Source: Haloferax sp. Q22 (GTDB lineage Archaea > Halobacteriota > Halobacteria > Halobacteriales > Haloferacaceae). Taken from it: a stretch of 64,000 nucleotides of DNA. The stretch covers positions 186,001-250,000 of the forward strand of contig NZ_LOEP01000037.1 of assembly GCF_001482285.1 (NCBI RefSeq). Reading direction: 5' to 3'. Position 1 is the first letter of the stretch, and each line of letters begins with the position of its first letter. The notes below the pieces were generated by a model. That model had not been told where the DNA came from, ran no database searches, and saw only the letters and a program-made list of their open reading frames with translations. Shown here piece by piece: positions 1-64,000 of this stretch. The translations under genes were made by a program, and so were the position numbers.

Positions 1-66
1 ACGCCGTTCGGTCGGAGCCGGCCCGACGGCCTGCGTGCACCGTCTCGGGACCGGGGGTGAGCGCCC

Positions 67-1236
67 GTGGCGGTAATCGAGTCGCTCGTCGGAAACGGGC
101 TGTTCGTCCTGTTTCTCGCGGTGCTCGTCGGGATGGGTCTCGGCAAAATCAGTATCCGCGGCGTCAAGTTCGGCGTCGCGGGCCCGCTCTTCGCGGGGTT
201 GGTGCTCGGCCACTTCGGCTTCACCGTCCCCGACGCGTACAGCGGCCTCACGCTGGCGCTGTTCGTCGCCGCGGTCGGCCTCATCGCGGACCACGAAATC
301 GAGGGGACCGTCAAGGCGTACGGGCTCAACTTCGTCGCCGTCGCGGTGCTGATGCCAACCGTCGCGCTGGCGCTCACCTACGTCTGGACGCAGTTCGTCT
401 TCCCCAACGCGTCCACGCCGCTCATCATGGGGTCGTTCTCGGGCGCGCTGACGAGCAGTCCCGGACTGGGGTCGGCCATCGAGGCCCTCCCCGCGGCCGC
501 CCGGCAGGACTACCAAATCGGCCACTCCGTCGGCTACGTCGTCGGCGTCCTCGTCATCGTCGTGTTCCAGCAGTTGTACCCCGTCATCGCCCGACTGAAC
601 CTCGACGACGAAAAACGCCGTTTCGACGAGGCTATCGGCGGGACCGCCGACGACGCGGCGTCGGAGTCCTCCGTCTCAGAGGTGACGTTCAGCGTGATGG
701 GCTACGCGCTCGTCATCGTCGCTGGCGCGGTTGTCGGGTCGATTCCGATTCCGATGGGGCCGTTCGGCACGCCCTCGCTCGGGACAACTGGCGGCGTCCT
801 CGTCGCCGCGCTCGTCTTCGGCTACTTCGGCCGGGTCGGTCCCGTACCGACGCGCATGGACACGACCATCCTCTCGGAGATTCGGGCGTTCACGCTCGCG
901 ATGTTCCTCGCGGTCGTCGGCATCGGCGCCGGTGGCGGCTTCCTCGCGACCATCGCCGAGTACGGCCTCCAAATCGTGGCGGCCTCGGCGCTCACGAGCT
1001 TCGTCGCCATCCTCGCGGGCCTCGCGCTCACGCGGTACGTCTGGGGGATGGACTGGATTAGCGCCGCCGGCGGTATCACCGGCGGGCACACCGACACGAA
1101 GGGGCTCGCGGCCGCCGTCGACGCCACCGGCGCAGACGAGGTCGCGGCGGGCTACGGCAACACCTACCCCTTCGCGCTCCTGTTCATGGTCGTCTACGCG
1201 AAACTCCTCGTCATCGTCATCCCGCTCGCCGCGTAG
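67..1236 (+). CDS. AspT/YidE-like membrane transporter
   Basis: The 389-residue protein is mostly hydrophobic, with about ten predicted membrane segments and a polar loop near residues 180-205. The segment with SFSGALTSSPGLGSAIEAL, followed by a glycine-rich helix, resembles the repeated transmembrane domain of the AspT / YidE / YbjL putative antiporter family. Bacterial members usually carry two TrkA_C (RCK) domains between two membrane halves. None is visible here, so this is a stripped-down form. The start is GTG at 67, after the TGA at 58-60 that may end a gene lying mostly outside the window. Family membership is moderately sure; the substrate is unknown. Confidence 0.7.
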   Translation: MAVIESLVGNGLFVLFLAVLVGMGLGKISIRGVKFGVAGPLFAGLVLGHFGFTVPDAYSGLTLALFVAAVGLIADHEIEGTVKAYGLNFVAVAVLMPTVALALTYVWTQFVFPNASTPLIMGSFSGALTSSPGLGSAIEALPAAARQDYQIGHSVGYVVGVLVIVVFQQLYPVIARLNLDDEKRRFDEAIGGTADDAASESSVSEVTFSVMGYALVIVAGAVVGSIPIPMGPFGTPSLGTTGGVLVAALVFGYFGRVGPVPTRMDTTILSEIRAFTLAMFLAVVGIGAGGGFLATIAEYGLQIVAASALTSFVAILAGLALTRYVWGMDWISAAGGITGGHTDTKGLAAAVDATGADEVAAGYGNTYPFALLFMVVYAKLLVIVIPLAA

Positions 1237-1425
1237 CGAACCGTTGGGGTTGTCGTAGTGCGAGGTGTTTGACCGGCCACGACCCGTCCGCAGTCGGGCG
1301 TTCTCTCTCGTGGTCGCCCCGCCCTCGGGCCGCGGTCTGGGTCGCCGACGACCCTCCAGGGGCTGGCTCCCGCGCCGTGGTAATCGAGTCACCGATTGAT
1401 GCGCTCACGGCACGTCTTCTCACGT

Positions 1426-2016
1426 ATGAACGCGCACGCGAACATCGGTCCCGACCGCGCTCGCAAACACGAGCCCTTCCCGGCGTACGGGCCCGTGGAT
1501 GCGGCGCTCGGATTCGTCGTCTTCTACCTGTTTGTCGAGCGCGCGACCCCGACTATCGTCGAAACCCTGACGAGTGTCGTTCCCGGGATCTCGGCGTCGG
1601 CGGTCGGCTTCGGACTCGCGGCGTTCTTGTGGTTCATCTTCGTCGTGACGACGCTCGACCAACTTCGTCGACAACTCGCGGCGCTCGGGGTCGTCGCCGG
1701 GGACGCCGGCCGACCCGTCCGCGTAGAGTTGGGGCGGGCGGTCCCCACCACCCCGCGGCTTCTCGTGTACGCCGTCATATCCGTTGTCGGCGGCTCCATC
1801 GCCGTTCTCACGTTCGACCGCGCCGTCGACGCGGGCATCGCGTTCATCCGACTCGTCGTGGACCTCGGTGTCGGCGTATTCCCGTTCGGCGCGTTCCCGA
1901 TCGTCGAGTTCCTCGTCATGGTCGTCTTCTTCGTCTCGTTCGGCGCGGCGACGCACTCGCTCGATAGGGTCGTCATCGGGATCGTCAGGGCTGCATTCGC
2001 GATGGTCCGCCCGTAA
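1426..2016 (+). CDS. Uncharacterised multi-pass membrane protein
   Basis: The protein has about 196 residues and roughly four hydrophobic segments (around residues 25-45, 60-80, 110-135 and 145-175), separated by short charged loops. I do not recognise the family. The frame stays open upstream to TTG 1396 and ATG 1399, but I prefer ATG 1426, which begins MNAHANIGPD. Codon use is normal for the window. It lies between the AspT-like permease and the Tat lipoprotein cluster on the same strand, with about 90 bases to the next gene, so it may or may not belong to that cluster. Confidence 0.7.
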   Translation: MNAHANIGPDRARKHEPFPAYGPVDAALGFVVFYLFVERATPTIVETLTSVVPGISASAVGFGLAAFLWFIFVVTTLDQLRRQLAALGVVAGDAGRPVRVELGRAVPTTPRLLVYAVISVVGGSIAVLTFDRAVDAGIAFIRLVVDLGVGVFPFGAFPIVEFLVMVVFFVSFGAATHSLDRVVIGIVRAAFAMVRP

Positions 2017-2109
2017 ACCAGTCGGCAGACGCGACATTCTCTCTTACGAGACGTATCGAACCACAAGACTGTTATCCTAGTTTTCTGATTGACAGAGACG
2101 AGAGTCCCC

Positions 2110-2835
2110 ATGAAGCGCCGCACGTTCCTCCAACTGACCGGTCTCGGGGCCGCTGGCGGACTCGCCGGCTGTCTCGGTTCGAACTCCCCTCCCCCGCGAA
2201 AGTCGAGCGTCGTCTCCGACTTCGAGATCTCCGACGGCTCGCTCGTCGTCGACCTCGCCGACCAGACGTGGGTGATGTCCCGCTACGAAGCCGCCGACCA
2301 GTCGTCGCTGTCAGGGTTCGACCCGCAGTCGCTGGCCGCGCTCAGCCCCGTCGGGGTTGCGAGCGCGAAAGGCAAGAGCGGCGGCGGTGGCGGCCGCGGT
2401 GCGACCGGCCGCGGCACGGGTGGCTACGCCTCCGCCCCGCGGACGGTCCACGGCCACGCGTGGTACCACGGCGGCGACTACGCCGACGATTGGTACGAGG
2501 ACAACGCCGGCAAGGTGAACCGGTTCCCCGTCGGCGTCGCCGCGCTCGGCATCGCCTACCTCGGGTCGACCGCGGCGATGCGAGACGACGCGCCCGAGGC
2601 CGGCCCGGTCCCGTGGGACCGCGAGATACAGGACCCGAGCGGCACCGCCGAGTACGACATGTCGGACGGGAGCCAACTCGGTCGAGACGGCTGGTACCGC
2701 GTCGGCGCGCACATCGTCGGCGACGACGTGAACCACGACTTCCGCTGGGAGTGTTACGACCTCGAAGTCACCGACGGCATCGGTGACGCGGGGTACTCCA
2801 TCGAGGAAGAGTGGAAAGTCTCCCCGCGCATCTGA
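2110..2835 (+). CDS. Tat-exported lipoprotein with glycine-rich segment
   Basis: The N-terminus reads MKRRTFLQLT followed by a lipobox LAGC with Cys21. This is a classic haloarchaeal Tat lipoprotein signal, so the protein should be anchored on the outside of the membrane. TTG 2089 is also in frame, but ATG 2110 puts the twin arginines at the N-terminus. Around residues 85-105 there is a Gly/Lys/Arg-rich stretch, and the rest is Trp/Tyr-rich without a recognised domain. It opens a same-strand run leading to the spermidine-synthase-like gene. Its position suggests an envelope component of that system, perhaps the counterpart of the small lipoproteins found with bacterial versions; this is inference. 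Confidence 0.75.
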   Translation: MKRRTFLQLTGLGAAGGLAGCLGSNSPPPRKSSVVSDFEISDGSLVVDLADQTWVMSRYEAADQSSLSGFDPQSLAALSPVGVASAKGKSGGGGGRGATGRGTGGYASAPRTVHGHAWYHGGDYADDWYEDNAGKVNRFPVGVAALGIAYLGSTAAMRDDAPEAGPVPWDREIQDPSGTAEYDMSDGSQLGRDGWYRVGAHIVGDDVNHDFRWECYDLEVTDGIGDAGYSIEEEWKVSPRI

Positions 2836-2904
2836 GCGGGACGAACCACGACGGCGACCGCGGCGTCGTTGTCGCACACGCCGCGACCGACTCGCCCTCC
2901 ATCG

Positions 2905-4740
2905 ATGTCTGACACACGAACCGACACGGCGACGCTCCTGACGCTCACCTTCGTGGTGTCGTTCTGTAGCTTCGCCTACGAGTTCGTCTACTCCGAACTG
3001 CTGACGGTGATGTACGGCGGGACGGTCACCCAGTACGTCATCACGGTCGGGCTGTACTTCTTCAGCCTCGGCATCGGCGCGGCGCTCTCAGACGACCTCG
3101 ACGGCGCGAACCTCGGCGGGAACTTCTTCCGCACCGAGGTGCTTCTCGCGGCCGCCGCGCCCGCGGGCTTCCTGCTCATCGTCGGCCTCAACAGCGTCCG
3201 CATCCCGCAGGCGGTGCCCGCGGAGGTCATCTGGACCGTCGCCCGCCTCCCCGTCGTCGTCGTCGGGTTCCTCTCCGGGTTCGAACTCCCGCTTTTGACC
3301 CGCATGTTCGACGAACTCGACGACGACGAATCGGCGACGCCCTCGTGGCTCCGAACCGCCGGCACGCGAATCCACGATTTCGTCGTGGCCGCCGTCGGTA
3401 CCCTCTGGACCGTCGAGCGGACCGAGGGTCGCCGAAGCGGGCTGTCTGTCATCCTCGCGATGGACTACGTCGGCGGCCTCGCCGGTGCCGTCGTCTACGC
3501 CCGCGTCCTCTACCCGGGTATCGGCCTCATCCCGACGATATTCGTGTTGGCGCTCCTCAATGGAGTCGCCGCGCTCGTCTTCGTCGCTCATTTCGGCGAG
3601 TGGTCGTGGTGGCCCTTCAGCGGCGTCACCTCGTCCGCAAGACCCACCTCGTCCGCCAGCGCCGCACCCGGCGGGAACGCGACCGACAGCACCCGAACCG
3701 ACCGATCGCTCTCGGCCGCTCGGGTCTCGAAGACGCTTCTCGTGGTCTGCCTCCTTTTGACGGCGACCTACGCGGGCGTCGTCGCCAAGCACGATGTCGC
3801 GGACGAGCGTCTGTCGCAACTCTACCTCGAACAGCAGATCGAAAACGAGTACCCGCCGGGCGCGATGCGCGCGACGGTCACCTCGCAGGAAACGACCGCT
3901 TACCAGCACGTCATCCGGTACAATCGCACGTGGACCGGTACCGGCCCGAATCCGCACTTCGACGGGCGGACAGAGCAGTGTCTCCGCCTCGGCGCGGCCG
4001 TCCAACTCTGCGAGAGTTGGGCCGACAGCTACCATGAGGGGCTGGTCGACGTGCCGATGTCGCTGGTCGAACCCGGTCCCGAGACCAAGGTGCTCGTCGT
4101 CGGCGGCGGCGACTGGATCGCCATCAACCACCTGCGGGAGTATGGCGTCACCGTCGACCACGTCGACCTCGATGGCGAGTTCATGCGCGACGCGAAGACG
4201 GACCCGTTCTTCCGCCGCTGGCACGACGACGCCTACGAGTACGACCGGCTGAACACGACGGTCGCCGATGGCTACCGCTACCTTCAGGAGACGAACGAGA
4301 CGTACGACCTCGTGTTGCTCGACGTCCCCGGCGCGACCGACGACGACCTGCTCACGCTCTACTCGACCGAGTTCTACCGCTCCGTCCGGACCCACCTCTC
4401 CGAGGACGGCGTCGCGGTGACGTGGGGCTACTCGCCCGACGCCTACCCCGAACACCACAAGGCGTTCGTCAACACCGTCGGGGCAGCGGGCTTCACCCAA
4501 GAGCTTTCGTACTGGGTTCGCGAGGACCTCGACGACGACGGCGAGACCGAGCGCGTCGAGCAGTTCTACGTGCTCGCGCCCGGCGACCGCCCCCGGCTCA
4601 CCGGCGACGGCGCGACGCGGTACGTCCGCGCCCGCGAGGAGCACTACGACTCTGCCGAGTGGCACACGGTCCCGCACTACCGCGGCGTCCGCCAGAACTC
4701 CATCTTCCACCCGAACTACGACATCCTCGTCGACACCTGA
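2905..4740 (+). CDS. Membrane-anchored spermidine-synthase-like protein
   Basis: The protein has 611 residues in two parts. The first ~300 residues hold about seven membrane helices, beginning with the SFAYEFVYSELL...YG pattern typical of membrane-fused spermidine synthases. The C-terminal half is a Rossmann methyltransferase-like domain with SYHEGLVDVP near residue 376, VLVVGGGDW near 400, VDHVDLD, and YDLVLLDVPG. The family transfers aminopropyl groups to polyamines. GGGDG is altered to GGGDW and the usual D-x-x-DP end of the active site is not intact, so substrate or activity may differ. I chose ATG 2905 over the in-frame TTG 2869. The next gene starts only 6 bases after the stop, so the genes are probably co-transcribed. 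Confidence 0.85.
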   Translation: MSDTRTDTATLLTLTFVVSFCSFAYEFVYSELLTVMYGGTVTQYVITVGLYFFSLGIGAALSDDLDGANLGGNFFRTEVLLAAAAPAGFLLIVGLNSVRIPQAVPAEVIWTVARLPVVVVGFLSGFELPLLTRMFDELDDDESATPSWLRTAGTRIHDFVVAAVGTLWTVERTEGRRSGLSVILAMDYVGGLAGAVVYARVLYPGIGLIPTIFVLALLNGVAALVFVAHFGEWSWWPFSGVTSSARPTSSASAAPGGNATDSTRTDRSLSAARVSKTLLVVCLLLTATYAGVVAKHDVADERLSQLYLEQQIENEYPPGAMRATVTSQETTAYQHVIRYNRTWTGTGPNPHFDGRTEQCLRLGAAVQLCESWADSYHEGLVDVPMSLVEPGPETKVLVVGGGDWIAINHLREYGVTVDHVDLDGEFMRDAKTDPFFRRWHDDAYEYDRLNTTVADGYRYLQETNETYDLVLLDVPGATDDDLLTLYSTEFYRSVRTHLSEDGVAVTWGYSPDAYPEHHKAFVNTVGAAGFTQELSYWVREDLDDDGETERVEQFYVLAPGDRPRLTGDGATRYVRAREEHYDSAEWHTVPHYRGVRQNSIFHPNYDILVDT

Positions 4741-4746
4741 TCTCCC

Positions 4747-5277
4747 ATGCCCTCCCAACAACCTTCCACCACCGAACCGCCCGCCGGCTCCGACCCGTCT
4801 CCGCCGGTCGAGACACCAACGGAACTGTACTTCGGCTACAGCGCCGACGTGCCGGACCTGACGACCGTCGACGTGAAGACGGTCGCCCCGGCGACGCTCG
4901 CGGGCGAGCCGGCGGTTCTCACCGTCATCGGCGAGTCCCACTACATTGGCCTGCCGGCGCTCAACTTCCACGAGCTGTGTTCGTGCAAGCCGCTGCCGCA
5001 CGAACGGACGCACGAGACGCCGCTTTCCGTCGGGGCGGAGCGCGAGTTCAGCTTCGAGAGCGACCGACTCGACGCCCGAACGGTCGTCGAGGGTCGGCCA
5101 CTCGGCGACTTCCCCGGCCCGGACGACGCGACCGTCGCCTACCGGTTCGACCCGGACGCGTGGACCACCATCCGCGTCGGCGACGGCGGCTACGAGACGT
5201 ACCACACCTATCCGGAGTACGACCTCGCGCTGTACACCGAGACGACGATGACCCCCAAACGAGAGGCCCAGCGATGA
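4747..5277 (+). CDS. DUF2617-like protein
   Basis: This 176-residue soluble protein has a proline-rich N-terminus. A core segment reads VIGESHYIGL...NFHELCSC, which resembles the V-x-G-x-SH ... E-x-x-C pattern I associate with DUF2617. In bacteria DUF2617 genes sit beside spermidine synthase genes, which matches the neighbour here. No catalytic function is known for the family. The gene begins 6 bases after the spermidine-synthase-like gene. Its last 30 bases lie in a 26-bp tandem repeat, and its TGA overlaps an ATG (ATGA at 5274-5277) that opens a nine-codon ORF. The family call is from memory of motifs and needs a profile search. Confidence 0.7.
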   Translation: MPSQQPSTTEPPAGSDPSPPVETPTELYFGYSADVPDLTTVDVKTVAPATLAGEPAVLTVIGESHYIGLPALNFHELCSCKPLPHERTHETPLSVGAEREFSFESDRLDARTVVEGRPLGDFPGPDDATVAYRFDPDAWTTIRVGDGGYETYHTYPEYDLALYTETTMTPKREAQR

Positions 5278-5303
5278 CACCCGAACGACAGACCCAACGA
5301 TGA
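5246..5303 (+). repeat. 26-bp tandem repeat carrying three ATGs
   Basis: Two full imperfect copies (5246-5271 and 5272-5297) and the start of a third (from 5298) each begin CGATGAC. Their ATGs lie at 5248, 5274 and 5300. Because 26 is not a multiple of three, each copy reads in a different frame. The first lies inside the upstream gene, the second opens the ORF MTPERQTQR, and the third is the start of the downstream gene. Confidence 0.85.
5274..5303 (+). CDS. Nine-codon bridge ORF (possible coupling peptide)
   Basis: The ORF encodes MTPERQTQR. Its ATG overlaps the stop of the upstream gene as ATGA (5274-5277), and its own TGA overlaps the ATG of the downstream gene as ATGA (5300-5303). It arose from the 26-bp tandem duplication. 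A terminating ribosome could pass from gene to gene in two short steps. Whether it is translated is unknown. Confidence 0.35.
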   Translation: MTPERQTQR

Positions 5304-6271
5304 CCCGAAACGCCACCACCTACGACGGCGACGTGACGCTCAACGGCTCCGAACGACCTCCGGTCGAACTCCACGACCCCGCGGACGTGTTTGTCGGCGG
5401 CGCGAGCGTCGCCGGCGACCTCACCGTGCAGAATGCCGAGTACGTCTTCACCCACGCGCCGGTGACCGACGACGCGGCCGTCGGCGACGGGACGGCTGGC
5501 GACGCGGCCGTCGAGACCGAGATTCGCGGCAGCCTCGAAGACGGCTACGTCCAGTCGGTCGACGGCGACGTGCTCCTCGGCGACGCCGAAGACGTGTTCA
5601 TCGCGGCCGATGCCGCCGACGGAGCGGTCTCGGCACCCGGCGCGGAGAACGTCTACGCGGGCGAGGCGACGCCCGTCGCCGCCCCCGACGACTACGACGT
5701 GTCCACCTTCGGCTGGAAGCAGTCGGGGAGCGCGACCGACCCCGACACCGGCGTCTACGCGGTCGGCATGGCCCACGACATCGACCTCACGAAGGTCAAC
5801 TCCGACGTGGAACTCTACCTCGTCGGTCACGGTCACGAGGTACGAGTCGAGGGCCGGGGTGCGGCGGTCTCGATTCACTTCGTCGGCTACGACAACACCG
5901 TCAACGTCGGGCCGTACCTCGCGTCGAGCGTCGAGACCGACACCGGCTTCGACAACGCGGTCGACGCTGACCCATATCCAGCGGAGGACCTCGTCGAGAT
6001 GTCCAGAAGCGAGGCCTACTCGAACGCCGGGTTCGGCCGCCGGAAGGTGACGTTCCAAGAGCCGGCCAACGGCGACGAGTGGTGTCCGAACTGCGGCAAG
6101 CCCGCCGAGGCCATCATCGAGCGCCACCAGATGGAGGCCTTCTTCCTCTTCGGCTGGCCGCTTTGGACCTTTGAACAGAGCACCAATCCCGCCCGCGAGT
6201 GCGAACACTGCTCGCCCAACGCGATTCACGCCGAACTCTCGGCGTCCGAGCGCCGCGAGATATTCGACTGA
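5300..6271 (+). CDS. Bactofilin-like repetitive protein with C-terminal zinc ribbon
   Basis: The 323-residue protein begins with about 230 residues of short beta-like repeats (VFVGGASVAGDLTVQNAEYVF, DVLLGDAEDVFIAADAADGA and similar). This suggests a beta-solenoid of the bactofilin / polymer-forming type. Near residues 258-312 there is a split zinc ribbon with CPNC and CEHC pairs about 40 residues apart, enclosing an aromatic hydrophobic stretch (FFLFGWPLWTF). It has no signal peptide, so it is probably cytoplasmic or membrane-associated. Its start is fixed by the ATGA overlap with the bridge ORF. It belongs to the spermidine-synthase-like cluster. The fold is inferred from sequence pattern only. 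Confidence 0.65.
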   Translation: MTRNATTYDGDVTLNGSERPPVELHDPADVFVGGASVAGDLTVQNAEYVFTHAPVTDDAAVGDGTAGDAAVETEIRGSLEDGYVQSVDGDVLLGDAEDVFIAADAADGAVSAPGAENVYAGEATPVAAPDDYDVSTFGWKQSGSATDPDTGVYAVGMAHDIDLTKVNSDVELYLVGHGHEVRVEGRGAAVSIHFVGYDNTVNVGPYLASSVETDTGFDNAVDADPYPAEDLVEMSRSEAYSNAGFGRRKVTFQEPANGDEWCPNCGKPAEAIIERHQMEAFFLFGWPLWTFEQSTNPARECEHCSPNAIHAELSASERREIFD

Positions 6272-6290
6272 CGCCGACGACGGTCCGAAG

Positions 6291-6299
6291 ATATATATC
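6291..6299 (+). promoter_or_regulatory. TATA box before the pentapeptide-channel gene
   Basis: An ATATATAT element stands out in GC-rich DNA 144 bases before the channel gene. Transcription from about 6320 would give an untranslated leader near 120 nt, long for a haloarchaeon. A 47-codon Arg-rich ORF (6313-6456) overlaps the channel start but begins slightly upstream of the expected transcript start. Confidence 0.5.
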
Positions 6300-6442
6300 A
6301 AAACACCAGACAATGTTGCACATACGACTGTCCGCGCGTTCGAACGTCGCCCCGACGACCGAACGCACCCGCCGGGTCCGCACCCGCAACCGTATCCGCC
6401 ACACCCGCTGTCCCCGGCACACCCGTCCACCCCTCCCCAGCC

Positions 6443-8776
6443 ATGTCGAGAAATGAGTCCACGCCGGCGTTGATGTCCTCCTCATCGTGCCGGTACACGT
6501 TCGACCCGTCGGTCCAGACCGACGCCCACCTCCAGACGACGTGGGAGTGCCCGCACGAAGCCCACCCCGAAAGCGAGTTCTGCGTGTTCCACATGAGCCG
6601 CGACGAGCGCGCCTCGCTCGACGTGACCGGCGACGACATCGTCGGCGAACTCCGGGCGAACCTCCAGTCGCCCGACACCCGCGTCAACGAGTACGTCGGC
6701 GCGGACCTCCCACATCTCTCGCTCACCTATCAGGACATCAACGGCGCGACGAACCACGTTCTCAACTTCCAGCACGCCGACATCGAGGGGTTAGACCTCA
6801 CCCACGGCCGCCTCGACCAGGGGTTGATTCTCCGCGAGGCGACGGTCGACCGCCTCAAACTTGACGAGGCGGTCGTCACCGGCGACGTGGACGCCCGGGA
6901 GGTCACCGTGACCGGCGCGGTGACGACCAACGAGGCGACGTTCGAACAGGACGTTCGCTTCTCCGGGGCGACCTTCCGCGGCGAGGTCCGCTGCGACGAG
7001 ACGGTGTTCCAGGGCGACACCAGTTTCGCAGACGCGACGTTCCACGGCACGGCACGCTTCCGCAACGTCGAGACCAGCGGGAGCAGCCACGTCCTCGACG
7101 ACAACATCACCTTCGCGAACGCGACGTTCCGCGACGACGCGAGTTTCAGACAGGCCATCTTCGACTACGTGACGTTCGAGGGGGCGCGGTTCTCCGCGGG
7201 TTCGGACTTCGAACACGTCGAGTTCGAGGGAGACGCGCGGTTCGACGGCGTCCGCTTCGACGAGATGGCCGACTTCGACGAGGCGCGGTTCGATGACGAC
7301 GCGAGCTTCGCCGACGCCCGGTTCATGCAGTTGGCCGAGTTCCGCGGCGTCGAGTTCAACGGCGGGAGTCGGACGACCCACGACGACGTGACGTTCGAGG
7401 GCGCGACGTTCGAGGGCGAAGCGGACTACAAACTCGCGCGATTCCGCTATTCGGACTTCAAGGACGCCGTGTTCAAGGGCGCGGTCAACTTCGACCGCGC
7501 GACGTTCACCGCCCGCACCGACTGCTATCGCCTCCGCGTCGACGGCGCGTTCGACCTCTCTCTTTCGTCGTTCGGCGGGCAAGCGAACTTCGACGAGAGT
7601 GAGTTCCGCGACGCCGTCGTCGCCGAGGAGGCGACGTTCGGCTGTGACGCCTCGTTCGAGGCGGTCGAGTTCGAGTCTACCGCCCGGTTCGGCGAGGCGC
7701 GATTCGAAGAGGACGTGAGCTTCAAGACCGCCACGTTCCACGGTCTCGCGTCCTTCCGCGGGACGTTCTTCGAGGGCGAACTGCAACATCTCGAAGCGAA
7801 CGCCTCGTTCAACGAGGCGACCTTCGAGGCCGGCGCGGAGTTCGAGGCCGCGAACTTCACGAGCGCGTCCTTCTGGGAGACGACGTTCCACGACCGGGCG
7901 GACTTCCGGCAGTCGGATTTCGAAACGGCACGCTTCCGCGTGCTGGTCGGCGACCGCGACACCTACCTCGACTTCACCGACGCGACGCTTTCCGGCGGCA
8001 CGATATCGCAGGGCTCCGGCGAGCCGACGCCGTACGACCTCACCCGCGCGACCATCGGCGACCTGACGCTGGAGGGCGACGGCAACGAACACCAACTTCT
8101 GGACCACTTCCGCTTTTGTCTCACCGAGTTCGACCGCTTCGACTTCAGCGACCACCACGGCTATCTCGAACGCAACGACTGGACCATCCACGACTTCGTC
8201 GGCAACGGCGCGACCGGCCAGTTCGCCGTCGAACTGACGCCCGACATCATCGAGGAAACCTACCGGAAGGCGCAGGACAGCGCCAACGCCGTCGGCGACA
8301 CCCCCGCGAGCCGCGAGTTCGAGTTCAAGCGCTACTACTACAACCGCCAGAAGAACTTCGACATCATCCTCAACGAGTACTCGCTGAACACGTGGGCCCA
8401 CGGCAAGAAGGTCGCCAGCGTGGGGCTGAACATGCTCATGCAGGTCACCTGCGGCTACGGGAACCGGCTCCCGCGAATCGCGGCGTTCACGTTCCTCCTC
8501 CCGGCGCTGTTCGGACTGTGTTACGCCCTCGGCGGGCCGTTCCTGACGCAGGCGGGGAGCGCCTTCGACCCAGCCGCGGTCGACAAGACGACGATGGAGG
8601 TGCTCTTCGACAACGTCTACTACAGCTACATCAGCTTCAGCACGGTCGGCTACGGCGACATCAACCCGCTCGGCCCGGCGGCCCGCGTGCTCGCGGCGAG
8701 TCAGGGGATGTTGAACGGGCTGTTCTTCACCCTGCTCACGTTCACGCTGTTCAAGCGCGTGCTCGGCGGGAGCTAA
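6443..8776 (+). CDS. Pentapeptide-repeat protein fused to a K+ channel pore
   Basis: The 777-residue protein starts with a Cys/His motif (WECPHEAHPESEFCVFH, residues ~34-50). About 500 residues of pentapeptide repeats follow, with units such as ATFRG, ADARF and ATFEG, predicted to form a right-handed quadrilateral beta-helix. The C-terminal ~120 residues contain two membrane helices around a selectivity filter STVGYGD near residues 732-738. This is the canonical two-helix potassium channel pore. The repeat domain could be a sensor or gate on the cytoplasmic side. It is the last gene of the spermidine-synthase cluster, and polyamines are known blockers of K+ channels, so a functional link is plausible but inferred. 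Confidence 0.85.
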   Translation: MSRNESTPALMSSSSCRYTFDPSVQTDAHLQTTWECPHEAHPESEFCVFHMSRDERASLDVTGDDIVGELRANLQSPDTRVNEYVGADLPHLSLTYQDINGATNHVLNFQHADIEGLDLTHGRLDQGLILREATVDRLKLDEAVVTGDVDAREVTVTGAVTTNEATFEQDVRFSGATFRGEVRCDETVFQGDTSFADATFHGTARFRNVETSGSSHVLDDNITFANATFRDDASFRQAIFDYVTFEGARFSAGSDFEHVEFEGDARFDGVRFDEMADFDEARFDDDASFADARFMQLAEFRGVEFNGGSRTTHDDVTFEGATFEGEADYKLARFRYSDFKDAVFKGAVNFDRATFTARTDCYRLRVDGAFDLSLSSFGGQANFDESEFRDAVVAEEATFGCDASFEAVEFESTARFGEARFEEDVSFKTATFHGLASFRGTFFEGELQHLEANASFNEATFEAGAEFEAANFTSASFWETTFHDRADFRQSDFETARFRVLVGDRDTYLDFTDATLSGGTISQGSGEPTPYDLTRATIGDLTLEGDGNEHQLLDHFRFCLTEFDRFDFSDHHGYLERNDWTIHDFVGNGATGQFAVELTPDIIEETYRKAQDSANAVGDTPASREFEFKRYYYNRQKNFDIILNEYSLNTWAHGKKVASVGLNMLMQVTCGYGNRLPRIAAFTFLLPALFGLCYALGGPFLTQAGSAFDPAAVDKTTMEVLFDNVYYSYISFSTVGYGDINPLGPAARVLAASQGMLNGLFFTLLTFTLFKRVLGGS

Positions 8777-8794
8777 TCGCGCCAGTCCGCGTCC

Positions 8795-9625
8795 TCACTT
8801 CTCCGACCGCTCGTACACGTCCGGTCGCGCGTGCTGGAGCGTCTGCATGTCGCGGCGGATATCGTCAAGGTGGGACAGGTCGATGGTCGCCGTGACGACC
8901 TCCTCGCGGTCCCGCGCCTTCGAAATCACGTTCCCCCACGGGTCGACGACGAGCGTGCGGCCGTAGGTCTCGACCCACGACGGCTTGTCGCCGATCTGGC
9001 CGGGCGCGATGACGTACGCCTGATTCTCGATTGCGCGGGCGCGAAGCAGCGGCTCCCAGTGGTCTTTTCCGGTGTGCATCGTGAACGCCGACGGGACGAG
9101 AAGGACGTTCGCGCCGGACTGCGCCATCGTCCGGTAGAGCCCCGGGAACCGGAGGTCGTAGCAGATGGAGAGGCCGAACGTCGCGAGATCGGTGTCGACC
9201 GTCACCGTCCGGTCGCCGGATGCGACGTAGTCCGATTCCCTGTGTTCGACGCTCCCGTCGAGTTCGATGTCGAACAGGTGAACCTTCCGGTAGGTGTCGA
9301 GCACTTCACCGCCCGGGCCGATGAGTGCCGACGTGTTGTACACCCGGTCGCTGTTCGGAATCCGCTCGAAGAAACTGCCCGTATGGACGAAGATGTCGTG
9401 TTTGCGGGCCTTCTCGGAGAACCGTTGTATCGTCGGTCCGTCCAGCGACTCCGCGACCTCGGCGAACCGCTCTTCCGGGCCGATGAAGGTCGTCATCTCC
9501 GGGAACGCCACGAAGTCAGCGCCGTCGGCCGCGGCCTCGTCGAGGAGGCCGAGCGCCCGCTCCACGTTCGCCGCCTTGTCGTCTCGCGAGTCTAGCTGGC
9601 ACGCGGCCGCCACGAATCGGGACAT
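8795..9625 (-). CDS. Carbon-nitrogen hydrolase (nitrilase / omega-amidase type)
   Basis: The 276-residue protein matches the nitrilase superfamily over its full length. The catalytic triad is visible as Glu43 (AFPEM), Lys114 (YRKVHLFD) and Cys155 (SICYDLRFPGLY). The pattern and length fit the Nit1/Nit2 branch, which hydrolyses amides such as alpha-ketoglutaramate or deaminated glutathione. It is a soluble cytoplasmic enzyme. The gene is convergent with the channel gene, 18 bases between stops, and upstream of it lies the cupin gene on the same strand. The exact substrate cannot be read from the sequence. Confidence 0.9.
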   Translation of the reverse strand: MSRFVAAACQLDSRDDKAANVERALGLLDEAAADGADFVAFPEMTTFIGPEERFAEVAESLDGPTIQRFSEKARKHDIFVHTGSFFERIPNSDRVYNTSALIGPGGEVLDTYRKVHLFDIELDGSVEHRESDYVASGDRTVTVDTDLATFGLSICYDLRFPGLYRTMAQSGANVLLVPSAFTMHTGKDHWEPLLRARAIENQAYVIAPGQIGDKPSWVETYGRTLVVDPWGNVISKARDREEVVTATIDLSHLDDIRRDMQTLQHARPDVYERSEK

Positions 9626-9667
9626 CTCGTCGGAACGCTACGCGGACCGACGGTATGGTAGTCACGG

Positions 9668-10021
9668 TTATTCGCTCGGGTCGAACTCCAGATAGACGAG
9701 TCGCTTGTCTCCGACTGTCCAGCCGCGGTGTCCCGGCGGGATAGTCGCGGCACAGCCGGCGGTAATCTTCGTCTGCGTCCCGTCGTCCAGTTCGAGGCCG
9801 AGCGTCCCGGAGACGACGTAGATGTCGTGGGCGTTCTGGCAGTAGTCTGGCTCCGCACTCCCGCGGTCGCTGTCGGTTCCCCACTCCGGCTCCAGCGTCG
9901 CTCGCGTGACCGACACGTCGCTTAGGTCAACCGACTCCGTGCGGCCGGCTTCGAGCGCCGTCGAGTTCGTGTCGGAAAGCTCCGTGACAACCAGCTCGTC
10001 GACTTCTGTACTGTCTGCCAT
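9668..10021 (-). CDS. Cupin-domain protein
   Basis: The small acidic protein has 117 residues. Residues ~55-115 form a cupin barrel: HDIYVVSGTLGLELDDG is the first half, with an H-D in place of the usual HxH, and AATIPPGHRGWTVGDKRLVYLEF is the second half. Single-domain cupins of this size often bind small ligands or protect against stress. No specific role can be assigned. It is co-directional with the nitrilase gene and 42 bases upstream of it, so they may share a transcript. Confidence 0.8.
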   Translation of the reverse strand: MADSTEVDELVVTELSDTNSTALEAGRTESVDLSDVSVTRATLEPEWGTDSDRGSAEPDYCQNAHDIYVVSGTLGLELDDGTQTKITAGCAATIPPGHRGWTVGDKRLVYLEFDPSE

Positions 10022-10235
10022 AGAACACGTTCTCCGGGGATGGTAGTATCTCTTCCGTCGGGGGTAACAACGTCACTAAAACATATAAGAAAAATTTAGA
10101 AATCGGTTTCATATACTATTTCAGACGATATAGTCTGGGTCCGTTGACTCGGTAGGCTCGCTGTCTACGAATCGACACACGAGCGACTCGGAATCGGATT
10201 CGAAACTCCTTCCCTCGAGATCCACCCCTGCCAAG

Positions 10236-10243
10236 CTATATGA
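10236..10243 (+). promoter_or_regulatory. TATA box (CTATATGA)
   Basis: The element lies about 31 bases before ATG 10271 in the otherwise empty interval 10022-10270, consistent with a short-leader or leaderless transcript. Confidence 0.55.
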
Positions 10244-10270
10244 ACTCTTAGCCATCTTACATACGAGACG

Positions 10271-10696
10271 ATGGTCTCGACTCCCCGCTTCAGGCCCTTC
10301 TCCCCAGCATGGAATGCCGCGCTCATCGGTGTGGTTGTCTCGCTCCCCGTCATCACGGTTGTCAACTGGCTCCCAGAATCGGAGTCGACCGTCGGTGCCG
10401 GCATGATGATATTCGGCGCGTTCATTGCGGGGGCTGTCGCCGCAGTCCGCTCGACGGACCCGGACGCCGCCGGACTTCGCGCCGGCTTTCTTGGCGGCGT
10501 TCTAGAACTGGTCATATTCGCGGTGACGGCGGGAACGACGGCGGCGTGGCCGCTGTCCAGAGTCGCGTTCTTCGCACTCGCCGCCGGAGCCGTTCTCTGT
10601 CTCGCCTCCCTGTTCGGTCTGGGCTGCGGGCGAGTCGGCGGGTGGGTGGTGCGCGCCGTCGCCTCACGGTGGAATCCCACCGCGAGTACGCCGTAG
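10271..10696 (+). CDS. Small four-helix membrane protein (DUF5518-like)
   Basis: The 141-residue protein has about four hydrophobic segments (residues ~15-35, 42-60, 70-92 and 98-125) with many small Gly/Ala residues. It resembles the haloarchaeal DUF5518 membrane family, whose function is unknown; that assignment is tentative. ATG 10271 follows a TATA-like element at a suitable distance. It stands alone between the cupin gene and thuA. A T-run at 10763-10767 downstream could terminate it. Confidence 0.7.
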   Translation: MVSTPRFRPFSPAWNAALIGVVVSLPVITVVNWLPESESTVGAGMMIFGAFIAGAVAAVRSTDPDAAGLRAGFLGGVLELVIFAVTAGTTAAWPLSRVAFFALAAGAVLCLASLFGLGCGRVGGWVVRAVASRWNPTASTP

Positions 10697-10848
10697 CTTC
10701 CTCGTGATATCTACACTGAAATAACAAATTTAAAACATACATTCAAAACTGATATTAAGAGGTTTTTGACGCCCGATTCGGGTTCGAACACCACCTCGCT
10801 TCTCACAGCGACGAGATTGCGAACCGTTCGGTGACGGCCGTCTCATTT

Positions 10849-10865
10849 GTTCTCCACAGGGGAAC
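10849..10865. promoter_or_regulatory. Dyad operator, motif A (GTTC-N9-GAAC)
   Basis: The 17-bp site reads GTTCTCCACAGGGGAAC. It lies 30 bases beyond the stop of the minus-strand thuA gene, while three more copies lie upstream of that gene. The same dyad recurs across the pectin island. Confidence 0.55.
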
Positions 10866-10894
10866 GGTCTCTGCCGCGGCACGTGCCGCTCCGC

Positions 10895-11617
10895 TCACTC
10901 GTCGACGGATTCGAGCGGGTCGGTCTTCCCCCACCGCGCCGACGCGCCCTCGGTCGGCGTCGCCCACTCGACGGCGTTGTCGATGACTCGCTTGACCTCG
11001 TCTTGGTGGAAGATGGGGTACTCCTCGTGGCCCGGTCGAAAGGCGAAGATTCGCCCGCGGCCGCGGCGATAGCAGATCCCCGAGCGGAACACGTCGCCGC
11101 CTTCGAACCACGAGATGAAGACGGTTCTGTCGGGTTCTGGGATGTCGTAGGGCTCACCGTAGGTCTCCGTCGCCGGGATGACGAACTGTTCGTCGAGGCC
11201 GTCGGCGATGGGATGGCCGGGGTCCGCGACCCACACGCGTTCGCGTTCGCCGCCGTGGCGGTATTTGATGTTGCACGTCGTGCCCATCAGCCGTGTGAAC
11301 GGCTTCGAGTTCTTCCCCGAGTGCAGCGGGATGAATCCCATCCCTTCGTGGACGCGGTCGACGACGCGCTCCGCGACGGCGTCTGTCACCTCGTCGTTGG
11401 CGCAGTGCGACCACCAGACCAACACGTCCGTCGCGTCGAGCGTCTCCTCGTCTAGCCCGTGTTCGGGTTCCTGTAGCGTCGCCGTTCGAACCTCGCGGTC
11501 CGGTCCCTCCAAGTGCTCCGCGATGGTGCCGTGGATTCCCTTCGGATACCGCTCTGCGACCTCTGGCTCTTCTCGTTCGTGGACGTTCTCGTTCCAGACG
11601 GTGACTCGTGTCGGCAT
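10895..11617 (-). CDS. ThuA-like protein (trehalose-utilisation family)
   Basis: The 240-residue protein has the ThuA / class-I glutamine-amidotransferase-like fold signature: [11 protein letters not shown] at the start, [16 protein letters not shown] near residue 70, then [16 protein letters not shown] and a C-terminal half ending with [19 protein letters not shown]. ThuA-family proteins accompany sugar utilisation genes, but their enzymology is poorly known. The start is ATG 11617, 27 bases downstream of a minus-strand TATA element, so a leaderless transcript is likely. The upstream 490 bases hold three copies of motif A and one of motif B, making this the most densely marked promoter in the window. 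Confidence 0.8.
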
Positions 11618-11640
11618 GCGCCATAGTGTTCGCCCCCGTT

Positions 11641-11647
11641 GATAAAT
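11641..11647 (-). promoter_or_regulatory. thuA TATA box
   Basis: On the minus strand it reads TTTATC, centred about 27 bases before ATG 11617, the standard distance for a leaderless haloarchaeal gene. The nearest motif A copy is some 45 bases further upstream, a position more typical of an activator than a repressor. Confidence 0.6.
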
Positions 11648-11691
11648 TCTCTCACCAAGTGTGATTGCGGTCCTCATTCGTCCCAAAAAGT

Positions 11692-11708
11692 GTTCCTCTA
11701 TTGGGAAC
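11692..11708. promoter_or_regulatory. Motif A operator
   Basis: The site reads GTTCCTCTATTGGGAAC and lies 75-91 bases upstream of the thuA start. Confidence 0.6.
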
Positions 11709-11814
11709 AATCTGTGATGCGCAAGGAGAACGGTTCTCGGCGACGAATATGGAATGTCCGCTGTCACCATCGACGAACTACGAGAAGTCGACTCGGTATT
11801 AGGGAGCATTTCCG

Positions 11815-11834
11815 TTACACGCATATAGGTGTAA
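11815..11834. promoter_or_regulatory. Motif B dyad (TTACA-N10-TGTAA)
   Basis: The right half continues as TGTAATAT. The 16 bases 11822-11837 match 44238-44253, upstream of pectate lyase, at 15 of 16 positions. Confidence 0.5.
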
Positions 11835-11899
11835 TATCCTTCCCGGGTCACTCTCTTACAGCCCTCATCTCGGTCCAGAATGATAGTTCCTGACAAACA

Positions 11900-11916
11900 A
11901 TTCCCGATAGGGGAAC
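11900..11916. promoter_or_regulatory. Motif A operator
   Basis: The site reads ATTCCCGATAGGGGAAC, one mismatch in the left half-site. Confidence 0.55.
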
Positions 11917-12026
11917 GGAAATCGACACAACGTTTCCTATCAGGGGCGACTCGACAGCAAATCACCGACCTCGAGACTTCTCAGTCGCTCTTTCGAATAG
12001 TGAGATTCCACACGACGAATGCTGAC

Positions 12027-12043
12027 GTTCCCGTGACGGGAAC
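12027..12043. promoter_or_regulatory. Motif A operator, perfect dyad
   Basis: The site reads GTTCCCGTGACGGGAAC, with six-base arms that are exact inverse complements. It is the best palindrome of the set. Confidence 0.6.
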
Positions 12044-12109
12044 GAATCTCCCGTTTTCGAATCCTCGTACGCGTCTTCCGAATCCCGAGCGGCGCGGCCG
12101 GTGTCCCGC

Positions 12110-14050
12110 TTACGACTCCGTCTCCGACCACGGGTGGTCGTAACTCGGGTCGTCGACGAAGCGGTCGAGTCCGGCCTGAATCGACATTCGGCTTCCGGCC
12201 GGGAGCCGAATCCGGAGCGCGTCCGTGCCTTCGTCGTCAGCCGTATCGGTGTCTGCTCCGCTCTCGTTGACGCCGCGCTCCGCCCCGTCGGCCTCGACCG
12301 CGGTAAATCGGTGTTCGCCGTACGCGCCGGCTTGGACGACGACCTCTTCCTCCCTTGCTCCGGTGTTGACGAGTGTTAGTTCGATTCCGCCACTCGTCAC
12401 CGACTCCACGAGCGCGGCGACGCCGGTCGGGAGCCCCGGCCGCTCTCTTCGGGCGTCGAAGTGCCGCACTTGGGCCATCACGAGGCCGCCGTAGTAGACT
12501 GGCTGTGGCGCACCCATCGTGAGTTGGAGTAGCGCCTTGTGGAACGCGGGGTTCCGGTCTCTGAGGTAGTCCTCGTCCACGGTCGTCGGCTCGTTCCCTT
12601 CGGCGTCGAACAGGCGCAGTCGCTCGTCGACGTGCTCGCGCGTCGCTTCGAGGATTCGGTCCGGGTAGTCCGGGAACTCCCCGTCGAGGTAGGCGAGCCA
12701 CGCGTACTCGTGGCCGTCACCATGTTTCGTCTTCGCCCGCGGATCGATCCGCCGCCAGTCCTGTTTCCCCCAGTCGCGGAGCTGACGCACCCGATTTCGG
12801 TCCTTGTCGCGCATCGACATGTACCAGAGGTGGACCGCGTAGGGGTCGTCCGTGTGCGGCTGGAACTCGTACCAGCCGTCCCTCCACAGCACCTCCCCAT
12901 CGTCTTCGGTGAGGACGCCCGAGGCGTCGTAGTGGTAGTCGCCCTCGCCGCCGTACTTGTGTGGGATGTAGAGGGTGCTGTGTACGTCGTCCTCGGCGAC
13001 TTCGATGCCGTTCTCGATGAGGATGTCGAGTTGCGACCGCGGGAAGTCGAGATACTCTCTGTCGCCTTCGAGTAGGACCGCGTTCTCCGCGGCGACGGTC
13101 GGTCCGATGCCGATGTAGTGCCACCCGCCCCACGACCAGCCGTAGTAGCCGCCGTACCACGACCCGTCTGTGTACTCACCGATTTCGCCGGAGTGCCCGA
13201 CGTTGTCGGGGATGATGCCGCCGTTTTCGGCCGTCCGCTCGCGCCACGCGTCGAGGTAGTCGGTGACCCACTCGCGGTAGCGGTCGTCTCCCGTGTGGAG
13301 GTAGGCGTTCGTCATCAGGCTCGTGATGTTGAGGTTCAGCGGGATGTCGCCCTTCGCGCAGCGCTCGTTCAGCACCTCGAACAGGCGCTCTTCGTTCGCC
13401 GGGTCGAGGAGATCCGCGGCCTCGTCGAACTCGAGGTCCCGCCACGGGAGGCCGTGTCTGGCCCAGCGGTAGTCCGCGCCGTATGGGTGGTGTTCGTAGG
13501 CCGAGAAGTCGCAGAACTCCGGGCCCATGCTCCCGTTCATCGGCCCGCGAACCACGCGCTTTTCGGCGTCGTAGTTCCCCGTCTCCGAGTCGGCGGTGTA
13601 GAGCTCCGCGAACTTCCTCGCCCGGTCGACGACCGCGTCGTCGTCGGGCGCGGCGAGGCCCATGTTGTACGTGTAGAGGTTGCCCTCCCCGAGGTGGAAC
13701 CAGTCGCGGCACTGTTCGAACTCGTCGACGACCATCGGGTGGCCGAACGGCGTCTCCGTCTCCGCACCGCGTTCGAGCGCGGCCTCGTACACGCGGCGGG
13801 CGTGGTCGAGCAGGCGTTCGTCGCCGCCCATCGCGTACACGAGCGGCCAGTTGTAGAACCCCTCGACCACGTCGTCGAATCCGTCGACGCCCACGTGGTC
13901 GTCCGGCGGCCAGAACGGTTCCCCGTCGGGGCCGGTGTAGTCGGCGACAAACCGGTCGACTGCGTCGCCCGTCAGGTCGAAGAGTGCTCGCTGTTTGTGC
14001 GCCCACGTCGGCGGCCGAGTCGCCTCGGCGGTCGCTTCGAACTCGCGCAT
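12110..14050 (-). CDS. Uncharacterised large protein, possible (alpha/alpha)-barrel glycosidase or lyase
   Basis: The protein has 646 residues and no signal peptide, so it should be cytoplasmic. I do not recognise a named family. The N-terminal ~550 residues have the rhythm of an alpha/alpha toroid (repeating helices such as GFDDVVEGFYNWPLVYAMGGDERLLDHARRVYEAAL, split by aromatic loops) with conserved-looking clusters DWFHLGEGNLYTYN, HHPYGADYRWARHG and YGGYYGWSWGGWHYIG. Residues ~560-640 form a beta-rich C-terminal domain. Such folds occur in glycoside hydrolases of the GH88/GH105 type and in polysaccharide lyases. Given the pectin context, an unsaturated-uronyl or rhamnogalacturonan hydrolase is a fair guess, not a demonstrated one. 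Confidence 0.75.
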   Translation of the reverse strand: MREFEATAEATRPPTWAHKQRALFDLTGDAVDRFVADYTGPDGEPFWPPDDHVGVDGFDDVVEGFYNWPLVYAMGGDERLLDHARRVYEAALERGAETETPFGHPMVVDEFEQCRDWFHLGEGNLYTYNMGLAAPDDDAVVDRARKFAELYTADSETGNYDAEKRVVRGPMNGSMGPEFCDFSAYEHHPYGADYRWARHGLPWRDLEFDEAADLLDPANEERLFEVLNERCAKGDIPLNLNITSLMTNAYLHTGDDRYREWVTDYLDAWRERTAENGGIIPDNVGHSGEIGEYTDGSWYGGYYGWSWGGWHYIGIGPTVAAENAVLLEGDREYLDFPRSQLDILIENGIEVAEDDVHSTLYIPHKYGGEGDYHYDASGVLTEDDGEVLWRDGWYEFQPHTDDPYAVHLWYMSMRDKDRNRVRQLRDWGKQDWRRIDPRAKTKHGDGHEYAWLAYLDGEFPDYPDRILEATREHVDERLRLFDAEGNEPTTVDEDYLRDRNPAFHKALLQLTMGAPQPVYYGGLVMAQVRHFDARRERPGLPTGVAALVESVTSGGIELTLVNTGAREEEVVVQAGAYGEHRFTAVEADGAERGVNESGADTDTADDEGTDALRIRLPAGSRMSIQAGLDRFVDDPSYDHPWSETES

Positions 14051-14264
14051 GCCAACATACCCCGCGCCTCGGGTGATGAATATTTGGGTCGCGCGAGTTA
14101 CTGGGGTCCGGTCGTCCGGGCCGAGGCGAGCAGGGCGGCCACGTCGCTGTCGAACCGCTCCGTTCAGTCGTCACTCTCCGCGCCGACACCGCTCTGCGAC
14201 TCGGTCTCGTCCATGGCCGTCGCTCTCGCCGCTGTCGGTCGTCGGCGTCTTCCGTCGTCCGCGT

Positions 14265-15203
14265 TCAGTCGATGAGGCGCTCGATGTCGTCATCGAGCTG
14301 GTCGTACAGCTCTTCCGCCCGGCGCTCGTCGGCGGCCGACAGCGAGCGAATCGGCTCGCGGACTGCCCCGCCACGCAGGCCGGCCAGTTCGAGTCCCTTT
14401 TTCACCGCTGGGACGCTGATAGCGCCGCCGAGGCTGTTGTTCTGCCCGGTCTGGTCGCGGAAGTTCTGGTAGGGCAGACAGATGTTCCGAAGCTCGCGAG
14501 CGCGCTCCCAGTTCTCCTCGGTGAGCGCGTCAAATAGTGCGAGACCGACTTCCGGCCGGAAGTTACTCACACCGGCTGAGAACCCCTCGATACCCTCGTT
14601 CCAGAACGAGACGGCGAAGGGCTCCGCGAGGCCGTCCACCCAGACCACGTCGTCGCCGGTGGTGCTGGCGGCAGCGCCGAGTTTCACGGCGTCTTCGATG
14701 GCGTACTTGATGCCGACCACGCCGTCGAGTCCCGCGAGGTCGCGGAGGTAGCCGATTGAGGGGTCGAAGCCCTTCACGTACGGCACCAGCGGAGCCGTCG
14801 AGGCCTCGGCGAGCTTCTCGTAGTAGCGAAGCAGGCCGCGCTCGTGGACGTAGGTGTGGTCGGGTGGCATTATCATCATCCCGTCGACGCCGATGTGGTC
14901 GTAGGCGTCGATGAGTTCCCGCGCGCCCGCCGTGCTCCCGCCGACGCCGGCGAGGACGCACACGTCGGACGGGAGCGCGTCGACCGCCGTCTCCGTCACC
15001 GCGATTCGCTCCTGCTGGGTCAGCGAGTGGTACTCGCTGATGTTCGCCGACGCGAGGAACGTGCGGATTCCCTCGTCGTAGAGCGTCGTCGCGTTCGCTG
15101 CCAGTTCGTCGTGTTCGATGTCGAGGTCGTCGTCGAACGGGGTGAGGAGCCCGGCGGCGACGCCGCGCAGGTGCTCGCGCACACCGCTCTCTGCGAGTGG
15201 CAT
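14265..15203 (-). CDS. DapA-family aldolase/dehydratase, KdgD-like
   Basis: The 312-residue protein belongs to the dihydrodipicolinate synthase / N-acetylneuraminate lyase TIM-barrel superfamily. The Schiff-base lysine is in DGVVGIKYA, and LLTPFDDD opens the domain. The C-terminal part (SNFRPEVGLALFDAL, then GAISVPAVKKGLELAGLRGGAVREPIRSL) resembles 5-dehydro-4-deoxyglucarate dehydratase, which makes alpha-ketoglutarate semialdehyde from the galactarate/glucarate route. A 2-keto-3-deoxy-sugar-acid aldolase is the alternative. I chose ATG 15203; reading further upstream is open but lacks family similarity. It is divergent from the oxidoreductase gene at 15318. Confidence 0.8.
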   Translation of the reverse strand: MPLAESGVREHLRGVAAGLLTPFDDDLDIEHDELAANATTLYDEGIRTFLASANISEYHSLTQQERIAVTETAVDALPSDVCVLAGVGGSTAGARELIDAYDHIGVDGMMIMPPDHTYVHERGLLRYYEKLAEASTAPLVPYVKGFDPSIGYLRDLAGLDGVVGIKYAIEDAVKLGAAASTTGDDVVWVDGLAEPFAVSFWNEGIEGFSAGVSNFRPEVGLALFDALTEENWERARELRNICLPYQNFRDQTGQNNSLGGAISVPAVKKGLELAGLRGGAVREPIRSLSAADERRAEELYDQLDDDIERLID

Positions 15204-15287
15204 ACCCGAACCACCGGACACTCGCGCATAAAATCTTCGGACAGGGGGGTCGCGAGAGACGCCGAACGCCCGAGGACCGTCAAAACA

Positions 15288-15293
15288 GTTATC
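15288..15293 (+). promoter_or_regulatory. TATA-like box (GTTATC)
   Basis: The element is centred 27 bases before ATG 15318, supporting a leaderless start. Confidence 0.5.
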
Positions 15294-15317
15294 TGCCCTA
15301 TCTCTGTAGTCGAACTC

Positions 15318-16370
15318 ATGCCGCGTCAGACAGACTCGTCTCCAATCGCCGTCGGAGTCGTCGGCCTCGGAAGCCTCGGTCGTCGGCTCTGTCAACAGTT
15401 CGTCGAACTTCCCCGGTCGGAACTCGTCGCCATCTCCGACGTGGACCCAGACGGCCTCGCCGAAGTCGGCGACTCCTTCGACGTTCCCGAGACGCATCGC
15501 TACCGGTCGTTCGAGGCGTTCCTCGATTCGGCCCCGATAGACGCCGTCGCGGTCGCGACGCCCAACGGCCTCCACTACGAACAGACCTCTGCCGTGTTGG
15601 ACCGCGGCCTCCACGTCCTCTGCGAGAAGCCGCTCGCGACCGACGCCGAGGAGGCCTACGAACTCACGACCCGCGCCGAGGCGAGCGACCAAACCGTGAT
15701 GGTCGGCTACCAGCGACACTTCAACCCGGCCTACAAGCGCGCCCACGACGAGTGGGCCGACGGCGACCGCGTCCCGCGCTTTATCACCGGCGAGGTGACC
15801 CACGACTGGCAGTCCTACTACGAGAAGGAAGACGACTGGCGGATGAACCCCGAGTTGAGCGGCGGCGGCCATCTCCTGAACGTCGGCACGCACGTCATCG
15901 ACGCCATCCTCTGGACGACCGGCCTCACCCCGACCCACGTCAACGCCTACGTTGACTTCCACGACGACGAGCAGGTGTTCGACCGCCAGTCCTCTATCAT
16001 CATCGAGTTCGCGGAGGGCGCGGTGGCGAACGTCTCCGACACGGGAGTCGTCGCGCGGACTCGCGAGCACGTCCACATCTGGGACGACGAGGGGGCGATA
16101 TACCTCGAAGGCCACGAGTGGGACGACCGGACCGGCTACGTCATCGACGACGAGGGGACCGAACACCACCCCTACGACGGCTACGAGCGCTGGCTGAGCA
16201 AGGGCACCGCGTTCCTCGATGCCATCGAGACCGGCGAGACGCCGCCGGCGACCGCCCGCGACGGCCTCAAGGCGGTCCTCATCACCATGGCGGCCTACGA
16301 GTCGGGCCGGCGGAACGAGCGCGTCGCTCTCGACGAACTCTACCCGTTCGCGTCCGACGTCTTCCAGTAG
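15318..16370 (+). CDS. Gfo/Idh/MocA family oxidoreductase
   Basis: The 350-residue protein starts with a Rossmann NAD(P)-binding motif (GVVGLGSLGRRL, residues 13-24). It carries the family's EKP signature at 103-105 (LCEKPLA) and a GGGHLLNVGTHVIDAILW segment typical of the substrate domain. Family members oxidise sugars, inositols or sugar acids. Five paralogues lie in this window. ATG 15318 sits 27 bases after a TATA-like GTTATC, implying a leaderless transcript. It is divergent from the KdgD-like gene and 98 bases before the first enolase-superfamily dehydratase, so it may act in the same sugar-acid route. Confidence 0.85.
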   Translation: MPRQTDSSPIAVGVVGLGSLGRRLCQQFVELPRSELVAISDVDPDGLAEVGDSFDVPETHRYRSFEAFLDSAPIDAVAVATPNGLHYEQTSAVLDRGLHVLCEKPLATDAEEAYELTTRAEASDQTVMVGYQRHFNPAYKRAHDEWADGDRVPRFITGEVTHDWQSYYEKEDDWRMNPELSGGGHLLNVGTHVIDAILWTTGLTPTHVNAYVDFHDDEQVFDRQSSIIIEFAEGAVANVSDTGVVARTREHVHIWDDEGAIYLEGHEWDDRTGYVIDDEGTEHHPYDGYERWLSKGTAFLDAIETGETPPATARDGLKAVLITMAAYESGRRNERVALDELYPFASDVFQ

Positions 16371-16437
16371 CGCGCCGCTCTTTCTCCCGGTTGTCTCCGC
16401 TCTCGTCTCCCCGTGCCGTCCCCGGTTGCGAGGCGGA

Positions 16438-16446
16438 GTTTTATCG
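16438..16446 (+). promoter_or_regulatory. TATA box (GTTTTATCG)
   Basis: It is centred 27 bases upstream of ATG 16469. Confidence 0.55.
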
Positions 16447-16468
16447 TGATGGCCGAGTCTGTACAGGT

Positions 16469-17710
16469 ATGCGAATCGCGACTGTCAGCGGATACGCTCT
16501 CTCGTCACCCATCGAACCGCCGCAGGACCGGTCCTTCCACGGTGGCACCCGTCGCCTGCTCAAACGCGACGTGGTGCTCGTCGTCGTCGAATCGGCCGGC
16601 GGCACCCGTGGCATCGCCACCGCCGGCGCGAGCAGTTCCGCGATGCGGGAGTATTTCGAGGGCGACTCCCAGGGGACCTTCGCGGACGTGGTAAACGGCG
16701 CAGTCGCCGACGCGCTCGAAGGCGAGACCATCGAGGAAGTCGAAGACGCGCACGCGATACTCCGCGACACCGACCTCCCCGACCGACTCCGCCACGAGGC
16801 CATCTCGGCGCTCGACGTGGCGCTGTACGACATCCGCGGGAAGGTGGTCGGCGCGCCCATCTACGAACTCCTCGCCGACGAGTACGGCACCGACCCGACG
16901 ACGGAGATGCCGCTGTACGCCAGCGCCGGGATGTACATGGAACCCGAGGGCTACGCCGAACAGGCGGCGACCATCCGCGACCTCGGCTTCTTCGGCTACA
17001 AATACCGACCGGGAATCGGCCCCGACGGGGACCGCCGCACCATCGAACTCCTCGCCGATGTCGCGGGCGACATGGAGGTGATGCTCGACGTGCACACGTG
17101 GTGGAAGATTCGGGACGGCTACGACCGCGAGACGGTCGAGGACCTCGTCACCTTCGCCGCCGAACGGGACTGCTACTGGGTCGAAGAGCCGGTCTCGCCT
17201 GACGACCACGCGGGCTACGTCGAACTCGCGGAGACGGGCGCGCCGCTGGCCGGCGGCGAGAGCGAACCGACGCCCGAGGGACTCGTCGCGCTCGGCGAGA
17301 CGGGCGCGGTCGACTTCCTGCAGGGCGACGTTCGCCACCACTGCGGCTACACCGGCTGTCGTCCCGCGGTCGAGTCCTGCGTCGGCCGCGACGTGGAGTT
17401 CGTCCCGCACAACTTCGGCACGTGGGTCGGCCTGCTCGCCAACGCGCATCTCGTCGCGGCCGCGCCCGAGGTTTCGCTCCTCGAATACCCGGTCTTCGAG
17501 GACGACCCACTCCTCGACGCCGAGACCGACCCCGGAATGTACCCCTTCGACCTCGCGTTCGACATCATCGAGGGCCAACCCGCCGTCGAGGACGGCGTCC
17601 TCTCGCTGTCTGACGAGCCGGGACTTGGCGTCGAGGTGAACCTCGACGTGCTCGACGATTACCCCTTCGAGGAGGGGCCGTGGACCGAGTTCCACTACGA
17701 CGAGGACTGA
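16469..17710 (+). CDS. Enolase-superfamily sugar-acid dehydratase (MR/MLE type)
   Basis: The 413-residue protein is a mandelate racemase / muconate lactonising enzyme homologue. Visible active-site elements are the KxR motif GYKYR (Lys178, Arg180), metal ligands in MLDVHTWW (Asp207), VEEP (239-241) and GGESEP (Glu264), and a general-acid/base histidine in VPHNFG (His314). Such enzymes dehydrate aldonic or aldaric acids to 2-keto-3-deoxy acids. The reading frame is open further upstream, but ATG 16469 begins at the capping domain and lies 27 bases after a TATA box. The differing second-strand motif (KxR against KxK in the next gene) suggests the two dehydratases have different substrates. Confidence 0.88.
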   Translation: MRIATVSGYALSSPIEPPQDRSFHGGTRRLLKRDVVLVVVESAGGTRGIATAGASSSAMREYFEGDSQGTFADVVNGAVADALEGETIEEVEDAHAILRDTDLPDRLRHEAISALDVALYDIRGKVVGAPIYELLADEYGTDPTTEMPLYASAGMYMEPEGYAEQAATIRDLGFFGYKYRPGIGPDGDRRTIELLADVAGDMEVMLDVHTWWKIRDGYDRETVEDLVTFAAERDCYWVEEPVSPDDHAGYVELAETGAPLAGGESEPTPEGLVALGETGAVDFLQGDVRHHCGYTGCRPAVESCVGRDVEFVPHNFGTWVGLLANAHLVAAAPEVSLLEYPVFEDDPLLDAETDPGMYPFDLAFDIIEGQPAVEDGVLSLSDEPGLGVEVNLDVLDDYPFEEGPWTEFHYDED

Positions 17711-17787
17711 GTCGGCGATTCGCACGCGCCTCGTCTGCTTCGTCGCCCCCGCCCCGCCCGTCTCGCCGCGTTCGCCGTCTGCACAAG

Positions 17788-17795
17788 CTATAATG
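17788..17795 (+). promoter_or_regulatory. TATA box (CTATAATG)
   Basis: It is centred 27 bases upstream of ATG 17819. Confidence 0.6.
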
Positions 17796-17818
17796 CGTCG
17801 CTCCGTGGTACACTTTTC

Positions 17819-18955
17819 ATGCACGTAACCGACATCGAAGTCATCCCGATATCGCACCGCCTCCCCGACGGGGAGGGCCTCGGCGACGCGCGCGGGTTCG
17901 GCCACGACAGGGCGACGACGCTCATCCGCGTCGATACCGACACCGGCGACGTCGGCTGGGGCGAGGCGTTCGCGCCGGGGAGCGTCGTCGCGCCCGTCGT
18001 CGACGAGTTCTTCCGCGACGACGTGGTCGGCATGGACCCCTTCGACGTGCGACGCCTCGCCGAGGAGTCGTACACAGACCCGTACCACTTCGGCGGGAGC
18101 GTCTTCGTCCAGAGCGCCCTCAGCGGCATCGACGTGGCCCTGTGGGACCTCGTCGGCAAGGCGACCGGCAAGCCCGTCCACCGACTCCTCGGCGGGACGC
18201 CTCGCGAGACGCTCACCGCCTATGCCTCGACGATGTACTTCACCGAGGCGAACCGCGACATCGCAGAGCCGATTCGTGACGCCGTCGATGAGGGGTTCTC
18301 CGCGGCCAAGATAAAAATCGGCAACGGCACGGACTCCGACGTGGAGCGGGTTCGGACCGCCCGCCAACTCCTCGGCGACGACGCGCGGCTGATGGTCGAC
18401 ATCAACGGGAACTACCGGCCACGACAGGCGATTCGAACCGCGAAGGCCATCGAGGAGTTCGACATCACGTGGATGGAAGAGCCCGTCCCCCCGGAGAACC
18501 TCTCGGGCTACCGCGAGGTCAAACGCGGCGTTGACGTGCCCCTCGCGGCCGGCGAGGCGCACTACGGCCGCTTCGAGTTCAAGCGCCTCGTGGACGACCG
18601 GACGGTCGACGTGGTCCAGCCCAATCTCGGTCGGTGCGGCGGGCTCTCGGAGGCGAGCCGCATCGCCGACCTCGCGAGCACGGAGAACGTGGCGGTCCGG
18701 CCGCACATCTGGAACAGCGCGGTCGGCCTCGCTGCGGCGGTCCAGTTCGCGGCGTCTGTCTCGGACTACCCGCACACGCGGAACGTCCCGGACCCGATGA
18801 TGGTCGAGTTCGACCGGAGCGAGAACCCGCTCCGCGACGAGATTCTGCAGACCCCGTTCGACCCGACCGGCGGCGAAGTGGACGTGCCGCAGGCCCCCGG
18901 TCTGGGCGTCGAAATCGACGAAGACGCGGTCGAACGGTTCCGAGCCGACCGCTGA
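17819..18955 (+). CDS. Second enolase-superfamily dehydratase (mandelate racemase subgroup)
   Basis: The 378-residue protein has a complete set of mandelate-racemase-subgroup residues: KIK (Lys164, Lys166) in SAAKIKIG, metal ligands in MVDINGNY (Asp194), MEEP (220-222) and AAGEAHY (Glu246), and the histidine of the His-Asp dyad in RPHIWN (His296). The chemistry is proton abstraction and loss of water from a sugar acid such as gluconate, galactonate, xylonate or galactarate; the sequence does not settle which. A TATA box 27 bases upstream gives it its own leaderless promoter rather than read-through from the preceding dehydratase. Confidence 0.88.
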   Translation: MHVTDIEVIPISHRLPDGEGLGDARGFGHDRATTLIRVDTDTGDVGWGEAFAPGSVVAPVVDEFFRDDVVGMDPFDVRRLAEESYTDPYHFGGSVFVQSALSGIDVALWDLVGKATGKPVHRLLGGTPRETLTAYASTMYFTEANRDIAEPIRDAVDEGFSAAKIKIGNGTDSDVERVRTARQLLGDDARLMVDINGNYRPRQAIRTAKAIEEFDITWMEEPVPPENLSGYREVKRGVDVPLAAGEAHYGRFEFKRLVDDRTVDVVQPNLGRCGGLSEASRIADLASTENVAVRPHIWNSAVGLAAAVQFAASVSDYPHTRNVPDPMMVEFDRSENPLRDEILQTPFDPTGGEVDVPQAPGLGVEIDEDAVERFRADR

Positions 18956-19030
18956 GCGCGGGTCGCTGACTCGCTTCTCGACTCATTGCACCGGCGAACC
19001 GACCTCGCTTTGTTCCGACTCGCGGGATAG

Positions 19031-19037
19031 TTTTATG
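19031..19037 (+). promoter_or_regulatory. TATA box (TTTTATG)
   Basis: It is centred 27 bases upstream of ATG 19061. Confidence 0.55.
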
Positions 19038-19060
19038 CGTTAAAGCACCGTGGCACCGGT

Positions 19061-19525
19061 ATGCAGTCATCCCTAGTGGTAGTCGACAGTACGGACTCCA
19101 ACGAGCGTCTCCTGACCGAGGCGGGACAGATTGCGGCCGGCACGGACACGCCGCTCGTGCTCCTCACGCGAATCACCGAGGACGAAATCGTCGAGAACGC
19201 GGAGACGTTGCAGGCGATGAGCGACGCCGCCAACACGCCGCTGGAGTCGAACTCGGCGCGGGAAGTCGCCTCCCGCTTCGCGTCGCAAGCCGCCGACGAG
19301 GCGTTCGAATCGGTAGACGGAACCGTCGAGTACGACGCCGTCACCGTCGTCGCCGAGGAGGGCGAGTTCGCCGACGAGGTGATTCGCGTCGCCGACGAGC
19401 GCGGCTGTGACCACGTCTACGTCGCCGGCCGACAGCGCTCGCCGACCGGGAAGGCGCTGTTCGGCGACACCGCACAGCGCGTCGTCCTCAACTTCGACGG
19501 GCCAGTCACTATCCTGACCGAGTGA
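19061..19525 (+). CDS. Universal stress protein (UspA family)
   Basis: The 154-residue protein has the Usp alpha/beta fold. It starts with a hydrophobic beta strand ending in Asp (SLVVVDSTD). Near the C-terminus is the nucleotide-binding pattern G-x2-x-G-x8-9-G-(S/T) (VAGRQRSPTGKALFGDTAQRVV), followed by the final strand VTILTE. It is soluble and probably binds ATP. Usp genes are numerous in haloarchaea and often lie beside metabolic genes without a dedicated partner. It has its own TATA box and is transcribed in the same direction as the GH4 gene that follows after about 65 bases. Confidence 0.88.
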   Translation: MQSSLVVVDSTDSNERLLTEAGQIAAGTDTPLVLLTRITEDEIVENAETLQAMSDAANTPLESNSAREVASRFASQAADEAFESVDGTVEYDAVTVVAEEGEFADEVIRVADERGCDHVYVAGRQRSPTGKALFGDTAQRVVLNFDGPVTILTE

Positions 19526-19555
19526 CGGAGCGACCGGACCCCCCCGAAACGACAG

Positions 19556-19562
19556 CTATTTG
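19556..19562 (+). promoter_or_regulatory. TATA-like box (CTATTTG)
   Basis: It is centred about 31 bases before ATG 19590 of the GH4 gene. Confidence 0.45.
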
Positions 19563-19589
19563 CGACCACGAATCGTCACGTGTTATCAC

Positions 19590-21023
19590 ATGTATCAGCT
19601 GTCGGAGCAAGCGGAGCCTGTACCGTCGGGTTCGTCCCGAACTATCGACATCGGCTACATCGGCGGCGGGAGTCAGGGGTGGGCCCACACGCTCATCAAC
19701 GACCTCGCGCAGTGTCCGGACCTCGCGGGGAGCGTCACGCTGTACGACGTGAACTACGAGATGGCGTCGAAGAACGCCCTCCTCGGAAACCGCGTGATGG
19801 ACCGCGAGGAGGCGGTCGGCGACTGGTCGTTCGAGGCGACCCGGAGCATGGACAAGGCCCTCGACGGGGCCGACTTCGTCATCTGTTCGATTCAGGACCC
19901 GCCCGGTGAGACGTTCGTCCACGACATCGACGTGCCCCAGGAGTACGGCATCTACCAGACGGTCGCCGACACCGTCGGCCCCGGCGGGGCGATTCGGGCC
20001 CTGCGCGCGATTCCGCAGTACCGCGAAATCGCTGCGACGGTCCGCGAGCGCTGCCCGGACGCGTGGGTCATCAACTACACCAACCCCATGACGGTCTGTA
20101 CACGGACGCTCTACGAGGAGTTCCCGGATATCAAGGCCATCGGGCTCTGCCACGAGGTGTTCAAGACCCAGAAGCTGTTCGCCGAGATGGCGGAGCGCTA
20201 CATCGACGAGGCCGAGGACATCGCCCGCGACGAGGTCCGGGTCAACGTCAAGGGGGTCAACCACTTCACGTGGGTCGACGAAGCGCGGTGGCGCGACCGC
20301 GACGTGTTCCAGTACCTCGACGAGGAACTCGACCGGCGGAAGCCGCTTTTCGACCGCGAACCGGGCGACCTCGACGGCGAATCCTACTGGGTGAACAACG
20401 AGGAGGTGGCCCTCGACCTCTACGACCGCTTCGGCGTCCTCGGCGCGGCGGGCGACCGTCACCTCGTGGAGTTCGTCCCGTGGTATCTGAGCATCGACGA
20501 ACCCGAGGAAATCCAGCGCTACGGCATCCGACTCACGCCGAGTTCGGCCCGTGTCTCCGACGACGAGGGTCCAGACGAGATGGAACAGTACCTCGAAGGC
20601 GACACGGAGTTCGAGTTCCACGAGTCCGGCGAGGAGGCGGTCGACATCATGCGGGCGCTCTCCGGCGAGGGGACGTTCGTCACGCACCTCAACTACCCCA
20701 ACGAGGGGCAGGTCGACGGCCTTCCCGAGGGCGCAGTCGTGGAGACGAACGCGCTCCTCTCCGGCGACGACGTGACGCCCCTCTGTGCGGGCGGCCTGCC
20801 CGACGAGGTCGAGAGCATGGTCGAAACCCACGTCACGAATCAGGAGACGCTCGTGCGCGCGGGCTTCGAGGGCGACCTCGACCTCGCGTTTCAGGCGTTC
20901 CTCAACGAACCGCTCGTCACCGTCTCGCGCGACGAGGCCCAAGAGCTGTTCGCGAAACTCGTCGAACTAGAGCGCGAATACTTCACCGACTACGACCTCG
21001 ACGCGTCGGTCCTGCAGGCGTAA
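19590..21023 (+). CDS. Family 4 glycoside hydrolase (alpha-galacturonidase/galactosidase-like)
   Basis: The 477-residue protein matches GH4, an unusual NAD+- and metal-dependent glycosidase family. The Rossmann motif is GYIGGGSQGW (22-31). NYTNPM spans 162-167, the metal-binding Cys187-His188 lies in GLCHEV, and NHFTW spans 224-228. The family includes alpha-galactosidases, alpha-glucosidases, alpha-glucuronidases and alpha-galacturonidases; Bacillus LplD is a known alpha-galacturonidase. The pectin island makes alpha-galacturonidase the preferred guess. There is no signal peptide, so it would act on imported oligogalacturonides. ATG 19590 is the only good start in frame. Confidence 0.88.
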   Translation: MYQLSEQAEPVPSGSSRTIDIGYIGGGSQGWAHTLINDLAQCPDLAGSVTLYDVNYEMASKNALLGNRVMDREEAVGDWSFEATRSMDKALDGADFVICSIQDPPGETFVHDIDVPQEYGIYQTVADTVGPGGAIRALRAIPQYREIAATVRERCPDAWVINYTNPMTVCTRTLYEEFPDIKAIGLCHEVFKTQKLFAEMAERYIDEAEDIARDEVRVNVKGVNHFTWVDEARWRDRDVFQYLDEELDRRKPLFDREPGDLDGESYWVNNEEVALDLYDRFGVLGAAGDRHLVEFVPWYLSIDEPEEIQRYGIRLTPSSARVSDDEGPDEMEQYLEGDTEFEFHESGEEAVDIMRALSGEGTFVTHLNYPNEGQVDGLPEGAVVETNALLSGDDVTPLCAGGLPDEVESMVETHVTNQETLVRAGFEGDLDLAFQAFLNEPLVTVSRDEAQELFAKLVELEREYFTDYDLDASVLQA

Positions 21024-21075
21024 GCCGGCGTTTCGAACCCCCAACGAACACGTCGCTCCCCGCCTCCGGGGTCAG

Positions 21076-21084
21076 CTATTTATC
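21076..21084 (+). promoter_or_regulatory. TATA box (CTATTTATC)
   Basis: It is centred 28 bases upstream of ATG 21108. Confidence 0.6.
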
Positions 21085-21107
21085 CCGCCATCCAGTCGGT
21101 ACACGCG

Positions 21108-22190
21108 ATGTCGAGCGCCAATAGCCGCGGTTTGAGCTTCGGCTGTCAAGTTGTCAGCTACGGAAACGTCGAGGAAACCATCCAGCGAGCGGTCCGAGCC
21201 GGGACGGCCGGGTTCGACACCGTCACCGTCCCGGACCATCTGTTTCATCCGACCGACTCCGAGGAGTATCTGGTCGACCCGCCGTGGGAGGCGTTCTCCG
21301 TCCTCGGGGCGATTGCCCAGCGCACCGATGAGGTGACTCTCATGCCCGGCGTCGCCGACTCGGTGCGCCGGCACCCGACCGAACTCGCGCACGTCACGGC
21401 CACGTTGGACCGGATGACGGACGGTCGTGCCGGTCTCGGCATCGGGGCCGGCGAGGCGTTCAACTTCGCGCCGATTTCGGATATCGACTGGGACGATCCG
21501 TACACCCGGTTCAGAGAGTGCGTCGCCGTCATCGACGGGCTGTGGAACTCGACGGCGGACGAGCCGTTTTCCTTCGCGGGCGACTACTTCGACCTCGACG
21601 ACGCGCACATGGGACTGAAACCCGCGCAAGACCCGCGCCCGCCGCTCTGGATAGGCGGCTACGGCGAGAGCATGCGCGGCCTGACGGGCGCGGTCGCGGA
21701 CGGCTGGTTCCCGTGGATTTACTCGCCCGACGAGTACGCGGCCGACCTGCGGAAAGTCCTCGACGTGGCCGCGGACCGCGGCCGCGACCCCGAGTCCATC
21801 GACCGCGCCGTCATGGTTCCGACGACGGTCTACGACGACGGCGACGAGGCGCGCGCGGCCGGCATCGAGCGAAACCGCGTGAATCTCGCGCTCCGACCGC
21901 CGCTCCTCGCCGACATGGGCTACGAGGACATCGCGGAGTCGACGCCCATCATGTGGCAGATGGCGTTCGACGAGGAACAGGAACGGCAACTGTCGGCGGC
22001 GGCCGAGCGTATCCCCGACGAGGCTGTTGACGACATCTGCGTCTCCGGTGACCCCGAGCGCGCTATCGAGCGAATCGAGGCGTTCCGCGACGCGGGCGTC
22101 GATAACCTCGTTCTCATCCCGGTCGGCGACTACGAGGAGACGATGCGGCACTACGAAAACGAGATTATCCCGTACTTCAGCGAGCGATAG
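21108..22190 (+). CDS. LLM-class flavin/F420-dependent oxidoreductase
   Basis: The 360-residue protein is a luciferase-like monooxygenase-fold enzyme. Features are FDTVTVPDHLFHP near residue 40, VTATLDRMTDGRAGLGIGAGEAFNF near 90-115, and PPLWIGGYGESMRGLTGAVADGWFPW near 178-200. Haloarchaeal members usually use coenzyme F420, as in the related methylene-tetrahydromethanopterin reductases and F420-dependent sugar-phosphate dehydrogenases. In this island it may oxidise or reduce a sugar or sugar acid; no substrate can be read. The TATA box 28 bases upstream supports a leaderless ATG 21108. Confidence 0.85.
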   Translation: MSSANSRGLSFGCQVVSYGNVEETIQRAVRAGTAGFDTVTVPDHLFHPTDSEEYLVDPPWEAFSVLGAIAQRTDEVTLMPGVADSVRRHPTELAHVTATLDRMTDGRAGLGIGAGEAFNFAPISDIDWDDPYTRFRECVAVIDGLWNSTADEPFSFAGDYFDLDDAHMGLKPAQDPRPPLWIGGYGESMRGLTGAVADGWFPWIYSPDEYAADLRKVLDVAADRGRDPESIDRAVMVPTTVYDDGDEARAAGIERNRVNLALRPPLLADMGYEDIAESTPIMWQMAFDEEQERQLSAAAERIPDEAVDDICVSGDPERAIERIEAFRDAGVDNLVLIPVGDYEETMRHYENEIIPYFSER

Positions 22191-22246
22191 CGCGGCGGGA
22201 CGAACCGGAGTGTCGGTCGCCGACACCGGCTGATGCGGTCAGTCGG

Positions 22247-22489
22247 TCACTCTTGTGCGCCGTCGCCGACGCCGGCCTCTTGTCGGCCGTCGTCGTCTCC
22301 TCTACTCGTGTTGATTCGCGGCTCCACGCTGAAGCGGTAGTACACCGTCCAGACGGCCGCGACGACGGCGACGATGGCGAACAGCGTCGGCGACCACTCC
22401 ATGCCGAACTGCTGGGCCAGCCACATTCCCGAGAGCATGACGCCGAGGACGAACACGAACACGGTCAGGTCGGCGGCTCGAAGATTCAT
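22247..22489 (-). CDS. Small two-helix membrane protein
   Basis: The 80-residue protein has two hydrophobic segments (residues ~7-27 and 33-52) and a charged C-terminal tail rich in Asp, Arg and Gly. No family is recognised. It lies downstream of the second ThuA gene on the same strand, 70 bases away, so it may be co-transcribed with it. Confidence 0.6.
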   Translation of the reverse strand: MNLRAADLTVFVFVLGVMLSGMWLAQQFGMEWSPTLFAIVAVVAAVWTVYYRFSVEPRINTSRGDDDGRQEAGVGDGAQE

Positions 22490-22559
22490 GTACCGACGTT
22501 CGGAACCGACCGGGATAAACGTTCACACGCCGCCGGCGGCGACGCCGCGGCCGACCCGC

Positions 22560-23216
22560 TCAGTCGCGGACCAGCCAGCCGACGGCGTTGCGGAGCAGTC
22601 GCCGGTAGTCGTCGTTCTCGAAAGCCTCCGCGGTGTGTCCGAGCGACGCGTAACAGACCCGCCCCGCGCCGTACTCGCGGACCCACGCAACCGGGTAGTC
22701 GTCGGTGAGGTCGGGATGAGCCATGCGCGCGAGCACGGTCACGTCGTCGTCCACGTCGACCTGATACGGCTCGTCGAACACCTCGAAGTCGTCGACACCG
22801 TCGGTCACGGCGTGGTCGGAGACGATTTCGACGCCGAACGTCGACTGCTCGGGGTGAGTGAGGAAGTGACCGCCGAGCAGGTCGCGGAGGTCGGGAAACG
22901 GTTCGTCGCGCTTGTCGAGGCCGCCGTCGCCGTCGTGGACGTTGATGAGGTCGGCGGCGCAGTGGAGACCGAGATAGGCTCCGCCGTCTCGGACGAATCC
23001 GAGGAGGCCGTCCAACTGCTCGGGGTTCAGGGTGGCGTCCGTCAGGTAGTCCACGACGAGGTCGTAGCCCGTGAGGTCGGCGAGGGCGTTCCTGTCGGTC
23101 GTCGCGGTCACCGCGGCGGCGTCGCCGATGGCGGACTCGATGTGCGGTCGCATCTCCTCGAAATCGTGGAACGAGAAGGTCGTCTCTCCGATGACTAACG
23201 CGGACGGCTGTTGCAT
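22560..23216 (-). CDS. ThuA-like protein, second copy
   Basis: The 218-residue protein carries the ThuA-domain pattern: SALVIGETTFSFHDFEEM at the start, YDLVVDYLTD, then LLGFVRDGGAYLGLHCAADLI with the small Cys-containing elbow of amidotransferase-like folds, LLGGHFLTHPEQSTF, and a final AGRVCYASLGHTAEAF. It is clearly different from the thuA at 10895, so the two are separate subfamilies. ATG 23216 gives the expected N-terminus. It lies 93 bases downstream of the CBM9-like gene on the same strand. Biochemical role unknown; the family tracks with carbohydrate catabolism. Confidence 0.82.
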   Translation of the reverse strand: MQQPSALVIGETTFSFHDFEEMRPHIESAIGDAAAVTATTDRNALADLTGYDLVVDYLTDATLNPEQLDGLLGFVRDGGAYLGLHCAADLINVHDGDGGLDKRDEPFPDLRDLLGGHFLTHPEQSTFGVEIVSDHAVTDGVDDFEVFDEPYQVDVDDDVTVLARMAHPDLTDDYPVAWVREYGAGRVCYASLGHTAEAFENDDYRRLLRNAVGWLVRD

Positions 23217-23309
23217 GGACTGCCGTTCTCGACCCGTGTGAAAAGCCGTTTCGGTGCCACCACGACCTGCTCGGTACGACCGTCCGGGGCAACCGTCCGA
23301 GGCGACCAC

Positions 23310-23993
23310 TCACTCGAACTCGATACGCCCGAAGAACGACGGCGAGTGGTACGTCGGCTCCGGCAGTTCGATTCGGTTCCACGTCCCCTTCTGCGCGTCG
23401 GGCAGCCCGCTCCGGTAGAAGTTCCCGCGCCAGACCGCCCCGGAGTCGAGTTCGAGCGGGAGGCCGGTCAGCGACCGGAGCGTGGAGACCGGGAGCCGCG
23501 CCGCGAGCCACCACGAGTCGTCGTCGGGGGAGGCGGTCTTCGTCGGGCTGGGCACTGATGTCTCGGCCTCGACGGCCGCCGCGTCGGTCGGCGCGACGAG
23601 ATCGCGGCCGATGTCGCGCTCGCGCCAGTTCGGCTCCTGCCACGCGAGTTTGAACGTGCCGCAGCAGTTCGCCTCGAAGTTGAAGTACCGCCCCGGCGAG
23701 CCGTCCTCGGGCGGGGCCGGCGTGGCGAACAGTTCGACCGAACTGTCCTCGAACGTCGGCCCGTTCAGCTCCGTCACGTCGGCGGTTATCTCGTCGTCCT
23801 CGACGTGGAACTGCAGGTAGAGCGCCTCCGCGTCGAACAGCGCCCTGACCGTCGTCTCCGGACCGGGCTCGTCGCCCCACGCGTACTCGTCCAGTCGGGC
23901 GACGTTCGCCCGCTCCCACACCGTCCCGTCGACCGCGCCGGTCAGCGGGACCGCTCTGCCCGCGTCGATGCGGCTGACTTCGTAGGTTCGCAT
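23310..23993 (-). CDS. CBM9-like carbohydrate-binding protein without signal peptide
   Basis: The 227-residue protein has the pattern of a family 9 carbohydrate-binding / DOMON-like beta sandwich: TGAVDGTVWERAN at the start, ALYLQFHVEDDEITA, DSSVELFATP, YFNFEANCCGTF and a final GAVWRGNFYRSG. CBM9 modules are normally parts of secreted enzymes, yet this is a stand-alone protein with no signal peptide, so it is probably cytoplasmic. ATG 23993 is preferred over the codon three residues upstream. It faces away from the dehydratase operon at 24080, and the short intergenic space must hold both promoters. Confidence 0.7.
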   Translation of the reverse strand: MRTYEVSRIDAGRAVPLTGAVDGTVWERANVARLDEYAWGDEPGPETTVRALFDAEALYLQFHVEDDEITADVTELNGPTFEDSSVELFATPAPPEDGSPGRYFNFEANCCGTFKLAWQEPNWRERDIGRDLVAPTDAAAVEAETSVPSPTKTASPDDDSWWLAARLPVSTLRSLTGLPLELDSGAVWRGNFYRSGLPDAQKGTWNRIELPEPTYHSPSFFGRIEFE

Positions 23994-24079
23994 ACGACAC
24001 ACTCACTCGACCCGCCCGCAAGAGCGTTCCGCCCGCACCCGACGAAACCACTTTGTCGGGCGCTACCGAATCGCGTGGT

Positions 24080-25270
24080 ATGAGACGAGAGTTCACCGGC
24101 TACCGCCGGGAGAGCGGCCGCATCGGGGTCAGAAACCACGTCGCCGTCCTTCCGACCTCGGTCGCGTCGTCCTGCGTCGCCCGCGGCATCGCGGCCGAGG
24201 CGGGGGCGTGGGCGCGCGCGACGCCGCACCAGATGGGCGCGAGCCAACCGGACGAGTCGCGGGAACAGACAGAGCGGGTGCTGGTCGGCGTTGGGCGAAA
24301 CCCGAACGTCGGCGCGGCGCTCGTCGTCGAGTTCGGAACCGAGGACATCGACGCCGACGAGATCGCGGACCGAATCGCCCGAGACGGCAAGCCGGTGGAG
24401 ACGCTGTCGGTCCGTGAGGTCGGCGGGACGGCCGCGGCCCTCCAGCGTGGACGCACCGCCCTCGACTCGTTGAACGAGGCGGCCGCGAACGCCCGTCACG
24501 AGTCGGCCGACGCGAGCGAACTCGTCGTCGGCGTCGAGTGCGGCGGGAGCGACGCCACCTCGGGCATCGCCGCCAACCCCGCCGTCGGCGACGCCTGCGA
24601 CCGTCTCGTCGCGGCCGGGGGAACCGCCTCGTTCAGTGAGACACCGGAGTTCATCGGCGCAGAACATGTTCTCGCGGAGCGGTGCGCCGACGAGGAGACC
24701 CGCCGCCGACTGCTCGACCGCGTCGAACGACGCGAGGCGACGGCCGACCTGATGGGCGTCGACCTCCGGGGTGCACAGCCCTCGCCCGGCAATCAGGAGG
24801 GCGGGCTCACGACTATCGAGGAAAAGAGCCTCGGAGCCATCTCCAAGGGTGGGACGACCCCCGTTCGCGGCATCGTCGACTACGCCGAGCGGCTGCCGGT
24901 CGGCGGCGGCCTCGTCCTGATGGACACGCCGGGCTACGACGTGGAGAGCGTCGTCGGCAAGGTCGCCGGCGGGGCGCAGATTATCGTCTTCACCACCGGT
25001 CGCGGGAGTACCACCGGCAACCCCGTCGCGCCCGTGGTGAAGGTCACGGGCAATCCTCGGACGTGGGAGCGCATGCGGGCGAACATGGACGTGAACGCCG
25101 GGGCGGTGGTCGAGGGCGACGCGACCATCTCCGAGGCGGGTGAGCGCGTCTTCGACGAGGTGCTCGCCGTCGCCGACGGGAAGCGCACCGGGGCCGAGAC
25201 GCGCCGGATGGAGGAGTTCGCCATCACGGAGGTCCACCCGCGCGAACTCGCGGAGGTGCGGAGCACATGA
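24080..25270 (+). CDS. UxaA/GarD-type dehydratase subunit A (keeps CGGSD, lacks GCG/GLGCE)
   Basis: The 396-residue protein belongs to the altronate hydrolase / D-galactarate dehydratase C-terminal-domain family. It keeps the middle and late motifs: GVECGGSDATSGIAANPAVG (Cys154), SETPEFIGAEHVL, SPGNQEGGLTTIEEKSLG, DTPGYD, FTTGRGS and NMDVNAGAVV. The early cysteine motifs normally read HG-x-GC and GLGCE. Here they have become HQMGAS (50-55) and EFGTED (84-89), so two conserved cysteines are gone. The paralogue at 25575 shows the reverse pattern. Its stop overlaps the next start by four bases (ATGA). Predicted role: dehydration of altronate or galactarate together with its two partners. Confidence 0.85.
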   Translation: MRREFTGYRRESGRIGVRNHVAVLPTSVASSCVARGIAAEAGAWARATPHQMGASQPDESREQTERVLVGVGRNPNVGAALVVEFGTEDIDADEIADRIARDGKPVETLSVREVGGTAAALQRGRTALDSLNEAAANARHESADASELVVGVECGGSDATSGIAANPAVGDACDRLVAAGGTASFSETPEFIGAEHVLAERCADEETRRRLLDRVERREATADLMGVDLRGAQPSPGNQEGGLTTIEEKSLGAISKGGTTPVRGIVDYAERLPVGGGLVLMDTPGYDVESVVGKVAGGAQIIVFTTGRGSTTGNPVAPVVKVTGNPRTWERMRANMDVNAGAVVEGDATISEAGERVFDEVLAVADGKRTGAETRRMEEFAITEVHPRELAEVRST

Positions 25271-25578
25271 AGGGTCGCGTCCTCGGTGGTGCCGCCCTCG
25301 TGCTGGCCGACGGCGACAGCGTGGCGACGGCGCTCGAAGACCTCGAGGCCGGGCGCGAGATCCACAACGGGAACCACGCAATGACCCTCACCGACGACGT
25401 TCCGTTCGGTCACAAGTTCGCCCTCGAACCCCTGTCGGCCGGCGAGACGGTCCAGAAGTACGGCGAGGTCATCGGGCGGGCCACGGAGGCGGTCGCGGCC
25501 GGCGAGTGGGTCCACACGCACAACTGCGAGAGCACTCGCGGCCGCGGCGACGTGGCGGCGACGGAGGCGGAGCGATGA
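25267..25578 (+). CDS. UxaA N-terminal (SAF-domain) subunit of split dehydratase
   Basis: The 103-residue protein corresponds to the small SAF domain at the N-terminus of bacterial altronate dehydratase. Recognisable parts are ALEDLEAGREI, VPFGHKFAL, VQKYGEVIGRAT and the terminal HTHNCES. In bacteria such as E. coli this domain is fused to, or encoded beside, the large domain. Here it is a separate gene nested between two large-domain paralogues, with ATGA overlaps at both ends, so translation of all three is probably coupled. It likely binds the acid substrate at a subunit interface. Confidence 0.85.
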   Translation: MKGRVLGGAALVLADGDSVATALEDLEAGREIHNGNHAMTLTDDVPFGHKFALEPLSAGETVQKYGEVIGRATEAVAAGEWVHTHNCESTRGRGDVAATEAER

Positions 25579-26741
25579 CCGAGAACCGCCTCTCCAACCG
25601 AATCGGCCGCGACTCGTTCGCGGGCTACCGCCGACCCGACGGCCGCCTCGGAATCCGCAATCGGGTGCTTGTCCTCCCGTCGGTCATCTGCTCGCACGTC
25701 GTCGCCGAGGAGATAGCCGCCCGCTCGCCGGGCGCGGTGGCCGCGCCCCACGACCACGGCTGTGGGCAACTGGGCGCGGACGCCGAACAGACCGAGCGGA
25801 CACTCGTCGGCCTCGCCGGTAATCCCAACGTCGCAGGGACGGTCGTCGTCGGACTCGGCTGTGAGACGGTCCGGAGCGACGTCGTCGCCGCGGCGGTTGA
25901 CGAGTGCGGGCTTCCGGTCCGCGAACTCACGATACAGGATGCGGGCGGGACCGACGCCTGCGCCGACCGCGGCGTGGCCGCCGTTGCCGACCTCCGCGAG
26001 TCGGCGGCCGCGCAGGAGCCAGCGGAGGTGGACGAGTCGACCGCAACAGCCGACGAACCGGCGGCGACCCTCAGCGACCTCACGGTCGGCGTCGTCGTCG
26101 ACGACCTCGCGGACTCGACCAGACGGCACGCGCACCCGCTCGTCGCCGAGTTGGTCGAGCGAGTCGCGGCGGCCGGCGGGCGGGTCGTCGTCGCCGGAAA
26201 CGAACGGTTCGCCGCACACCCCGACGAGACACGGGCACTCGTCGGCGACGCGGCCGCTGACCGACTGCTCGACGCGGCGGACCGCCCCGCGAGAGCGACG
26301 CGCGTCGGAACGGAGGCGGCGGCCCAAGGCTTTGAGGCCGCCACGGGATTCATCGGCGACGCACCGGTCGCGGGTGTCGCGGCGTACGGCGAGCGGGTCG
26401 GCGATGGGGACGCCGCGGGTGAGGGCGGGGTAACACTACTGGATGCGCCCTCCCGTGTCGAAGAGGCCGCGACCGGCCTCGCCGCCGCGGGCGCGCATCT
26501 CGTCCTCCACGTCACGGGACAGGGGACGCCCGCCGGCCATCCCATCGTTCCGGTGGTGAAGCTCTCCGGCGACGCAGACACCCTAGCGGCCGTCCCCGGT
26601 GACATCGACCTCGATGCCCGCGAGGCGGACGCGGACGACCTCGAATCGCTCCTTCTCGCCGTCGCCGACGGCGACCGGACGTGCGCCGAGCAACACGGAC
26701 TCACGGAGTTCGCCATCGCCCGCGCCGGTCCGTCGACCTGA
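25575..26741 (+). CDS. UxaA/GarD-type dehydratase subunit B (keeps GCG/GLGCE, lacks CGGSD)
   Basis: The 388-residue paralogue of the gene at 24080 keeps the N-terminal family motifs: GYRRPDGRLGIRN, HDHGCG with Cys63, GNPNVAGTVVVGLGCE with Cys96, and the IQDAGGT loop. The second motif, normally CGGSD-x-SG, is replaced by VGVVVDDLADST (171-182). The SETPE, EKSLG and FTTGRGS motifs are eroded: the last appears only as HVTGQGTPAGHP, and the DMDINAG segment as DIDLDA. It therefore complements subunit A. ATG 25575 overlaps the preceding stop. A low-complexity Ala/Glu/Thr stretch lies near residues 143-165. Confidence 0.82.
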   Translation: MTENRLSNRIGRDSFAGYRRPDGRLGIRNRVLVLPSVICSHVVAEEIAARSPGAVAAPHDHGCGQLGADAEQTERTLVGLAGNPNVAGTVVVGLGCETVRSDVVAAAVDECGLPVRELTIQDAGGTDACADRGVAAVADLRESAAAQEPAEVDESTATADEPAATLSDLTVGVVVDDLADSTRRHAHPLVAELVERVAAAGGRVVVAGNERFAAHPDETRALVGDAAADRLLDAADRPARATRVGTEAAAQGFEAATGFIGDAPVAGVAAYGERVGDGDAAGEGGVTLLDAPSRVEEAATGLAAAGAHLVLHVTGQGTPAGHPIVPVVKLSGDADTLAAVPGDIDLDAREADADDLESLLLAVADGDRTCAEQHGLTEFAIARAGPST

Positions 26742-26800
26742 GCCCGTTCCGGCAATTCGGACGTGTCAGTGAGGTGAACGTGTCGCCTTCCGCCTCGCCA

Positions 26801-26808
26801 ATCTTTAT
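26801..26808 (+). promoter_or_regulatory. TATA box before the MFS gene
   Basis: TCTTTATT lies too close to GTG 26812 to serve it but is about 30 bases before GTG 26836. This decided the start chosen for the transporter. Confidence 0.5.
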
Positions 26809-26835
26809 TGGGTGGTAGTGTCACACCGAGTCGTA

Positions 26836-28080
26836 GTGGTAGTCAATCAGCAGGCTCGACCAGCGAGTCGAGGGCAGCGAAGCGCACTCGCGCTCATCGG
26901 CGTCTCCCGCGTCGCGTGCGGGTCGCTCTTCGGGACGGCGATGGCGCTCTACATCGGAGAACAGGGGTCGCCATTCGAGGTGACCCTCGCGTACGCGGCG
27001 TTCTCCTTCGGACTGTTCGTGTTCGCCCCGGTCTGGGGCGCAATCGCCGACATCACGGGGCGGCGGCGCGCGATACTCATCGGCACCGCGTTTCTCTCGA
27101 CGCTCGCTATCGTCCCGCTGACCGTGACAGCGTCGGTCCCGCTCCAAATCGTCTGTCGGGGCCTCTTCGCGGTGTTCACCGCCGGCTTCCAGTCGGTGAT
27201 TCTCACCATCGTGAGCGAGTCGGGCGGCGAGTCGGAGCGCGGGCGCTCCATCGGTTTCTACAGCAGCGCCCGCTCTACCGGAGCCATCAGCGGTCGGCTG
27301 TTCGTCGGCTATCTCGTCGGCCTGCTCGTGCCGACCGACCTCTATCTCGTCGTCGTCGGCCTCGGCCTCGTGGCGACGCTCCTCACGCTCCGCATCGCCG
27401 ACCCGACGCCGCCGTCCGAAGAGACGCTGACCACGGGTCGACTCCTGGGGGAAGTCCGCGGGCGACTCCTCCCCGGCGGCGCGCGGCGGGAACTGTTCGA
27501 GCGGACCGGACTCGGCTGGCTGTACGTCGGTATCGTCCTCCGGAACATGACCGAGAAGGGCTTCATCTCGGTCGTCCCGGTGTTCCTCGTCGCCGACGTG
27601 GGGCTCTCGAACGTCGTCATGGGCGCCGTGCTCGCGGTCAGTCCCGCGGTCCGAGTCGTCTCGATGTACGGCTTCGGCCGCCTGAGCGACAGCATCGGCC
27701 GGAAGAAGCTCATCGTGGGCGGCCTCGCCGGCAGCGGCGTGCAGGCGCTCGTCGTCGTGCTCGCGCTCGTCCCCGACGGGCAGCTCGCCCGCATCGGTAT
27801 CAGCAGCACCGCCTTCGTCGTCCACGCGGTCACGTTCTCGATGCTCACCGTGGGGACCATCGCCTTCGTCGCCGACGTGGCCCCGGTCGACCGCGAGTCC
27901 GAACTGATGGGACTTCGCTCGACCGCCCGCGGTCTCGGCGGCGTTCTCGGACCGCTTCTCGTCGGCGTGCTCGCCACCCGGTTCGACTACGCCACGGCGT
28001 TCGTCTGCACCAGCGTCCTCGCGTTCGTCGCCGCCGGGCTGGTCGGGCGGACGCTCACCGAGAGCTTCTCACCCGAGTGA
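26836..28080 (+). CDS. Major facilitator superfamily transporter
   Basis: About 414 residues form 12 hydrophobic segments. The MFS motif between helices 2 and 3 is GAIADITGRRRAILIG, and a second copy, GRLSDSIGRKKLIVGG, opens the second half. It is probably a proton- or sodium-coupled exporter or importer of sugars or sugar acids, given the split-dehydratase operon directly upstream and the oxidoreductase genes downstream. GTG codons at 26812, 26818 and 26836 are all in frame. I favour 26836 because of its distance from the TATA box. The first helix starts soon after it, so the choice does not affect the fold. Confidence 0.85.
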   Translation: MVVNQQARPASRGQRSALALIGVSRVACGSLFGTAMALYIGEQGSPFEVTLAYAAFSFGLFVFAPVWGAIADITGRRRAILIGTAFLSTLAIVPLTVTASVPLQIVCRGLFAVFTAGFQSVILTIVSESGGESERGRSIGFYSSARSTGAISGRLFVGYLVGLLVPTDLYLVVVGLGLVATLLTLRIADPTPPSEETLTTGRLLGEVRGRLLPGGARRELFERTGLGWLYVGIVLRNMTEKGFISVVPVFLVADVGLSNVVMGAVLAVSPAVRVVSMYGFGRLSDSIGRKKLIVGGLAGSGVQALVVVLALVPDGQLARIGISSTAFVVHAVTFSMLTVGTIAFVADVAPVDRESELMGLRSTARGLGGVLGPLLVGVLATRFDYATAFVCTSVLAFVAAGLVGRTLTESFSPE

Positions 28081-28121
28081 GCCGCTCCACGCCGTACAAC
28101 CGTCCGACACGCTGGTAAACG

Positions 28122-28127
28122 CTTATC
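28122..28127 (+). promoter_or_regulatory. TATA-like box (CTTATC)
   Basis: It is centred 28 bases before ATG 28153 of a 16-codon ORF, not before the oxidoreductase start at 28200. Confidence 0.5.
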
Positions 28128-28152
28128 ACGCCACCCGCTGTCGTTCGAGTCG

Positions 28153-28203
28153 ATGACGCCTACAGTCGCCACTTCCCCTTCGCCCGACGGTGAGCGCCGA
28201 TGA
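28153..28203 (+). CDS. 16-codon leader ORF overlapping the next gene
   Basis: The ORF MTPTVATSPSPDGERR begins at the ideal leaderless distance from the TATA-like box, and its TGA overlaps the ATG of the oxidoreductase gene (ATGA at 28200-28203). It may deliver ribosomes to a start that is not at the transcript's 5' end. Translation is unproven. Confidence 0.4.
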   Translation: MTPTVATSPSPDGERR

Positions 28204-29225
28204 CCGAGACGCCGATTCGGGTCGGTATCGTCGGCTGTGCGAGTATGGGCCGGTCCCACGCCGAAGCGCTCGCGGACATCGACGGTGCCGAACTCGTTGG
28301 CTGTGCGGACCACACCCCGGAGACCGCCCAGTCGTTCGGCGAGACGCACGGCTGTCCGTCGTACACTTCCCACGCCGACCTGTTCGCCGACGCAGCCCTC
28401 GACGCTGTCTGCGTCTGCACGCCCAATGGGGCCCACCGCGACATCGTCGTTGACGCCGCGGCGGCGGGCATCGACGTGCTCTGCGAGAAACCGCTGGAAA
28501 TCACGCCCGGCCGCGTCGACGATATGGTCGTCGCCTGCCGCGACGCCGGCGTCACCCTCGCTTGCATCCTTCAGCGGCGGCTGTTTCCCACGATGCAGTT
28601 CGCCCGCGAGGTGGTCGGCGACGGTCGGCTCGGACGACTCGTGTTCGCCGACGTGCGGGTGAAGTGGCACCGCGACCGGTCGTACTACGACGACTCGTCG
28701 TGGCACGGGAGCGCGAACCTCGACGGCGGCGTCCTGTTCACGCAGGCGCTCCACGGTATCGACCTGCTCCAGTGGGTCGCCGGCGACGTGTCACGGGTTG
28801 CCGGCACCGGCGACGCGCTGTATCACGATATCGAAGCTCCCGATACGGCCGCGCTCTCGCTCCGGTTCGAGGACGGCGCGCTCGGGCAGGTGTCGGCGAC
28901 GACGGCGACGCGGCCCCAACAGGCCATCAGCCTCGAATTCAACGGGACGGAGGGAACGCTTCGTGTCACCGAGACGGGCGTCGAACTGTTCGAAGTGAAC
29001 GGGGAGAAACAACCCGTCGAACTCCCCGACCCACGCCCCGACGGCCCGCACGTCGCCCAGATACGCGACTTCGTCGAGGCCGTCTCGGAGGGCCGACCGC
29101 CGATGGTGCCGCCGGACGAGGCGAGAAAGGGAGTAGACATCGTCTTCGCCGCCGAGCGCTCGGACAGTCGCGGCGAGTGGGTGTCGGTGTCGTCTGTCGG
29201 CGACCTCCGCGACGCGGACGACTGA
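28200..29225 (+). CDS. Gfo/Idh/MocA family oxidoreductase
   Basis: The 341-residue protein has an N-terminal Rossmann motif (VGIVGCASMGRSH), EKP at 96-98 (LCEKPLE), and a GGVLFTQALHGIDLLQW helix matching the family's active-site region. It is likely an NAD(P)-dependent sugar or sugar-acid dehydrogenase. It is followed after 78 bases by another member of the same family with low similarity, so the two are not a recent duplication. The ATG overlaps the stop of a 16-codon ORF, which suggests coupled translation. Confidence 0.85.
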   Translation: MTETPIRVGIVGCASMGRSHAEALADIDGAELVGCADHTPETAQSFGETHGCPSYTSHADLFADAALDAVCVCTPNGAHRDIVVDAAAAGIDVLCEKPLEITPGRVDDMVVACRDAGVTLACILQRRLFPTMQFAREVVGDGRLGRLVFADVRVKWHRDRSYYDDSSWHGSANLDGGVLFTQALHGIDLLQWVAGDVSRVAGTGDALYHDIEAPDTAALSLRFEDGALGQVSATTATRPQQAISLEFNGTEGTLRVTETGVELFEVNGEKQPVELPDPRPDGPHVAQIRDFVEAVSEGRPPMVPPDEARKGVDIVFAAERSDSRGEWVSVSSVGDLRDADD

Positions 29226-29273
29226 GCGTGCTGACTCGCCCGACGACTTCTCTCCGCCTTCGCCCGTCAACAG

Positions 29274-29280
29274 CTATTTC
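29274..29280 (+). promoter_or_regulatory. TATA-like box (CTATTTC)
   Basis: It is centred 27 bases upstream of ATG 29304. Confidence 0.5.
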
Positions 29281-29303
29281 AGTCTCTCCCGCGTCGCCCC
29301 GGT

Positions 29304-30425
29304 ATGGAGAGTGTGACTCTCGGTATCATCGGTTGTGGAGCCATCAGCGACGTGTACTTCGAGGCGGGGAACCGCTTCGACGCCCTCGACATCGTCGCCT
29401 GCGCCGACCTCGACACGGACCGCGCGGAGTCGAAGGCGGACGAGTACGGCGTCCCCCACGTTCTCCCGACTGAGGACCTGCTCGCGGACCCCGAAATCGA
29501 CGTGGCGGTCGTGCTCACGCCGGCGGGAACCCACGGTGACCTCGTGTCCGCCGCCCTTCAGGCGGGCAAACACGCCTACACCGAAAAGCCGCTCGCGGCG
29601 ACGAAGGCCGAAGGTGAGGCGATTCTGGAGACTGCCGCCGAGCGCGGACTGACCGTCGGCGTCGCGCCCGACACCGTCCTCGGCACCGGCATCCAGACCT
29701 GTCGCGACCTCATCGACGAGGGCCGCATCGGCGACCCCGTCGGCGCGACGGCGTTCTGGTCGAACCACGGCCACGAACACTGGCACCCGGACCCCGACGG
29801 CTTCTACGCTGAAGGCGGCGGCCCGCTTTTCGACATGGGGCCGTACTATCTCACGTCGCTCGTGACGCTCCTCGGTCCGATTCAGTCGGTCGCCGGCACC
29901 GCGAACACGCCGTTCGAAGAGCGCGAGATAACGAGCGAGCCGCGCCGCGGCGAGCGGATTCCGGTGTCGGTGCCGACCCACGAGACAGCCGTCGTGACTT
30001 TCGAAAACGGCGCGACGGGGACGCTCCTGACGAGTTTCGACGTATGGGGGTCCGAACTGCCGGGATTCGAGATTTACGGCACCGAGGGGACGCTGAGCGT
30101 CACCAACCCCAACCGGTTCGACGGGACGCCTCGCGTCCACCTCAGCGACGACGACGACGGCGAGTGGCGCGAGGTTCCCGTCGAGCGCGACCACCCCGGC
30201 CAACAGCGCGGCCTCGGCCTCGTCGACCTCGCGTACTCGCTCGACGCCGACTGGGACCACCGGACCAGCGGCGACCTCGGATTCCACGTCCTCGAAGCGA
30301 TGGACGGCATCCGCGAATCCGCCGAGGAGGGCGCGTACGTCCAGCTCTCGGCGCAGTGCGAGCGCCCGCCGTCGGTCCCCGACGGCTTCCCGACTGACGT
30401 CGGGCCCGCGGGCGACGCGGAGTGA
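29304..30425 (+). CDS. Gfo/Idh/MocA family oxidoreductase
   Basis: The 373-residue protein begins VTLGIIGCGAISDVYF, a Rossmann motif. EKP lies at 94-96 (YTEKPLA), and a substrate-domain stretch FYAEGGGPLFDMGPYYLTSLV follows. The GGGPLFDMGPYY pattern is common in dehydrogenases acting on hexoses or cyclitols. It has its own TATA box with leaderless spacing, so it can be expressed apart from the oxidoreductase just upstream. It converges on the ABC transporter ATPase gene; the 135 bases between the stops contain a short imperfect direct repeat (GGGAGCGAA...CAGG) and no further gene. Confidence 0.85.
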   Translation: MESVTLGIIGCGAISDVYFEAGNRFDALDIVACADLDTDRAESKADEYGVPHVLPTEDLLADPEIDVAVVLTPAGTHGDLVSAALQAGKHAYTEKPLAATKAEGEAILETAAERGLTVGVAPDTVLGTGIQTCRDLIDEGRIGDPVGATAFWSNHGHEHWHPDPDGFYAEGGGPLFDMGPYYLTSLVTLLGPIQSVAGTANTPFEEREITSEPRRGERIPVSVPTHETAVVTFENGATGTLLTSFDVWGSELPGFEIYGTEGTLSVTNPNRFDGTPRVHLSDDDDGEWREVPVERDHPGQQRGLGLVDLAYSLDADWDHRTSGDLGFHVLEAMDGIRESAEEGAYVQLSAQCERPPSVPDGFPTDVGPAGDAE

Positions 30426-30560
30426 ACTCGGGAGCGAACAGGGAATCAGTACGGAGTAAAAGCGGACGCCGGTACGGGAGCGAAAACAGGCATCGGTGCC
30501 GGTACCGGGTCCGGTGTTGGCGACGGCGTCCGAACGATAGTTCGAATCGAGGCTTTTCTT

Positions 30561-31676
30561 TCAGTCGGCCGGTTGTTCCGCGTCGTCGGCGACGCCGATA
30601 TCGAGGTCGTCGGTGAGCGGCTCGCTGTTCCGGTAGTCGATTCTGTCGTGCGCGTCGAAGCAGGCCGCCTCGTGGCGGTCCGACGGGCCGCTCATACCGG
30701 AGAGGTCCGGCGTGTTCGACGTGCAGTACTCTCGCGCCTCGGGACAGCGGGTGTGGAATCGACAGCCGCTCGGCGGGTTCTCCGGGTCCGGGATGTCGAT
30801 TTTCCTGACCGGCGGCGTCTCGATGGGGTCGTTTATCTCCGAGAGGCCGGAGGTCGCCCACAGGAGGCTCTTGGTGTACGGGTGCTGGGGGTTCTTGATA
30901 ATCTCGTCCGCCGGGCCGATTTCGACGATGCGGCCGAGGTACATGACGGCGATGCGGCCGTCGGCGCGACCGGCGAGGTACCGGGCGTTCGCCATGTTGT
31001 GCGAGATGAAGACGAACGAGGTGCTGAACATCTCCTGCAGTTCGAGGAGCAGGTCCATCAGGTTCACCCGAAGCGACACGTCGAGGGCGCTCACGGCCTC
31101 GTCGGCGAGGATGAGGTCCGGTTCGAGGAGCATCGACCGGACGATGACGGTCCGCTGGGCCTCCCCGCCGCTCAGTTGGTGGGGGTACCGCGAGGCGTAG
31201 TCGTCCGCGGGCGTGAGTCCGACCGTGTCGAGCATCTGGTGGACGAGCTCCCGGCGCTCGACGAGGTTGAGCTCCGGCCGCCACTTCTTCAGCGCCGGGT
31301 TGAGGTTCTTGAATATCGTCCGGTTGGGGTCAAGCGAGTTACCGGCGTCCTGGTGGACCATCTGGAGCGACTTCCGAATCTCCTTGTACGGGATATCGCC
31401 GGGTTCGAGGTTGGACTTCCAGATGTCCTGCCCGCGGAAGCGGACCGTCCCCGAGGTGGGACGCTGGAGGCCGATCATGGCCTTTCCGAGCGTCGTCTTG
31501 CCGCAGCCGGACTCGCCGACGAGCGCGACCACGTCGTTCTCGCCGATGTCGAGCGAGACGTTGTCGACGGCGCGGACGACGCCCTTGTCGTCGCCGAGGA
31601 AGCGGTCGAGAATGCCCTCGTTGCCGCCGAAGTGGACGCTCAGGTCGTCGACGCGGAGCAGGGGGTCGTCGCTCAT
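30561..31676 (-). CDS. Peptide/oligosaccharide ABC transporter ATPase, OppF/DppF type
   Basis: The 371-residue ATPase has Walker A GESGCGKT (54-61), signature LSGGEAQR and Walker B LILADEAVSALD. Its C-terminal oligopeptide-transporter extension holds the cysteine cluster GCRFHTRCPEAREYC, which in some DppD/OppD proteins binds an iron-sulfur cluster. It overlaps the preceding ATPase gene by four bases. Together with the second ATPase, the fused permease and the substrate-binding lipoprotein it forms a family-5 (dipeptide-type) importer. In archaea such systems often carry oligosaccharides; oligogalacturonides are the likely cargo here. Confidence 0.92.
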   Translation of the reverse strand: MSDDPLLRVDDLSVHFGGNEGILDRFLGDDKGVVRAVDNVSLDIGENDVVALVGESGCGKTTLGKAMIGLQRPTSGTVRFRGQDIWKSNLEPGDIPYKEIRKSLQMVHQDAGNSLDPNRTIFKNLNPALKKWRPELNLVERRELVHQMLDTVGLTPADDYASRYPHQLSGGEAQRTVIVRSMLLEPDLILADEAVSALDVSLRVNLMDLLLELQEMFSTSFVFISHNMANARYLAGRADGRIAVMYLGRIVEIGPADEIIKNPQHPYTKSLLWATSGLSEINDPIETPPVRKIDIPDPENPPSGCRFHTRCPEAREYCTSNTPDLSGMSGPSDRHEAACFDAHDRIDYRNSEPLTDDLDIGVADDAEQPAD

Positions 31677-32734
31677 TTCGAGACCTCCTTCTTGAGGGGA
31701 ATCGTCTCGCGGGCTTCGTCGGTGTAGAAGCACGCGGCCCCGTGGTCCTCGGACACCTCGATGAGGTCAGGGTTCGTCGCCCGGCACTGCTCGTCGGCGA
31801 GCGGGCACCGCGTGTGGTACGAACAGCCCTTCGGGACGTTCAGCGGGTCGGGACTCGTCCCCTCGATGGACGCCATCTCGTCGAGGTCGGCGTCGATGTC
31901 GGGTATCGAGTTGAGCAGCTCCCGCGTGTATGGGTGTGCGGGGTTCATGACGATGTCCTCGACCGGGCCGAGTTCGAGCAGTTCGAAGGCGTACATCACC
32001 GCGAGGCGGTCGGAGATGCGCGCGACGTGGCTCAGGTCGTGCGTCACGATGACGATGGTGAGGTCGTACTCGGTTTTCAGCTCCGAGAGGAGCTTCAGAA
32101 TCGACTGCTGCATCAGGAGGTCGAGCGCGGCGGTCGGCTCGTCCATCACGAGCACGTCGGGGTCGAGGATGAGGCTCAGCGCGATGAGCGCGCGCTGTTT
32201 CATCCCGCCGGACAGCTCGTGGGGGTACGCGTCGAGGACGCGGTCGGGTTCGAGGTGCACGTCGGAGATGAGCTGTCGGGCGCGCTCCATCCCCTCTTGG
32301 ATGTCGTAGTCGTGCGCGCGGAGCGTCTCGACGAAATGGTCGCCGATGCTGAGCATCGGATTGAACGAGTCGAGCGCCCCTTGGACCACCATCGAGACGC
32401 GCTCCCAGCGGAACCGGCGAAGCTCCTCTTTGCTCAGGTCGTTGACCTTGATTGGCTCGCCGCCCTCCGGCGGGTTGAACACCACGTCGCCGGTGAGCGT
32501 CCCCGGCGAGTCGATGGCGTCGAGCATGGAGTCCGCCAGCATCGACTTGCCGGAACCCGACTCACCGACGACGCCGAGGACTTCTCCCCGCCGGACGTTT
32601 ATCGACACGTCGTCGAGGACTCGCGCGTCCCCGCGTTCCATCGCGAACGCGACGCTCGCGTTCGTTATCTCTAAGACGTTGTGCTCGGCCGTCGGCTCGT
32701 CTGGCATCTTCTGTTTGGTGTGTTGTGTCGCCAT
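31673..32734 (-). CDS. Peptide/oligosaccharide ABC transporter ATPase, OppD/DppD type
   Basis: The 353-residue ATPase has Walker A GESGSGKS (57-64), signature LSGGMKQR, Walker B VLVMDEPTAALD and the C-terminal GCSYHTRCPLADEQC cluster. Its stop overlaps the start of the OppF-type gene (ATGA). I chose ATG 32734 over the longer reading from 32779 because homologous sequence begins there. A 22-codon ORF on the same strand ends two bases before this ATG, which may couple translation to a leaderless transcript. It has its own AT-rich promoter region at 32836-32850, separate from the permease gene further upstream. Confidence 0.92.
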   Translation of the reverse strand: MATQHTKQKMPDEPTAEHNVLEITNASVAFAMERGDARVLDDVSINVRRGEVLGVVGESGSGKSMLADSMLDAIDSPGTLTGDVVFNPPEGGEPIKVNDLSKEELRRFRWERVSMVVQGALDSFNPMLSIGDHFVETLRAHDYDIQEGMERARQLISDVHLEPDRVLDAYPHELSGGMKQRALIALSLILDPDVLVMDEPTAALDLLMQQSILKLLSELKTEYDLTIVIVTHDLSHVARISDRLAVMYAFELLELGPVEDIVMNPAHPYTRELLNSIPDIDADLDEMASIEGTSPDPLNVPKGCSYHTRCPLADEQCRATNPDLIEVSEDHGAACFYTDEARETIPLKKEVSK

Positions 32735-32736
32735 GG

Positions 32737-32805
32737 TCAGTCCCTCTCGTCGGTTCGTACGGCGGGCGAGCGACCCCACCCGTCACGCGTGCCTATCGTC
32801 AACAT
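32737..32805 (-). CDS. 22-codon leader ORF before the OppD-type gene
   Basis: It starts MLTIGTRDGW, and its TGA ends two bases before ATG 32734. It lies just after the AT-rich promoter stretch. A role as a ribosome-delivery leader is possible; a chance ORF cannot be excluded. Confidence 0.3.
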   Translation of the reverse strand: MLTIGTRDGWGRSPAVRTDERD

Positions 32806-32918
32806 GTGACCGTAGTAGGAATCTATCACGTTCAATACTACTTAATACTTTCCGCCGACGCAGTCGAGGAGCGCCGATATCGGGGCCTTCGGACGGTTCG
32901 GCTGCCGATACCGGCAAG

Positions 32919-32925
32919 CTATAAG
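32919..32925 (+). promoter_or_regulatory. TATA box (CTATAAG)
   Basis: It is centred 28 bases upstream of ATG 32950. Confidence 0.6.
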
Positions 32926-32949
32926 TCCGTCCGCGATGTCCGTGCTGAC

Positions 32950-33168
32950 ATGGCGCAAGCGCAAACGCGACAGAACGTACTGTGGACAGTTCGCTCCAAA
33001 ATCGGCGGTATCACCTCGACGGTGATTCTCCTCGGAGCGCTGTTGATTCTCTTCGGTGCCGCCCTTCAGACCGGCGTCTGGGCGGGAATGTTCGGAATAA
33101 TCGGTGGATTGCTGGTGTTCGTCGCCGTCGCGTTCCGGGTACTGATCTGGGCGTACCGGCTGTTCTGA
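32950..33168 (+). CDS. Small two-helix membrane protein
   Basis: The 72-residue protein has a short charged N-terminus (MAQAQTRQNVLWTVRSK) and two hydrophobic segments (residues ~19-40 and 44-68) rich in Gly and Leu. No family recognised. A TATA box at leaderless distance supports the start and suggests a real gene. It ends directly against the stop of the 33-codon gene on the other strand, with no base between the two stop codons. Both lie inside the peptide-type ABC operon region, between ATPases and permease. Confidence 0.65.
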   Translation: MAQAQTRQNVLWTVRSKIGGITSTVILLGALLILFGAALQTGVWAGMFGIIGGLLVFVAVAFRVLIWAYRLF

Positions 33169-33270
33169 TCACATCATGGTGAATCCGTAGTACACCCCGA
33201 TGAGCAGGATCACGAGTATCACGAGGCCGAGCAGGTACCGCGTCGTATTTCCTTCTTTCTCCACTTTCAT
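33169..33270 (-). CDS. 33-residue single-helix membrane protein
   Basis: The short ORF starts MKVEKEGNTTRYLLG, continues with one hydrophobic helix of about 16 residues (LVILVILLIGVYYGF) and ends TMM. The charged head followed by a single helix is the shape of small membrane proteins that bind larger complexes. It sits between the permease and ATPase genes of the importer on the same strand, so it could be an accessory of that transporter. It abuts the stop of the gene at 32950. No homologue known to me. Confidence 0.45.
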   Translation of the reverse strand: MKVEKEGNTTRYLLGLVILVILLIGVYYGFTMM

Positions 33271-33400
33271 GGTTGAAGTCCGTTTCGTAGGTCGATAGCG
33301 CGTGTGTTAACCTTTTCCCTGAGACAGCGTGACGCGGCCGCTCTCGGGTCGAGATAATCGAAAAAACAGCGACGCGAAACGGACCGGCTGGTCCGGTTGG

Positions 33401-35527
33401 TTAGTCCGCGGCCGATGCGGCACCGTCGCCGCCTTCCGAGCCGCCGCGACCGCCTTCCATGTCGTCGGTCGAGACGGTCGCCGCGTGCCGGGCGCGGAGA
33501 CGGGGGTTGAACAGTCGGTCCGTCCCCTGCGCGAACAGCTGGAGGCCGTACGTCATCGTGACGATGAACAGTATCGGCGCGAGCAGCCAGTGGAAGCGGT
33601 CCATGCCGGACAGCGCGCCGCCGTTGCGGGCGATGTTGAGGACGACGCCCCAGTTGCTCGTCGTGAACGGCAGCACGCCGATGAAGTACAGGCCGACGGA
33701 CTCCATCAGGATGTTCCGCATGGAGCCGACGGTCCCCATCGTCAGCATCGGCATGAGCCGGGACATGACGTTCTTCGAGAGGATGCTCGACGTGGGTAGT
33801 CCCAGCACGCGCGAGGCCTCGACGTGGGACTCACCGCGGATGGTGAGCACCTGCGAGCGGAGCTGTCGGGCCAAGCGTGGCCAGTTGTCGATGGCCAGCA
33901 CGAATCCAACGAACACCGGACTCTTCGGTTCGAGAATCACCGCGAGGACGATGACGAGCGCCAGGCCGGGGATGTTCATCATCACGTCGGTCACCGTCAT
34001 GAGCACCTTGTCGATGACGCCGCCGAGGTAGCCGGACGTGACGCCGAAGAAGATGGCGAGCCCGAGCGTGACGAGGGCCCCCGACAGCATCATGACGAGC
34101 ATCGGACGGGTCGCGAGCACCTGCTGTGCGAGGAGGTCGCGGCCGATGTCGTCGGTGCCGAGCGGGTAGCGCATGTTCTCTAGCGGTTGCAGGAGAATCG
34201 GTCCCTGCATCGGTCTGACCTCGGGGACGATGTACGGCCCGAACAGCCCGAGGAACCCGAAGATGCTGAGGATTATCGCGCCGACCCGCGCCCGCGGGGA
34301 GGTCCAGATGATGCGGAACGGGGTCAGGAGGCTCTGGTCGATTCGCTCTTTGATGTACTCCCCGCGCGAGAAGTCGGAGCTATCGACGTCGAAGCTCATC
34401 GCACCGCTGGCCGAGATGCGGTTGCCCTCGATGCGGTCGTCGATGGTCTCGGTCTTGTCCGCGCCGCCGCCCCGCAGGCGGTTGACGAACCGCTGGAGGG
34501 TTTCGCGGTACGACCGCGAGTAGGACTCACGCTGGGTGTGACCGGCGCGGGGGTCGATGAAGCCGTAGGTGAAGTCGGCGATGAGCAGGCCGACGACGGT
34601 GACGATGGTAAAGAGGATGACCGCCGCCATGACCGTCGTGTAGTCCCGCGCCATCGTGGCCTCGTAGAAGTAAAAGCCCATGCCGCGGTATCGGAATATC
34701 TGCTCCATGATGACCGAGCCGCCGAACAGGCTGGCGAGGCCTGCCATGAGGCCGGTGTACATCGGCAGCATCGAGTTCCAGCCGATGTACCGCAGTTGAA
34801 TCCGGCTGTCGGGCAGTCCCCTGAGTTCCGCCACGTCGACGTAGTCCTCACCGATGATGCGGGTACAGTGCGCGCGGAACTCGAGGCCGCCCCACGAGGT
34901 CAGCGCGAACGACATGATGGGCAGCGCCGCGTGTCGCAGCACGCTGGCCATGAATTCGATGTTGAACCCGGGCGTGAGCGCGTTGTCGTACCGCCCTCCG
35001 TTGGGGAAGAACTCGGTGCCGAATCCGAGCGTGAACAGCAGCACGAGGCCGACGATGTAGTACGGGACGGCGTCGGAGAAGATGACGAAGTAACTCCCGA
35101 CAACGTCCCAAGTGTCGCCCTCGTGGACGGCGAGGAAGCCGCCGATGAGGAACACCATGATGGTGCCGATAACGAGGGCGAAAAGCGAGACGAACATCGT
35201 CCACGGGATGGCCGGTCCGAGAACGCTCCAGACCGGGTCCGCGTAGAAGATAGACCGCCCGAAGTCTAGTTGCGCAACCGATACGATGTATTCGACGTAC
35301 GCCTGCAGCATCGGCTTGTCCGGGTTGACGTTCGAGTACATCTCGACCATCTGGTTGAGGCGGGTCGACGAAACCGCCCCTCCGGACCGCTGTCTGATCT
35401 GCGCGGCGATGTAGTCCATCGGTCCGCCCGGTATGAGCCGAACCGTCACGAACGAGAACGTGATCGCCGCCCAGACCGTTATCAGGGCCTGCGCTATCCG
35501 ACGCACGTAGTAATTTTTCTCGACCAT
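33401..35527 (-). CDS. Fused DppB-DppC double permease of ABC importer
   Basis: The 708-residue protein joins the two permeases that are normally separate. Residues ~1-345 resemble DppB/OppB (YYVRRIAQALITVWAAITFSFVTVRLIPGGP opens it; the coupling loop is near ELRGLPDSRIQLRYIGWNSMLP). Residues ~415-690 resemble DppC/OppC (LGTDDIGRDLLAQQV; coupling loop EASRVLGLPTSSILSKNVM). A polar linker of about 70 residues connects them, and a low-complexity Gly/Glu/Ala tail follows. The frame is continuous, so this is a true fusion. It would pair with the two ATPases downstream and the lipoprotein upstream. Confidence 0.9.
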   Translation of the reverse strand: MVEKNYYVRRIAQALITVWAAITFSFVTVRLIPGGPMDYIAAQIRQRSGGAVSSTRLNQMVEMYSNVNPDKPMLQAYVEYIVSVAQLDFGRSIFYADPVWSVLGPAIPWTMFVSLFALVIGTIMVFLIGGFLAVHEGDTWDVVGSYFVIFSDAVPYYIVGLVLLFTLGFGTEFFPNGGRYDNALTPGFNIEFMASVLRHAALPIMSFALTSWGGLEFRAHCTRIIGEDYVDVAELRGLPDSRIQLRYIGWNSMLPMYTGLMAGLASLFGGSVIMEQIFRYRGMGFYFYEATMARDYTTVMAAVILFTIVTVVGLLIADFTYGFIDPRAGHTQRESYSRSYRETLQRFVNRLRGGGADKTETIDDRIEGNRISASGAMSFDVDSSDFSRGEYIKERIDQSLLTPFRIIWTSPRARVGAIILSIFGFLGLFGPYIVPEVRPMQGPILLQPLENMRYPLGTDDIGRDLLAQQVLATRPMLVMMLSGALVTLGLAIFFGVTSGYLGGVIDKVLMTVTDVMMNIPGLALVIVLAVILEPKSPVFVGFVLAIDNWPRLARQLRSQVLTIRGESHVEASRVLGLPTSSILSKNVMSRLMPMLTMGTVGSMRNILMESVGLYFIGVLPFTTSNWGVVLNIARNGGALSGMDRFHWLLAPILFIVTMTYGLQLFAQGTDRLFNPRLRARHAATVSTDDMEGGRGGSEGGDGAASAAD

Positions 35528-35559
35528 CCTTGCTAGTTCTTACCTCTCATGTGGGTACT

Positions 35560-35574
35560 TAATTATTATTAATA
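35560..35574 (-). promoter_or_regulatory. AT-rich promoter of the fused permease gene
   Basis: An ATTAATAATAATTAA run, nearly palindromic, lies 33-47 bases upstream of ATG 35527. It contains the best TATA candidate for a separate permease transcript. Confidence 0.45.
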
Positions 35575-35734
35575 GGGCTACTTTCGTCCGCACTCGACCG
35601 AACCGACCTCGCCGTCGTCGCGTCCGGAGGCGGCGCGTTGCGCCCCCGGACGAGGAGTTCACCGCATGGCTGATACGTTCTGACTGACTCGGTGAGACGA
35701 CGGGTTCTCGTTCAGGTGGCGGCGCCCGGTTCGG

Positions 35735-37831
35735 TTACTGGCCTCCCTCCGCCGGGTGGAAGTATTCGGTTCCCATCTTGGCCATGTACTGGCAGTAGGA
35801 GTACTGACCGATCTCGACGATTTCGTAGCGGTACGCCGGGTTCAGGTTGTTGTTTGGCGGCTTCGTCGCCCAGTTGTCGTGATTCAGCCAGTAGCCACCC
35901 GTGCCGCCCTCCTCGTTGATGAGCATCATCGGGAGCGACTGGTTGAATATCCACGAGACTTCCGCGACCTTCTGTCTGCGCTCTTCGTCGGACATCTGCG
36001 TCCGGAGCTCGTTGAGCTTGTCGATGACGTCGACTTCCTGGAGATCGCCGGTCGGGTCGCCGATGGGGTATGGCACCTCGACGACGCGGTCCATCGCCCA
36101 GCTGTCGTTGCTCGGAAGCGGCTGTCCGGACAGCGACTCTTGGACTCTGAAGGAGTTCGAGAAACCGAGGAACGGCGGGCCGGATTTCGCGCCGCCCCAG
36201 TTGTCGAACAGCAGCTCCCAGTCGCCGGATTCCATGGTCTTGCCGGCGCGGATCGTCGACTCCTGTGCGGTCACTTCCGTCTGGAGACCGAAACTGTCCA
36301 GGTAGGACTTCGCGATCTGCGCGAACCGCAGGGCCATCGGCTCCTCGTCGGACGTGGCCGTGTAGAACCGGAGGGTGACGTTCTCGCCGTTCGGGTCCTT
36401 CCAGCGGTTGCCCGACTTCGAGAAGCCGGCGGCCTCGAGGAGTTCGGTCGCCCGCTGTTCGTCCACGTCGTCTTCGGTGTGGGCGTACCGCTCGAGCTTC
36501 GCGAGGTCGCCGCTCGGCCAGTTCGAGTTCCCGCCGAACCATGGCACTTCCTTGTCCTGCCCGATACCGGACGGAATGCGGTCTTCGACCCAGTAGGTGC
36601 CGTAGTCCGGAACCCACTCGACGAGCGGCTTCCGGGGGACGATGTGGTGAATCGCCTTCCGGACGCGCGGGTCGCCGGTGATGTCGCTCTGACAGTTGAG
36701 CAGGACGCCCATCGCCCCGCTGCGCATCTGCGGCGTGATCTGGTCCTCGGAGAGGCTGTCGGCCGGCCCCCACCCGTTCTCCTTGAGTCGGTCACGGGCT
36801 GACTGCGACTCCGGCGGGTAGCTCACGTCGATGACGCCTTCCTGCATCGCCTTGGTCCGCTGTTGCTGGTTCGGGTAGCGGTGCCAGTCGAGGCTGTAGT
36901 CTATCATGTCGCCCGTGATTTCGCCGCTCGACCACTCGGCGTCGCTGAAGGGGCTGACGTAGTCGTCGTAGGGTTCGAAGTGCGCGACGTTCTCCTCTCC
37001 ACTGACGAACTCCCAGACGGAGTTCCCCGGGACGTTCGCGTTGTCCCAGACGTTCTTTTGAACCGCCTGCATCATCTCCTGCTGGGCAGAGGTCCGTTCC
37101 GAGTCGGTGGTGGCGTCGTCGAACATCTCGGCGTACTTCCCCCAGATGTCCCGGTGCGCCCAGAGCCACGCGCGGCGCTTCATATGACCGAACTCGAATA
37201 TCTCCCGGCTGATGTCTGGCTCGACTAGGTCGAACGTGAGTTCGTACTTCCCGGTCGTCTCCACGTTCTCGTACAGCGGTTGCGCGCCGTAGCCCTTGTG
37301 GACGGTCTGCATCAGCTTGCCGATTTTGAGCTGGGTCGCCACGTCCTCCGCGGTTAGGTCGTCGCCGTTGTGCCACGTGTAGCTGTCGCGGACGTTCCAC
37401 GCGACCTGTCCGTTGTCGGCGTACTCCCAGTCTTCGATGACCATCCCCTTCGTCTTGTTCGACACCTTGTCGTGGACGGCCAACTGGTCGAACATCGCCC
37501 AGTACCACCGGAACGAGAAGTTCGCGGCGTTACCGTAGGGGTTGAATCGAGCGTTCGTCGGCGCGAGCGAGATGATGTGGTCGAGCGTTCGACCCGACGA
37601 CTGGCCGGTCGAATCGCCCTCGGTCGTTGTGCTCCCGCCGCCACCACCCTCGTTCTCGAGCGGCGTCGGCGTGTCTTCGTTACCACCACTACTACAACCG
37701 GCCAGCGCGGCGGCGCCGGCCGTGGCACCGAACGCGTTTCGAAGCAGACGACGGCGTGTCTGTGGTGATACGTCTTCCCACTCGTCATCGCTGATCCACT
37801 TGTCGGACTCAGCGCTGCTTTGCGAATCCAT
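35735..37831 (-). CDS. ABC importer substrate-binding lipoprotein (family 5, Tat)
   Basis: The 698-residue protein has a Tat signal (TRRRLLRNAFG, RRR at 26-28) and lipobox LAGC with Cys46, then a Gly/Thr/Glu linker. The mature part is a family-5 extracellular solute-binding protein (oligopeptide/nickel/oligosaccharide class). It is unusually large for the class, which fits an oligosaccharide ligand. The reading frame also allows GTG 37834; ATG 37831 is 26-33 bases after TATATATA and is preferred. It is the first gene of the importer: lipoprotein, fused permease, then ATPases, all on the minus strand. Confidence 0.9.
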   Translation of the reverse strand: MDSQSSAESDKWISDDEWEDVSPQTRRRLLRNAFGATAGAAALAGCSSGGNEDTPTPLENEGGGGGSTTTEGDSTGQSSGRTLDHIISLAPTNARFNPYGNAANFSFRWYWAMFDQLAVHDKVSNKTKGMVIEDWEYADNGQVAWNVRDSYTWHNGDDLTAEDVATQLKIGKLMQTVHKGYGAQPLYENVETTGKYELTFDLVEPDISREIFEFGHMKRRAWLWAHRDIWGKYAEMFDDATTDSERTSAQQEMMQAVQKNVWDNANVPGNSVWEFVSGEENVAHFEPYDDYVSPFSDAEWSSGEITGDMIDYSLDWHRYPNQQQRTKAMQEGVIDVSYPPESQSARDRLKENGWGPADSLSEDQITPQMRSGAMGVLLNCQSDITGDPRVRKAIHHIVPRKPLVEWVPDYGTYWVEDRIPSGIGQDKEVPWFGGNSNWPSGDLAKLERYAHTEDDVDEQRATELLEAAGFSKSGNRWKDPNGENVTLRFYTATSDEEPMALRFAQIAKSYLDSFGLQTEVTAQESTIRAGKTMESGDWELLFDNWGGAKSGPPFLGFSNSFRVQESLSGQPLPSNDSWAMDRVVEVPYPIGDPTGDLQEVDVIDKLNELRTQMSDEERRQKVAEVSWIFNQSLPMMLINEEGGTGGYWLNHDNWATKPPNNNLNPAYRYEIVEIGQYSYCQYMAKMGTEYFHPAEGGQ

Positions 37832-37856
37832 CACACAGTATCCATTATGACTATCC

Positions 37857-37864
37857 TATATATA
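37857..37864 (-). promoter_or_regulatory. TATA box of the substrate-binding protein gene
   Basis: TATATATA is centred 29 bases upstream of ATG 37831. Confidence 0.7.
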
Positions 37865-37870
37865 CCCATC

Positions 37871-37886
37871 GATAATGGTAATTATC
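37871..37886. promoter_or_regulatory. Palindrome GATAAT-N4-ATTATC
   Basis: The 16-bp dyad has perfect six-base arms and lies 7 bases on the upstream side of the TATA box, where a transcription factor B contact or operator would sit. It is unlike motifs A and B, so the importer may have its own control. Confidence 0.5.
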
Positions 37887-37986
37887 TACTGACAATTATT
37901 TGATTGCGCGGCCGCGCTCGTGTCCCTCGCGACGCGCGGGGCGGTCCCCCAAAGGACTATTATCCCGTTTTGCGAAATCGCCGGTA

Positions 37987-38229
37987 ATGGGAACCTCAGA
38001 ACAGTCGTACTTCAAATGTTGGATCTGCCGAAAGAAGATGCTGTGGACGAGCGTGCTCTCGTTTACGCTGCTCATCGTCGTCCTCGGCCTTCTCGCGATG
38101 ACGGGCATCGAGCGCGGGACCGCGTCGTACGTCGTCCTCATGATGGACTTCGCCCTCGCCGGCGTGCTCCTCGCGACCGTCGGCGTCGTCTTCTGGCGGT
38201 GCGGCTACCTGAGTGACGCCCTCGACTGA
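37987..38229 (+). CDS. Small membrane protein with N-terminal Cys pair
   Basis: The 80-residue protein starts MGTSEQSYFKCWICRKKM, with a C-x2-C pair (CWIC) and a lone downstream cysteine in WRCGY. Two membrane helices follow (residues ~20-42 and 48-70). The cysteines could bind zinc or form a redox pair at the membrane face. No family recognised. ATG 37987 lies about 28 bases after an ACTATTATC promoter-like element. It is divergent from the importer lipoprotein gene. Confidence 0.65.
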   Translation: MGTSEQSYFKCWICRKKMLWTSVLSFTLLIVVLGLLAMTGIERGTASYVVLMMDFALAGVLLATVGVVFWRCGYLSDALD

Positions 38230-38372
38230 ACGCTCTCGGCTCTCTGTTTTCTCCCGTCGTCTCTGCCGACTCGGATCATCGTCGTTCTTCATATCACGGT
38301 GTCATCTCCGCCGCTATCTTGCCGCAGTCTCCCGATTCACGCGCCCAATCTGTAATTTAGTTGTCTTCTTTT

Positions 38373-38389
38373 GTTCGCGTATGGGGAAC
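38373..38389. promoter_or_regulatory. Motif A operator
   Basis: The site reads GTTCGCGTATGGGGAAC. Confidence 0.55.
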
Positions 38390-38637
38390 TCAACATGCGA
38401 ATCCGACTGAGTATCCTCGCTGAGCGGCGTCCCAGTCATCGCCGGGAATCCCAAAATCGTCGTATCTAGGTTCTCTACTGGGTGAAGTCGGATCAGAAAC
38501 GGACCGCAACCCGCCGTGACGACGCTACAACCGTAATGCTCCTTTTCCCGATTTCAGACCGGTTCGTTCTCCATCGAAAACGACCGAAAATGGATGAGTG
38601 GTGGGTTCTGCGTCCTGTTTTCTTCACAGCCAACTCT

Positions 38638-38654
38638 GTTCGCCCACGGGGAAC
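38638..38654. promoter_or_regulatory. Motif A operator
   Basis: The site reads GTTCGCCCACGGGGAAC, ending 66 bases before ATG 38721. Its half-sites match those of 38373 exactly. Confidence 0.6.
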
Positions 38655-38720
38655 AATTCTCCCGGTCCGCGACGCCGACACGCACTTGTGAACCCACCGC
38701 GTTCGTCGGAACGACACCGA

Positions 38721-39776
38721 ATGACTGGCTTCGACTACGACGACTGGTTCGACGGCATCCTCCGAGCGACCGACCGCTCGGTCGCGTACGCGGGTGAGAG
38801 AGGACCCGAGTTCGAGGCGTGGCAGGAGTCGTTCCGCGACGAACTACGCGACGTGCTCGGATTTCCGGCGATGCGTGACCGCGCCGTCGAGGGCATCGAC
38901 CCAAATCGACGGGAGCGTCCGGAAGCGACGGTTCAACACCGGAGTTACGAGCGACAGACGTGGAGCGTCCGCACCGAACGGGGGTTCCGCGTCCCGTTCT
39001 ACCTGCTTCTCCCCGACTCGGTGGACCCGCCGTATCCGGTCGTCGTCGCGCTTCACGGCCACACCGAACACGGCAAAGACCTCGCCGCCGGCGTCGCCGA
39101 GGCCGAGGCGGCCAGCCGCCACATCGACGACGACCGGCGGGACATCGCTCGACAGGCGGCCCGGCGGGGCTTCGCCGTCGTCGCCCCAGACATGCGCGCC
39201 TTCGGCGAACTGCGTCCCGACGCGGCCGACGAGTCGGACGAGTCCGATGCTGTCAACCCGTGTACGTACTGGCAGAAACGCGCCCAGCTTCTCGGCCGGT
39301 CGCTCGTCGGCGAGCGCGTGTGGGACGTGCGCCACTTGGTCGACTTCGCCGAGGGGCACTCCGCGCTCGATGCCGACCGACTAGCCGTCTGCGGCCACTC
39401 CGGCGGCGGAACCGTCGCGCTCCTCGCGGGCGCGCTCGACGACCGAATCGGGCACGTCGTCGCCTGCGCGTCGGTCTGTCCGTTCGAGGACTCCATCGTT
39501 CCCATCGACCACTGTCTGTGCAACTACGTTCCCGGTCTCCGACGCCTCGGCGAAGTGTGGGATATCGCCGGCCTCGTCGCTCCGCGGTCGCTCCGCATCG
39601 TTGCGGGCGAATCCGACCCCATCTTCCCGATAGCCGGGACGAGACGGGCGTTCGACCGAATCCGCGGGCGGTACCGCGCCGCGGATGCTGAGGGGAAGTG
39701 CAGCCTCTTCGTCGGCGACGGTGGCCACCGCTTCTTCGAGGCCGGCGCGTGGCCCTTCCTGCGCGACCGACTCTGA
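38721..39776 (+). CDS. Alpha/beta hydrolase, acetyl-esterase-like
   Basis: The 351-residue protein has an alpha/beta-hydrolase fold. HGH (112-114) fits the oxyanion region, Ser227 lies in the nucleophile elbow GHSGGG, and a likely Asp299 (GESDPIFPI) and His336 (GGHRFF) complete the triad. The layout resembles acetyl-xylan esterase (CE7) and related Abhydrolase_7 proteins. Pectin is heavily acetylated and two motif A copies lie upstream, so a cytoplasmic deacetylase of pectic oligomers is a sensible proposal. GTG 38688 is an in-frame alternative start adding 11 residues. No signal peptide. Confidence 0.8.
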   Translation: MTGFDYDDWFDGILRATDRSVAYAGERGPEFEAWQESFRDELRDVLGFPAMRDRAVEGIDPNRRERPEATVQHRSYERQTWSVRTERGFRVPFYLLLPDSVDPPYPVVVALHGHTEHGKDLAAGVAEAEAASRHIDDDRRDIARQAARRGFAVVAPDMRAFGELRPDAADESDESDAVNPCTYWQKRAQLLGRSLVGERVWDVRHLVDFAEGHSALDADRLAVCGHSGGGTVALLAGALDDRIGHVVACASVCPFEDSIVPIDHCLCNYVPGLRRLGEVWDIAGLVAPRSLRIVAGESDPIFPIAGTRRAFDRIRGRYRAADAEGKCSLFVGDGGHRFFEAGAWPFLRDRL

Positions 39777-39857
39777 GCCGACGCGCTACCCCCGACTCCG
39801 CTTCCGTCTCTCGCCTCGCGTCGCCGATACCGATGCCTCGTGGTACCCCGGCACAAC

Positions 39858-39864
39858 GTTTATC
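39858..39864 (+). promoter_or_regulatory. TATA box (GTTTATC)
   Basis: It is centred 28 bases upstream of GTG 39889 and decides this start for the GH28 gene. Confidence 0.6.
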
Positions 39865-39888
39865 AACGCGCTCGCGGATGCTTGAGGC

Positions 39889-41427
39889 GTGACTCTCGAA
39901 CAGCGGAACGTGCGCGACTACGGTATCGAAGACGACGATTCGCTCGACACGGCGGCGATTCAGGCGGCGCTCGACGACTGCGCCGGCGAGGGCGGCGAGG
40001 TGTATCTCCCGCCGGGGACGTACCGAAGCGCCCCGCTCCGCGTCGGCGACGACACGACGTTCAGACTGGCAAACGGGGCGGAACTCCGGTTCGTCCAAGA
40101 CTTCACCGAGTTCCCGACGGTCGAGAGCCGCTGGGAGGGGTGGGACCAAGACGGCTTCCACCCGTGTCTCCACGTGGCCGACGCCTCGAACGTCACCATC
40201 ACCGGCGAGGGCGTCATCGACGGCGGCGGCTCCTACTGGTGGGAGTTCGTGTCGTTACCGCCCGAGCAGTACCCCTCCGAACTCACCGAGCGACTCGAGG
40301 AGATTCGACGCGGCAACCAGCAGGACGAGGTGAGCACGTTCACGGTGCGCCCGCCGCTGCTCCAGATAGACGGCTGTGAGAACGTGACCGTCTCCGGCGT
40401 GACGCTTCGGAACTCCCCGTTCTGGAACACACACGTGGTCTACTCCGACGACGTGACGATTCACGACGTGTCGATTCAGAACCCGCCGGACGCCCCGAAC
40501 GGCGACGGTATCGACATCGACTCCTCGCGCTTTGTCAGGGTCAGCGACACCCACATCGACGCCGGCGACGACGCCATCTGCCTGAAGTCCGGCAAGGACG
40601 AACAGGGCCGCGAGGTCGGCCGCCCGACCGAAAACGTCGTCGTGACCAACTGTACGGTCGAACACGGCCACGGCGGCGTCGTCATCGGGAGCGAGACGGC
40701 CGGCGACGTGCGGCACGTCACCGTCACGAACTGCACCTTCACCGACACCGACCGCGGCATCCGCATCAAGTCTAAGCGCGGCCGCGGCGGGACGGTCGAG
40801 GACCTCCGGTTCGACACCATCATCATGCGCCGCGTCGCCTGCCCGTTCGTCATCAACGGCTACTACCAGACGGACATCGACAGCGACCCCAAGCCCGTCA
40901 CCGAGGCGACGCCGAACGTCCGCAACGTCGACTTCCACCACATCACCGCCGAGGAAGTCGAGTCGGCGGCGTTCCTCGCCGGCCTCCCCGAACAGCGGTT
41001 CGAGGGCATCTCCTTTACCGACGTGGACATCGACGCGACCCGCCCGTTCGACGCCTCGGACCTCTCGCCCGCGATGGCGAAGGGGTACGACCAACGACAC
41101 GGCGTCTTCTGTAAGTCGCTCGGCAGCGTCTCGTTCCGAGACGTTCGCGTGACGGTCCCCGACGGAAGCGGGACTCCGCTGACCGCGGAAGCGAGTTCGA
41201 CCGTCGTCCTCGACGGGTTCGAAGCCGAGGCCGACGAGGGGCCAGCAGTCGAGGCAGACGGCGTCGAGAACCTCCGAATCGGGGGCTGCGTCGCCCCCGA
41301 CGACGGCGAACCGTTCGCTCACGTTCGTGACGAGAGCGACGGCGAGTCCTCGGTGCTCCTCGCGGGCAACTACGGCGACATGGCCGAGGCCGTCGTCTCG
41401 GTACAGCCAGAGACGGTCGAGCGGTAG
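39889..41427 (+). CDS. Family 28 glycoside hydrolase (polygalacturonase-like)
   Basis: The 512-residue protein is a right-handed beta-helix with all four GH28 signatures: NGDGIDID (catalytic Asp206), GDDAICLKSG (Asp227-Asp228), GHGGVVIGSE (His261) and RGIRIKS (Arg292, Lys294). These enzymes hydrolyse alpha-1,4-galacturonan, endo or exo. There is no signal peptide, so it should work inside the cell on imported oligogalacturonides, favouring an exo-acting or rhamnogalacturonan-type role. The GTG start follows a TATA box by 28 bases. It lies directly downstream of the esterase gene but has its own promoter. Confidence 0.93.
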   Translation: MTLEQRNVRDYGIEDDDSLDTAAIQAALDDCAGEGGEVYLPPGTYRSAPLRVGDDTTFRLANGAELRFVQDFTEFPTVESRWEGWDQDGFHPCLHVADASNVTITGEGVIDGGGSYWWEFVSLPPEQYPSELTERLEEIRRGNQQDEVSTFTVRPPLLQIDGCENVTVSGVTLRNSPFWNTHVVYSDDVTIHDVSIQNPPDAPNGDGIDIDSSRFVRVSDTHIDAGDDAICLKSGKDEQGREVGRPTENVVVTNCTVEHGHGGVVIGSETAGDVRHVTVTNCTFTDTDRGIRIKSKRGRGGTVEDLRFDTIIMRRVACPFVINGYYQTDIDSDPKPVTEATPNVRNVDFHHITAEEVESAAFLAGLPEQRFEGISFTDVDIDATRPFDASDLSPAMAKGYDQRHGVFCKSLGSVSFRDVRVTVPDGSGTPLTAEASSTVVLDGFEAEADEGPAVEADGVENLRIGGCVAPDDGEPFAHVRDESDGESSVLLAGNYGDMAEAVVSVQPETVER

Positions 41428-41446
41428 GCGACGCCCGACGCACTCG

Positions 41447-41459
41447 TTTTTCCGAAAAA
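41447..41459. terminator. Bidirectional terminator-like palindrome
   Basis: TTTTTC-C-GAAAAA is a perfect 13-bp inverted repeat between the convergent stops of the GH28 and LarA-like genes. It gives a T-run on either strand, as expected for archaeal termination. Confidence 0.6.
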
Positions 41460-41475
41460 GACGCTTCTGCGCGCT

Positions 41476-42852
41476 TCAGTCCCGGAGCGACGGCGCGGCG
41501 AACTGGCCGTCTTCGAACGCTATCGGCGAGGGCTCTTCGACCACGCGGAGGTCGTCGCGGTCGCGGGCCTCCTCGACGAGCGCCGGCGAGGCGTACAGCC
41601 GGTGGAGATGCATGGTGTCGGCCGCGCGGACGACCCGGACCGTGTCGGGGTCGACGACGCCGATGGTCGACAGCGCGGCGACCACGCCCGCGCGGTCGGT
41701 CTCGACGACGGGCGGGAGCTTCACGCCGCGGATGGTGCTCGCGGTGAGCGCGTTGATGAGCGTCGTCTGCGCGTCCAACTCGGCGACGATGTCCTCGTGA
41801 ATCACGTCCGCCGACCCGACGCCCATCGCGTTGCCGTGGGCCTTTTCGGTTAGCCCGTGGGTGTAGATGCGCTTGATGTTCGGCTTCTCGGGTGCGGGCT
41901 CGTTGATGGAAAACGGCCGGCGACCGATGACGTTCGTGTCCATCCCCTGCCCGCTAATCTCCTTGCCCTGTCGGTCGAACACGACCAAATCGAGTTCCTC
42001 GAACGGGAGCTTCGGCATCAGTTCGTACGCGGTTTCGAGCAGTTCGCGCTCGCGGTCGAGGAAGCCCGACGGGGGAACGCCCTCGATGAGCGTGGTGTCG
42101 TCGTGTTGGTCTTCCACGATTGCGACGCCGCCGACGATGGGAAGCGAGTCCAAGAGTTGCTCGGTTATCTCGGGAATCATCCGCCGGAACGACCAGTCGA
42201 CCGCCCACTTGTGGGCGATTTGCGCGCCGCGCTGTTTGCCCATGCCGATGACGAGCATCTTCGACAGCCCGCTTTCGACCTCGCCGTCGAAGTCGGTGTG
42301 GGGCTTGACGCGGTTGACGGGGATGATGGCGTCCGCAGCCGCCGCGTTGGCGTCGGCGACGACGGGCACGTCGCGGTCCGGCGTGCGCCCGACCTCCACG
42401 ACCTCCATGCTGGACCGAATCTCGCAGCCGATTCGCTCCTCGGTGATGCCGAGTTCGTTCAGCATCTCCCGCTGCCCCTCGCCGGTCGCGCCGCCGTGGC
42501 TCCCCATCGCGGGGAAGACGAACGGCTCGTAGCCCGCCTCGGAGACGGCGTCGACGACGCCCGCGACGATGTCGGGTATGTTCGCGATACCGCGGCTCCC
42601 CACGCCGAGTGCGACCTCGCCGCCGTCGGGAACGTCCGCGAACGACAGCGCGGCGACGGCCTCCGCGGCCGCCTCCGGAACCTCGGCCGTCGGAATCGGA
42701 TTCGTCTCCCAGACCTGTTCGAGGATACCTAACTCGGGGAGCGGGGGGTTACCGCACGCTTCGAGGATAACGTCTTCCGGGACTGAGAGCCAGTCTACGT
42801 GGTTCTCGCCGTCATCTGTGTGCATGCGAAACTCGACGGCCGAGTTCGACAT
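41476..42852 (-). CDS. LarA-like (lactate racemase family) protein
   Basis: The 458-residue protein resembles the LarA / DUF2088 group: GVGSRGIANIPDIVAGVV near residue 90, PAMGSHGGATGEGQREML, then NRVKPHTDF and GLSKMLVIGMGKQRGA. LarA is a nickel-pincer-dependent lactate racemase. Many homologues are thought to epimerise other 2-hydroxy acids, so an aldonate or uronate epimerase would suit this island. The nickel-cofactor genes larB, larC and larE are not in the window. ATG 42852 lies 20 bases after the stop of the upstream oxidoreductase gene, so they form an operon. ATG 42825 is an alternative start. Confidence 0.78.
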   Translation of the reverse strand: MSNSAVEFRMHTDDGENHVDWLSVPEDVILEACGNPPLPELGILEQVWETNPIPTAEVPEAAAEAVAALSFADVPDGGEVALGVGSRGIANIPDIVAGVVDAVSEAGYEPFVFPAMGSHGGATGEGQREMLNELGITEERIGCEIRSSMEVVEVGRTPDRDVPVVADANAAAADAIIPVNRVKPHTDFDGEVESGLSKMLVIGMGKQRGAQIAHKWAVDWSFRRMIPEITEQLLDSLPIVGGVAIVEDQHDDTTLIEGVPPSGFLDRERELLETAYELMPKLPFEELDLVVFDRQGKEISGQGMDTNVIGRRPFSINEPAPEKPNIKRIYTHGLTEKAHGNAMGVGSADVIHEDIVAELDAQTTLINALTASTIRGVKLPPVVETDRAGVVAALSTIGVVDPDTVRVVRAADTMHLHRLYASPALVEEARDRDDLRVVEEPSPIAFEDGQFAAPSLRD

Positions 42853-42872
42853 AAAACTGTTCGTGGGCCGTT

Positions 42873-44021
42873 CTACACGCTGAGGTCGTCGAGAACGACG
42901 CGACGGCCCTCCTCGGAGGACCGATAGCTCGCCTCGGTGAGTTGGACGCCGCGCGCCCCGGCGGTGAAGTCCCACGGGAACGGCTCGTCGGCGACGACGT
43001 GGCGGATGAACTTCTCCCACTGGAGCTTGAACGCGTTCTCGAACACCTGATTGTTCGGGACGCCCGTCCAGTCCTCGTAGAAGTCGTGTTCCTTCGGCGT
43101 GTCCGGGTTCCACTCCGGTTTCGGCGTGTTCGCGTGGCCCTGCGTCTTGCAGTCGCGCAGGCCGGCGACCGCGCTGCCGTCAGTTCCATCGACCTTGATC
43201 TCGAGGAGGTCGTCGCGGTTGACGCGGACGGTCCACGAGGAGTTGAGCTGGGCGACGATGTCGTCTTCCAGCTCCATGATGGCGTAGGCGGCGTCGTCCG
43301 CGGTCGCCTCGTACGGCTCGCCGTCCTCGTCGATTCGCTCGTCGATGTGGGTCTTCTGGAGACAGCGGACGGACTCCACCTCGCCGAACAGGTTCTCCAG
43401 CACGTAGCTCCAGTGGGAGAACATGTCGTCGACGATGCCGCCGCCGTCCTCCGCGCGGTAGTTCCACGAGGGGCGCTGCGCCTCTTGTCCGTGGCCGGTG
43501 AACACCCAGTAACCGAACTCGACGCGCACCGAGAGGATGTCGCCGAAGAAGTCCTGTTCGATGAGTCTCTGGAGCTTCAACAGCCCCGGCAGCCAGAGCT
43601 TGTCCTGGACGATGCCGTGTTTCACGTCGCTCTCTTCGGCCATCCCGGCCACGTCGAGCGCGGCGCTGAGGTCGCTCGCCAGCGGCTTTTCGCAGTAGAC
43701 GTGCTTTCCGGCGTCGATGGCCTTCATGACGCTGTCCGGGCGGCGGGGGGTTATCTGCGAGTCGAAGTACACCTCGTCGTCGCCGTCGAGACACGTCTCG
43801 AGGTCGGGGTCGACGGTCCAGCGGTCGATACCGTGTTCCTCGCTCAGTTCGCGGAGTTTGCGCTCGTTGCGGCCGACAAGAATCGGGTCCGGCATGACTC
43901 GCTCCCCGTTGGGGAGTTCCACACCGCCCTCCTCGCGTAGCGCGACGATAGAGCGGATGAGATGCTGATTCGTTCCCATCCGGCCGGTCACGCCGTTCAT
44001 GATGATACCTAGCTCTTGCAT
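42873..44021 (-). CDS. Gfo/Idh/MocA family oxidoreductase (long variant)
   Basis: The 382-residue protein has EKP at 111-113 (YCEKPLA) and a family-typical GGGIVDDMFSHWSYVLENL segment. The N-terminal Rossmann motif is a variant, GIIMNGVTGRMGTN, as in a subgroup found with plant-polysaccharide genes. A ~50-residue strand-helix insertion delays the EKP motif. It forms an operon with the LarA-like gene downstream. It is divergent from the pectate lyase gene, and the shared 377-base interval carries motif A and B dyads, so both directions may be pectin-controlled. Confidence 0.85.
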   Translation of the reverse strand: MQELGIIMNGVTGRMGTNQHLIRSIVALREEGGVELPNGERVMPDPILVGRNERKLRELSEEHGIDRWTVDPDLETCLDGDDEVYFDSQITPRRPDSVMKAIDAGKHVYCEKPLASDLSAALDVAGMAEESDVKHGIVQDKLWLPGLLKLQRLIEQDFFGDILSVRVEFGYWVFTGHGQEAQRPSWNYRAEDGGGIVDDMFSHWSYVLENLFGEVESVRCLQKTHIDERIDEDGEPYEATADDAAYAIMELEDDIVAQLNSSWTVRVNRDDLLEIKVDGTDGSAVAGLRDCKTQGHANTPKPEWNPDTPKEHDFYEDWTGVPNNQVFENAFKLQWEKFIRHVVADEPFPWDFTAGARGVQLTEASYRSSEEGRRVVLDDLSV

Positions 44022-44191
44022 GTGCTGACTCGTTGCACCAATCTGCTGGTCGGAGTGTAATAACCTTTTGCATGGCTTCGCTTTCCGCCGTGAACGATTC
44101 GCGCGCCTGACCGTCGCCTGCGCCCGCGAGCCGCCGATTCGACGGTGTCCGAGAGAACGGTCATCGACGACGTACGTGACCGGACATCTCC

Positions 44192-44208
44192 ATTCGAATA
44201 TACCGAAC
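44192..44208 (+). promoter_or_regulatory. Motif A operator joined to a TATA box
   Basis: The site reads ATTCGAATATACCGAAC with one mismatch in the left half, directly followed by TTTATAAG. Confidence 0.5.
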
Positions 44209-44230
44209 TTTATAAGATATGGCACATGTA

Positions 44231-44250
44231 TTACAAACATATGGGTGTAA
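44231..44250. promoter_or_regulatory. Motif B dyad (TTACA-N10-TGTAA)
   Basis: Extended arms TATTACA / TGTAATA. It is near-identical over 16 bases to the site upstream of thuA. Confidence 0.5.
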
Positions 44251-44297
44251 TATATCATATCACATCTCGTTATTTCGAACCAGCCGCGGCGTCAACC

Positions 44298-44314
44298 GTT
44301 CGTTCCTCTCGAAC
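44298..44314 (+). promoter_or_regulatory. Motif A operator joined to a TATA box
   Basis: GTTCGTTCCTCTCGAAC is followed at once by TTTATATACTC. The same CGAAC-N-TTATATACTC arrangement recurs at 48619. Confidence 0.6.
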
Positions 44315-44398
44315 TTTATATACTCTGTCGGTGCCAGATTCAGGCTGCCATAAATTATAACAATCGTTGAATATGTTCTTTGTTCGAGTGATGCACTC

Positions 44399-46498
44399 AT
44401 GAGACCCGATAGACGGACGTTCCTCCGCGTGCTCGGAGCAGGAAGTATCGGTGCGGCGACGACTGGCCTCTTCGGTGGCAGCGCCGCGGCCGCGACCGTG
44501 ATCTCGATGCAGGGCGGCGGCGATGACATCTGGGGTACTGCCGACGCGTTCCACTACTACTACACGGAACTGAGCGGCGACTTCGACGTCGCCGTCCAGA
44601 ACACCGGCATCGACAACATCGAAAGCTGGACGAAGACGGGCCCGATGGTCCGCGAGTCGCTCGACCCCGACTCGAAGAACGTCATGGTCCGTCGCCGGCC
44701 CAACGGCGAGGCGTCGATGCAGTACCGGCCCGAAGACGGTGCCGAGACGAACAGCGTCGGCGGCACACTGGCTGACTGGCTCCGTCTCAAGCGAAGCGGT
44801 GACACGATAGAGACGTACCACTCCGCGGACGGAGAGACGTGGACGTCGATTAACACGCTCGACGCCGCCGACATCTCGCTGGACGACAGCGTCTACGTCG
44901 GACTGGCGGTCACCAGCCACCTCTCGGGGACGCTCGCGACGGCGACGTTCCAGAGCCTTTCTGGCGTCGACCTCGACCGGAACCGAGACATCGGCGACGT
45001 CGAAGTCGCGGGAAGCGTGGAGAGTACGGCGGGCGTCCCGCTCGTCTCGACCGACGACGTAACCGACGCCGGCCCCGGGTCCGCGACGCTCACCGGCGAA
45101 CTCGGTGACCTCGGCGGTGCCGATTCCGCGGACTGTTACTTCGAGTACCGGGAGGTTCCCACCGAATCGTGGAAGACCACGGACCCGACGGAACTCACCT
45201 CGCCGGGAGCGTTCAGCGTCGACGCCGACGACCTGACGCGGCGTCGCTACTACGAGGTGCGCGCGGTGGCAGACACGGCCGACGGAGACACCGCGCGGGG
45301 CGCGGTCTCCACGTTCAGCACGCCAAACCCGTCGAACAGCAAGGTTCCGGCCCACGCCGGTCCGGACAGCGCGTCGCACTTCGGACCGAGTGACGGGTTC
45401 GCCGAGGCCGCGCCGTGGCTTGACGACGACACACCGATCATCGTGATAACCGAGCCGACGCGCCGCCAACTCGAAAAGGCGGTCACCGTCGACGGCGAGC
45501 GATTGGTCGTCTTCGAGACCAGCGGAACGATCGACCTCGGCGTGCGCGACCTCCCGATTCCGTACGACAGGTGCTACATCGCGGGCCAGACCGCACCCTC
45601 ACCGGGCGTCACGTTCGTCAAGGGTCGCGTGAATATCGGGGCGAGCGACTGCGTCCTCCAGCACGTCCGGGTGCGACTCGGCGACGCGGGCATCGAGGAG
45701 CCGACCGAGGACTGGGCGCTCGACACGGTCAACACGGCCGACGAGACGGAGAACAACGTCATCGACCACGTCTCGGCCTCGTGGAGCGTCGACGAGTGCC
45801 TCTCGGTCGGCTACGAGACCGCAGAGACGACCGTCTCGAACTGCCTCGTCGCCGAGGCGCTCGACGACTCGGTCCACCCGAAGGGCGAACACGGCTACGG
45901 CTCGCTCATCGGCAACGACGCGAAGAACGTCGCCATGCTGGGGAACGTCTGGGCGTTCAACACCGACCGCCATCCCAGACTCAAGGAGGGAACCGAGAGC
46001 GTCGTCGTCAACAACGTGATGTACGACTTCGAAGACGGCACCTGGCTTGACCCCGACACCGAGGCGAGCATCGTCGGCAACGCCTATCTCCGGCCCAACT
46101 CGGACAAGGCGAACGTCTTCACCGAGGACGACGTGGACACCGCCGTGGCGTACCTCGAAGACAACCGCACCGACGGCGACGTGGCGATGGTCGACGAGAA
46201 CGTGACCGTCGTCGACGAGCGGCCGCTGTGGCCCGACGGTCTGTCGGCGATGCCGTCCGACCGGACGCTCGAACACAACCTCGCCAACGTCGGCGCGCGC
46301 CCGGCCGACCGGACGGCGACCGACGAACGCATCCTCGAAAACGTCGAAAGCGGCGCGAGCTACCTCGTCGACAGTCAGGAGCAGGTCGGCGGCTATCCGG
46401 ACCTCCCGGTCAACAGCCACGACCTGAACGTCCCCAACGGCGGGACCCGGCCGTGGCTTCGGTCGTGGTCTCGGCGAGTCGAGACGCCACAACGCTGA
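44399..46498 (+). CDS. Tat-exported pectate lyase (polysaccharide lyase family 1)
   Basis: The 699-residue protein begins MRPDRRTFLRVLG and ends its signal at SAAAAT near residue 32, a Tat signal without lipobox, so it should be released outside. Residues ~33-190 form a beta-sandwich like DUF1349/laminin-G-type modules (FHYYYTELSGDFDVAVQN). A fibronectin-like domain follows (~210-310). The catalytic PL1 beta-helix covers ~310-640, with AGQTAPSPGVTF, SASWSVDECLSVGYET, HPKGEHGYGSLIG and FNTDRHPRLKEG containing the expected basic residues. It would cleave polygalacturonate by beta-elimination at the cell surface. Start at ATG 44399; a three-codon ATG-His-Ser ORF overlaps it as ATGA. Confidence 0.9.
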   Translation: MRPDRRTFLRVLGAGSIGAATTGLFGGSAAAATVISMQGGGDDIWGTADAFHYYYTELSGDFDVAVQNTGIDNIESWTKTGPMVRESLDPDSKNVMVRRRPNGEASMQYRPEDGAETNSVGGTLADWLRLKRSGDTIETYHSADGETWTSINTLDAADISLDDSVYVGLAVTSHLSGTLATATFQSLSGVDLDRNRDIGDVEVAGSVESTAGVPLVSTDDVTDAGPGSATLTGELGDLGGADSADCYFEYREVPTESWKTTDPTELTSPGAFSVDADDLTRRRYYEVRAVADTADGDTARGAVSTFSTPNPSNSKVPAHAGPDSASHFGPSDGFAEAAPWLDDDTPIIVITEPTRRQLEKAVTVDGERLVVFETSGTIDLGVRDLPIPYDRCYIAGQTAPSPGVTFVKGRVNIGASDCVLQHVRVRLGDAGIEEPTEDWALDTVNTADETENNVIDHVSASWSVDECLSVGYETAETTVSNCLVAEALDDSVHPKGEHGYGSLIGNDAKNVAMLGNVWAFNTDRHPRLKEGTESVVVNNVMYDFEDGTWLDPDTEASIVGNAYLRPNSDKANVFTEDDVDTAVAYLEDNRTDGDVAMVDENVTVVDERPLWPDGLSAMPSDRTLEHNLANVGARPADRTATDERILENVESGASYLVDSQEQVGGYPDLPVNSHDLNVPNGGTRPWLRSWSRRVETPQR

Positions 46499-46552
46499 CT
46501 GCGGGGGGCCGACGCACCGTCCGCAGGCGATTATTTTGCTCGAACCCACACA

Positions 46553-46563
46553 TTTTTAAATTA
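46553..46563 (+). promoter_or_regulatory. TATA box (TTTTTAAATTA)
   Basis: It is centred 26 bases upstream of ATG 46583. Confidence 0.65.
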
Positions 46564-46582
46564 TTTTCTGTGAAGTACGTGT

Positions 46583-47689
46583 ATGGGTGCGAACATCGGA
46601 TACATCGGTATCGACCACCACCACCGGGACCCCTATTTCGCCGTCGCAAGCGAGTTGGATGCGACGATTACCGCGGTCTGCGAACCCGGACGCCGGGTCG
46701 ACGTGGCGAACATCGCGGCGATGGACGATCGGCCAGACGAAATCACGACCGAGGGACAGGACATGGCGGACCTCGTCGGCGGCGCGGCGGTCTACGAGGA
46801 CCCCCACGAACTCGTCTCCGACGCCGACATCGACGTGGCGTGGATAACCTACCGGAGCGACGAGACGCCGGCAATCATCGAGAGCGCCGTCGAGAACGGC
46901 GTTCACGTCGTCAGCGAGAAACCCATCGCTCGGACCGCCGCCGACCTCGAAGACATCGCCGACCGAGCCAACGAACTCGGCGTGACCGTCTCGCCGACGA
47001 TGTACTACCGGCGCAACCCCGTCGCGATGGCGCTCCGCGACCGAGTCTCGGAAGGCTTCTTCGGCGACGTGTGGACGCTCGACGGCCGCTTCAACGCCAG
47101 CCAGCTCTCCTACCGGGACACCGACCACTACCTCTACGACCGGGAGACGAGTCGCGGCGGCGCGCTCCAATGGATTGGCCCGCACTGGGTCGACGTGATG
47201 CCGTGGATTCTCGACGACCCCATCGCGCGGGTGAACGCCCGGTTCCACGACGCGGTCGAGACGGACGTGGAAGCCGGGGCCGTCCTCCAGTTCGAGACCG
47301 AAAGCGGGACGCTCGGCACGTACCACACCGGCTACTACCTGAGCGACCGCGGCAAGGACACGCACCTCGGGCTCTACGGCACCGAGGGACAGGCGTTGAC
47401 GCCGCTGCACCACGACTCGCTGCAGCACGAACCCACGGTCCCGCTGGACATCACCTCGGAGCACCCCGACTGGACCGCCGCGCCGAAGCGGACCGTCGAG
47501 TTCGAGTTCACCTACGACCGGTTCCCGGCGTGGGGCGACTTCGTGCAGGACTACTTCGAGGACTACTTCGCGGGCTACGAGACCGGCGACGTGCCCGCGA
47601 CGGTCGACGACGCCGTGCAACTGCTGCGCGTCCTCGATGCAGCCTACGAGTCCGGCGAGCGCGGCGGCTGGGTCGAAGTCGAGGGGTGA
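46583..47689 (+). CDS. Gfo/Idh/MocA family oxidoreductase with atypical nucleotide-binding loop
   Basis: The 368-residue protein has EKP at 112-114 (VSEKPIA) and the SRGGALQWIGPHWVDVMPWIL segment expected of the family. The N-terminal glycine motif is not G-x-G-x-x-G but GYIGIDHHHRDPYF, with three histidines. The loop is similar to that of some family members acting outside simple sugar oxidation. Cofactor binding may therefore differ. It has a strong TATA box at 26 bases and lies between the pectate lyase and IclR genes on the same strand, suggesting a role in handling lyase products. Confidence 0.83.
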   Translation: MGANIGYIGIDHHHRDPYFAVASELDATITAVCEPGRRVDVANIAAMDDRPDEITTEGQDMADLVGGAAVYEDPHELVSDADIDVAWITYRSDETPAIIESAVENGVHVVSEKPIARTAADLEDIADRANELGVTVSPTMYYRRNPVAMALRDRVSEGFFGDVWTLDGRFNASQLSYRDTDHYLYDRETSRGGALQWIGPHWVDVMPWILDDPIARVNARFHDAVETDVEAGAVLQFETESGTLGTYHTGYYLSDRGKDTHLGLYGTEGQALTPLHHDSLQHEPTVPLDITSEHPDWTAAPKRTVEFEFTYDRFPAWGDFVQDYFEDYFAGYETGDVPATVDDAVQLLRVLDAAYESGERGGWVEVEG

Positions 47690-47741
47690 ACGCGCTCACC
47701 CATACCGCCGCCGCCACGCTGCGCCGCGGGGTCGACCAGCC

Positions 47742-47758
47742 GTTCGACTATCCTGAAT
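47742..47758 (+). promoter_or_regulatory. Motif A variant overlapping the iclR TATA box
   Basis: GTTCGACTATCCTGAAT keeps the left half and spacing, with a weaker right half that runs into TTTTAAATAC. The position suits autorepression. Confidence 0.5.
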
Positions 47759-47766
47759 TTTAAATA
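47758..47766 (+). promoter_or_regulatory. TATA box of the iclR gene
   Basis: TTTTAAATA is centred 26 bases upstream of ATG 47788. Confidence 0.65.
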
Positions 47767-47787
47767 CCCGGGCGAAAATATTGGGGT

Positions 47788-48555
47788 ATGCCAACGGATA
47801 ACTCGCCCAAGACGCTCCGGACGACCGCCACCTCGATAGAGATTCTGAAGCAACTCGAAGCGATAGACGGCGCGCGAGTCTCCGAAATCGCCGAGCGGAT
47901 GGACAAGCCCAAGAGCACGATTCACGGCCACCTCGCGACGCTCAAGCAGGAACAGTTCGTCATCAAGGAGGGCGATTTCTACTTCATCGGTCCGGAACTG
48001 CTCCGATTGGGGAACCAAGTCCGGACGCGGGAGCCGGCGTTCGTCCTTGCGCGACAGTTCACGGAGCGTCTGTTCGAAGAGACTCGCCTTCGGTCGATTT
48101 TCACCGTCGAGATGGGCGGGAAGGCCGTCTTCCTGCACACCGCGTCGGGGAGTAAGATGGGGTGGTCCCACGAGCAACTCGGCAACAGACTGTTCTTGCA
48201 CAACACCGCCGTCGGAAAGGCGATTCTCGCGGAACTCCCGGAGCCGCGCATCGAACAGATAATCGACCGGTGGGGCCTCCCGCAGGAGACGGAAAACACC
48301 ACGACCGACCGCGAGGCGCTGTTCGAGGAATTAGAGCGCGTCCGCGACCAGGGCTACGCCGTCAACCGCGCCGAGAACTTCAACGAACTCTACGCCATCG
48401 GCGTCGCCGCGACGCGCCGCTCGGGCGACGTTATCGGTGGGTTCAGCGTCACAGGACCAGCTCACTCGGTGACCGGCGAGGACCGGAAGGCCGAACTCGC
48501 GCATACGGTCAAAGACATCGTCAGCGAGTTCGAACTGGAACTCGCACTCGCATGA
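47788..48555 (+). CDS. IclR-family transcriptional regulator
   Basis: The 255-residue protein has an N-terminal winged helix (residues ~10-70; RVSEIAERMDKPKSTIHGHLATLKQEQFV is the recognition region) and a C-terminal IclR effector domain (LRSIFTVEMGGKAVFLHTA, LHNTAVGKAILAELP, GYAVNRAENFNELYAIGVA, VIGGFSVTGPAH). IclR proteins bind dyads and respond to small acids; the pectin regulator KdgR of plant pathogens is one. The gene carries a motif A variant overlapping its own TATA box, so it is the prime candidate for the factor binding GTTC-N9-GAAC through the island. Confidence 0.93.
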   Translation: MPTDNSPKTLRTTATSIEILKQLEAIDGARVSEIAERMDKPKSTIHGHLATLKQEQFVIKEGDFYFIGPELLRLGNQVRTREPAFVLARQFTERLFEETRLRSIFTVEMGGKAVFLHTASGSKMGWSHEQLGNRLFLHNTAVGKAILAELPEPRIEQIIDRWGLPQETENTTTDREALFEELERVRDQGYAVNRAENFNELYAIGVAATRRSGDVIGGFSVTGPAHSVTGEDRKAELAHTVKDIVSEFELELALA

Positions 48556-48606
48556 CTCGGGTGGGATCGACCCGCGTCACTCGACGCTGCCGACTCTCCT
48601 GCAACC

Positions 48607-48623
48607 GTTCGGAAATGCCGAAC
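48607..48623 (+). promoter_or_regulatory. Motif A operator joined to a TATA box
   Basis: GTTCGGAAATGCCGAAC is a perfect six-base-arm dyad, followed directly by ATTATATACTC. Confidence 0.6.
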
Positions 48624-48685
48624 ATTATATACTCACAATAGTTGCAGCTGCTCTCTCCGCTGTATTATTACTGCGAATCAACAAA

Positions 48686-48705
48686 TTACGCTCGTACGTC
48701 TGTAA
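48686..48705. promoter_or_regulatory. Motif B dyad
   Basis: TTACG-N10-TGTAA has one mismatch in the left arm; the right arm continues as TGTAATATAT. Confidence 0.45.
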
Positions 48706-49217
48706 TATATTCTTGTATCGTGTCACCGATCTGAGTGTAGGTTCGGACGACGTGATTGCACGGTCTCGATTACAGCCGGCGCAATCTTATTCCGGATAAA
48801 TTACCTATTGACTAATTCATCAGAAAACAGTAATAATTTGGATCTGGGACGCTATCTCCCGCCTCGCCTTCGACGATACCCGAGAAGTAAGGGTTCGAAC
48901 GCTGAAACGGCGAAGATTACTTTATTCAACTCAAACCACCTTTCGGCTCGAGATTTTGGTACCAATCAATGCTGTTCCGCACCGTACCGCTTGCCACTGA
49001 AAGCAATCCGTGAACGCCGAACTAACGGCCTATTCGGTCCTCTCGGTCGTACCTTGTGCTCTCGAACCACGAATCGAGAGTGAGATAGCACTTCGAGAAG
49101 TACCAGATTCAAATGCATGTATGAATATTTACTATTGGGGCGGTGTGCTCTCGGAGTCCTCCGTGTTCGTTCGACGGCCACCACCTTTTCGTCCGAGGAG
49201 TCGCTATCGCCGACGCC

Positions 49218-49403
49218 ATGGGCGTGATGAGCAAGCTTCGACGGTTGCTCGGACTCGTAGAGGGCCACGAAGACGAAGTCGCCAAACAGGTCGGAAAGCG
49301 AACGAAGGTGAGCGAAGAGAAGGCCAAGAAAGGCATCGAAAAGGCGACTGACGCAGTCAAAAACGGCTCTGACTCCGGTTCGGGAGACCGGAGTAGCTAC
49401 TGA
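49218..49403 (+). CDS. Small charged protein of unknown function
   Basis: The 61-residue protein has an amphipathic, lysine/glutamate-rich middle (GLVEGHEDEVAKQVGKRTKVSEEKAKKGIEKATDAV) likely to form a helix, and a Ser/Gly/Asp tail. It resembles small antitoxin- or CsbD-like stress proteins only in composition. ATG 49218 or the ATG three codons later may be the start. The T-rich stretch ACCTTTTCG about 28 bases upstream could be its promoter. No partner gene is evident. Confidence 0.5.
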   Translation: MGVMSKLRRLLGLVEGHEDEVAKQVGKRTKVSEEKAKKGIEKATDAVKNGSDSGSGDRSSY

Positions 49404-49510
49404 TTGGTGGTGGTGTAACAGGCCGGGACGGGCGGTCGCCCGGGGGACAACCGGGCACTTCGGCGCGTCGGCGGCGGACCACTCATAACGGTCGGCTTCG
49501 CACACGGACT

Positions 49511-49912
49511 ATGCCCGAATCTCACGCACCGTCGCTCGACGGACGAGTCTTCAAGTCGGTCGCCAACGCCGAGGGCGGCGACGTCGGCGACGACACTTAC
49601 TTTTGGTTCGACCAGTCCGACGACCTGATTCACGCGACGTACCGCGGCGGAACCGTCAGGCTGGGCCACCTCGTCGGCCTCCACCTCGGCGACACGCTCG
49701 ACTTCCGGTATTCCCACGTCACCGAAGACGGGACGACCGCGACCGGCCACTCGACGGACCGAATCGAACAACTGGAAGACGGCCGTCTCCGCCTCCACGA
49801 GGACTGGTCGTGGGACTCGAAGCCGGGTTCCGGGACGAGCGTCCTCGAAGAACTCACCGACGAGGAGCGGGCGGGCCTCAACTCGTCGCCGGCGTTGTTC
49901 GGCGAGCGGTAG
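49511..49912 (+). CDS. Conserved hypothetical protein (often mislabelled N-acetylglutamate synthase)
   Basis: The 133-residue protein matches a small family common in Firmicutes and haloarchaea: GRVFKSVANAEGGDVG, ATYRGGTVRLGHLVG, LDFRYSHVTEDG, GRLRLHEDWSWDS. Databases often call it N-acetylglutamate synthase without experimental support. It looks like a beta-rich domain of unknown function. It converges with the CUT1 ATPase gene, 19 bases between stops. Confidence 0.75.
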   Translation: MPESHAPSLDGRVFKSVANAEGGDVGDDTYFWFDQSDDLIHATYRGGTVRLGHLVGLHLGDTLDFRYSHVTEDGTTATGHSTDRIEQLEDGRLRLHEDWSWDSKPGSGTSVLEELTDEERAGLNSSPALFGER

Positions 49913-49931
49913 CACGGGCGCGCGCTGGGCC

Positions 49932-51104
<1,173 letters not shown>

Positions 51105-51107
51105 GGA

Positions 51108-51992
51108 TTACTTCTGTTGTATTGCGAACGTTTCGAGGAGCGGGCGGTGCAACGTGACGAGGACGGCGAGCGGCGGGAGGAGCGCGATGACGGCTCCGGC
51201 CATGATGAGCCCCCATTGGGTGAGGCCGGACTGGCTCGCGCCTTGGAGGAATTTGATACCGACCTGCACCACCTGCTTGGACTGGTCGCTGACGACGATG
51301 AGGGGCCAGAGATACTGGTTCCACGCGTAGATGAACGTGATGACGGAGACGCCGGCTATCATCCCCCTCGACATGGGTATCAGCACGCGGACGAGGAACG
51401 AAAGCGGGCCGACGCCGTCGAGGCGAGCGTTCTCCACAAGCGACTCCGGAATCGACATGAAATGCTGGCGGAAGAGAAACACCGCCGTCGCGCTGGCGAT
51501 GTACGGGCCGGTGATGGACAGAAGCGAGTTCGCCCATCCGAGGTCGGCCATGAGTTGGAACAGCGGCACGATGCGGACCGGGACCGGGACCAAGAGCGTC
51601 AGCAGGATGAACGTGAAGACGGCGCGCTCGAACGGGAAGCGGTAGTAGACGAGCGCGAGCGCGGCGAGAAGCGACAGCGAGACCTTGCCCACGACGATGA
51701 CGACCGACATGACCGCCGAGTTGATCATGTACCGCGTGAGGTTGTACTCCGTGAGCGCGGTCTCGTAGTTCGACAGTCCGGCGCTTCCGAGTCCGAGGTT
51801 CGTCACCTCGTACACCTCCGTTGTGGACTGCGTGCTCATGACGACCGCGAGGACGAGCGGGAGCGCGACCAGCGCGATAGCGCCCGCGAGCGCGACGTGG
51901 ACGAGCAGGTCGCCGCCGAAGGCGCGTTCGAACCGGGTTCGAAGCCGACGCGACGGTGCTGGCTCGGTCGCCGTGTCTGTGTTCGTCGCCAT
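51108..51992 (-). CDS. CUT1 ABC permease, MalG/UgpE-like
   Basis: The 294-residue protein has six predicted membrane helices and the coupling motif ENARLDGVGPLSFLVRVLIPMSRG near residue 190, which docks onto the ATPase. A polar N-terminal extension of about 30 residues precedes helix 1. It is separated from the companion permease by one base and from the ATPase gene by three, so translation is probably coupled. Cargo is unknown; uronides or neutral pectin side-chain sugars are candidates by location. Confidence 0.92.
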   Translation of the reverse strand: MATNTDTATEPAPSRRLRTRFERAFGGDLLVHVALAGAIALVALPLVLAVVMSTQSTTEVYEVTNLGLGSAGLSNYETALTEYNLTRYMINSAVMSVVIVVGKVSLSLLAALALVYYRFPFERAVFTFILLTLLVPVPVRIVPLFQLMADLGWANSLLSITGPYIASATAVFLFRQHFMSIPESLVENARLDGVGPLSFLVRVLIPMSRGMIAGVSVITFIYAWNQYLWPLIVVSDQSKQVVQVGIKFLQGASQSGLTQWGLIMAGAVIALLPPLAVLVTLHRPLLETFAIQQK

Positions 51993-51993
51993 G

Positions 51994-52887
51994 TCAGGCC
52001 CCGTAGTGCGCGTGCCGGTCGGAGAACCGGAGTTGGACGTACATCAAAAGCGACACGATGCCGAACAGCACCGTCGACTCCGCGGAGGCCAACCCGAGGC
52101 TGTTGAACGAGAAGGCGTCGCGGTAGAGTTTGAAGATGAGCAGATTCGTCGCGTTGTTCGGGCCGCCGCTCGTCATGAGGTCAACGAGCGGGAACGCCCC
52201 GAAGAAGGCGTAGATGGTGTTCATGACGACGAGGAACGTCAGCGTCGGCGAGATGAGCGGAAGGTAGACCCGGACGAGCATCCGCAGTCGGCCGACGCCG
52301 TCGAGTCGCGCCGACTCGGTCAGCGTCTCGGGGACGTTGTTCAGCGCGGCCACGAGGAAGATGATGTTGTAGCCGAGTTGCTTCCAGACCGCGACGGCCA
52401 CGAGGACCCCGAACGCGAGCGGACCGCTCGTGAACCAGTCGAGAGTGAGCCCCGTCAGGGCCTCGAGGTAGTGCGTGACGATGCCCAGCGTCGGGTGAAG
52501 CATGAACAGGAGGATGGTCGCCGCGACCGCCGTCGGGAGCGCGTACGGCCAGATGGCCGCGAGCAGGTAGCCGGACGCGCCCGCGCGGACCTCGAACAGC
52601 AGGTACGAGATGAAAAGCGAGACGACGAGCGTGCCGACGACGACGGCGGCGGCGAAGAGCACGGAGACGAAGAGGCTCTGTCGGTATTCGGCGGACGTTG
52701 CGAGCGCGACGTAGTTGTCGATGCCGACGAACTGCCGGCCGGTTCCCAAGAGGAGCGTCTGGAAGAAACTGAGCCGGAACGTCTCGACGGCCGGGTAGTA
52801 CAGGAAGGCCACGAGAACGACCAGCGTCGGGACCAGAAGCAGGCCGGCCTGCGTCGTCGAACGGTACGGTTTGGTGAAATCGCTCAT
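51994..52887 (-). CDS. CUT1 ABC permease, MalF/UgpA-like
   Basis: The 297-residue protein has six membrane helices and the coupling motif ESARLDGVGRLRMLVRVYLPLISP near residue 205. With the MalG-like partner it forms the heterodimeric channel of the importer. It follows the binding-protein gene after 76 bases. Confidence 0.92.
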   Translation of the reverse strand: MSDFTKPYRSTTQAGLLLVPTLVVLVAFLYYPAVETFRLSFFQTLLLGTGRQFVGIDNYVALATSAEYRQSLFVSVLFAAAVVVGTLVVSLFISYLLFEVRAGASGYLLAAIWPYALPTAVAATILLFMLHPTLGIVTHYLEALTGLTLDWFTSGPLAFGVLVAVAVWKQLGYNIIFLVAALNNVPETLTESARLDGVGRLRMLVRVYLPLISPTLTFLVVMNTIYAFFGAFPLVDLMTSGGPNNATNLLIFKLYRDAFSFNSLGLASAESTVLFGIVSLLMYVQLRFSDRHAHYGA

Positions 52888-52963
52888 TGTGAGTGGTGTG
52901 TGATGAGTGTTGACGGGCGGTGTCGGGACGCGGTTTCGCGCGGGCGAGGCGTCGCTTCGCCGC

Positions 52964-54379
52964 TCAGTTCACCTTCTGGTTGTAGCCCGCGAGGGCGTCT
53001 TCGACCTGTGCGTCGATGTCGCCGAGCACGTCGTCGACGCTCCGGTCGTCGTTCTGAATCATGCTGACGTAGCCCTCCTCGACGATGGTTCGGGCTTTCG
53101 TGAACGTCCCCATGAGCGCGCCGCGGGTCGCCGGCGAGTCCTCCGTCTCGCGGAGCTGGTCGATGGCCGTGCGGAAGTTCGGGTTCTCGTCGTAGAATCC
53201 CTCGTCTTCGAGTTGGGTAATCGCCTCCTCGCGGACGGGGAAGTAGCCCGTGTTGGTGTGCCAGCGCTTCTGCTGGGCGGGTTCCGTGAGCCACGCGAGG
53301 AACTCCCCGGCGGCGTCCTGCTTGGCAGAATCGAGGCTTTTCGGGGTCCACAGCGACGCCCCGCCGATGACGACGCCCTGTCGCTGTCCGCCGGGCGTCG
53401 GGAGTCGCATCGTCCCCAGTTCGAAGCCGTTGTTCCGCGCGCCCTCGGTCATGGGAGCGATGCTCGACGTGGAGTAGCCGAGGAGCCCCGTCTTCTGGGT
53501 GAGAAACGCCTGTTGGGCCTCTGACCACGCTTCGATGCCGGGGTTGAGGTACTGCCCCTCTCCGTAGAGGTTCGCCCACCAGTCGAAGACGGTCTTCGAG
53601 GCCTCACTCTCGAAGTGGGCCTCGGTCGCGCGACCGGTCCGACCGTTCTCGTTGTTCACGAGCGTCTGGTTCTGCTCTGCGAGCCACTGTTCGACGAACC
53701 ACGAGTGGTTCGGCCACGTCGTTCCCGTGTCGACTGCGCCCGCGTCCGTGAGTTCCGTCGAGGCGTCCAACACGCCTTGGAAGGTCGTCGGTGGGGCCTC
53801 GGGGTCGAGGCCGGCGCTCTCGAAGGCGTCTTTGTTGTAGTAGAAGATGGCGTTCGAGGAGTTGAACGGCATCGAGTGGAGCGTGCCGTCGATGCGGTAG
53901 TAGTTCAGCACGGAGTCGAGGTAGTTGTCGAAGTTCACCCGGTCTTCCGGGATGATGTCCTCGACTGGCGCGAAGACGCCGCTGTCGATGGCGAGTTGCG
54001 TCCCGATTTCGAAAATCTGCGCGATGGCGGGTGGGTTCCCGGCCTGTACCGCTGACGTCGTGGCGTTCAGCGTCTCGCGGTAACTCCCCTTCTGGGTCGC
54101 TTCGACCCGGATGCCGTCCGCCTGCTGTTCGAACTCGCTCGCCAGCGAGTCGATGAGTTTGCCGATGTCCCCGCCCATCGCGTGCCAGAACTTGATGGTC
54201 GTCGTTTCCGTCCCGGACGACCCGGTTGTCTCACCGGCCGTCGTCGTCTCGGCCGAGTCGCCTCCCGTGCCCTCGTCCGGTGACTGCCCTCCGTCCTGTC
54301 CACCCGTGCATCCTGCCAGCCCCGCGATTCCGGCGGCACCGACGGTCTTGACGAACCTGCGTCGCGTGTTTCGTGTCAT
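52964..54379 (-). CDS. CUT1 substrate-binding Tat lipoprotein
   Basis: The 471-residue protein starts MTRNTRRRFVKTVG, with lipobox LAGC at Cys24 and a Ser/Thr/Gly/Glu tether, then a family-1 extracellular solute-binding domain (TIKFWHAMGGDIGKLIDSLASEFEQQ; later GEFLAWLTEPAQQKRW). It is a surface-anchored sugar-binding protein that starts the CUT1 operon. A minus-strand TATA box 29 bases upstream sets the start. Upstream lie two copies of TTGAAC and an inverted GTTCAC, a possible operator unlike motif A. Confidence 0.92.
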   Translation of the reverse strand: MTRNTRRRFVKTVGAAGIAGLAGCTGGQDGGQSPDEGTGGDSAETTTAGETTGSSGTETTTIKFWHAMGGDIGKLIDSLASEFEQQADGIRVEATQKGSYRETLNATTSAVQAGNPPAIAQIFEIGTQLAIDSGVFAPVEDIIPEDRVNFDNYLDSVLNYYRIDGTLHSMPFNSSNAIFYYNKDAFESAGLDPEAPPTTFQGVLDASTELTDAGAVDTGTTWPNHSWFVEQWLAEQNQTLVNNENGRTGRATEAHFESEASKTVFDWWANLYGEGQYLNPGIEAWSEAQQAFLTQKTGLLGYSTSSIAPMTEGARNNGFELGTMRLPTPGGQRQGVVIGGASLWTPKSLDSAKQDAAGEFLAWLTEPAQQKRWHTNTGYFPVREEAITQLEDEGFYDENPNFRTAIDQLRETEDSPATRGALMGTFTKARTIVEEGYVSMIQNDDRSVDDVLGDIDAQVEDALAGYNQKVN

Positions 54380-54403
54380 TCGACACCGGCCGGTTATCGG
54401 CTC

Positions 54404-54412
54404 TAAATTTAA
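54404..54412 (-). promoter_or_regulatory. TATA box of the CUT1 operon
   Basis: TAAATTTAA is centred 29 bases upstream of ATG 54379. Confidence 0.6.
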
Positions 54413-54434
54413 TTCTTTTGAACATATAACTAAA

Positions 54435-54452
54435 TTGAACTTTTGTGTTCAC
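54435..54452. promoter_or_regulatory. Inverted repeat TTGAAC-N6-GTTCAC
   Basis: TGAAC/GTTCA arms lie about 25 bases beyond the TATA box of the CUT1 operon; an extra direct TTGAAC lies at 54418. It is a candidate sugar-responsive operator. Confidence 0.4.
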
Positions 54453-54538
54453 AATAGTATCACGTAGCCGTTCATAGCGGGCGACGGTCCGGTCGCGGTC
54501 CCCGTCGTCGACTCTGTCGCCCTCCGATTCGGCCGACC

Positions 54539-55597
54539 TCAGTCGTCTCTCGCTTCCCGACGCTTGACCGCGTCCACGTCGAAGTCGTTGACCGCGCGGT
54601 TCGGTTCGAGGCCCGCCCGCTCGACGACCTCGATGTCGGTCCCCGGCGACTGCCCGTCGGTCGTCAGGTAGTCGCCGGTGAGGATGCCGTCCGCACCGGC
54701 CTCGAACGGGAGGTGTTGCTCGTCGGGCGCGAGGTTCACTTCCCGCCCGCCGGTCAGTCGGACGCGCGCGTCGGGGTGGAGCAGTCGATAGACTGCGACG
54801 GTCTTGACGAGTTCCGTCGTCGTGATGTCGGCGTGGTCGGCGTCGCCGAGCGGCGTGCCGGGGACGGGGTTGAGCACGTTCACCGGGAGCGACTCGACGC
54901 CGATTTTCTGGAGTTCGATAGCGGCGTCGACGCGGTCCGCCGGCGTCTCACCCATCCCGAGGATGACGCCGGCACAGAGGTCCATCCCCGCGTCTTTCGC
55001 CCGTCGGAGCGTCACCAGTCGGTCCTCGAAGTCGTGGGTTCCGACCACCTCGTCGAAGTACCGCGGCGAGGTCTCGATGTTGTGGTTGTAGTGGTTCACG
55101 CCCTCGTCGGCGAGTATTCGCGCCTCCTCCTCGGTGAGCAGTCCGAGCGAGGCGTCGATTTCGACGTTCGTCTCGTCGCGGACGAGTCGAATCGCCGCCA
55201 GCACCTCCGCCCACTCGTCGGGCCGGCGCTCCTTCGAGACGCCTTTCTCGGCGACGACGATGCCGAACCGCTGTGCGCCGTCGCGCTCGGCGCGCCGGGC
55301 GGCCTCTAACACCGCCTCCGGCCCGAGAAAGCCGTGTGTCTCTACGCCGGTGTCGAAATGCGCCGACTGCGCGCAGAACCCGCAGTCCTCGGCGCAGTTT
55401 CCGGCTTTCGCGTTGACGATGGAACAGGCGTCGACGGTCCCGTCGGAGCGGACGGAACGGACGTAGTCGGCCCCCGATGCGAGCGCCTCGACCGGCTGCG
55501 CGATGAGTGCTACCCCGTCGGTCCGGTCGAGTTCCTCGCCGCCGAGCACTCGCCGCACCGCGTCGTCGACAGTCGGGTTTCCAGTCTCGTAAACCAT
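54539..55597 (-). CDS. bioB: Biotin synthase
   Basis: The 352-residue radical-SAM enzyme has the CxxxCxxC cluster at Cys68, Cys72 and Cys75 (NCAEDCGFCAQS). The BioB-specific segments SIVNAKAGNCAEDC, NHYNHNIETSPRYF, LNPVPGTPL and RVRLTGGREVNL are present; the latter two carry second-cluster and substrate residues. It inserts sulfur into dethiobiotin. No other bio genes adjoin it here. ATG 55597 gives the expected length. Confidence 0.95.
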   Translation of the reverse strand: MVYETGNPTVDDAVRRVLGGEELDRTDGVALIAQPVEALASGADYVRSVRSDGTVDACSIVNAKAGNCAEDCGFCAQSAHFDTGVETHGFLGPEAVLEAARRAERDGAQRFGIVVAEKGVSKERRPDEWAEVLAAIRLVRDETNVEIDASLGLLTEEEARILADEGVNHYNHNIETSPRYFDEVVGTHDFEDRLVTLRRAKDAGMDLCAGVILGMGETPADRVDAAIELQKIGVESLPVNVLNPVPGTPLGDADHADITTTELVKTVAVYRLLHPDARVRLTGGREVNLAPDEQHLPFEAGADGILTGDYLTTDGQSPGTDIEVVERAGLEPNRAVNDFDVDAVKRREARDD

Positions 55598-55739
55598 ACT
55601 TCATTTCTAAGTTGACGAGTTCAAAAACCCGTTGCCTCGTCGACATTCGCCCCTCTGACCACCGACTCCCCGACAAGGGTCCTGCTCTGCTGGCATCACA
55701 ACACTATTCGAGCTACTGACGAAACTCGTAGCCAGTTCT

Positions 55740-57872
55740 ATGGCTTTCTCGGACCCCGATGTCTCCGACTTGGTCGACTCGCTCTCCCTCGACGAGAAGT
55801 GCTCGCTCGTGCGCGGGGCGGCCGACCCCGAAAGGACGGCGACCGGCTACGTGCCCGGCGTCCCCCGACTCGACATCCCCGAACTTCGCCTCGCCGACGG
55901 CCCGCTCGGGATTCGCATCCCCGGCCGCTCGTCGACCGCCTTTCCGGCCTCAATTGCCGTGGCGGCGACGTTCGACCCCGAACTCGCGCGGCGACAGGGC
56001 GTCGCGATGGCCCGCGAGGCCAAAGCCAGCGGCCAGCACGCGGTCCTCGGCCCCGGGCTGAACCTCATTCGCGTCCCCAACTGCGGGCGTAACTTCGAGT
56101 ACTTCGCCGAGGACCCGGTCGTGACGGCCGACTTCGCCGCCGCGGTCGTGGCGGGCCTCCAGTCCGAAGACGTACTCGCCACGCCGAAGCACTACGTCGC
56201 TAACAACCAGGAGACGAAGCGACTCGTCGTCAGCGCCGAAGTCGGCGAACGGGCGCTCCGAGAGCTCTATCTCCCCGGTTTCGAGGCGGCGGTCGAGGCG
56301 GGCGCGGGGTCGGTCATGACCGCGTACAACCGCGTCAACGGAACCCACATGAGCGACCACCGGCGGCTCGTCACCGAGGTGCTGAAAGACGAGTGGGGCT
56401 TCGACGGCTACGTCGTCTCCGACTGGTTCGGCACCGCGAGCGCCGTCGGTGCGGCCACCGCCGGCCTCGACCTCGAAATGCCGGGCATCTCGCTCGAAGC
56501 GCTCCACGAGGCGTTCGGGCTCGACCCCGACGCCGAGATGCTGGAGGAGGGCGACGACGAGAGCATTCCGGCCGGCGAGACGACGATGCCCAGGTTCGCG
56601 ACCGAACTGAAATCCGCGGTCGAGTCAGGCGCGGTCCCGGCCGACCGCCTCGACGACATGGTCGCGCGAATCCTCGGGCAGATGGCCCGAATCGGCCTCC
56701 TCGACGGCGACTGGGGCGGCGGCGGCGCGCTCGATACGCCCGAACACCGCGACCTCGCCGAGACGCTCGCCGCCCGCGGCACCGTCCTCTTGAAGAACGA
56801 CGACGGGGCGCTCCCGCTCTCTGACGACGCCGACGTCGCGCTCGTCGGCCCCGGCGTCTCGGAGGCGATGCTCGGCGGCGGCGGCTCCTCCGAAGTCACC
56901 CCCGCACGCGAGGTATCGGCGCTCGCGGGAATCCGCGCCCGCACCGACGGCACGGTCGCGTTCGAACCCGGCGTCGAGCGCGTCGTCACGCCTTCGTTCT
57001 TTGACGACGAGAGCGCGGACGCCGCGGGTGGCGCCGACGACTTCCCTGGCGGAAAGACGCCCGACATCGACGCGGCAGCCGACTGCGCCCGCGAGGCCGA
57101 TGTCGCGGTCGTCGTCGTCAGGGACGCGACCACGGAGGGCGCGGACCGCGAGACGCTCCGCCTCCCCGGCGAACAGGACGAACTCGTCGAGGCCGTCGCC
57201 GACGCCGCCGACCGGACAGTCGTCGTCGTCCAGTCCGGCGGCCCGGTCGAACTGCCGTGGCGCGACTCGGTCGACGCCGTCGTCGAGTCGTGGTACCCCG
57301 GACAGGCAGACGGTGACGCGCTCGCGTCGATCCTCTACGGCGACGCCGACCCCTCGGGTCGCCTCCCGGTCACGTTCGCGCCCGAGGAGTCGTACCCCAC
57401 GGCGTCTGATGAGCGATTCCCGGGCGTCGCCGACGAGGCGCAGTACGACGAGGGCGTCTTCGTCGGCTACCGGCACTTCGACGCCGCCGACGCGGACGAC
57501 GAACCGACCTACCCCTTCGGACACGGCCTCTCGTATGCGACCTTCGAGTACGGCGACGCGGAGGTGCGCGGCGACGACGTGGTCGCGGTCGCGGTGACGA
57601 ACGCGTCCGACCGCGACGGGAGAGAAGTCGTGCAGGCGTACGTCCGCCCGCCGGCCGTCGCGGGCGTCGAGCGCCCGACGCGAGAACTCGCCGGCTACGC
57701 GGCCGTCGAAGTCGCCGCGGGCGCGACCGAGACGGTCGAACTCTCGCTGTCCGAGCACGCGTTCCGCAGATACGACGACTCCGAGGGGTGGACCGTCGAC
57801 GCGGGTGACTACGTCGTCGAGATCGGTCGCTCGTCCCGCGACATTCGGGCAGAGACGACGGTGTCGCGGTAG
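55740..57872 (+). CDS. Family 3 glycoside hydrolase (beta-glucosidase-like)
   Basis: The 710-residue protein has the GH3 (beta/alpha)8 domain with LADGPLGIR, KHYVANNQE (150-158) and the nucleophile Asp228 in VVSDWFG. The second alpha/beta domain lies around 340-560, and a C-terminal fibronectin-III-like domain (~600-700; DREVVQAYV-type pattern) follows. It removes terminal beta-linked sugars such as glucose or xylose. No signal peptide, so it acts on imported oligosaccharides. The GH3 inverse overlap with the neighbouring copper genes is only positional: stops converge 13 bases apart. Confidence 0.93.
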   Translation: MAFSDPDVSDLVDSLSLDEKCSLVRGAADPERTATGYVPGVPRLDIPELRLADGPLGIRIPGRSSTAFPASIAVAATFDPELARRQGVAMAREAKASGQHAVLGPGLNLIRVPNCGRNFEYFAEDPVVTADFAAAVVAGLQSEDVLATPKHYVANNQETKRLVVSAEVGERALRELYLPGFEAAVEAGAGSVMTAYNRVNGTHMSDHRRLVTEVLKDEWGFDGYVVSDWFGTASAVGAATAGLDLEMPGISLEALHEAFGLDPDAEMLEEGDDESIPAGETTMPRFATELKSAVESGAVPADRLDDMVARILGQMARIGLLDGDWGGGGALDTPEHRDLAETLAARGTVLLKNDDGALPLSDDADVALVGPGVSEAMLGGGGSSEVTPAREVSALAGIRARTDGTVAFEPGVERVVTPSFFDDESADAAGGADDFPGGKTPDIDAAADCAREADVAVVVVRDATTEGADRETLRLPGEQDELVEAVADAADRTVVVVQSGGPVELPWRDSVDAVVESWYPGQADGDALASILYGDADPSGRLPVTFAPEESYPTASDERFPGVADEAQYDEGVFVGYRHFDAADADDEPTYPFGHGLSYATFEYGDAEVRGDDVVAVAVTNASDRDGREVVQAYVRPPAVAGVERPTRELAGYAAVEVAAGATETVELSLSEHAFRRYDDSEGWTVDAGDYVVEIGRSSRDIRAETTVSR

Positions 57873-57885
57873 GCCGTCGAACGAG

Positions 57886-58236
57886 CTATTCGGAGCGCTC
57901 CAACTGTTCGCGCCGCCGTTCGAACTCGTCGTCCGAGAGTTCGCCCCGCGCGTAGCGGGTTCGGAGGACCGACAGCGGCCGTTCGTCGGGATCGGTCTCC
58001 CGCCGCTTCCCGAGGGCGAAGACGAGGTACAGCGGAACCGCGAGCAGTAGCCCCATCCAGAGGAGTCCCCAGAGGCCCATCCCGCCGCCGAAGAGCCCCC
58101 AGCCACCGCTCATCATGCCGCCGCCGTATCCGCCGCCCATGGCGGCGGCCGTACCGGTCGCCGCGACCAGTAGCGGGACCGCAAGCATCGCGAGTCGGCG
58201 AGCAGTACGTCCGAGGTAGGTGTCACGTTGTGTCAT
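57886..58236 (-). CDS. SHOCT-domain membrane protein
   Basis: The 116-residue protein has an N-terminal helix or signal (RLAMLAVPLLVAATGTAAA), a Gly/Met-rich loop (GGGYGGGMMSGGWGLFGGGMG), a second membrane helix, and a C-terminal SHOCT motif (PLSVLRTRYARGELSDDEFERRREQLE). SHOCT domains are short helical modules often placed at the end of membrane or secreted proteins. Met/Gly loops are common in copper-linked proteins. It is the last gene of a minus-strand group with the Met-repeat protein and the winged-helix regulator. Confidence 0.8.
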   Translation of the reverse strand: MTQRDTYLGRTARRLAMLAVPLLVAATGTAAAMGGGYGGGMMSGGWGLFGGGMGLWGLLWMGLLLAVPLYLVFALGKRRETDPDERPLSVLRTRYARGELSDDEFERRREQLERSE

Positions 58237-58293
58237 TGGTTCGAATCGGTAGGTTGCGGTGTTCTATCGAGGCGATTCATCCGGACAGGTCCG

Positions 58294-58653
58294 TCAGCAG
58301 TGGCCCTGCCCGTACATTCCGCCGCTCTGTCCGTACATCCCACCGCTCTGCCCGTACATTCCGACGCCCTGTCCGTACATCCCGCCGTCGTGGTCGCCGT
58401 CAGCCATGTCTCGGGCCATCTCGTCGACGGTCACGCCCATGTGCGACTCCATCCATTCGACGCTCCCCGGCCCCATGTGTTCGGTCATCTGCGACTCCAT
58501 CCACGCCGCCCACTCGGCGGCGGTTCCACCGGTCGGGGCCGCGTCGTCGACAGCCGTTTCGTCGCCGTGTGTGCTGACCGCGGGCGCGGCGACCGCGAGT
58601 CCGACGATTGCGAGCGCCGCGAGCAGCCAGCGGCCGAGTTTGACGTTGGTCAT
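58294..58653 (-). CDS. Exported protein with C-terminal GGMYGQS repeats
   Basis: The 119-residue protein has a signal-like hydrophobic N-terminus (LLAALAIVGLAVAAPAVS) and an acidic middle with EWAAWMESQMTEHMG and VEWMESHMG. Four Met-Tyr-Gly-Gln repeats follow (MYGQG or MYGQS), ending in GQGHC. Met- and His-rich exported proteins often bind copper or silver. The neighbouring CopB-type ATPase supports a metal-binding role, by inference. A GAGGAG Shine-Dalgarno sequence lies upstream of ATG 58653, unusual in this leaderless genome. Confidence 0.75.
   Translation of the reverse strand: MTNVKLGRWLLAALAIVGLAVAAPAVSTHGDETAVDDAAPTGGTAAEWAAWMESQMTEHMGPGSVEWMESHMGVTVDEMARDMADGDHDGGMYGQGVGMYGQSGGMYGQSGGMYGQGHC
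58305..58390. repeat. 21-bp tandem repeats encoding GGMYGQS
   Basis: About four 21-bp units with CCGTACAT at their core differ at third codon positions, showing selection on the protein repeat. Copy number may vary between strains. Confidence 0.8.
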
Positions 58654-58730
58654 TGTGTTTCTCCTCGGTTGGTCGTAGGACCGCTCCGGAGTTATCGGAC
58701 TGGGTGTGAACACAGCTCTGAGAACGTCCA

Positions 58731-58751
58731 AGAACGTTTATACGGGGTTCT
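58731..58751 (-). promoter_or_regulatory. Promoter flanked by inverted AGAAC/GTTCT
   Basis: AGAAC and GTTCT flank a GTATAAAC element on the minus strand, about 85 bases before ATG 58653. It fits a repressible promoter for the Met-repeat and SHOCT genes. Confidence 0.45.
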
Positions 58752-58871
58752 AATCGTTTTTCAGAAACGGGACCGTTCATCAGCGCCGAATTCGCCGGTG
58801 TCGGGCCTTTCCGCGTACTCTCACCCACCGGTTCGGGCAACCCGCGAGCGAGGAGACGCCACGGCAGTCGG

Positions 58872-59471
58872 CTACGGCGCTTGGTTCTGCTGTAACTCGT
58901 CACTCGGATAGATTCGATACGTTCGTCCCTGGCGCTCGCGGTACAGCAACCCGCGTTTTTCGAGGGCGCTCACCGTCTGGCTCACCTTGCTCTTCGAGAA
59001 GTCCGAGCGGTCCCGGAGTTCTATCTGCGTGATCCCGGGCGAGGTGAGAACCGGTTCGAGCACCCGACGCTCGTCCTCCGGGAGGAAGTCCAACACGCGA
59101 GTCCGCGGGTGTGACGCCGAGGGACTCGTCTCCTCCGACTGACCGACTTCCGCCGGCGGTTCGGACCGTTCACGGTCGGTCGGATTTGGCGTCTGGCCCT
59201 GAACGCGCTCGCTCGCGTCCGCACCGTCTATCGCGTCTCGAACCGCGAGATACCCGCCACCGATGACGGTCGCGGCGAGGACTGTCCCGAGGACGTACCA
59301 CAGCGGGTTCGTTCCGTGAACGGCCCCCATCGACGTTCCCATGTCCATCATCGACCCCATCTGCTCGAACGCCTGCTGTCGCTGGTACGCCTGCCAACTG
59401 AGCGCTCCGCCGATGAGAACGGTGCCAGCGACGAGCGCGCCGACGACCGCGTCGGCTCGTCGCCGATTCAT
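58872..59471 (-). CDS. Membrane-anchored winged-helix transcription regulator
   Basis: The 199-residue protein has two N-terminal membrane helices (residues ~9-25 and 55-75). Between them is a Met/Gln/His-rich loop (EQMGSMMDMGTSMGAVHG) facing outside, followed by a disordered linker. A C-terminal winged helix follows (~130-195; LDFLPEDERRVLEPVLTSPGITQIELRDRSDFSKSKVSQTVSALEKRGLLYRE). The layout suggests a one-component membrane sensor. The Met-rich loop suggests copper or silver as the signal. A GAGGTG Shine-Dalgarno precedes ATG 59471. It is divergent from the copper ATPase gene. Confidence 0.8.
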   Translation of the reverse strand: MNRRRADAVVGALVAGTVLIGGALSWQAYQRQQAFEQMGSMMDMGTSMGAVHGTNPLWYVLGTVLAATVIGGGYLAVRDAIDGADASERVQGQTPNPTDRERSEPPAEVGQSEETSPSASHPRTRVLDFLPEDERRVLEPVLTSPGITQIELRDRSDFSKSKVSQTVSALEKRGLLYRERQGRTYRIYPSDELQQNQAP

Positions 59472-59906
59472 CCACCCCACCTCGGTTTCCCGTGATGCTC
59501 GTTCATGCACGGTGATTGGTGCGACACCGGTGTACCAGTTGTGGTTGTTGCGTCCACTTCTGCGTGCGTCCGGTGGGGATCGGAACGACCCACGGCGTTT
59601 CGATTCCAAGATATCGGCCGCCTCAGAGCCGATGTTTCGAAGGGAAAATCCGCATAAGGCCGGGGAGCGTACGTTTCCGTGTACGTCGGCGGCTGTCACC
59701 GTCCGGGGATAGCCCGCTGACCGCGAACAGAGAGCCGAAGTCGCGTGATACGATGCGCTTCCCGCGTCTGCGTGAACCTAGACGGTTCGAGAACCGTATA
59801 CCGTCGACGACTCCCTCACCGCTCTCCCCCTAATCCCCTTCGCCTGACCGCGCCGCGCTGTTTCAGGCTCCGGACAAGATGCGGGGACGGCACCACCCAC
59901 CAACCC
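59472..59906. promoter_or_regulatory. 435-base interval between regulator and copper ATPase
   Basis: No convincing gene. It contains GAACC-N5-GGTTC-GA-GAACC at 59774-59795, overlapping dyads whose inner palindrome ACGGTTC-GA-GAACCGT (59782-59797) is perfect in its arms. This is a plausible operator for the ATPase, about 110 bases before its ATG. Confidence 0.45.
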
Positions 59907-61946
59907 ATGAGCACCCATCCAGACCACGACCACGACCACGACGCTTCGTCACACCACCATCGCCAGGCCCACACCGACCATTCGGGCCACGAGCAGATGT
60001 TTCGGCGGCGGTTCTGGGTGTCGCTCGCGCTGTCGTTGCCGGTCGTCTACTTCAGCGAGTTCGTCCAAGGTACCTTCGGCTACACCGCGCCGACGTTCCC
60101 CGGAAGCGTTTGGATTACGCCCGTCCTCTCTATCGTCGTCTTCGCCTACGGCGGTGTGCCGTTCCTCTCGATGGCTCGGACCGAACTGGCGAACCGCGAA
60201 CCGGGGATGATGATGCTCATTTCGCTGGCGATCACCGTCGCGTTCGGCTACTCGATTGCGAGCCTGTTCATCGAGGGGACGACGCCGTTTTTCTGGGAAC
60301 TGGTCACGCTTATCGACATCATGCTCCTCGGTCACTGGATGGAGATGCGGTCGGTCCGGCAGGCTTCCGGGGCGCTCGACGAACTGGCCAAACTCATGCC
60401 CGACACCGCCGAGCGCGTCACCGAGAGCGGGGATACTGAGGAGGTTCCCGTCTCTGCACTGTCGGAGGGCGACGTCGTGCTCGTCCGGCCCGGCGCGTCG
60501 GTTCCCGCTGACGGCGAGGTCGCCGAAGGCGAGTCGTCGGTCGACGAGTCGATGATCACGGGCGAGTCCCGCCCCGTCGACAAGGACGCCGGTTCGGAGG
60601 TCATCGCCGGCACGGTCAATCAGGACGGGAGCCTCCGCGTGAGGGTCACGAAGACGGGAGACGAGACGGCGCTGGCGGGAATCATGCGTCTGGTCGAGGA
60701 CGCCCAGCAGTCCAAATCCCGCACGCAACTCCTCGCGGACCGCGCGGCCGGCTGGCTGTTCTACGCCGCGCTCGCCGCCGCGGGAGTCACGGCCGTCGCG
60801 TGGGTTCTCGCGGTCGGGTTCAGCGTTGGCGTCCTCGAACGCGTCGTGACAGTCCTCGTCATCGCGTGTCCGCACGCGCTCGGTCTGGCCGTCCCGCTCG
60901 TGGTCGCAATCAACACCTCGACGGCCGCCCGAAACGGGATGCTCATCCGCGACCGCATCGCCATGGAGGAGGCGCGGAACCTCGATACCGTCGTCTTCGA
61001 CAAGACGGGCACGCTCACGAAGGGCGAACAGGGAGTCGTCGGCGTCGAGACCGCGGGCGAGTGGGACGAGACGCGGGCGTTCGAGGTCGCCGCGGGCGTC
61101 GAGGGCGACTCGGAGCACATGATCGCTCGCGCGATTCGGAACGCCGCCACCGACCGCGGCGTTCGACAGGCCACGGTGTCGGAGTTCGAGAACCTCCGCG
61201 GACTCGGCGTCCGGGCGACCGTCGAGGGCGAGACGGTTCACCTCGGCGGCCCCAACCTGATAGACCGACTCGGTATCGAGTATCCCGACGAAATCGCGTC
61301 GTTCGCCGACGAGGCCGGCTCGAACGCCCAGACCGTCATCTATCTGATTCGGGACGAGTCGGAGGTCGTCGCGGCGTTCGCGCTCGCCGACGTCATCCGC
61401 GAGGAGAGCCGGCGGGCCATCGAGGCGCTGCACGCGATGGGAATCGAGGTCGCGATGCTGACCGGCGACTCCGAGGACGTCGCGCGCGCCGTCTCTGCGG
61501 AACTCGGCATCGACCAGTATTTCGCGGAGGTCCTGCCCGAGGAGAAAGACACCAAAATAGCGCGGCTCCAGTCCGAGGGGAAGCGGGTCGCGATGGTCGG
61601 CGACGGCGTCAACGACGCGCCGGCGCTCGCGAGGGCGGATGTCGGCATCGCCATCGGCTCCGGCACCGACGTCGCCATCGAATCGGGCGACATCATCCTC
61701 GTTGACAACGACCCCGTAGACGTGGTTCGGCTCGTCAAGCTCTCGAAGGCGAGCTATCGAAAGATGCAGGAGAACCTCGTCTGGGCGACCGGCTACAACG
61801 TGTTCGCACTCCCGCTCGCCGCGGGCGTTCTCGCGCCGGTCGGTATCCTCCTGTCGCCGGCGGTCGGCGCTGTGTTCATGTCTCTGTCGACGATTATCGT
61901 CGCGGTCAACGCCCGTCGGCTCCGGGGTATCGACCTCTCGGCGTGA
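59907..61946 (+). CDS. CopB-type heavy-metal P-type ATPase
   Basis: The 679-residue P1B-ATPase has a His/Asp-rich N-terminus (11 histidines in the first 30 residues), TGE (218-220), the intramembrane metal motif Cys-Pro-His (321-323), the phosphorylated Asp365 in DKTGT and [12 protein letters not shown] near the end. The CPH motif and histidine-rich N-terminus identify the P1B-3 (CopB) class, which exports copper or silver. I chose ATG 59907; the longer open frame upstream lacks similarity. Its neighbours, a Met-rich membrane regulator and a Met-repeat exported protein, form a coherent metal-handling group. Confidence 0.93.
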
Positions 61947-62156
61947 CGATGCTAGTCGTTACGGCTACCTGCTCGCCGCCGATACCCCGCGAATCCCCGT
62001 TGAGGGCGTTCTGGTTGGCCTGCCGAGACGCGTGACGAAACTCCACCGGTTCGTCGGACCCGTTCCGCTATGACCGTTTTTCCTTATCGACCCATTCCGC
62101 GCGCTTTCGCACGTAGGGTACACGTTCATTAGCCGCCACTGCGAGTCTCGATTGAT

Positions 62157-62231
62157 ATGTTTTCACGTACCAATACCTCGCGGACCGCCGCACCCTGGTC
62201 GTCGGCGCTCGTTTTCCTCGGAGGTCGCTGA
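62157..62231 (+). CDS. 24-codon leader ORF before tail-tube gene
   Basis: It starts MFSRTNTSRTAAPW and its TGA ends two bases before ATG 62234. A strong Shine-Dalgarno (GGAGGT, 62220-62225) for the next gene lies inside its last codons. Coupled translation is possible; expression is unproven. Confidence 0.3.
   Translation: MFSRTNTSRTAAPWSSALVFLGGR
62220..62225 (+). promoter_or_regulatory. Strong Shine-Dalgarno (GGAGGT)
   Basis: It lies 8 bases before ATG 62234 and fixes that start. Few genes in this window have such a site. Confidence 0.65.
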
Positions 62232-62233
62232 CG

Positions 62234-62836
62234 ATGGCCACTCGGACAGACCCGTACAGACAGCTACGGTTCATCCTCGAAATTGGTGGACTCGTGACCG
62301 CCGGCTTCAGCCGCTGTGACCTCCCGTCGGCGACCTCGGCGGTCGTCGAGTACCGCGAGGGGGCCGACCCGCCGACGCCGCGGAAACTCCCCGGTCTGAA
62401 CGAGTACGGGCCGCTCGTGCTCGAAGTTGGTGTGACCGACCGGTCGCTCGAACTGTCCGAGTGGCGGACGCTCGTCGAACAGGGCGAGATGGCCGAAGCC
62501 CGGCGCGACGCCGCAGTCGTGCTGTTGGACGCGACGGGCAACCCCGCCGCTCGCTGGGTCTTCCGCGAGGCGTGGCCCTCGAAGTACGACGCGCCCCGGT
62601 TGGACGCGATGGCCTCCGAAGTCGCCGTCGAGCGCCTCGTCGTCGTCCACGAGGGATTCGCACGAATCGCGGTCGAAACCGGTGACGACGAGGACGACGA
62701 GAGTGAGAACGACGGCGGTTCCACCCCAGCGCTCCCGGACCTCGACTTCCCGGTCGGTGAGGGACTGCCGCAGGGCATCGACGAATCGCGACTGAAGGTG
62801 AGTCGCGCCGGCGATGAGGAGTCCGACGAGACGTGA
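62234..62836 (+). CDS. Phage/CIS tail-tube-like protein (gp19 family)
   Basis: The 200-residue protein matches the T4 gp19-like tube fold used by contractile phage tails and extracellular contractile injection systems. It has DPYRQLRFILEIGGLVTAGFSRCDLPS, VVEYREG...PRKLPGLNEYGPLVLEVGVTD, LSEWRTLVEQG, AAVVLLDATGNPAARWVFREAWPSKYDAP and AVERLVVVHEGF. A long acidic tail (150-200) follows. It overlaps the second tube-like gene by four bases (GTGA). No sheath, baseplate, spike or ATPase genes lie nearby, so the pair is either the edge of a locus or an isolated unit. Confidence 0.85.
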   Translation: MATRTDPYRQLRFILEIGGLVTAGFSRCDLPSATSAVVEYREGADPPTPRKLPGLNEYGPLVLEVGVTDRSLELSEWRTLVEQGEMAEARRDAAVVLLDATGNPAARWVFREAWPSKYDAPRLDAMASEVAVERLVVVHEGFARIAVETGDDEDDESENDGGSTPALPDLDFPVGEGLPQGIDESRLKVSRAGDEESDET

Positions 62837-63369
62837 CCGCGGCCGAGTCCGACCCCTACGGCGCACACCGGTTTCGGGTCCGATGCGACGCGCTCCCGAA
62901 GCTGGGGTTCTCCGAAGTTCGCGGGCTCTCGGTGGCGGTCGAGTCCGCGAACGGAGACGAGTCGCGGTCCGACTCGCCGCCGTCCGAGACCGACCGCCGC
63001 GACCGCTACGGCCGTCGCGGCCGCCGTGTGCGGAAGCGACCGGGTCCGCGACCGCGGCCACCCTCACCGTCCCGCCGAGAAGCCAGTTCGCCGCCGCTCG
63101 AACTCCGTCGGGGTGTCACCGACGACCAGTCGCTGTGGGCGTGGTTCCGGGCGTGGGTCGACGGCGAGGCGACCCCACAGGACATTTGCATCTGCCTGCT
63201 CGACGCGACCGGCGAGCCGGTTCGCGGGTGGGTCTGCCGGGCGGCGACGCCGGTCAGGTGGACCGGGCCGCACCTCGTCGCCGACGCGGCCGCCGTGGCG
63301 ACGGAGTCGCTCGAACTGACCCACGAAGGAATCGACGCCCTCACCGACCTCGACGAGTGCGCCGACTGA
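62833..63369 (+). CDS. Second tail-tube-like protein with Arg-rich insertion
   Basis: The 178-residue protein keeps the tube-fold landmarks (DPYGAHRFRVRCDALPKLGFSEVRGLSVAVE, then LELRRGVTDDQSLWAWFRAWVDG, ICICLLDATGEPVRGWVCRAATPVRWTGPHL and SLELTHEGI). The central loop, normally the R-x-PG segment, is replaced at residues 42-88 by a Ser/Arg/Pro-rich, strongly basic stretch. That is odd in an acidic halophile proteome. A basic tube lumen or surface could bind nucleic acid or acidic cargo. The start is GTG 62833, inside the end of the previous gene. Confidence 0.8.
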   Translation: MTAAESDPYGAHRFRVRCDALPKLGFSEVRGLSVAVESANGDESRSDSPPSETDRRDRYGRRGRRVRKRPGPRPRPPSPSRREASSPPLELRRGVTDDQSLWAWFRAWVDGEATPQDICICLLDATGEPVRGWVCRAATPVRWTGPHLVADAAAVATESLELTHEGIDALTDLDECAD

Positions 63370-63393
63370 GTTCGGGCCCGCAGCGACGGCGTC

Positions 63394-63588
63394 TCACGGA
63401 CCGAGGTCGTTCGGCCCCGCCGTCGTTCGCTCGTCGGACTCCAGCATCGCCTCGTGCTTGCCGCGGTAGTACAGCCACCCGAAGACGAGCAGCGTCAGGG
63501 GAAAGAACACGAGGGCGATGAGCGCCGCCGGCGGAAACAAGACGAACAGCGCGAACGTCTGCCACGAAACGAGCGTGTCGCGTGCCAT
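63394..63588 (-). CDS. Small two-helix membrane protein
   Basis: The 64-residue protein has two closely spaced hydrophobic helices (residues ~9-26 and 27-42) and a charged tail (YYRGKHEAMLESDERTT). No family recognised. It converges with the tail-tube pair (25 bases between stops) and is divergent from the TRAM gene. Confidence 0.6.
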   Translation of the reverse strand: MARDTLVSWQTFALFVLFPPAALIALVFFPLTLLVFGWLYYRGKHEAMLESDERTTAGPNDLGP

Positions 63589-63708
63589 AGCTAAAAATTG
63601 TGTCCGGTTGTCATGTGTTTTCGGGCACGCCTGCGGTCGTGGACAAGCGGGTCTCGGTCGGTTCCATTGGTCGTCGTCGGCCGAAACGAGTGCGGTATTT
63701 TCACCACC

Positions 63709-63718
63709 TTTTATTTGG
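63709..63718 (+). promoter_or_regulatory. TATA box (TTTTATTTGG)
   Basis: It is centred 27 bases upstream of GTG 63740 and fixes that start. Confidence 0.65.
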
Positions 63719-63739
63719 TTTGACGCGAAGTAGGGGGAA

Positions 63740-64000
63740 GTGACTGATATCTCAGATTCTCTTCGGCTCCTTTTCGAGACTTCGGTCGAGCGAGACGGTG
63801 ACCGTTACGTGGTGTCGATTCCGAGCGAACTCGTCGAAAGCGGGTCGATTTCGACGGAGGAACTGTACCGCGTCGCGCTGTTGACGAGTCCGGGCACCGC
63901 GTCGACGACCGAGGCTTCGGCCGAACCGACGGCAGCGAAGACGACCGACGGCCGCGGCATCAGTTCGGGCGACGAGCGGGAACCGGAGGCTCCGGCGTCG
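63740..64000 (+). CDS. TRAM-domain protein, N-terminal part (runs off the window)
   Basis: The first 87 codons are present. The opening ISDSLRLLFETSVERDGDRY, then VVSIPSELVESGSIS and ELYRVALL, match the N-terminal region of haloarchaeal TRAM-domain proteins, where an RNA-binding TRAM domain follows a Pro/Glu/Ser linker. The visible end is such a linker (Thr/Glu/Ala-rich). The TRAM domain itself would lie beyond the window. A leaderless GTG start follows the TATA box by 27 bases. Confidence 0.65.
   Translation, partial: MTDISDSLRLLFETSVERDGDRYVVSIPSELVESGSISTEELYRVALLTSPGTASTTEASAEPTAAKTTDGRGISSGDEREPEAPAS

Follow-up and report, generated by a model that had tools for sequence, protein, structure and literature searches.

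Two overlapping tube-type genes of Haloferax sp. Q22, whose genome lacks a sheath match: a possible co-opted two-subunit module

Near the end of the window, i.e., the stretch of 64,000 nucleotides of Haloferax sp. Q22 analysed here (contig NZ_LOEP01000037.1, positions 186,001 to 250,000), two genes of the gp19 type lie in tandem on the forward strand. The first, gp19a (62234..62836, +), encodes a Cis1-like tube protein of 200 amino acids. The second, gp19b (62833..63369, +), encodes a Cis5-like tube-adaptor protein of 178 amino acids; its GTG start overlaps the stop of gp19a, the two reading frames sharing 4 bases. A first-pass annotation of this DNA had claimed two overlapping gp19-like tube genes, and they are there. 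Against a curated cut-off of 28.2 bits, PF06841 is matched by gp19a with 122.8 and by gp19b with 82.1 bits, which is far beyond chance and places both in the family. The cut-off of TIGR02241 (62.4) is likewise exceeded by both (122 and 73, respectively). Within the family they differ. Of the NCBIfam equivalog models, CIS1 ranks above CIS5 for gp19a (88.4 versus 48.8 bits) and CIS5 above CIS1 for gp19b (72.1 versus 14.3 bits). These scores lie below the equivalog cut-offs of 220 (CIS1) and 260 (CIS5), so neither protein is a member of the respective equivalog; the ranking nevertheless indicates that gp19a is tube-like and gp19b adaptor-like. Profile searches in the PDB with either protein matched solved tube proteins and adaptors of contractile injection systems (CIS) by sequence. 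Two tube-type proteins, Cis1 and Cis5, are a hallmark of a CIS, and both types are represented in the pair according to its placement in joint and separate trees.

The pair is preceded by a block (62103..62137, +; about 97-131 bases upstream) that is near-identical in all eight Haloferax loci with the pair. Its conservation suggests that it is the promoter region; the sequence immediately 5' of it is not common to all of these loci. A probable ribosome-binding site, GGAGGT (62220..62225, +), can be read from the sequence 8 bases before the start of gp19a, and its GGAGG is kept in eight out of eight Haloferax species. In gp19a, residues 33-58 (62330..62407, +) correspond to the ring-stacking hairpin loop, which appears intact; the model places its strands at 33-40 and 48-58. 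The C-terminal tail of gp19a (residues 151-200; 62684..62833, +) is acidic, with a net charge of -15, and is predicted to be disordered (pLDDT < 50 in the AlphaFold2 model); among the 12 representatives compared, such a long tail is limited to Haloferax, SHRA6 and g46. In gp19b, residues 38-82 (62944..63078, +) make up a variable arm that replaces the Cis5 loop and for which the model predicts no regular structure. Inspection of the N termini of gp19a and gp19b by eye revealed no apparent signal peptide or membrane segment, which makes a cytoplasmic place likely.

The genes next to the pair do not qualify as its partners. As the first-pass annotation had noted, a small gene opposes the pair within 25 bases (the 3' end of its 64-amino-acid reading frame is at 63394, the end of gp19b at 63369), and a TRAM-domain gene follows (PF01938, 59.9 bits). 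Both seem not to be part of the pair's system: each of the seven pairless congeners examined has the TRAM gene, with no gp19 pair alongside, and the small gene is located elsewhere in two genomes (G009 and G012). In Halorubrum aidingense (G355; L097, around 6978-9875) a single gp19 gene lies some 2.5 kb from a TRAM relative; this proximity is taken as coincidence. Positions 57886-61946 of the window hold a cassette of a P-type ATPase, a MarR-type regulator, a SHOCT protein and a 145-amino-acid reading frame. It is found in five of the eight Haloferax loci, is absent from the other three (G001, G007, G011) and was rejected as a partner; this variable cassette perhaps serves metal handling.

In neighbourhoods annotated with a home-made gene caller, which missed or cut some short genes, seven families within 8 kb of the pair are common to two or three genera. 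In five of the six g14 genomes (L086:2169-4123), genes for two membrane proteins read as LivH and LivM lie downstream of the pair, at a distance of 6.3-7.5 kb; in G322 a LivH/LivM-like pair lies 3.2-4.3 kb upstream of the gp19 genes, together with two ABC ATPases (L107:4445-8174). In both settings these genes were interpreted as those of a branched-chain amino-acid ABC transporter. A threonine-synthase-like family, so named by our own reading, adjoins the pair in five of the six g14 genomes and is 7.2 kb away in G015. Side and distance vary, and the recurrence of these families was therefore tentatively read as chance. The nearest neighbours differ genus by genus; the pair behaves as a self-contained two-gene module.

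Other parts of an injection machine had been reported as missing from the window, and none was seen in a comparison with CIS-region proteins. The queries were 142 proteins predicted in ten such loci, run against the 574 reading frames of the window. Repeated matches were obtained only for gp19a (14 queries) and gp19b (11 queries); five further reading frames were matched by one query each and were interpreted as ABC-type ATPases and further genes of the flanks. By this comparison neither a spike nor an AAA+ ATPase nor any tail-type homologue beyond the pair was seen in the window. A complete system directly after the TRAM gene, which the annotation had considered as a possible finding against an orphan pair, is not there: a 144-amino-acid protein, TFB and a MacB/FtsX-type permease are encoded instead. 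A CIS just past the window was also rejected, since the contig ends 3,462 bases beyond the window, after the TFB and permease genes, with nothing CIS-like up to there. The annotation had further advised a genome-wide look for sheath and baseplate genes. Profile searches of the whole genome (3.98 Mb, 56 contigs, 99.88% complete) covered PF06841 (tube), PF04984 (sheath) and PF04965 (gp25); they yielded two matches to the tube family, which are the pair itself, and none to sheath or gp25.

The distribution of the pair was investigated by profile searches for tube (PF06841) and sheath in 392 sampled genomes of the order. Tube genes were found in 76 genomes, sheath genes in 47, both in 45. Hence 31 of the 76 tube-bearing genomes lack a sheath match; 21 of them have a tandem pair and 10 a single gene. 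Together with one more genome (G003), 22 pairs are at hand; they span six haloarchaeal genera, with eight in Haloferax, one in SHRA6, six in g14 (Halorubrum), four in g46, two in g64 (Halorientalis) and one in g95. No sheath match was obtained in any of the 22 genomes, several of which are assembled in only 2 to 4 contigs, and gp25 is absent from all nine that were tested for it. In a search of 59 genomes of relatives, sheath and gp25 turned up in exactly the same eight genomes, which means that both searches identify the same haloarchaea as CIS holders. Among the matches listed (80 loci), Halorientalis persicus, Halorientalis pallida and Halobellus captivus are further holders of the pair. 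A local profile detected no sheath reading frame in 16 named haloarchaeal pair loci (L115-L130, about 12.5 kb each); it found one in 52 of 72 other loci (L131-L202). Seven named haloarchaeal genomes without a local sheath (six with a pair, one with a single gene), mostly of the same species as in the 392-genome sample, gave no sheath match genome-wide, and the Halogranum control did give one.

Other arrangements of these genes were also seen. In G130 and G315 (L102, L106) a single gp19 gene is located between genes for predicted proteins of 1,372 to 2,265 amino acids, with no sheath match; this may be another kind of system. G375 and G067 (L113, L114) show the reverse of the pair genomes, a sheath match without a PF06841 match, and are possibly viral tails or contain other tube families. 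The CIS genomes G219 and G199 (L111, L112) have three gp19 genes each; two of those in G199 follow each other directly in tandem, not far from the sheath gene.

Within Haloferax, 15 genomes were compared. Eight carry the pair, all at one site, and seven do not; two of the latter possess a CIS that includes sheath and gp25, and its tube proteins share only 26-28% identity with the pair. All 22 matches to eCIS_core (DUF4157) fall into these two CIS-bearing genomes. The remaining 13, including all eight with the pair, have none, which argues against a link of the pair to injected effectors of that type. Plasmid records contain no near DNA match to the pair; at the protein level, 84 of them have a relative of gp19a, with up to 47% identity (Paenibacillus). 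The nearest haloarchaeal Cis1 looked at (G020) is 47% identical to gp19a as well. By this measure, bacterial tubes are about as similar to gp19a as this Cis1, and a tree with 18 non-haloarchaeal Cis1 was made for this reason.

In a mixture-model tree of the haloarchaeal tubes, the 22 gp19a proteins form one group (99/99; 98% of 200 bootstrap trees), which joins the Cis1 of 11 CIS genomes (100/99). The 22 gp19b proteins also form one group (100/99, or 100/100 if the long branch of G322 is left out). These joint and separate trees comprise the pairs and those CIS genomes for which a gp19 locus was available; they omit the 10 single-gene orphans, the other CIS genomes, an extra gene on contig 22 of G046 and three divergent genes of G219. 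The tree with the 18 bacterial and other-archaeal Cis1 was built with 12 of the 22 gp19a, 10 of the 11 related and four other haloarchaeal Cis1. Here, the 12 gp19a representatives again stay together (93/82; 100% of 200 bootstrap trees) and are found among the haloarchaeal Cis1, separate from the 18 (100/99 for those). The single origin of gp19a is, however, less well supported after addition of these bacterial and methanogen-type tubes. In a first FastTree, calculated with a simpler model, gp19a was not one clade and the CIS tubes of the related group were nested inside; several of the ten single-gene orphans share one clade in that tree. The roots of all trees are midpoint roots and a drawing aid only. 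With one clade for each half, one origin of the pair common to the six genera is likely.

Both gp19 cores are under purifying selection in the eight Haloferax species. Median dN/dS values, obtained by a simple pairwise method at low divergence, are 0.125 for the core of gp19a and 0.148 for that of gp19b; the arm of gp19b, in contrast to its core, reaches 0.593. For the neighbours the values are 0.373 (small gene), 0.436 (TRAM), 0.580 (144-amino-acid gene) and 0.092 (TFB). Only TFB is thus lower than the cores of the pair.

AlphaFold2 monomer models of moderate confidence (mean pLDDT 70.6 for gp19a and 75.9 for gp19b) predict the tube fold for gp19a, its best solved matches being CIS tube and adaptor proteins, and for gp19b a fold that matches CIS adaptor and tube proteins. 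The TM-scores of the best 20 matches, normalised to query length, are 0.39-0.48 for gp19a and 0.43-0.57 for gp19b. In tail tubes, one ring touches the next by a long loop, which in most cases connects strand 2 to strand 3; according to the available part of PMC9022992, it is the main ring-to-ring contact in tail tubes of the siphophage type and contributes in those of the T4 type, too. The length of this loop was counted between two fixed anchors, identical for the compared groups. It is 30 residues in all 22 sheathless gp19a, in 33 of 34 Cis1 and in 35 of 35 Cis5 from CIS genomes. The same stretch of the 22 sheathless gp19b comprises 33-60 residues and comes in 12 different lengths. The EGG motif of the loop is present in 35 of 35 Cis5 versus none of the 22 gp19b; conversely, a WxC motif occurs in every gp19b (22/22) versus one of the 35 Cis5. 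Four residues of gp19b (S86, W108, L123 and C135) are fixed in all 12 representatives, whereas among the 35 Cis5 W108 is found in none, C135 in one and L123 in nine. The replaced loop together with the fixed residues suggests that one loop of gp19b was released and that the remainder is now a distinct conserved family. The arms themselves are diverse. Those of the eight Haloferax gp19b are basic and proline-rich, with net charges of +5 to +9; the 12 arms of g14 (Halorubrum), g46 and g64 (Halorientalis) contain one to three tryptophans each. As they differ by genus, a common client is not evident.

How does the pair compare with known systems? The haloarchaeal CIS, also called archaeal type six secretion system and described for Halogeometricum borinquense and Haloferax elongans in the available part of PMC11566945, has a Cis1-type tube and a Cis5-type adaptor like the pair, and its Cis1 from 11 genomes groups with gp19a. 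The pair differs from it by consisting of only two genes, by the missing sheath and gp25 matches and by the replaced adaptor loop; moreover, the Haloferax pair holders have no eCIS_core match. Zachs and colleagues, as far as the same part of PMC11566945 tells, used the sheath gene as the query of their survey (41 of 350 genomes); pairs without a sheath would not appear in such a survey. The tube-baseplate adaptors Cis5, Afp5 and Pvc5 resemble gp19b in profile and fold, but have the 30-residue EGG loop where gp19b has an arm of 33-60 residues, and W108 and C135 are fixed in gp19b. In a CIS, the loop of the Cis5 adaptor would face the baseplate hub. A last comparison is with Hcp hetero-hexamers, which belong to the sheathed type VI secretion system and are similar to the pair by fold only. 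In PDB 9vne, by its title a Hcp2-Hcp3 hetero-hexamer of Bacteroides fragilis, two subunits with tube fold build one ring. A mixed ring of this kind would be possible for gp19a and gp19b as well.

We believe, with a probability of about 0.55, that the pair is a co-opted, sheath-free module of two tube-protein subunits. Its genes are related to those for the tube (Cis1) and the tube-baseplate adaptor (Cis5) of the haloarchaeal CIS; they probably separated once from such a CIS and have since been kept as stand-alone tandem genes. In the mechanism we propose, gp19a would form hexamer-type rings, still able to stack via the intact long loop, and gp19b would provide the end ring that carries gp19a. 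A contact between the two proteins is suggested by the tandem genes, the parallel clades and general knowledge of the family. Having exchanged this loop for a flexible arm that varies in length and sequence, gp19b would be freed from the baseplate, and the arm might be displayed for docking of a client protein or nucleic acid. Rather than an injection device, the cytoplasm would then contain a hetero-ring or a short, one-ended stack of rings. Of course, the loop of gp19b could have drifted simply because the baseplate is gone. The first-pass annotation had offered a tube protein re-used as a stand-alone nanotube. Stand-alone re-use is supported by the present data; the nanotube is a putative form of it.

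The same annotation had named two further options, a split locus and a relic. In a split or trans-acting CIS, the sheath, baseplate and ATPase would be encoded elsewhere in the genome or be too diverged for recognition. The genome is a draft of 56 contigs and the families searched throughout it were tube, sheath and gp25, which leaves some room for this idea. It is, however, largely refuted: not one of the 22 sampled pair genomes gave a sheath match in a search that detected sheaths in 47 of the 392; gp25 is missing in nine of nine, eCIS_core in eight of eight Haloferax pair genomes, and gp19b is devoid of the loop expected, from the family, to face the baseplate. A split CIS is thus very unlikely. 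Decay after loss of a CIS would be in line with the resemblance of both genes to CIS genes and with the fast change of the gp19b arm. Yet the matches of all 22 pairs are free of internal stops, both cores are under purifying selection, residues are fixed across genera, and upstream block and ribosome-binding site are conserved. A likely single origin in six genera and the identical remodelling of one and the same subunit in 22 of 22 pairs add to this. Selection and phylogeny contradict a relic, which is hardly tenable.

A cryptic virus, a provirus or a gene-transfer agent with a non-contractile tail would also need tube proteins; the fold is common to phage tail tubes, and a PHROG tail tube match is recorded for the pair. 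But eight of eight viral contigs with a relative also have a sheath reading frame in the locus, and the seven found with gp19a are 25-36% identical. Among phage records there were six, all of Streptomyces phages, with 29-30% identity. Further, no tail-type gene was seen beside the pair in the window by comparison with CIS-region proteins, and its neighbourhood varies between genera. A viral nature is rated as very unlikely. The pair might finally act as a decoy against injection: it would bind or cap the tube protein of a rival CIS, or stop the growth of a CIS tube in its own cell, and thereby protect the holder. Such a role is compatible with the retention in gp19a of the loop of working tubes. 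The ecology is plausible too, since a haloarchaeal CIS kills Haloferax volcanii on contact, as stated in the available part of PMC11566945. Also, pair and sheath were never met in the same genome: of the 392 genomes, 21 have the pair and 47 a sheath, and the overlap is 0. The latter, however, may be chance (hypergeometric P = 0.063), and relatedness of the genomes weakens it further; PADLOC gives no match for the pair. We therefore rate the decoy as rather unlikely.

The co-opted module, if real, would have consequences beyond this locus. The pair suggests that tube proteins can live outside injection machines and virus tails, and do so under selection. It sits in a genus with good genetics, and whether tube proteins assemble and act in the absence of a sheath is thus testable. 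Surveys that are keyed to the sheath miss tube-fold proteins wherever no sheath match exists, here in 31 of the 76 tube-bearing genomes; a whole class of assemblies would be easily overlooked in this way. Searches of open-access papers yielded no description of stand-alone tube-gene pairs.

Similar pairs are seen in bacteria. The sphingomonads Polymorphobacter arshaanensis and Sandaracinobacteroides hominis have two adjacent gp19 genes each. In the sphingomonad pairs (L136:6001-6871, L185:5974-6853, L137:95-1019), the first protein has the stacking loop and the second does not; the two genomes tested (L136, L185) gave no sheath match. In G423 and G477, again with no sheath match, the second gp19 match starts only past the loop, the second protein of G477 being judged by the start of the profile match only. 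Like the haloarchaeal pair, the sphingomonad pairs combine a loop-bearing with a loop-poor partner in the absence of a sheath match. They differ from it by another second protein and by a bacterial housekeeping context: the neighbourhood in Polymorphobacter (L136), as read from its reading frames, includes glyA, nrdR, ctrA and mnmA, with nrdR and ctrA as direct neighbours of the pair. The sphingomonad pairs give the impression of having reached this design independently. Tentatively, and with slightly more doubt than confidence, one may generalise that tube proteins were turned at least twice, in haloarchaea and in sphingomonads, into sheath-free intracellular ring or tube devices of two parts, of which one keeps the stacking loop and the other loses it or makes a docking arm of it.

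The sheathless state is not general in the sphingomonad family: among 149 genomes, 21 have gp19; of these, 13 match the sheath profile (11 with a score over the cut-off) and eight do not. A pair in a draft genome of the Planctomycetota (G401; L143:2373-3386) has no sheath match, and its second protein keeps the loop, which speaks against a general rule of loop loss. Single stand-alone gp19 genes occur in two Niabella genomes (L159:5950-6375, L168:5944-6369) that have no sheath match; both genes lie near an apparent gene for the ATP synthase alpha subunit.
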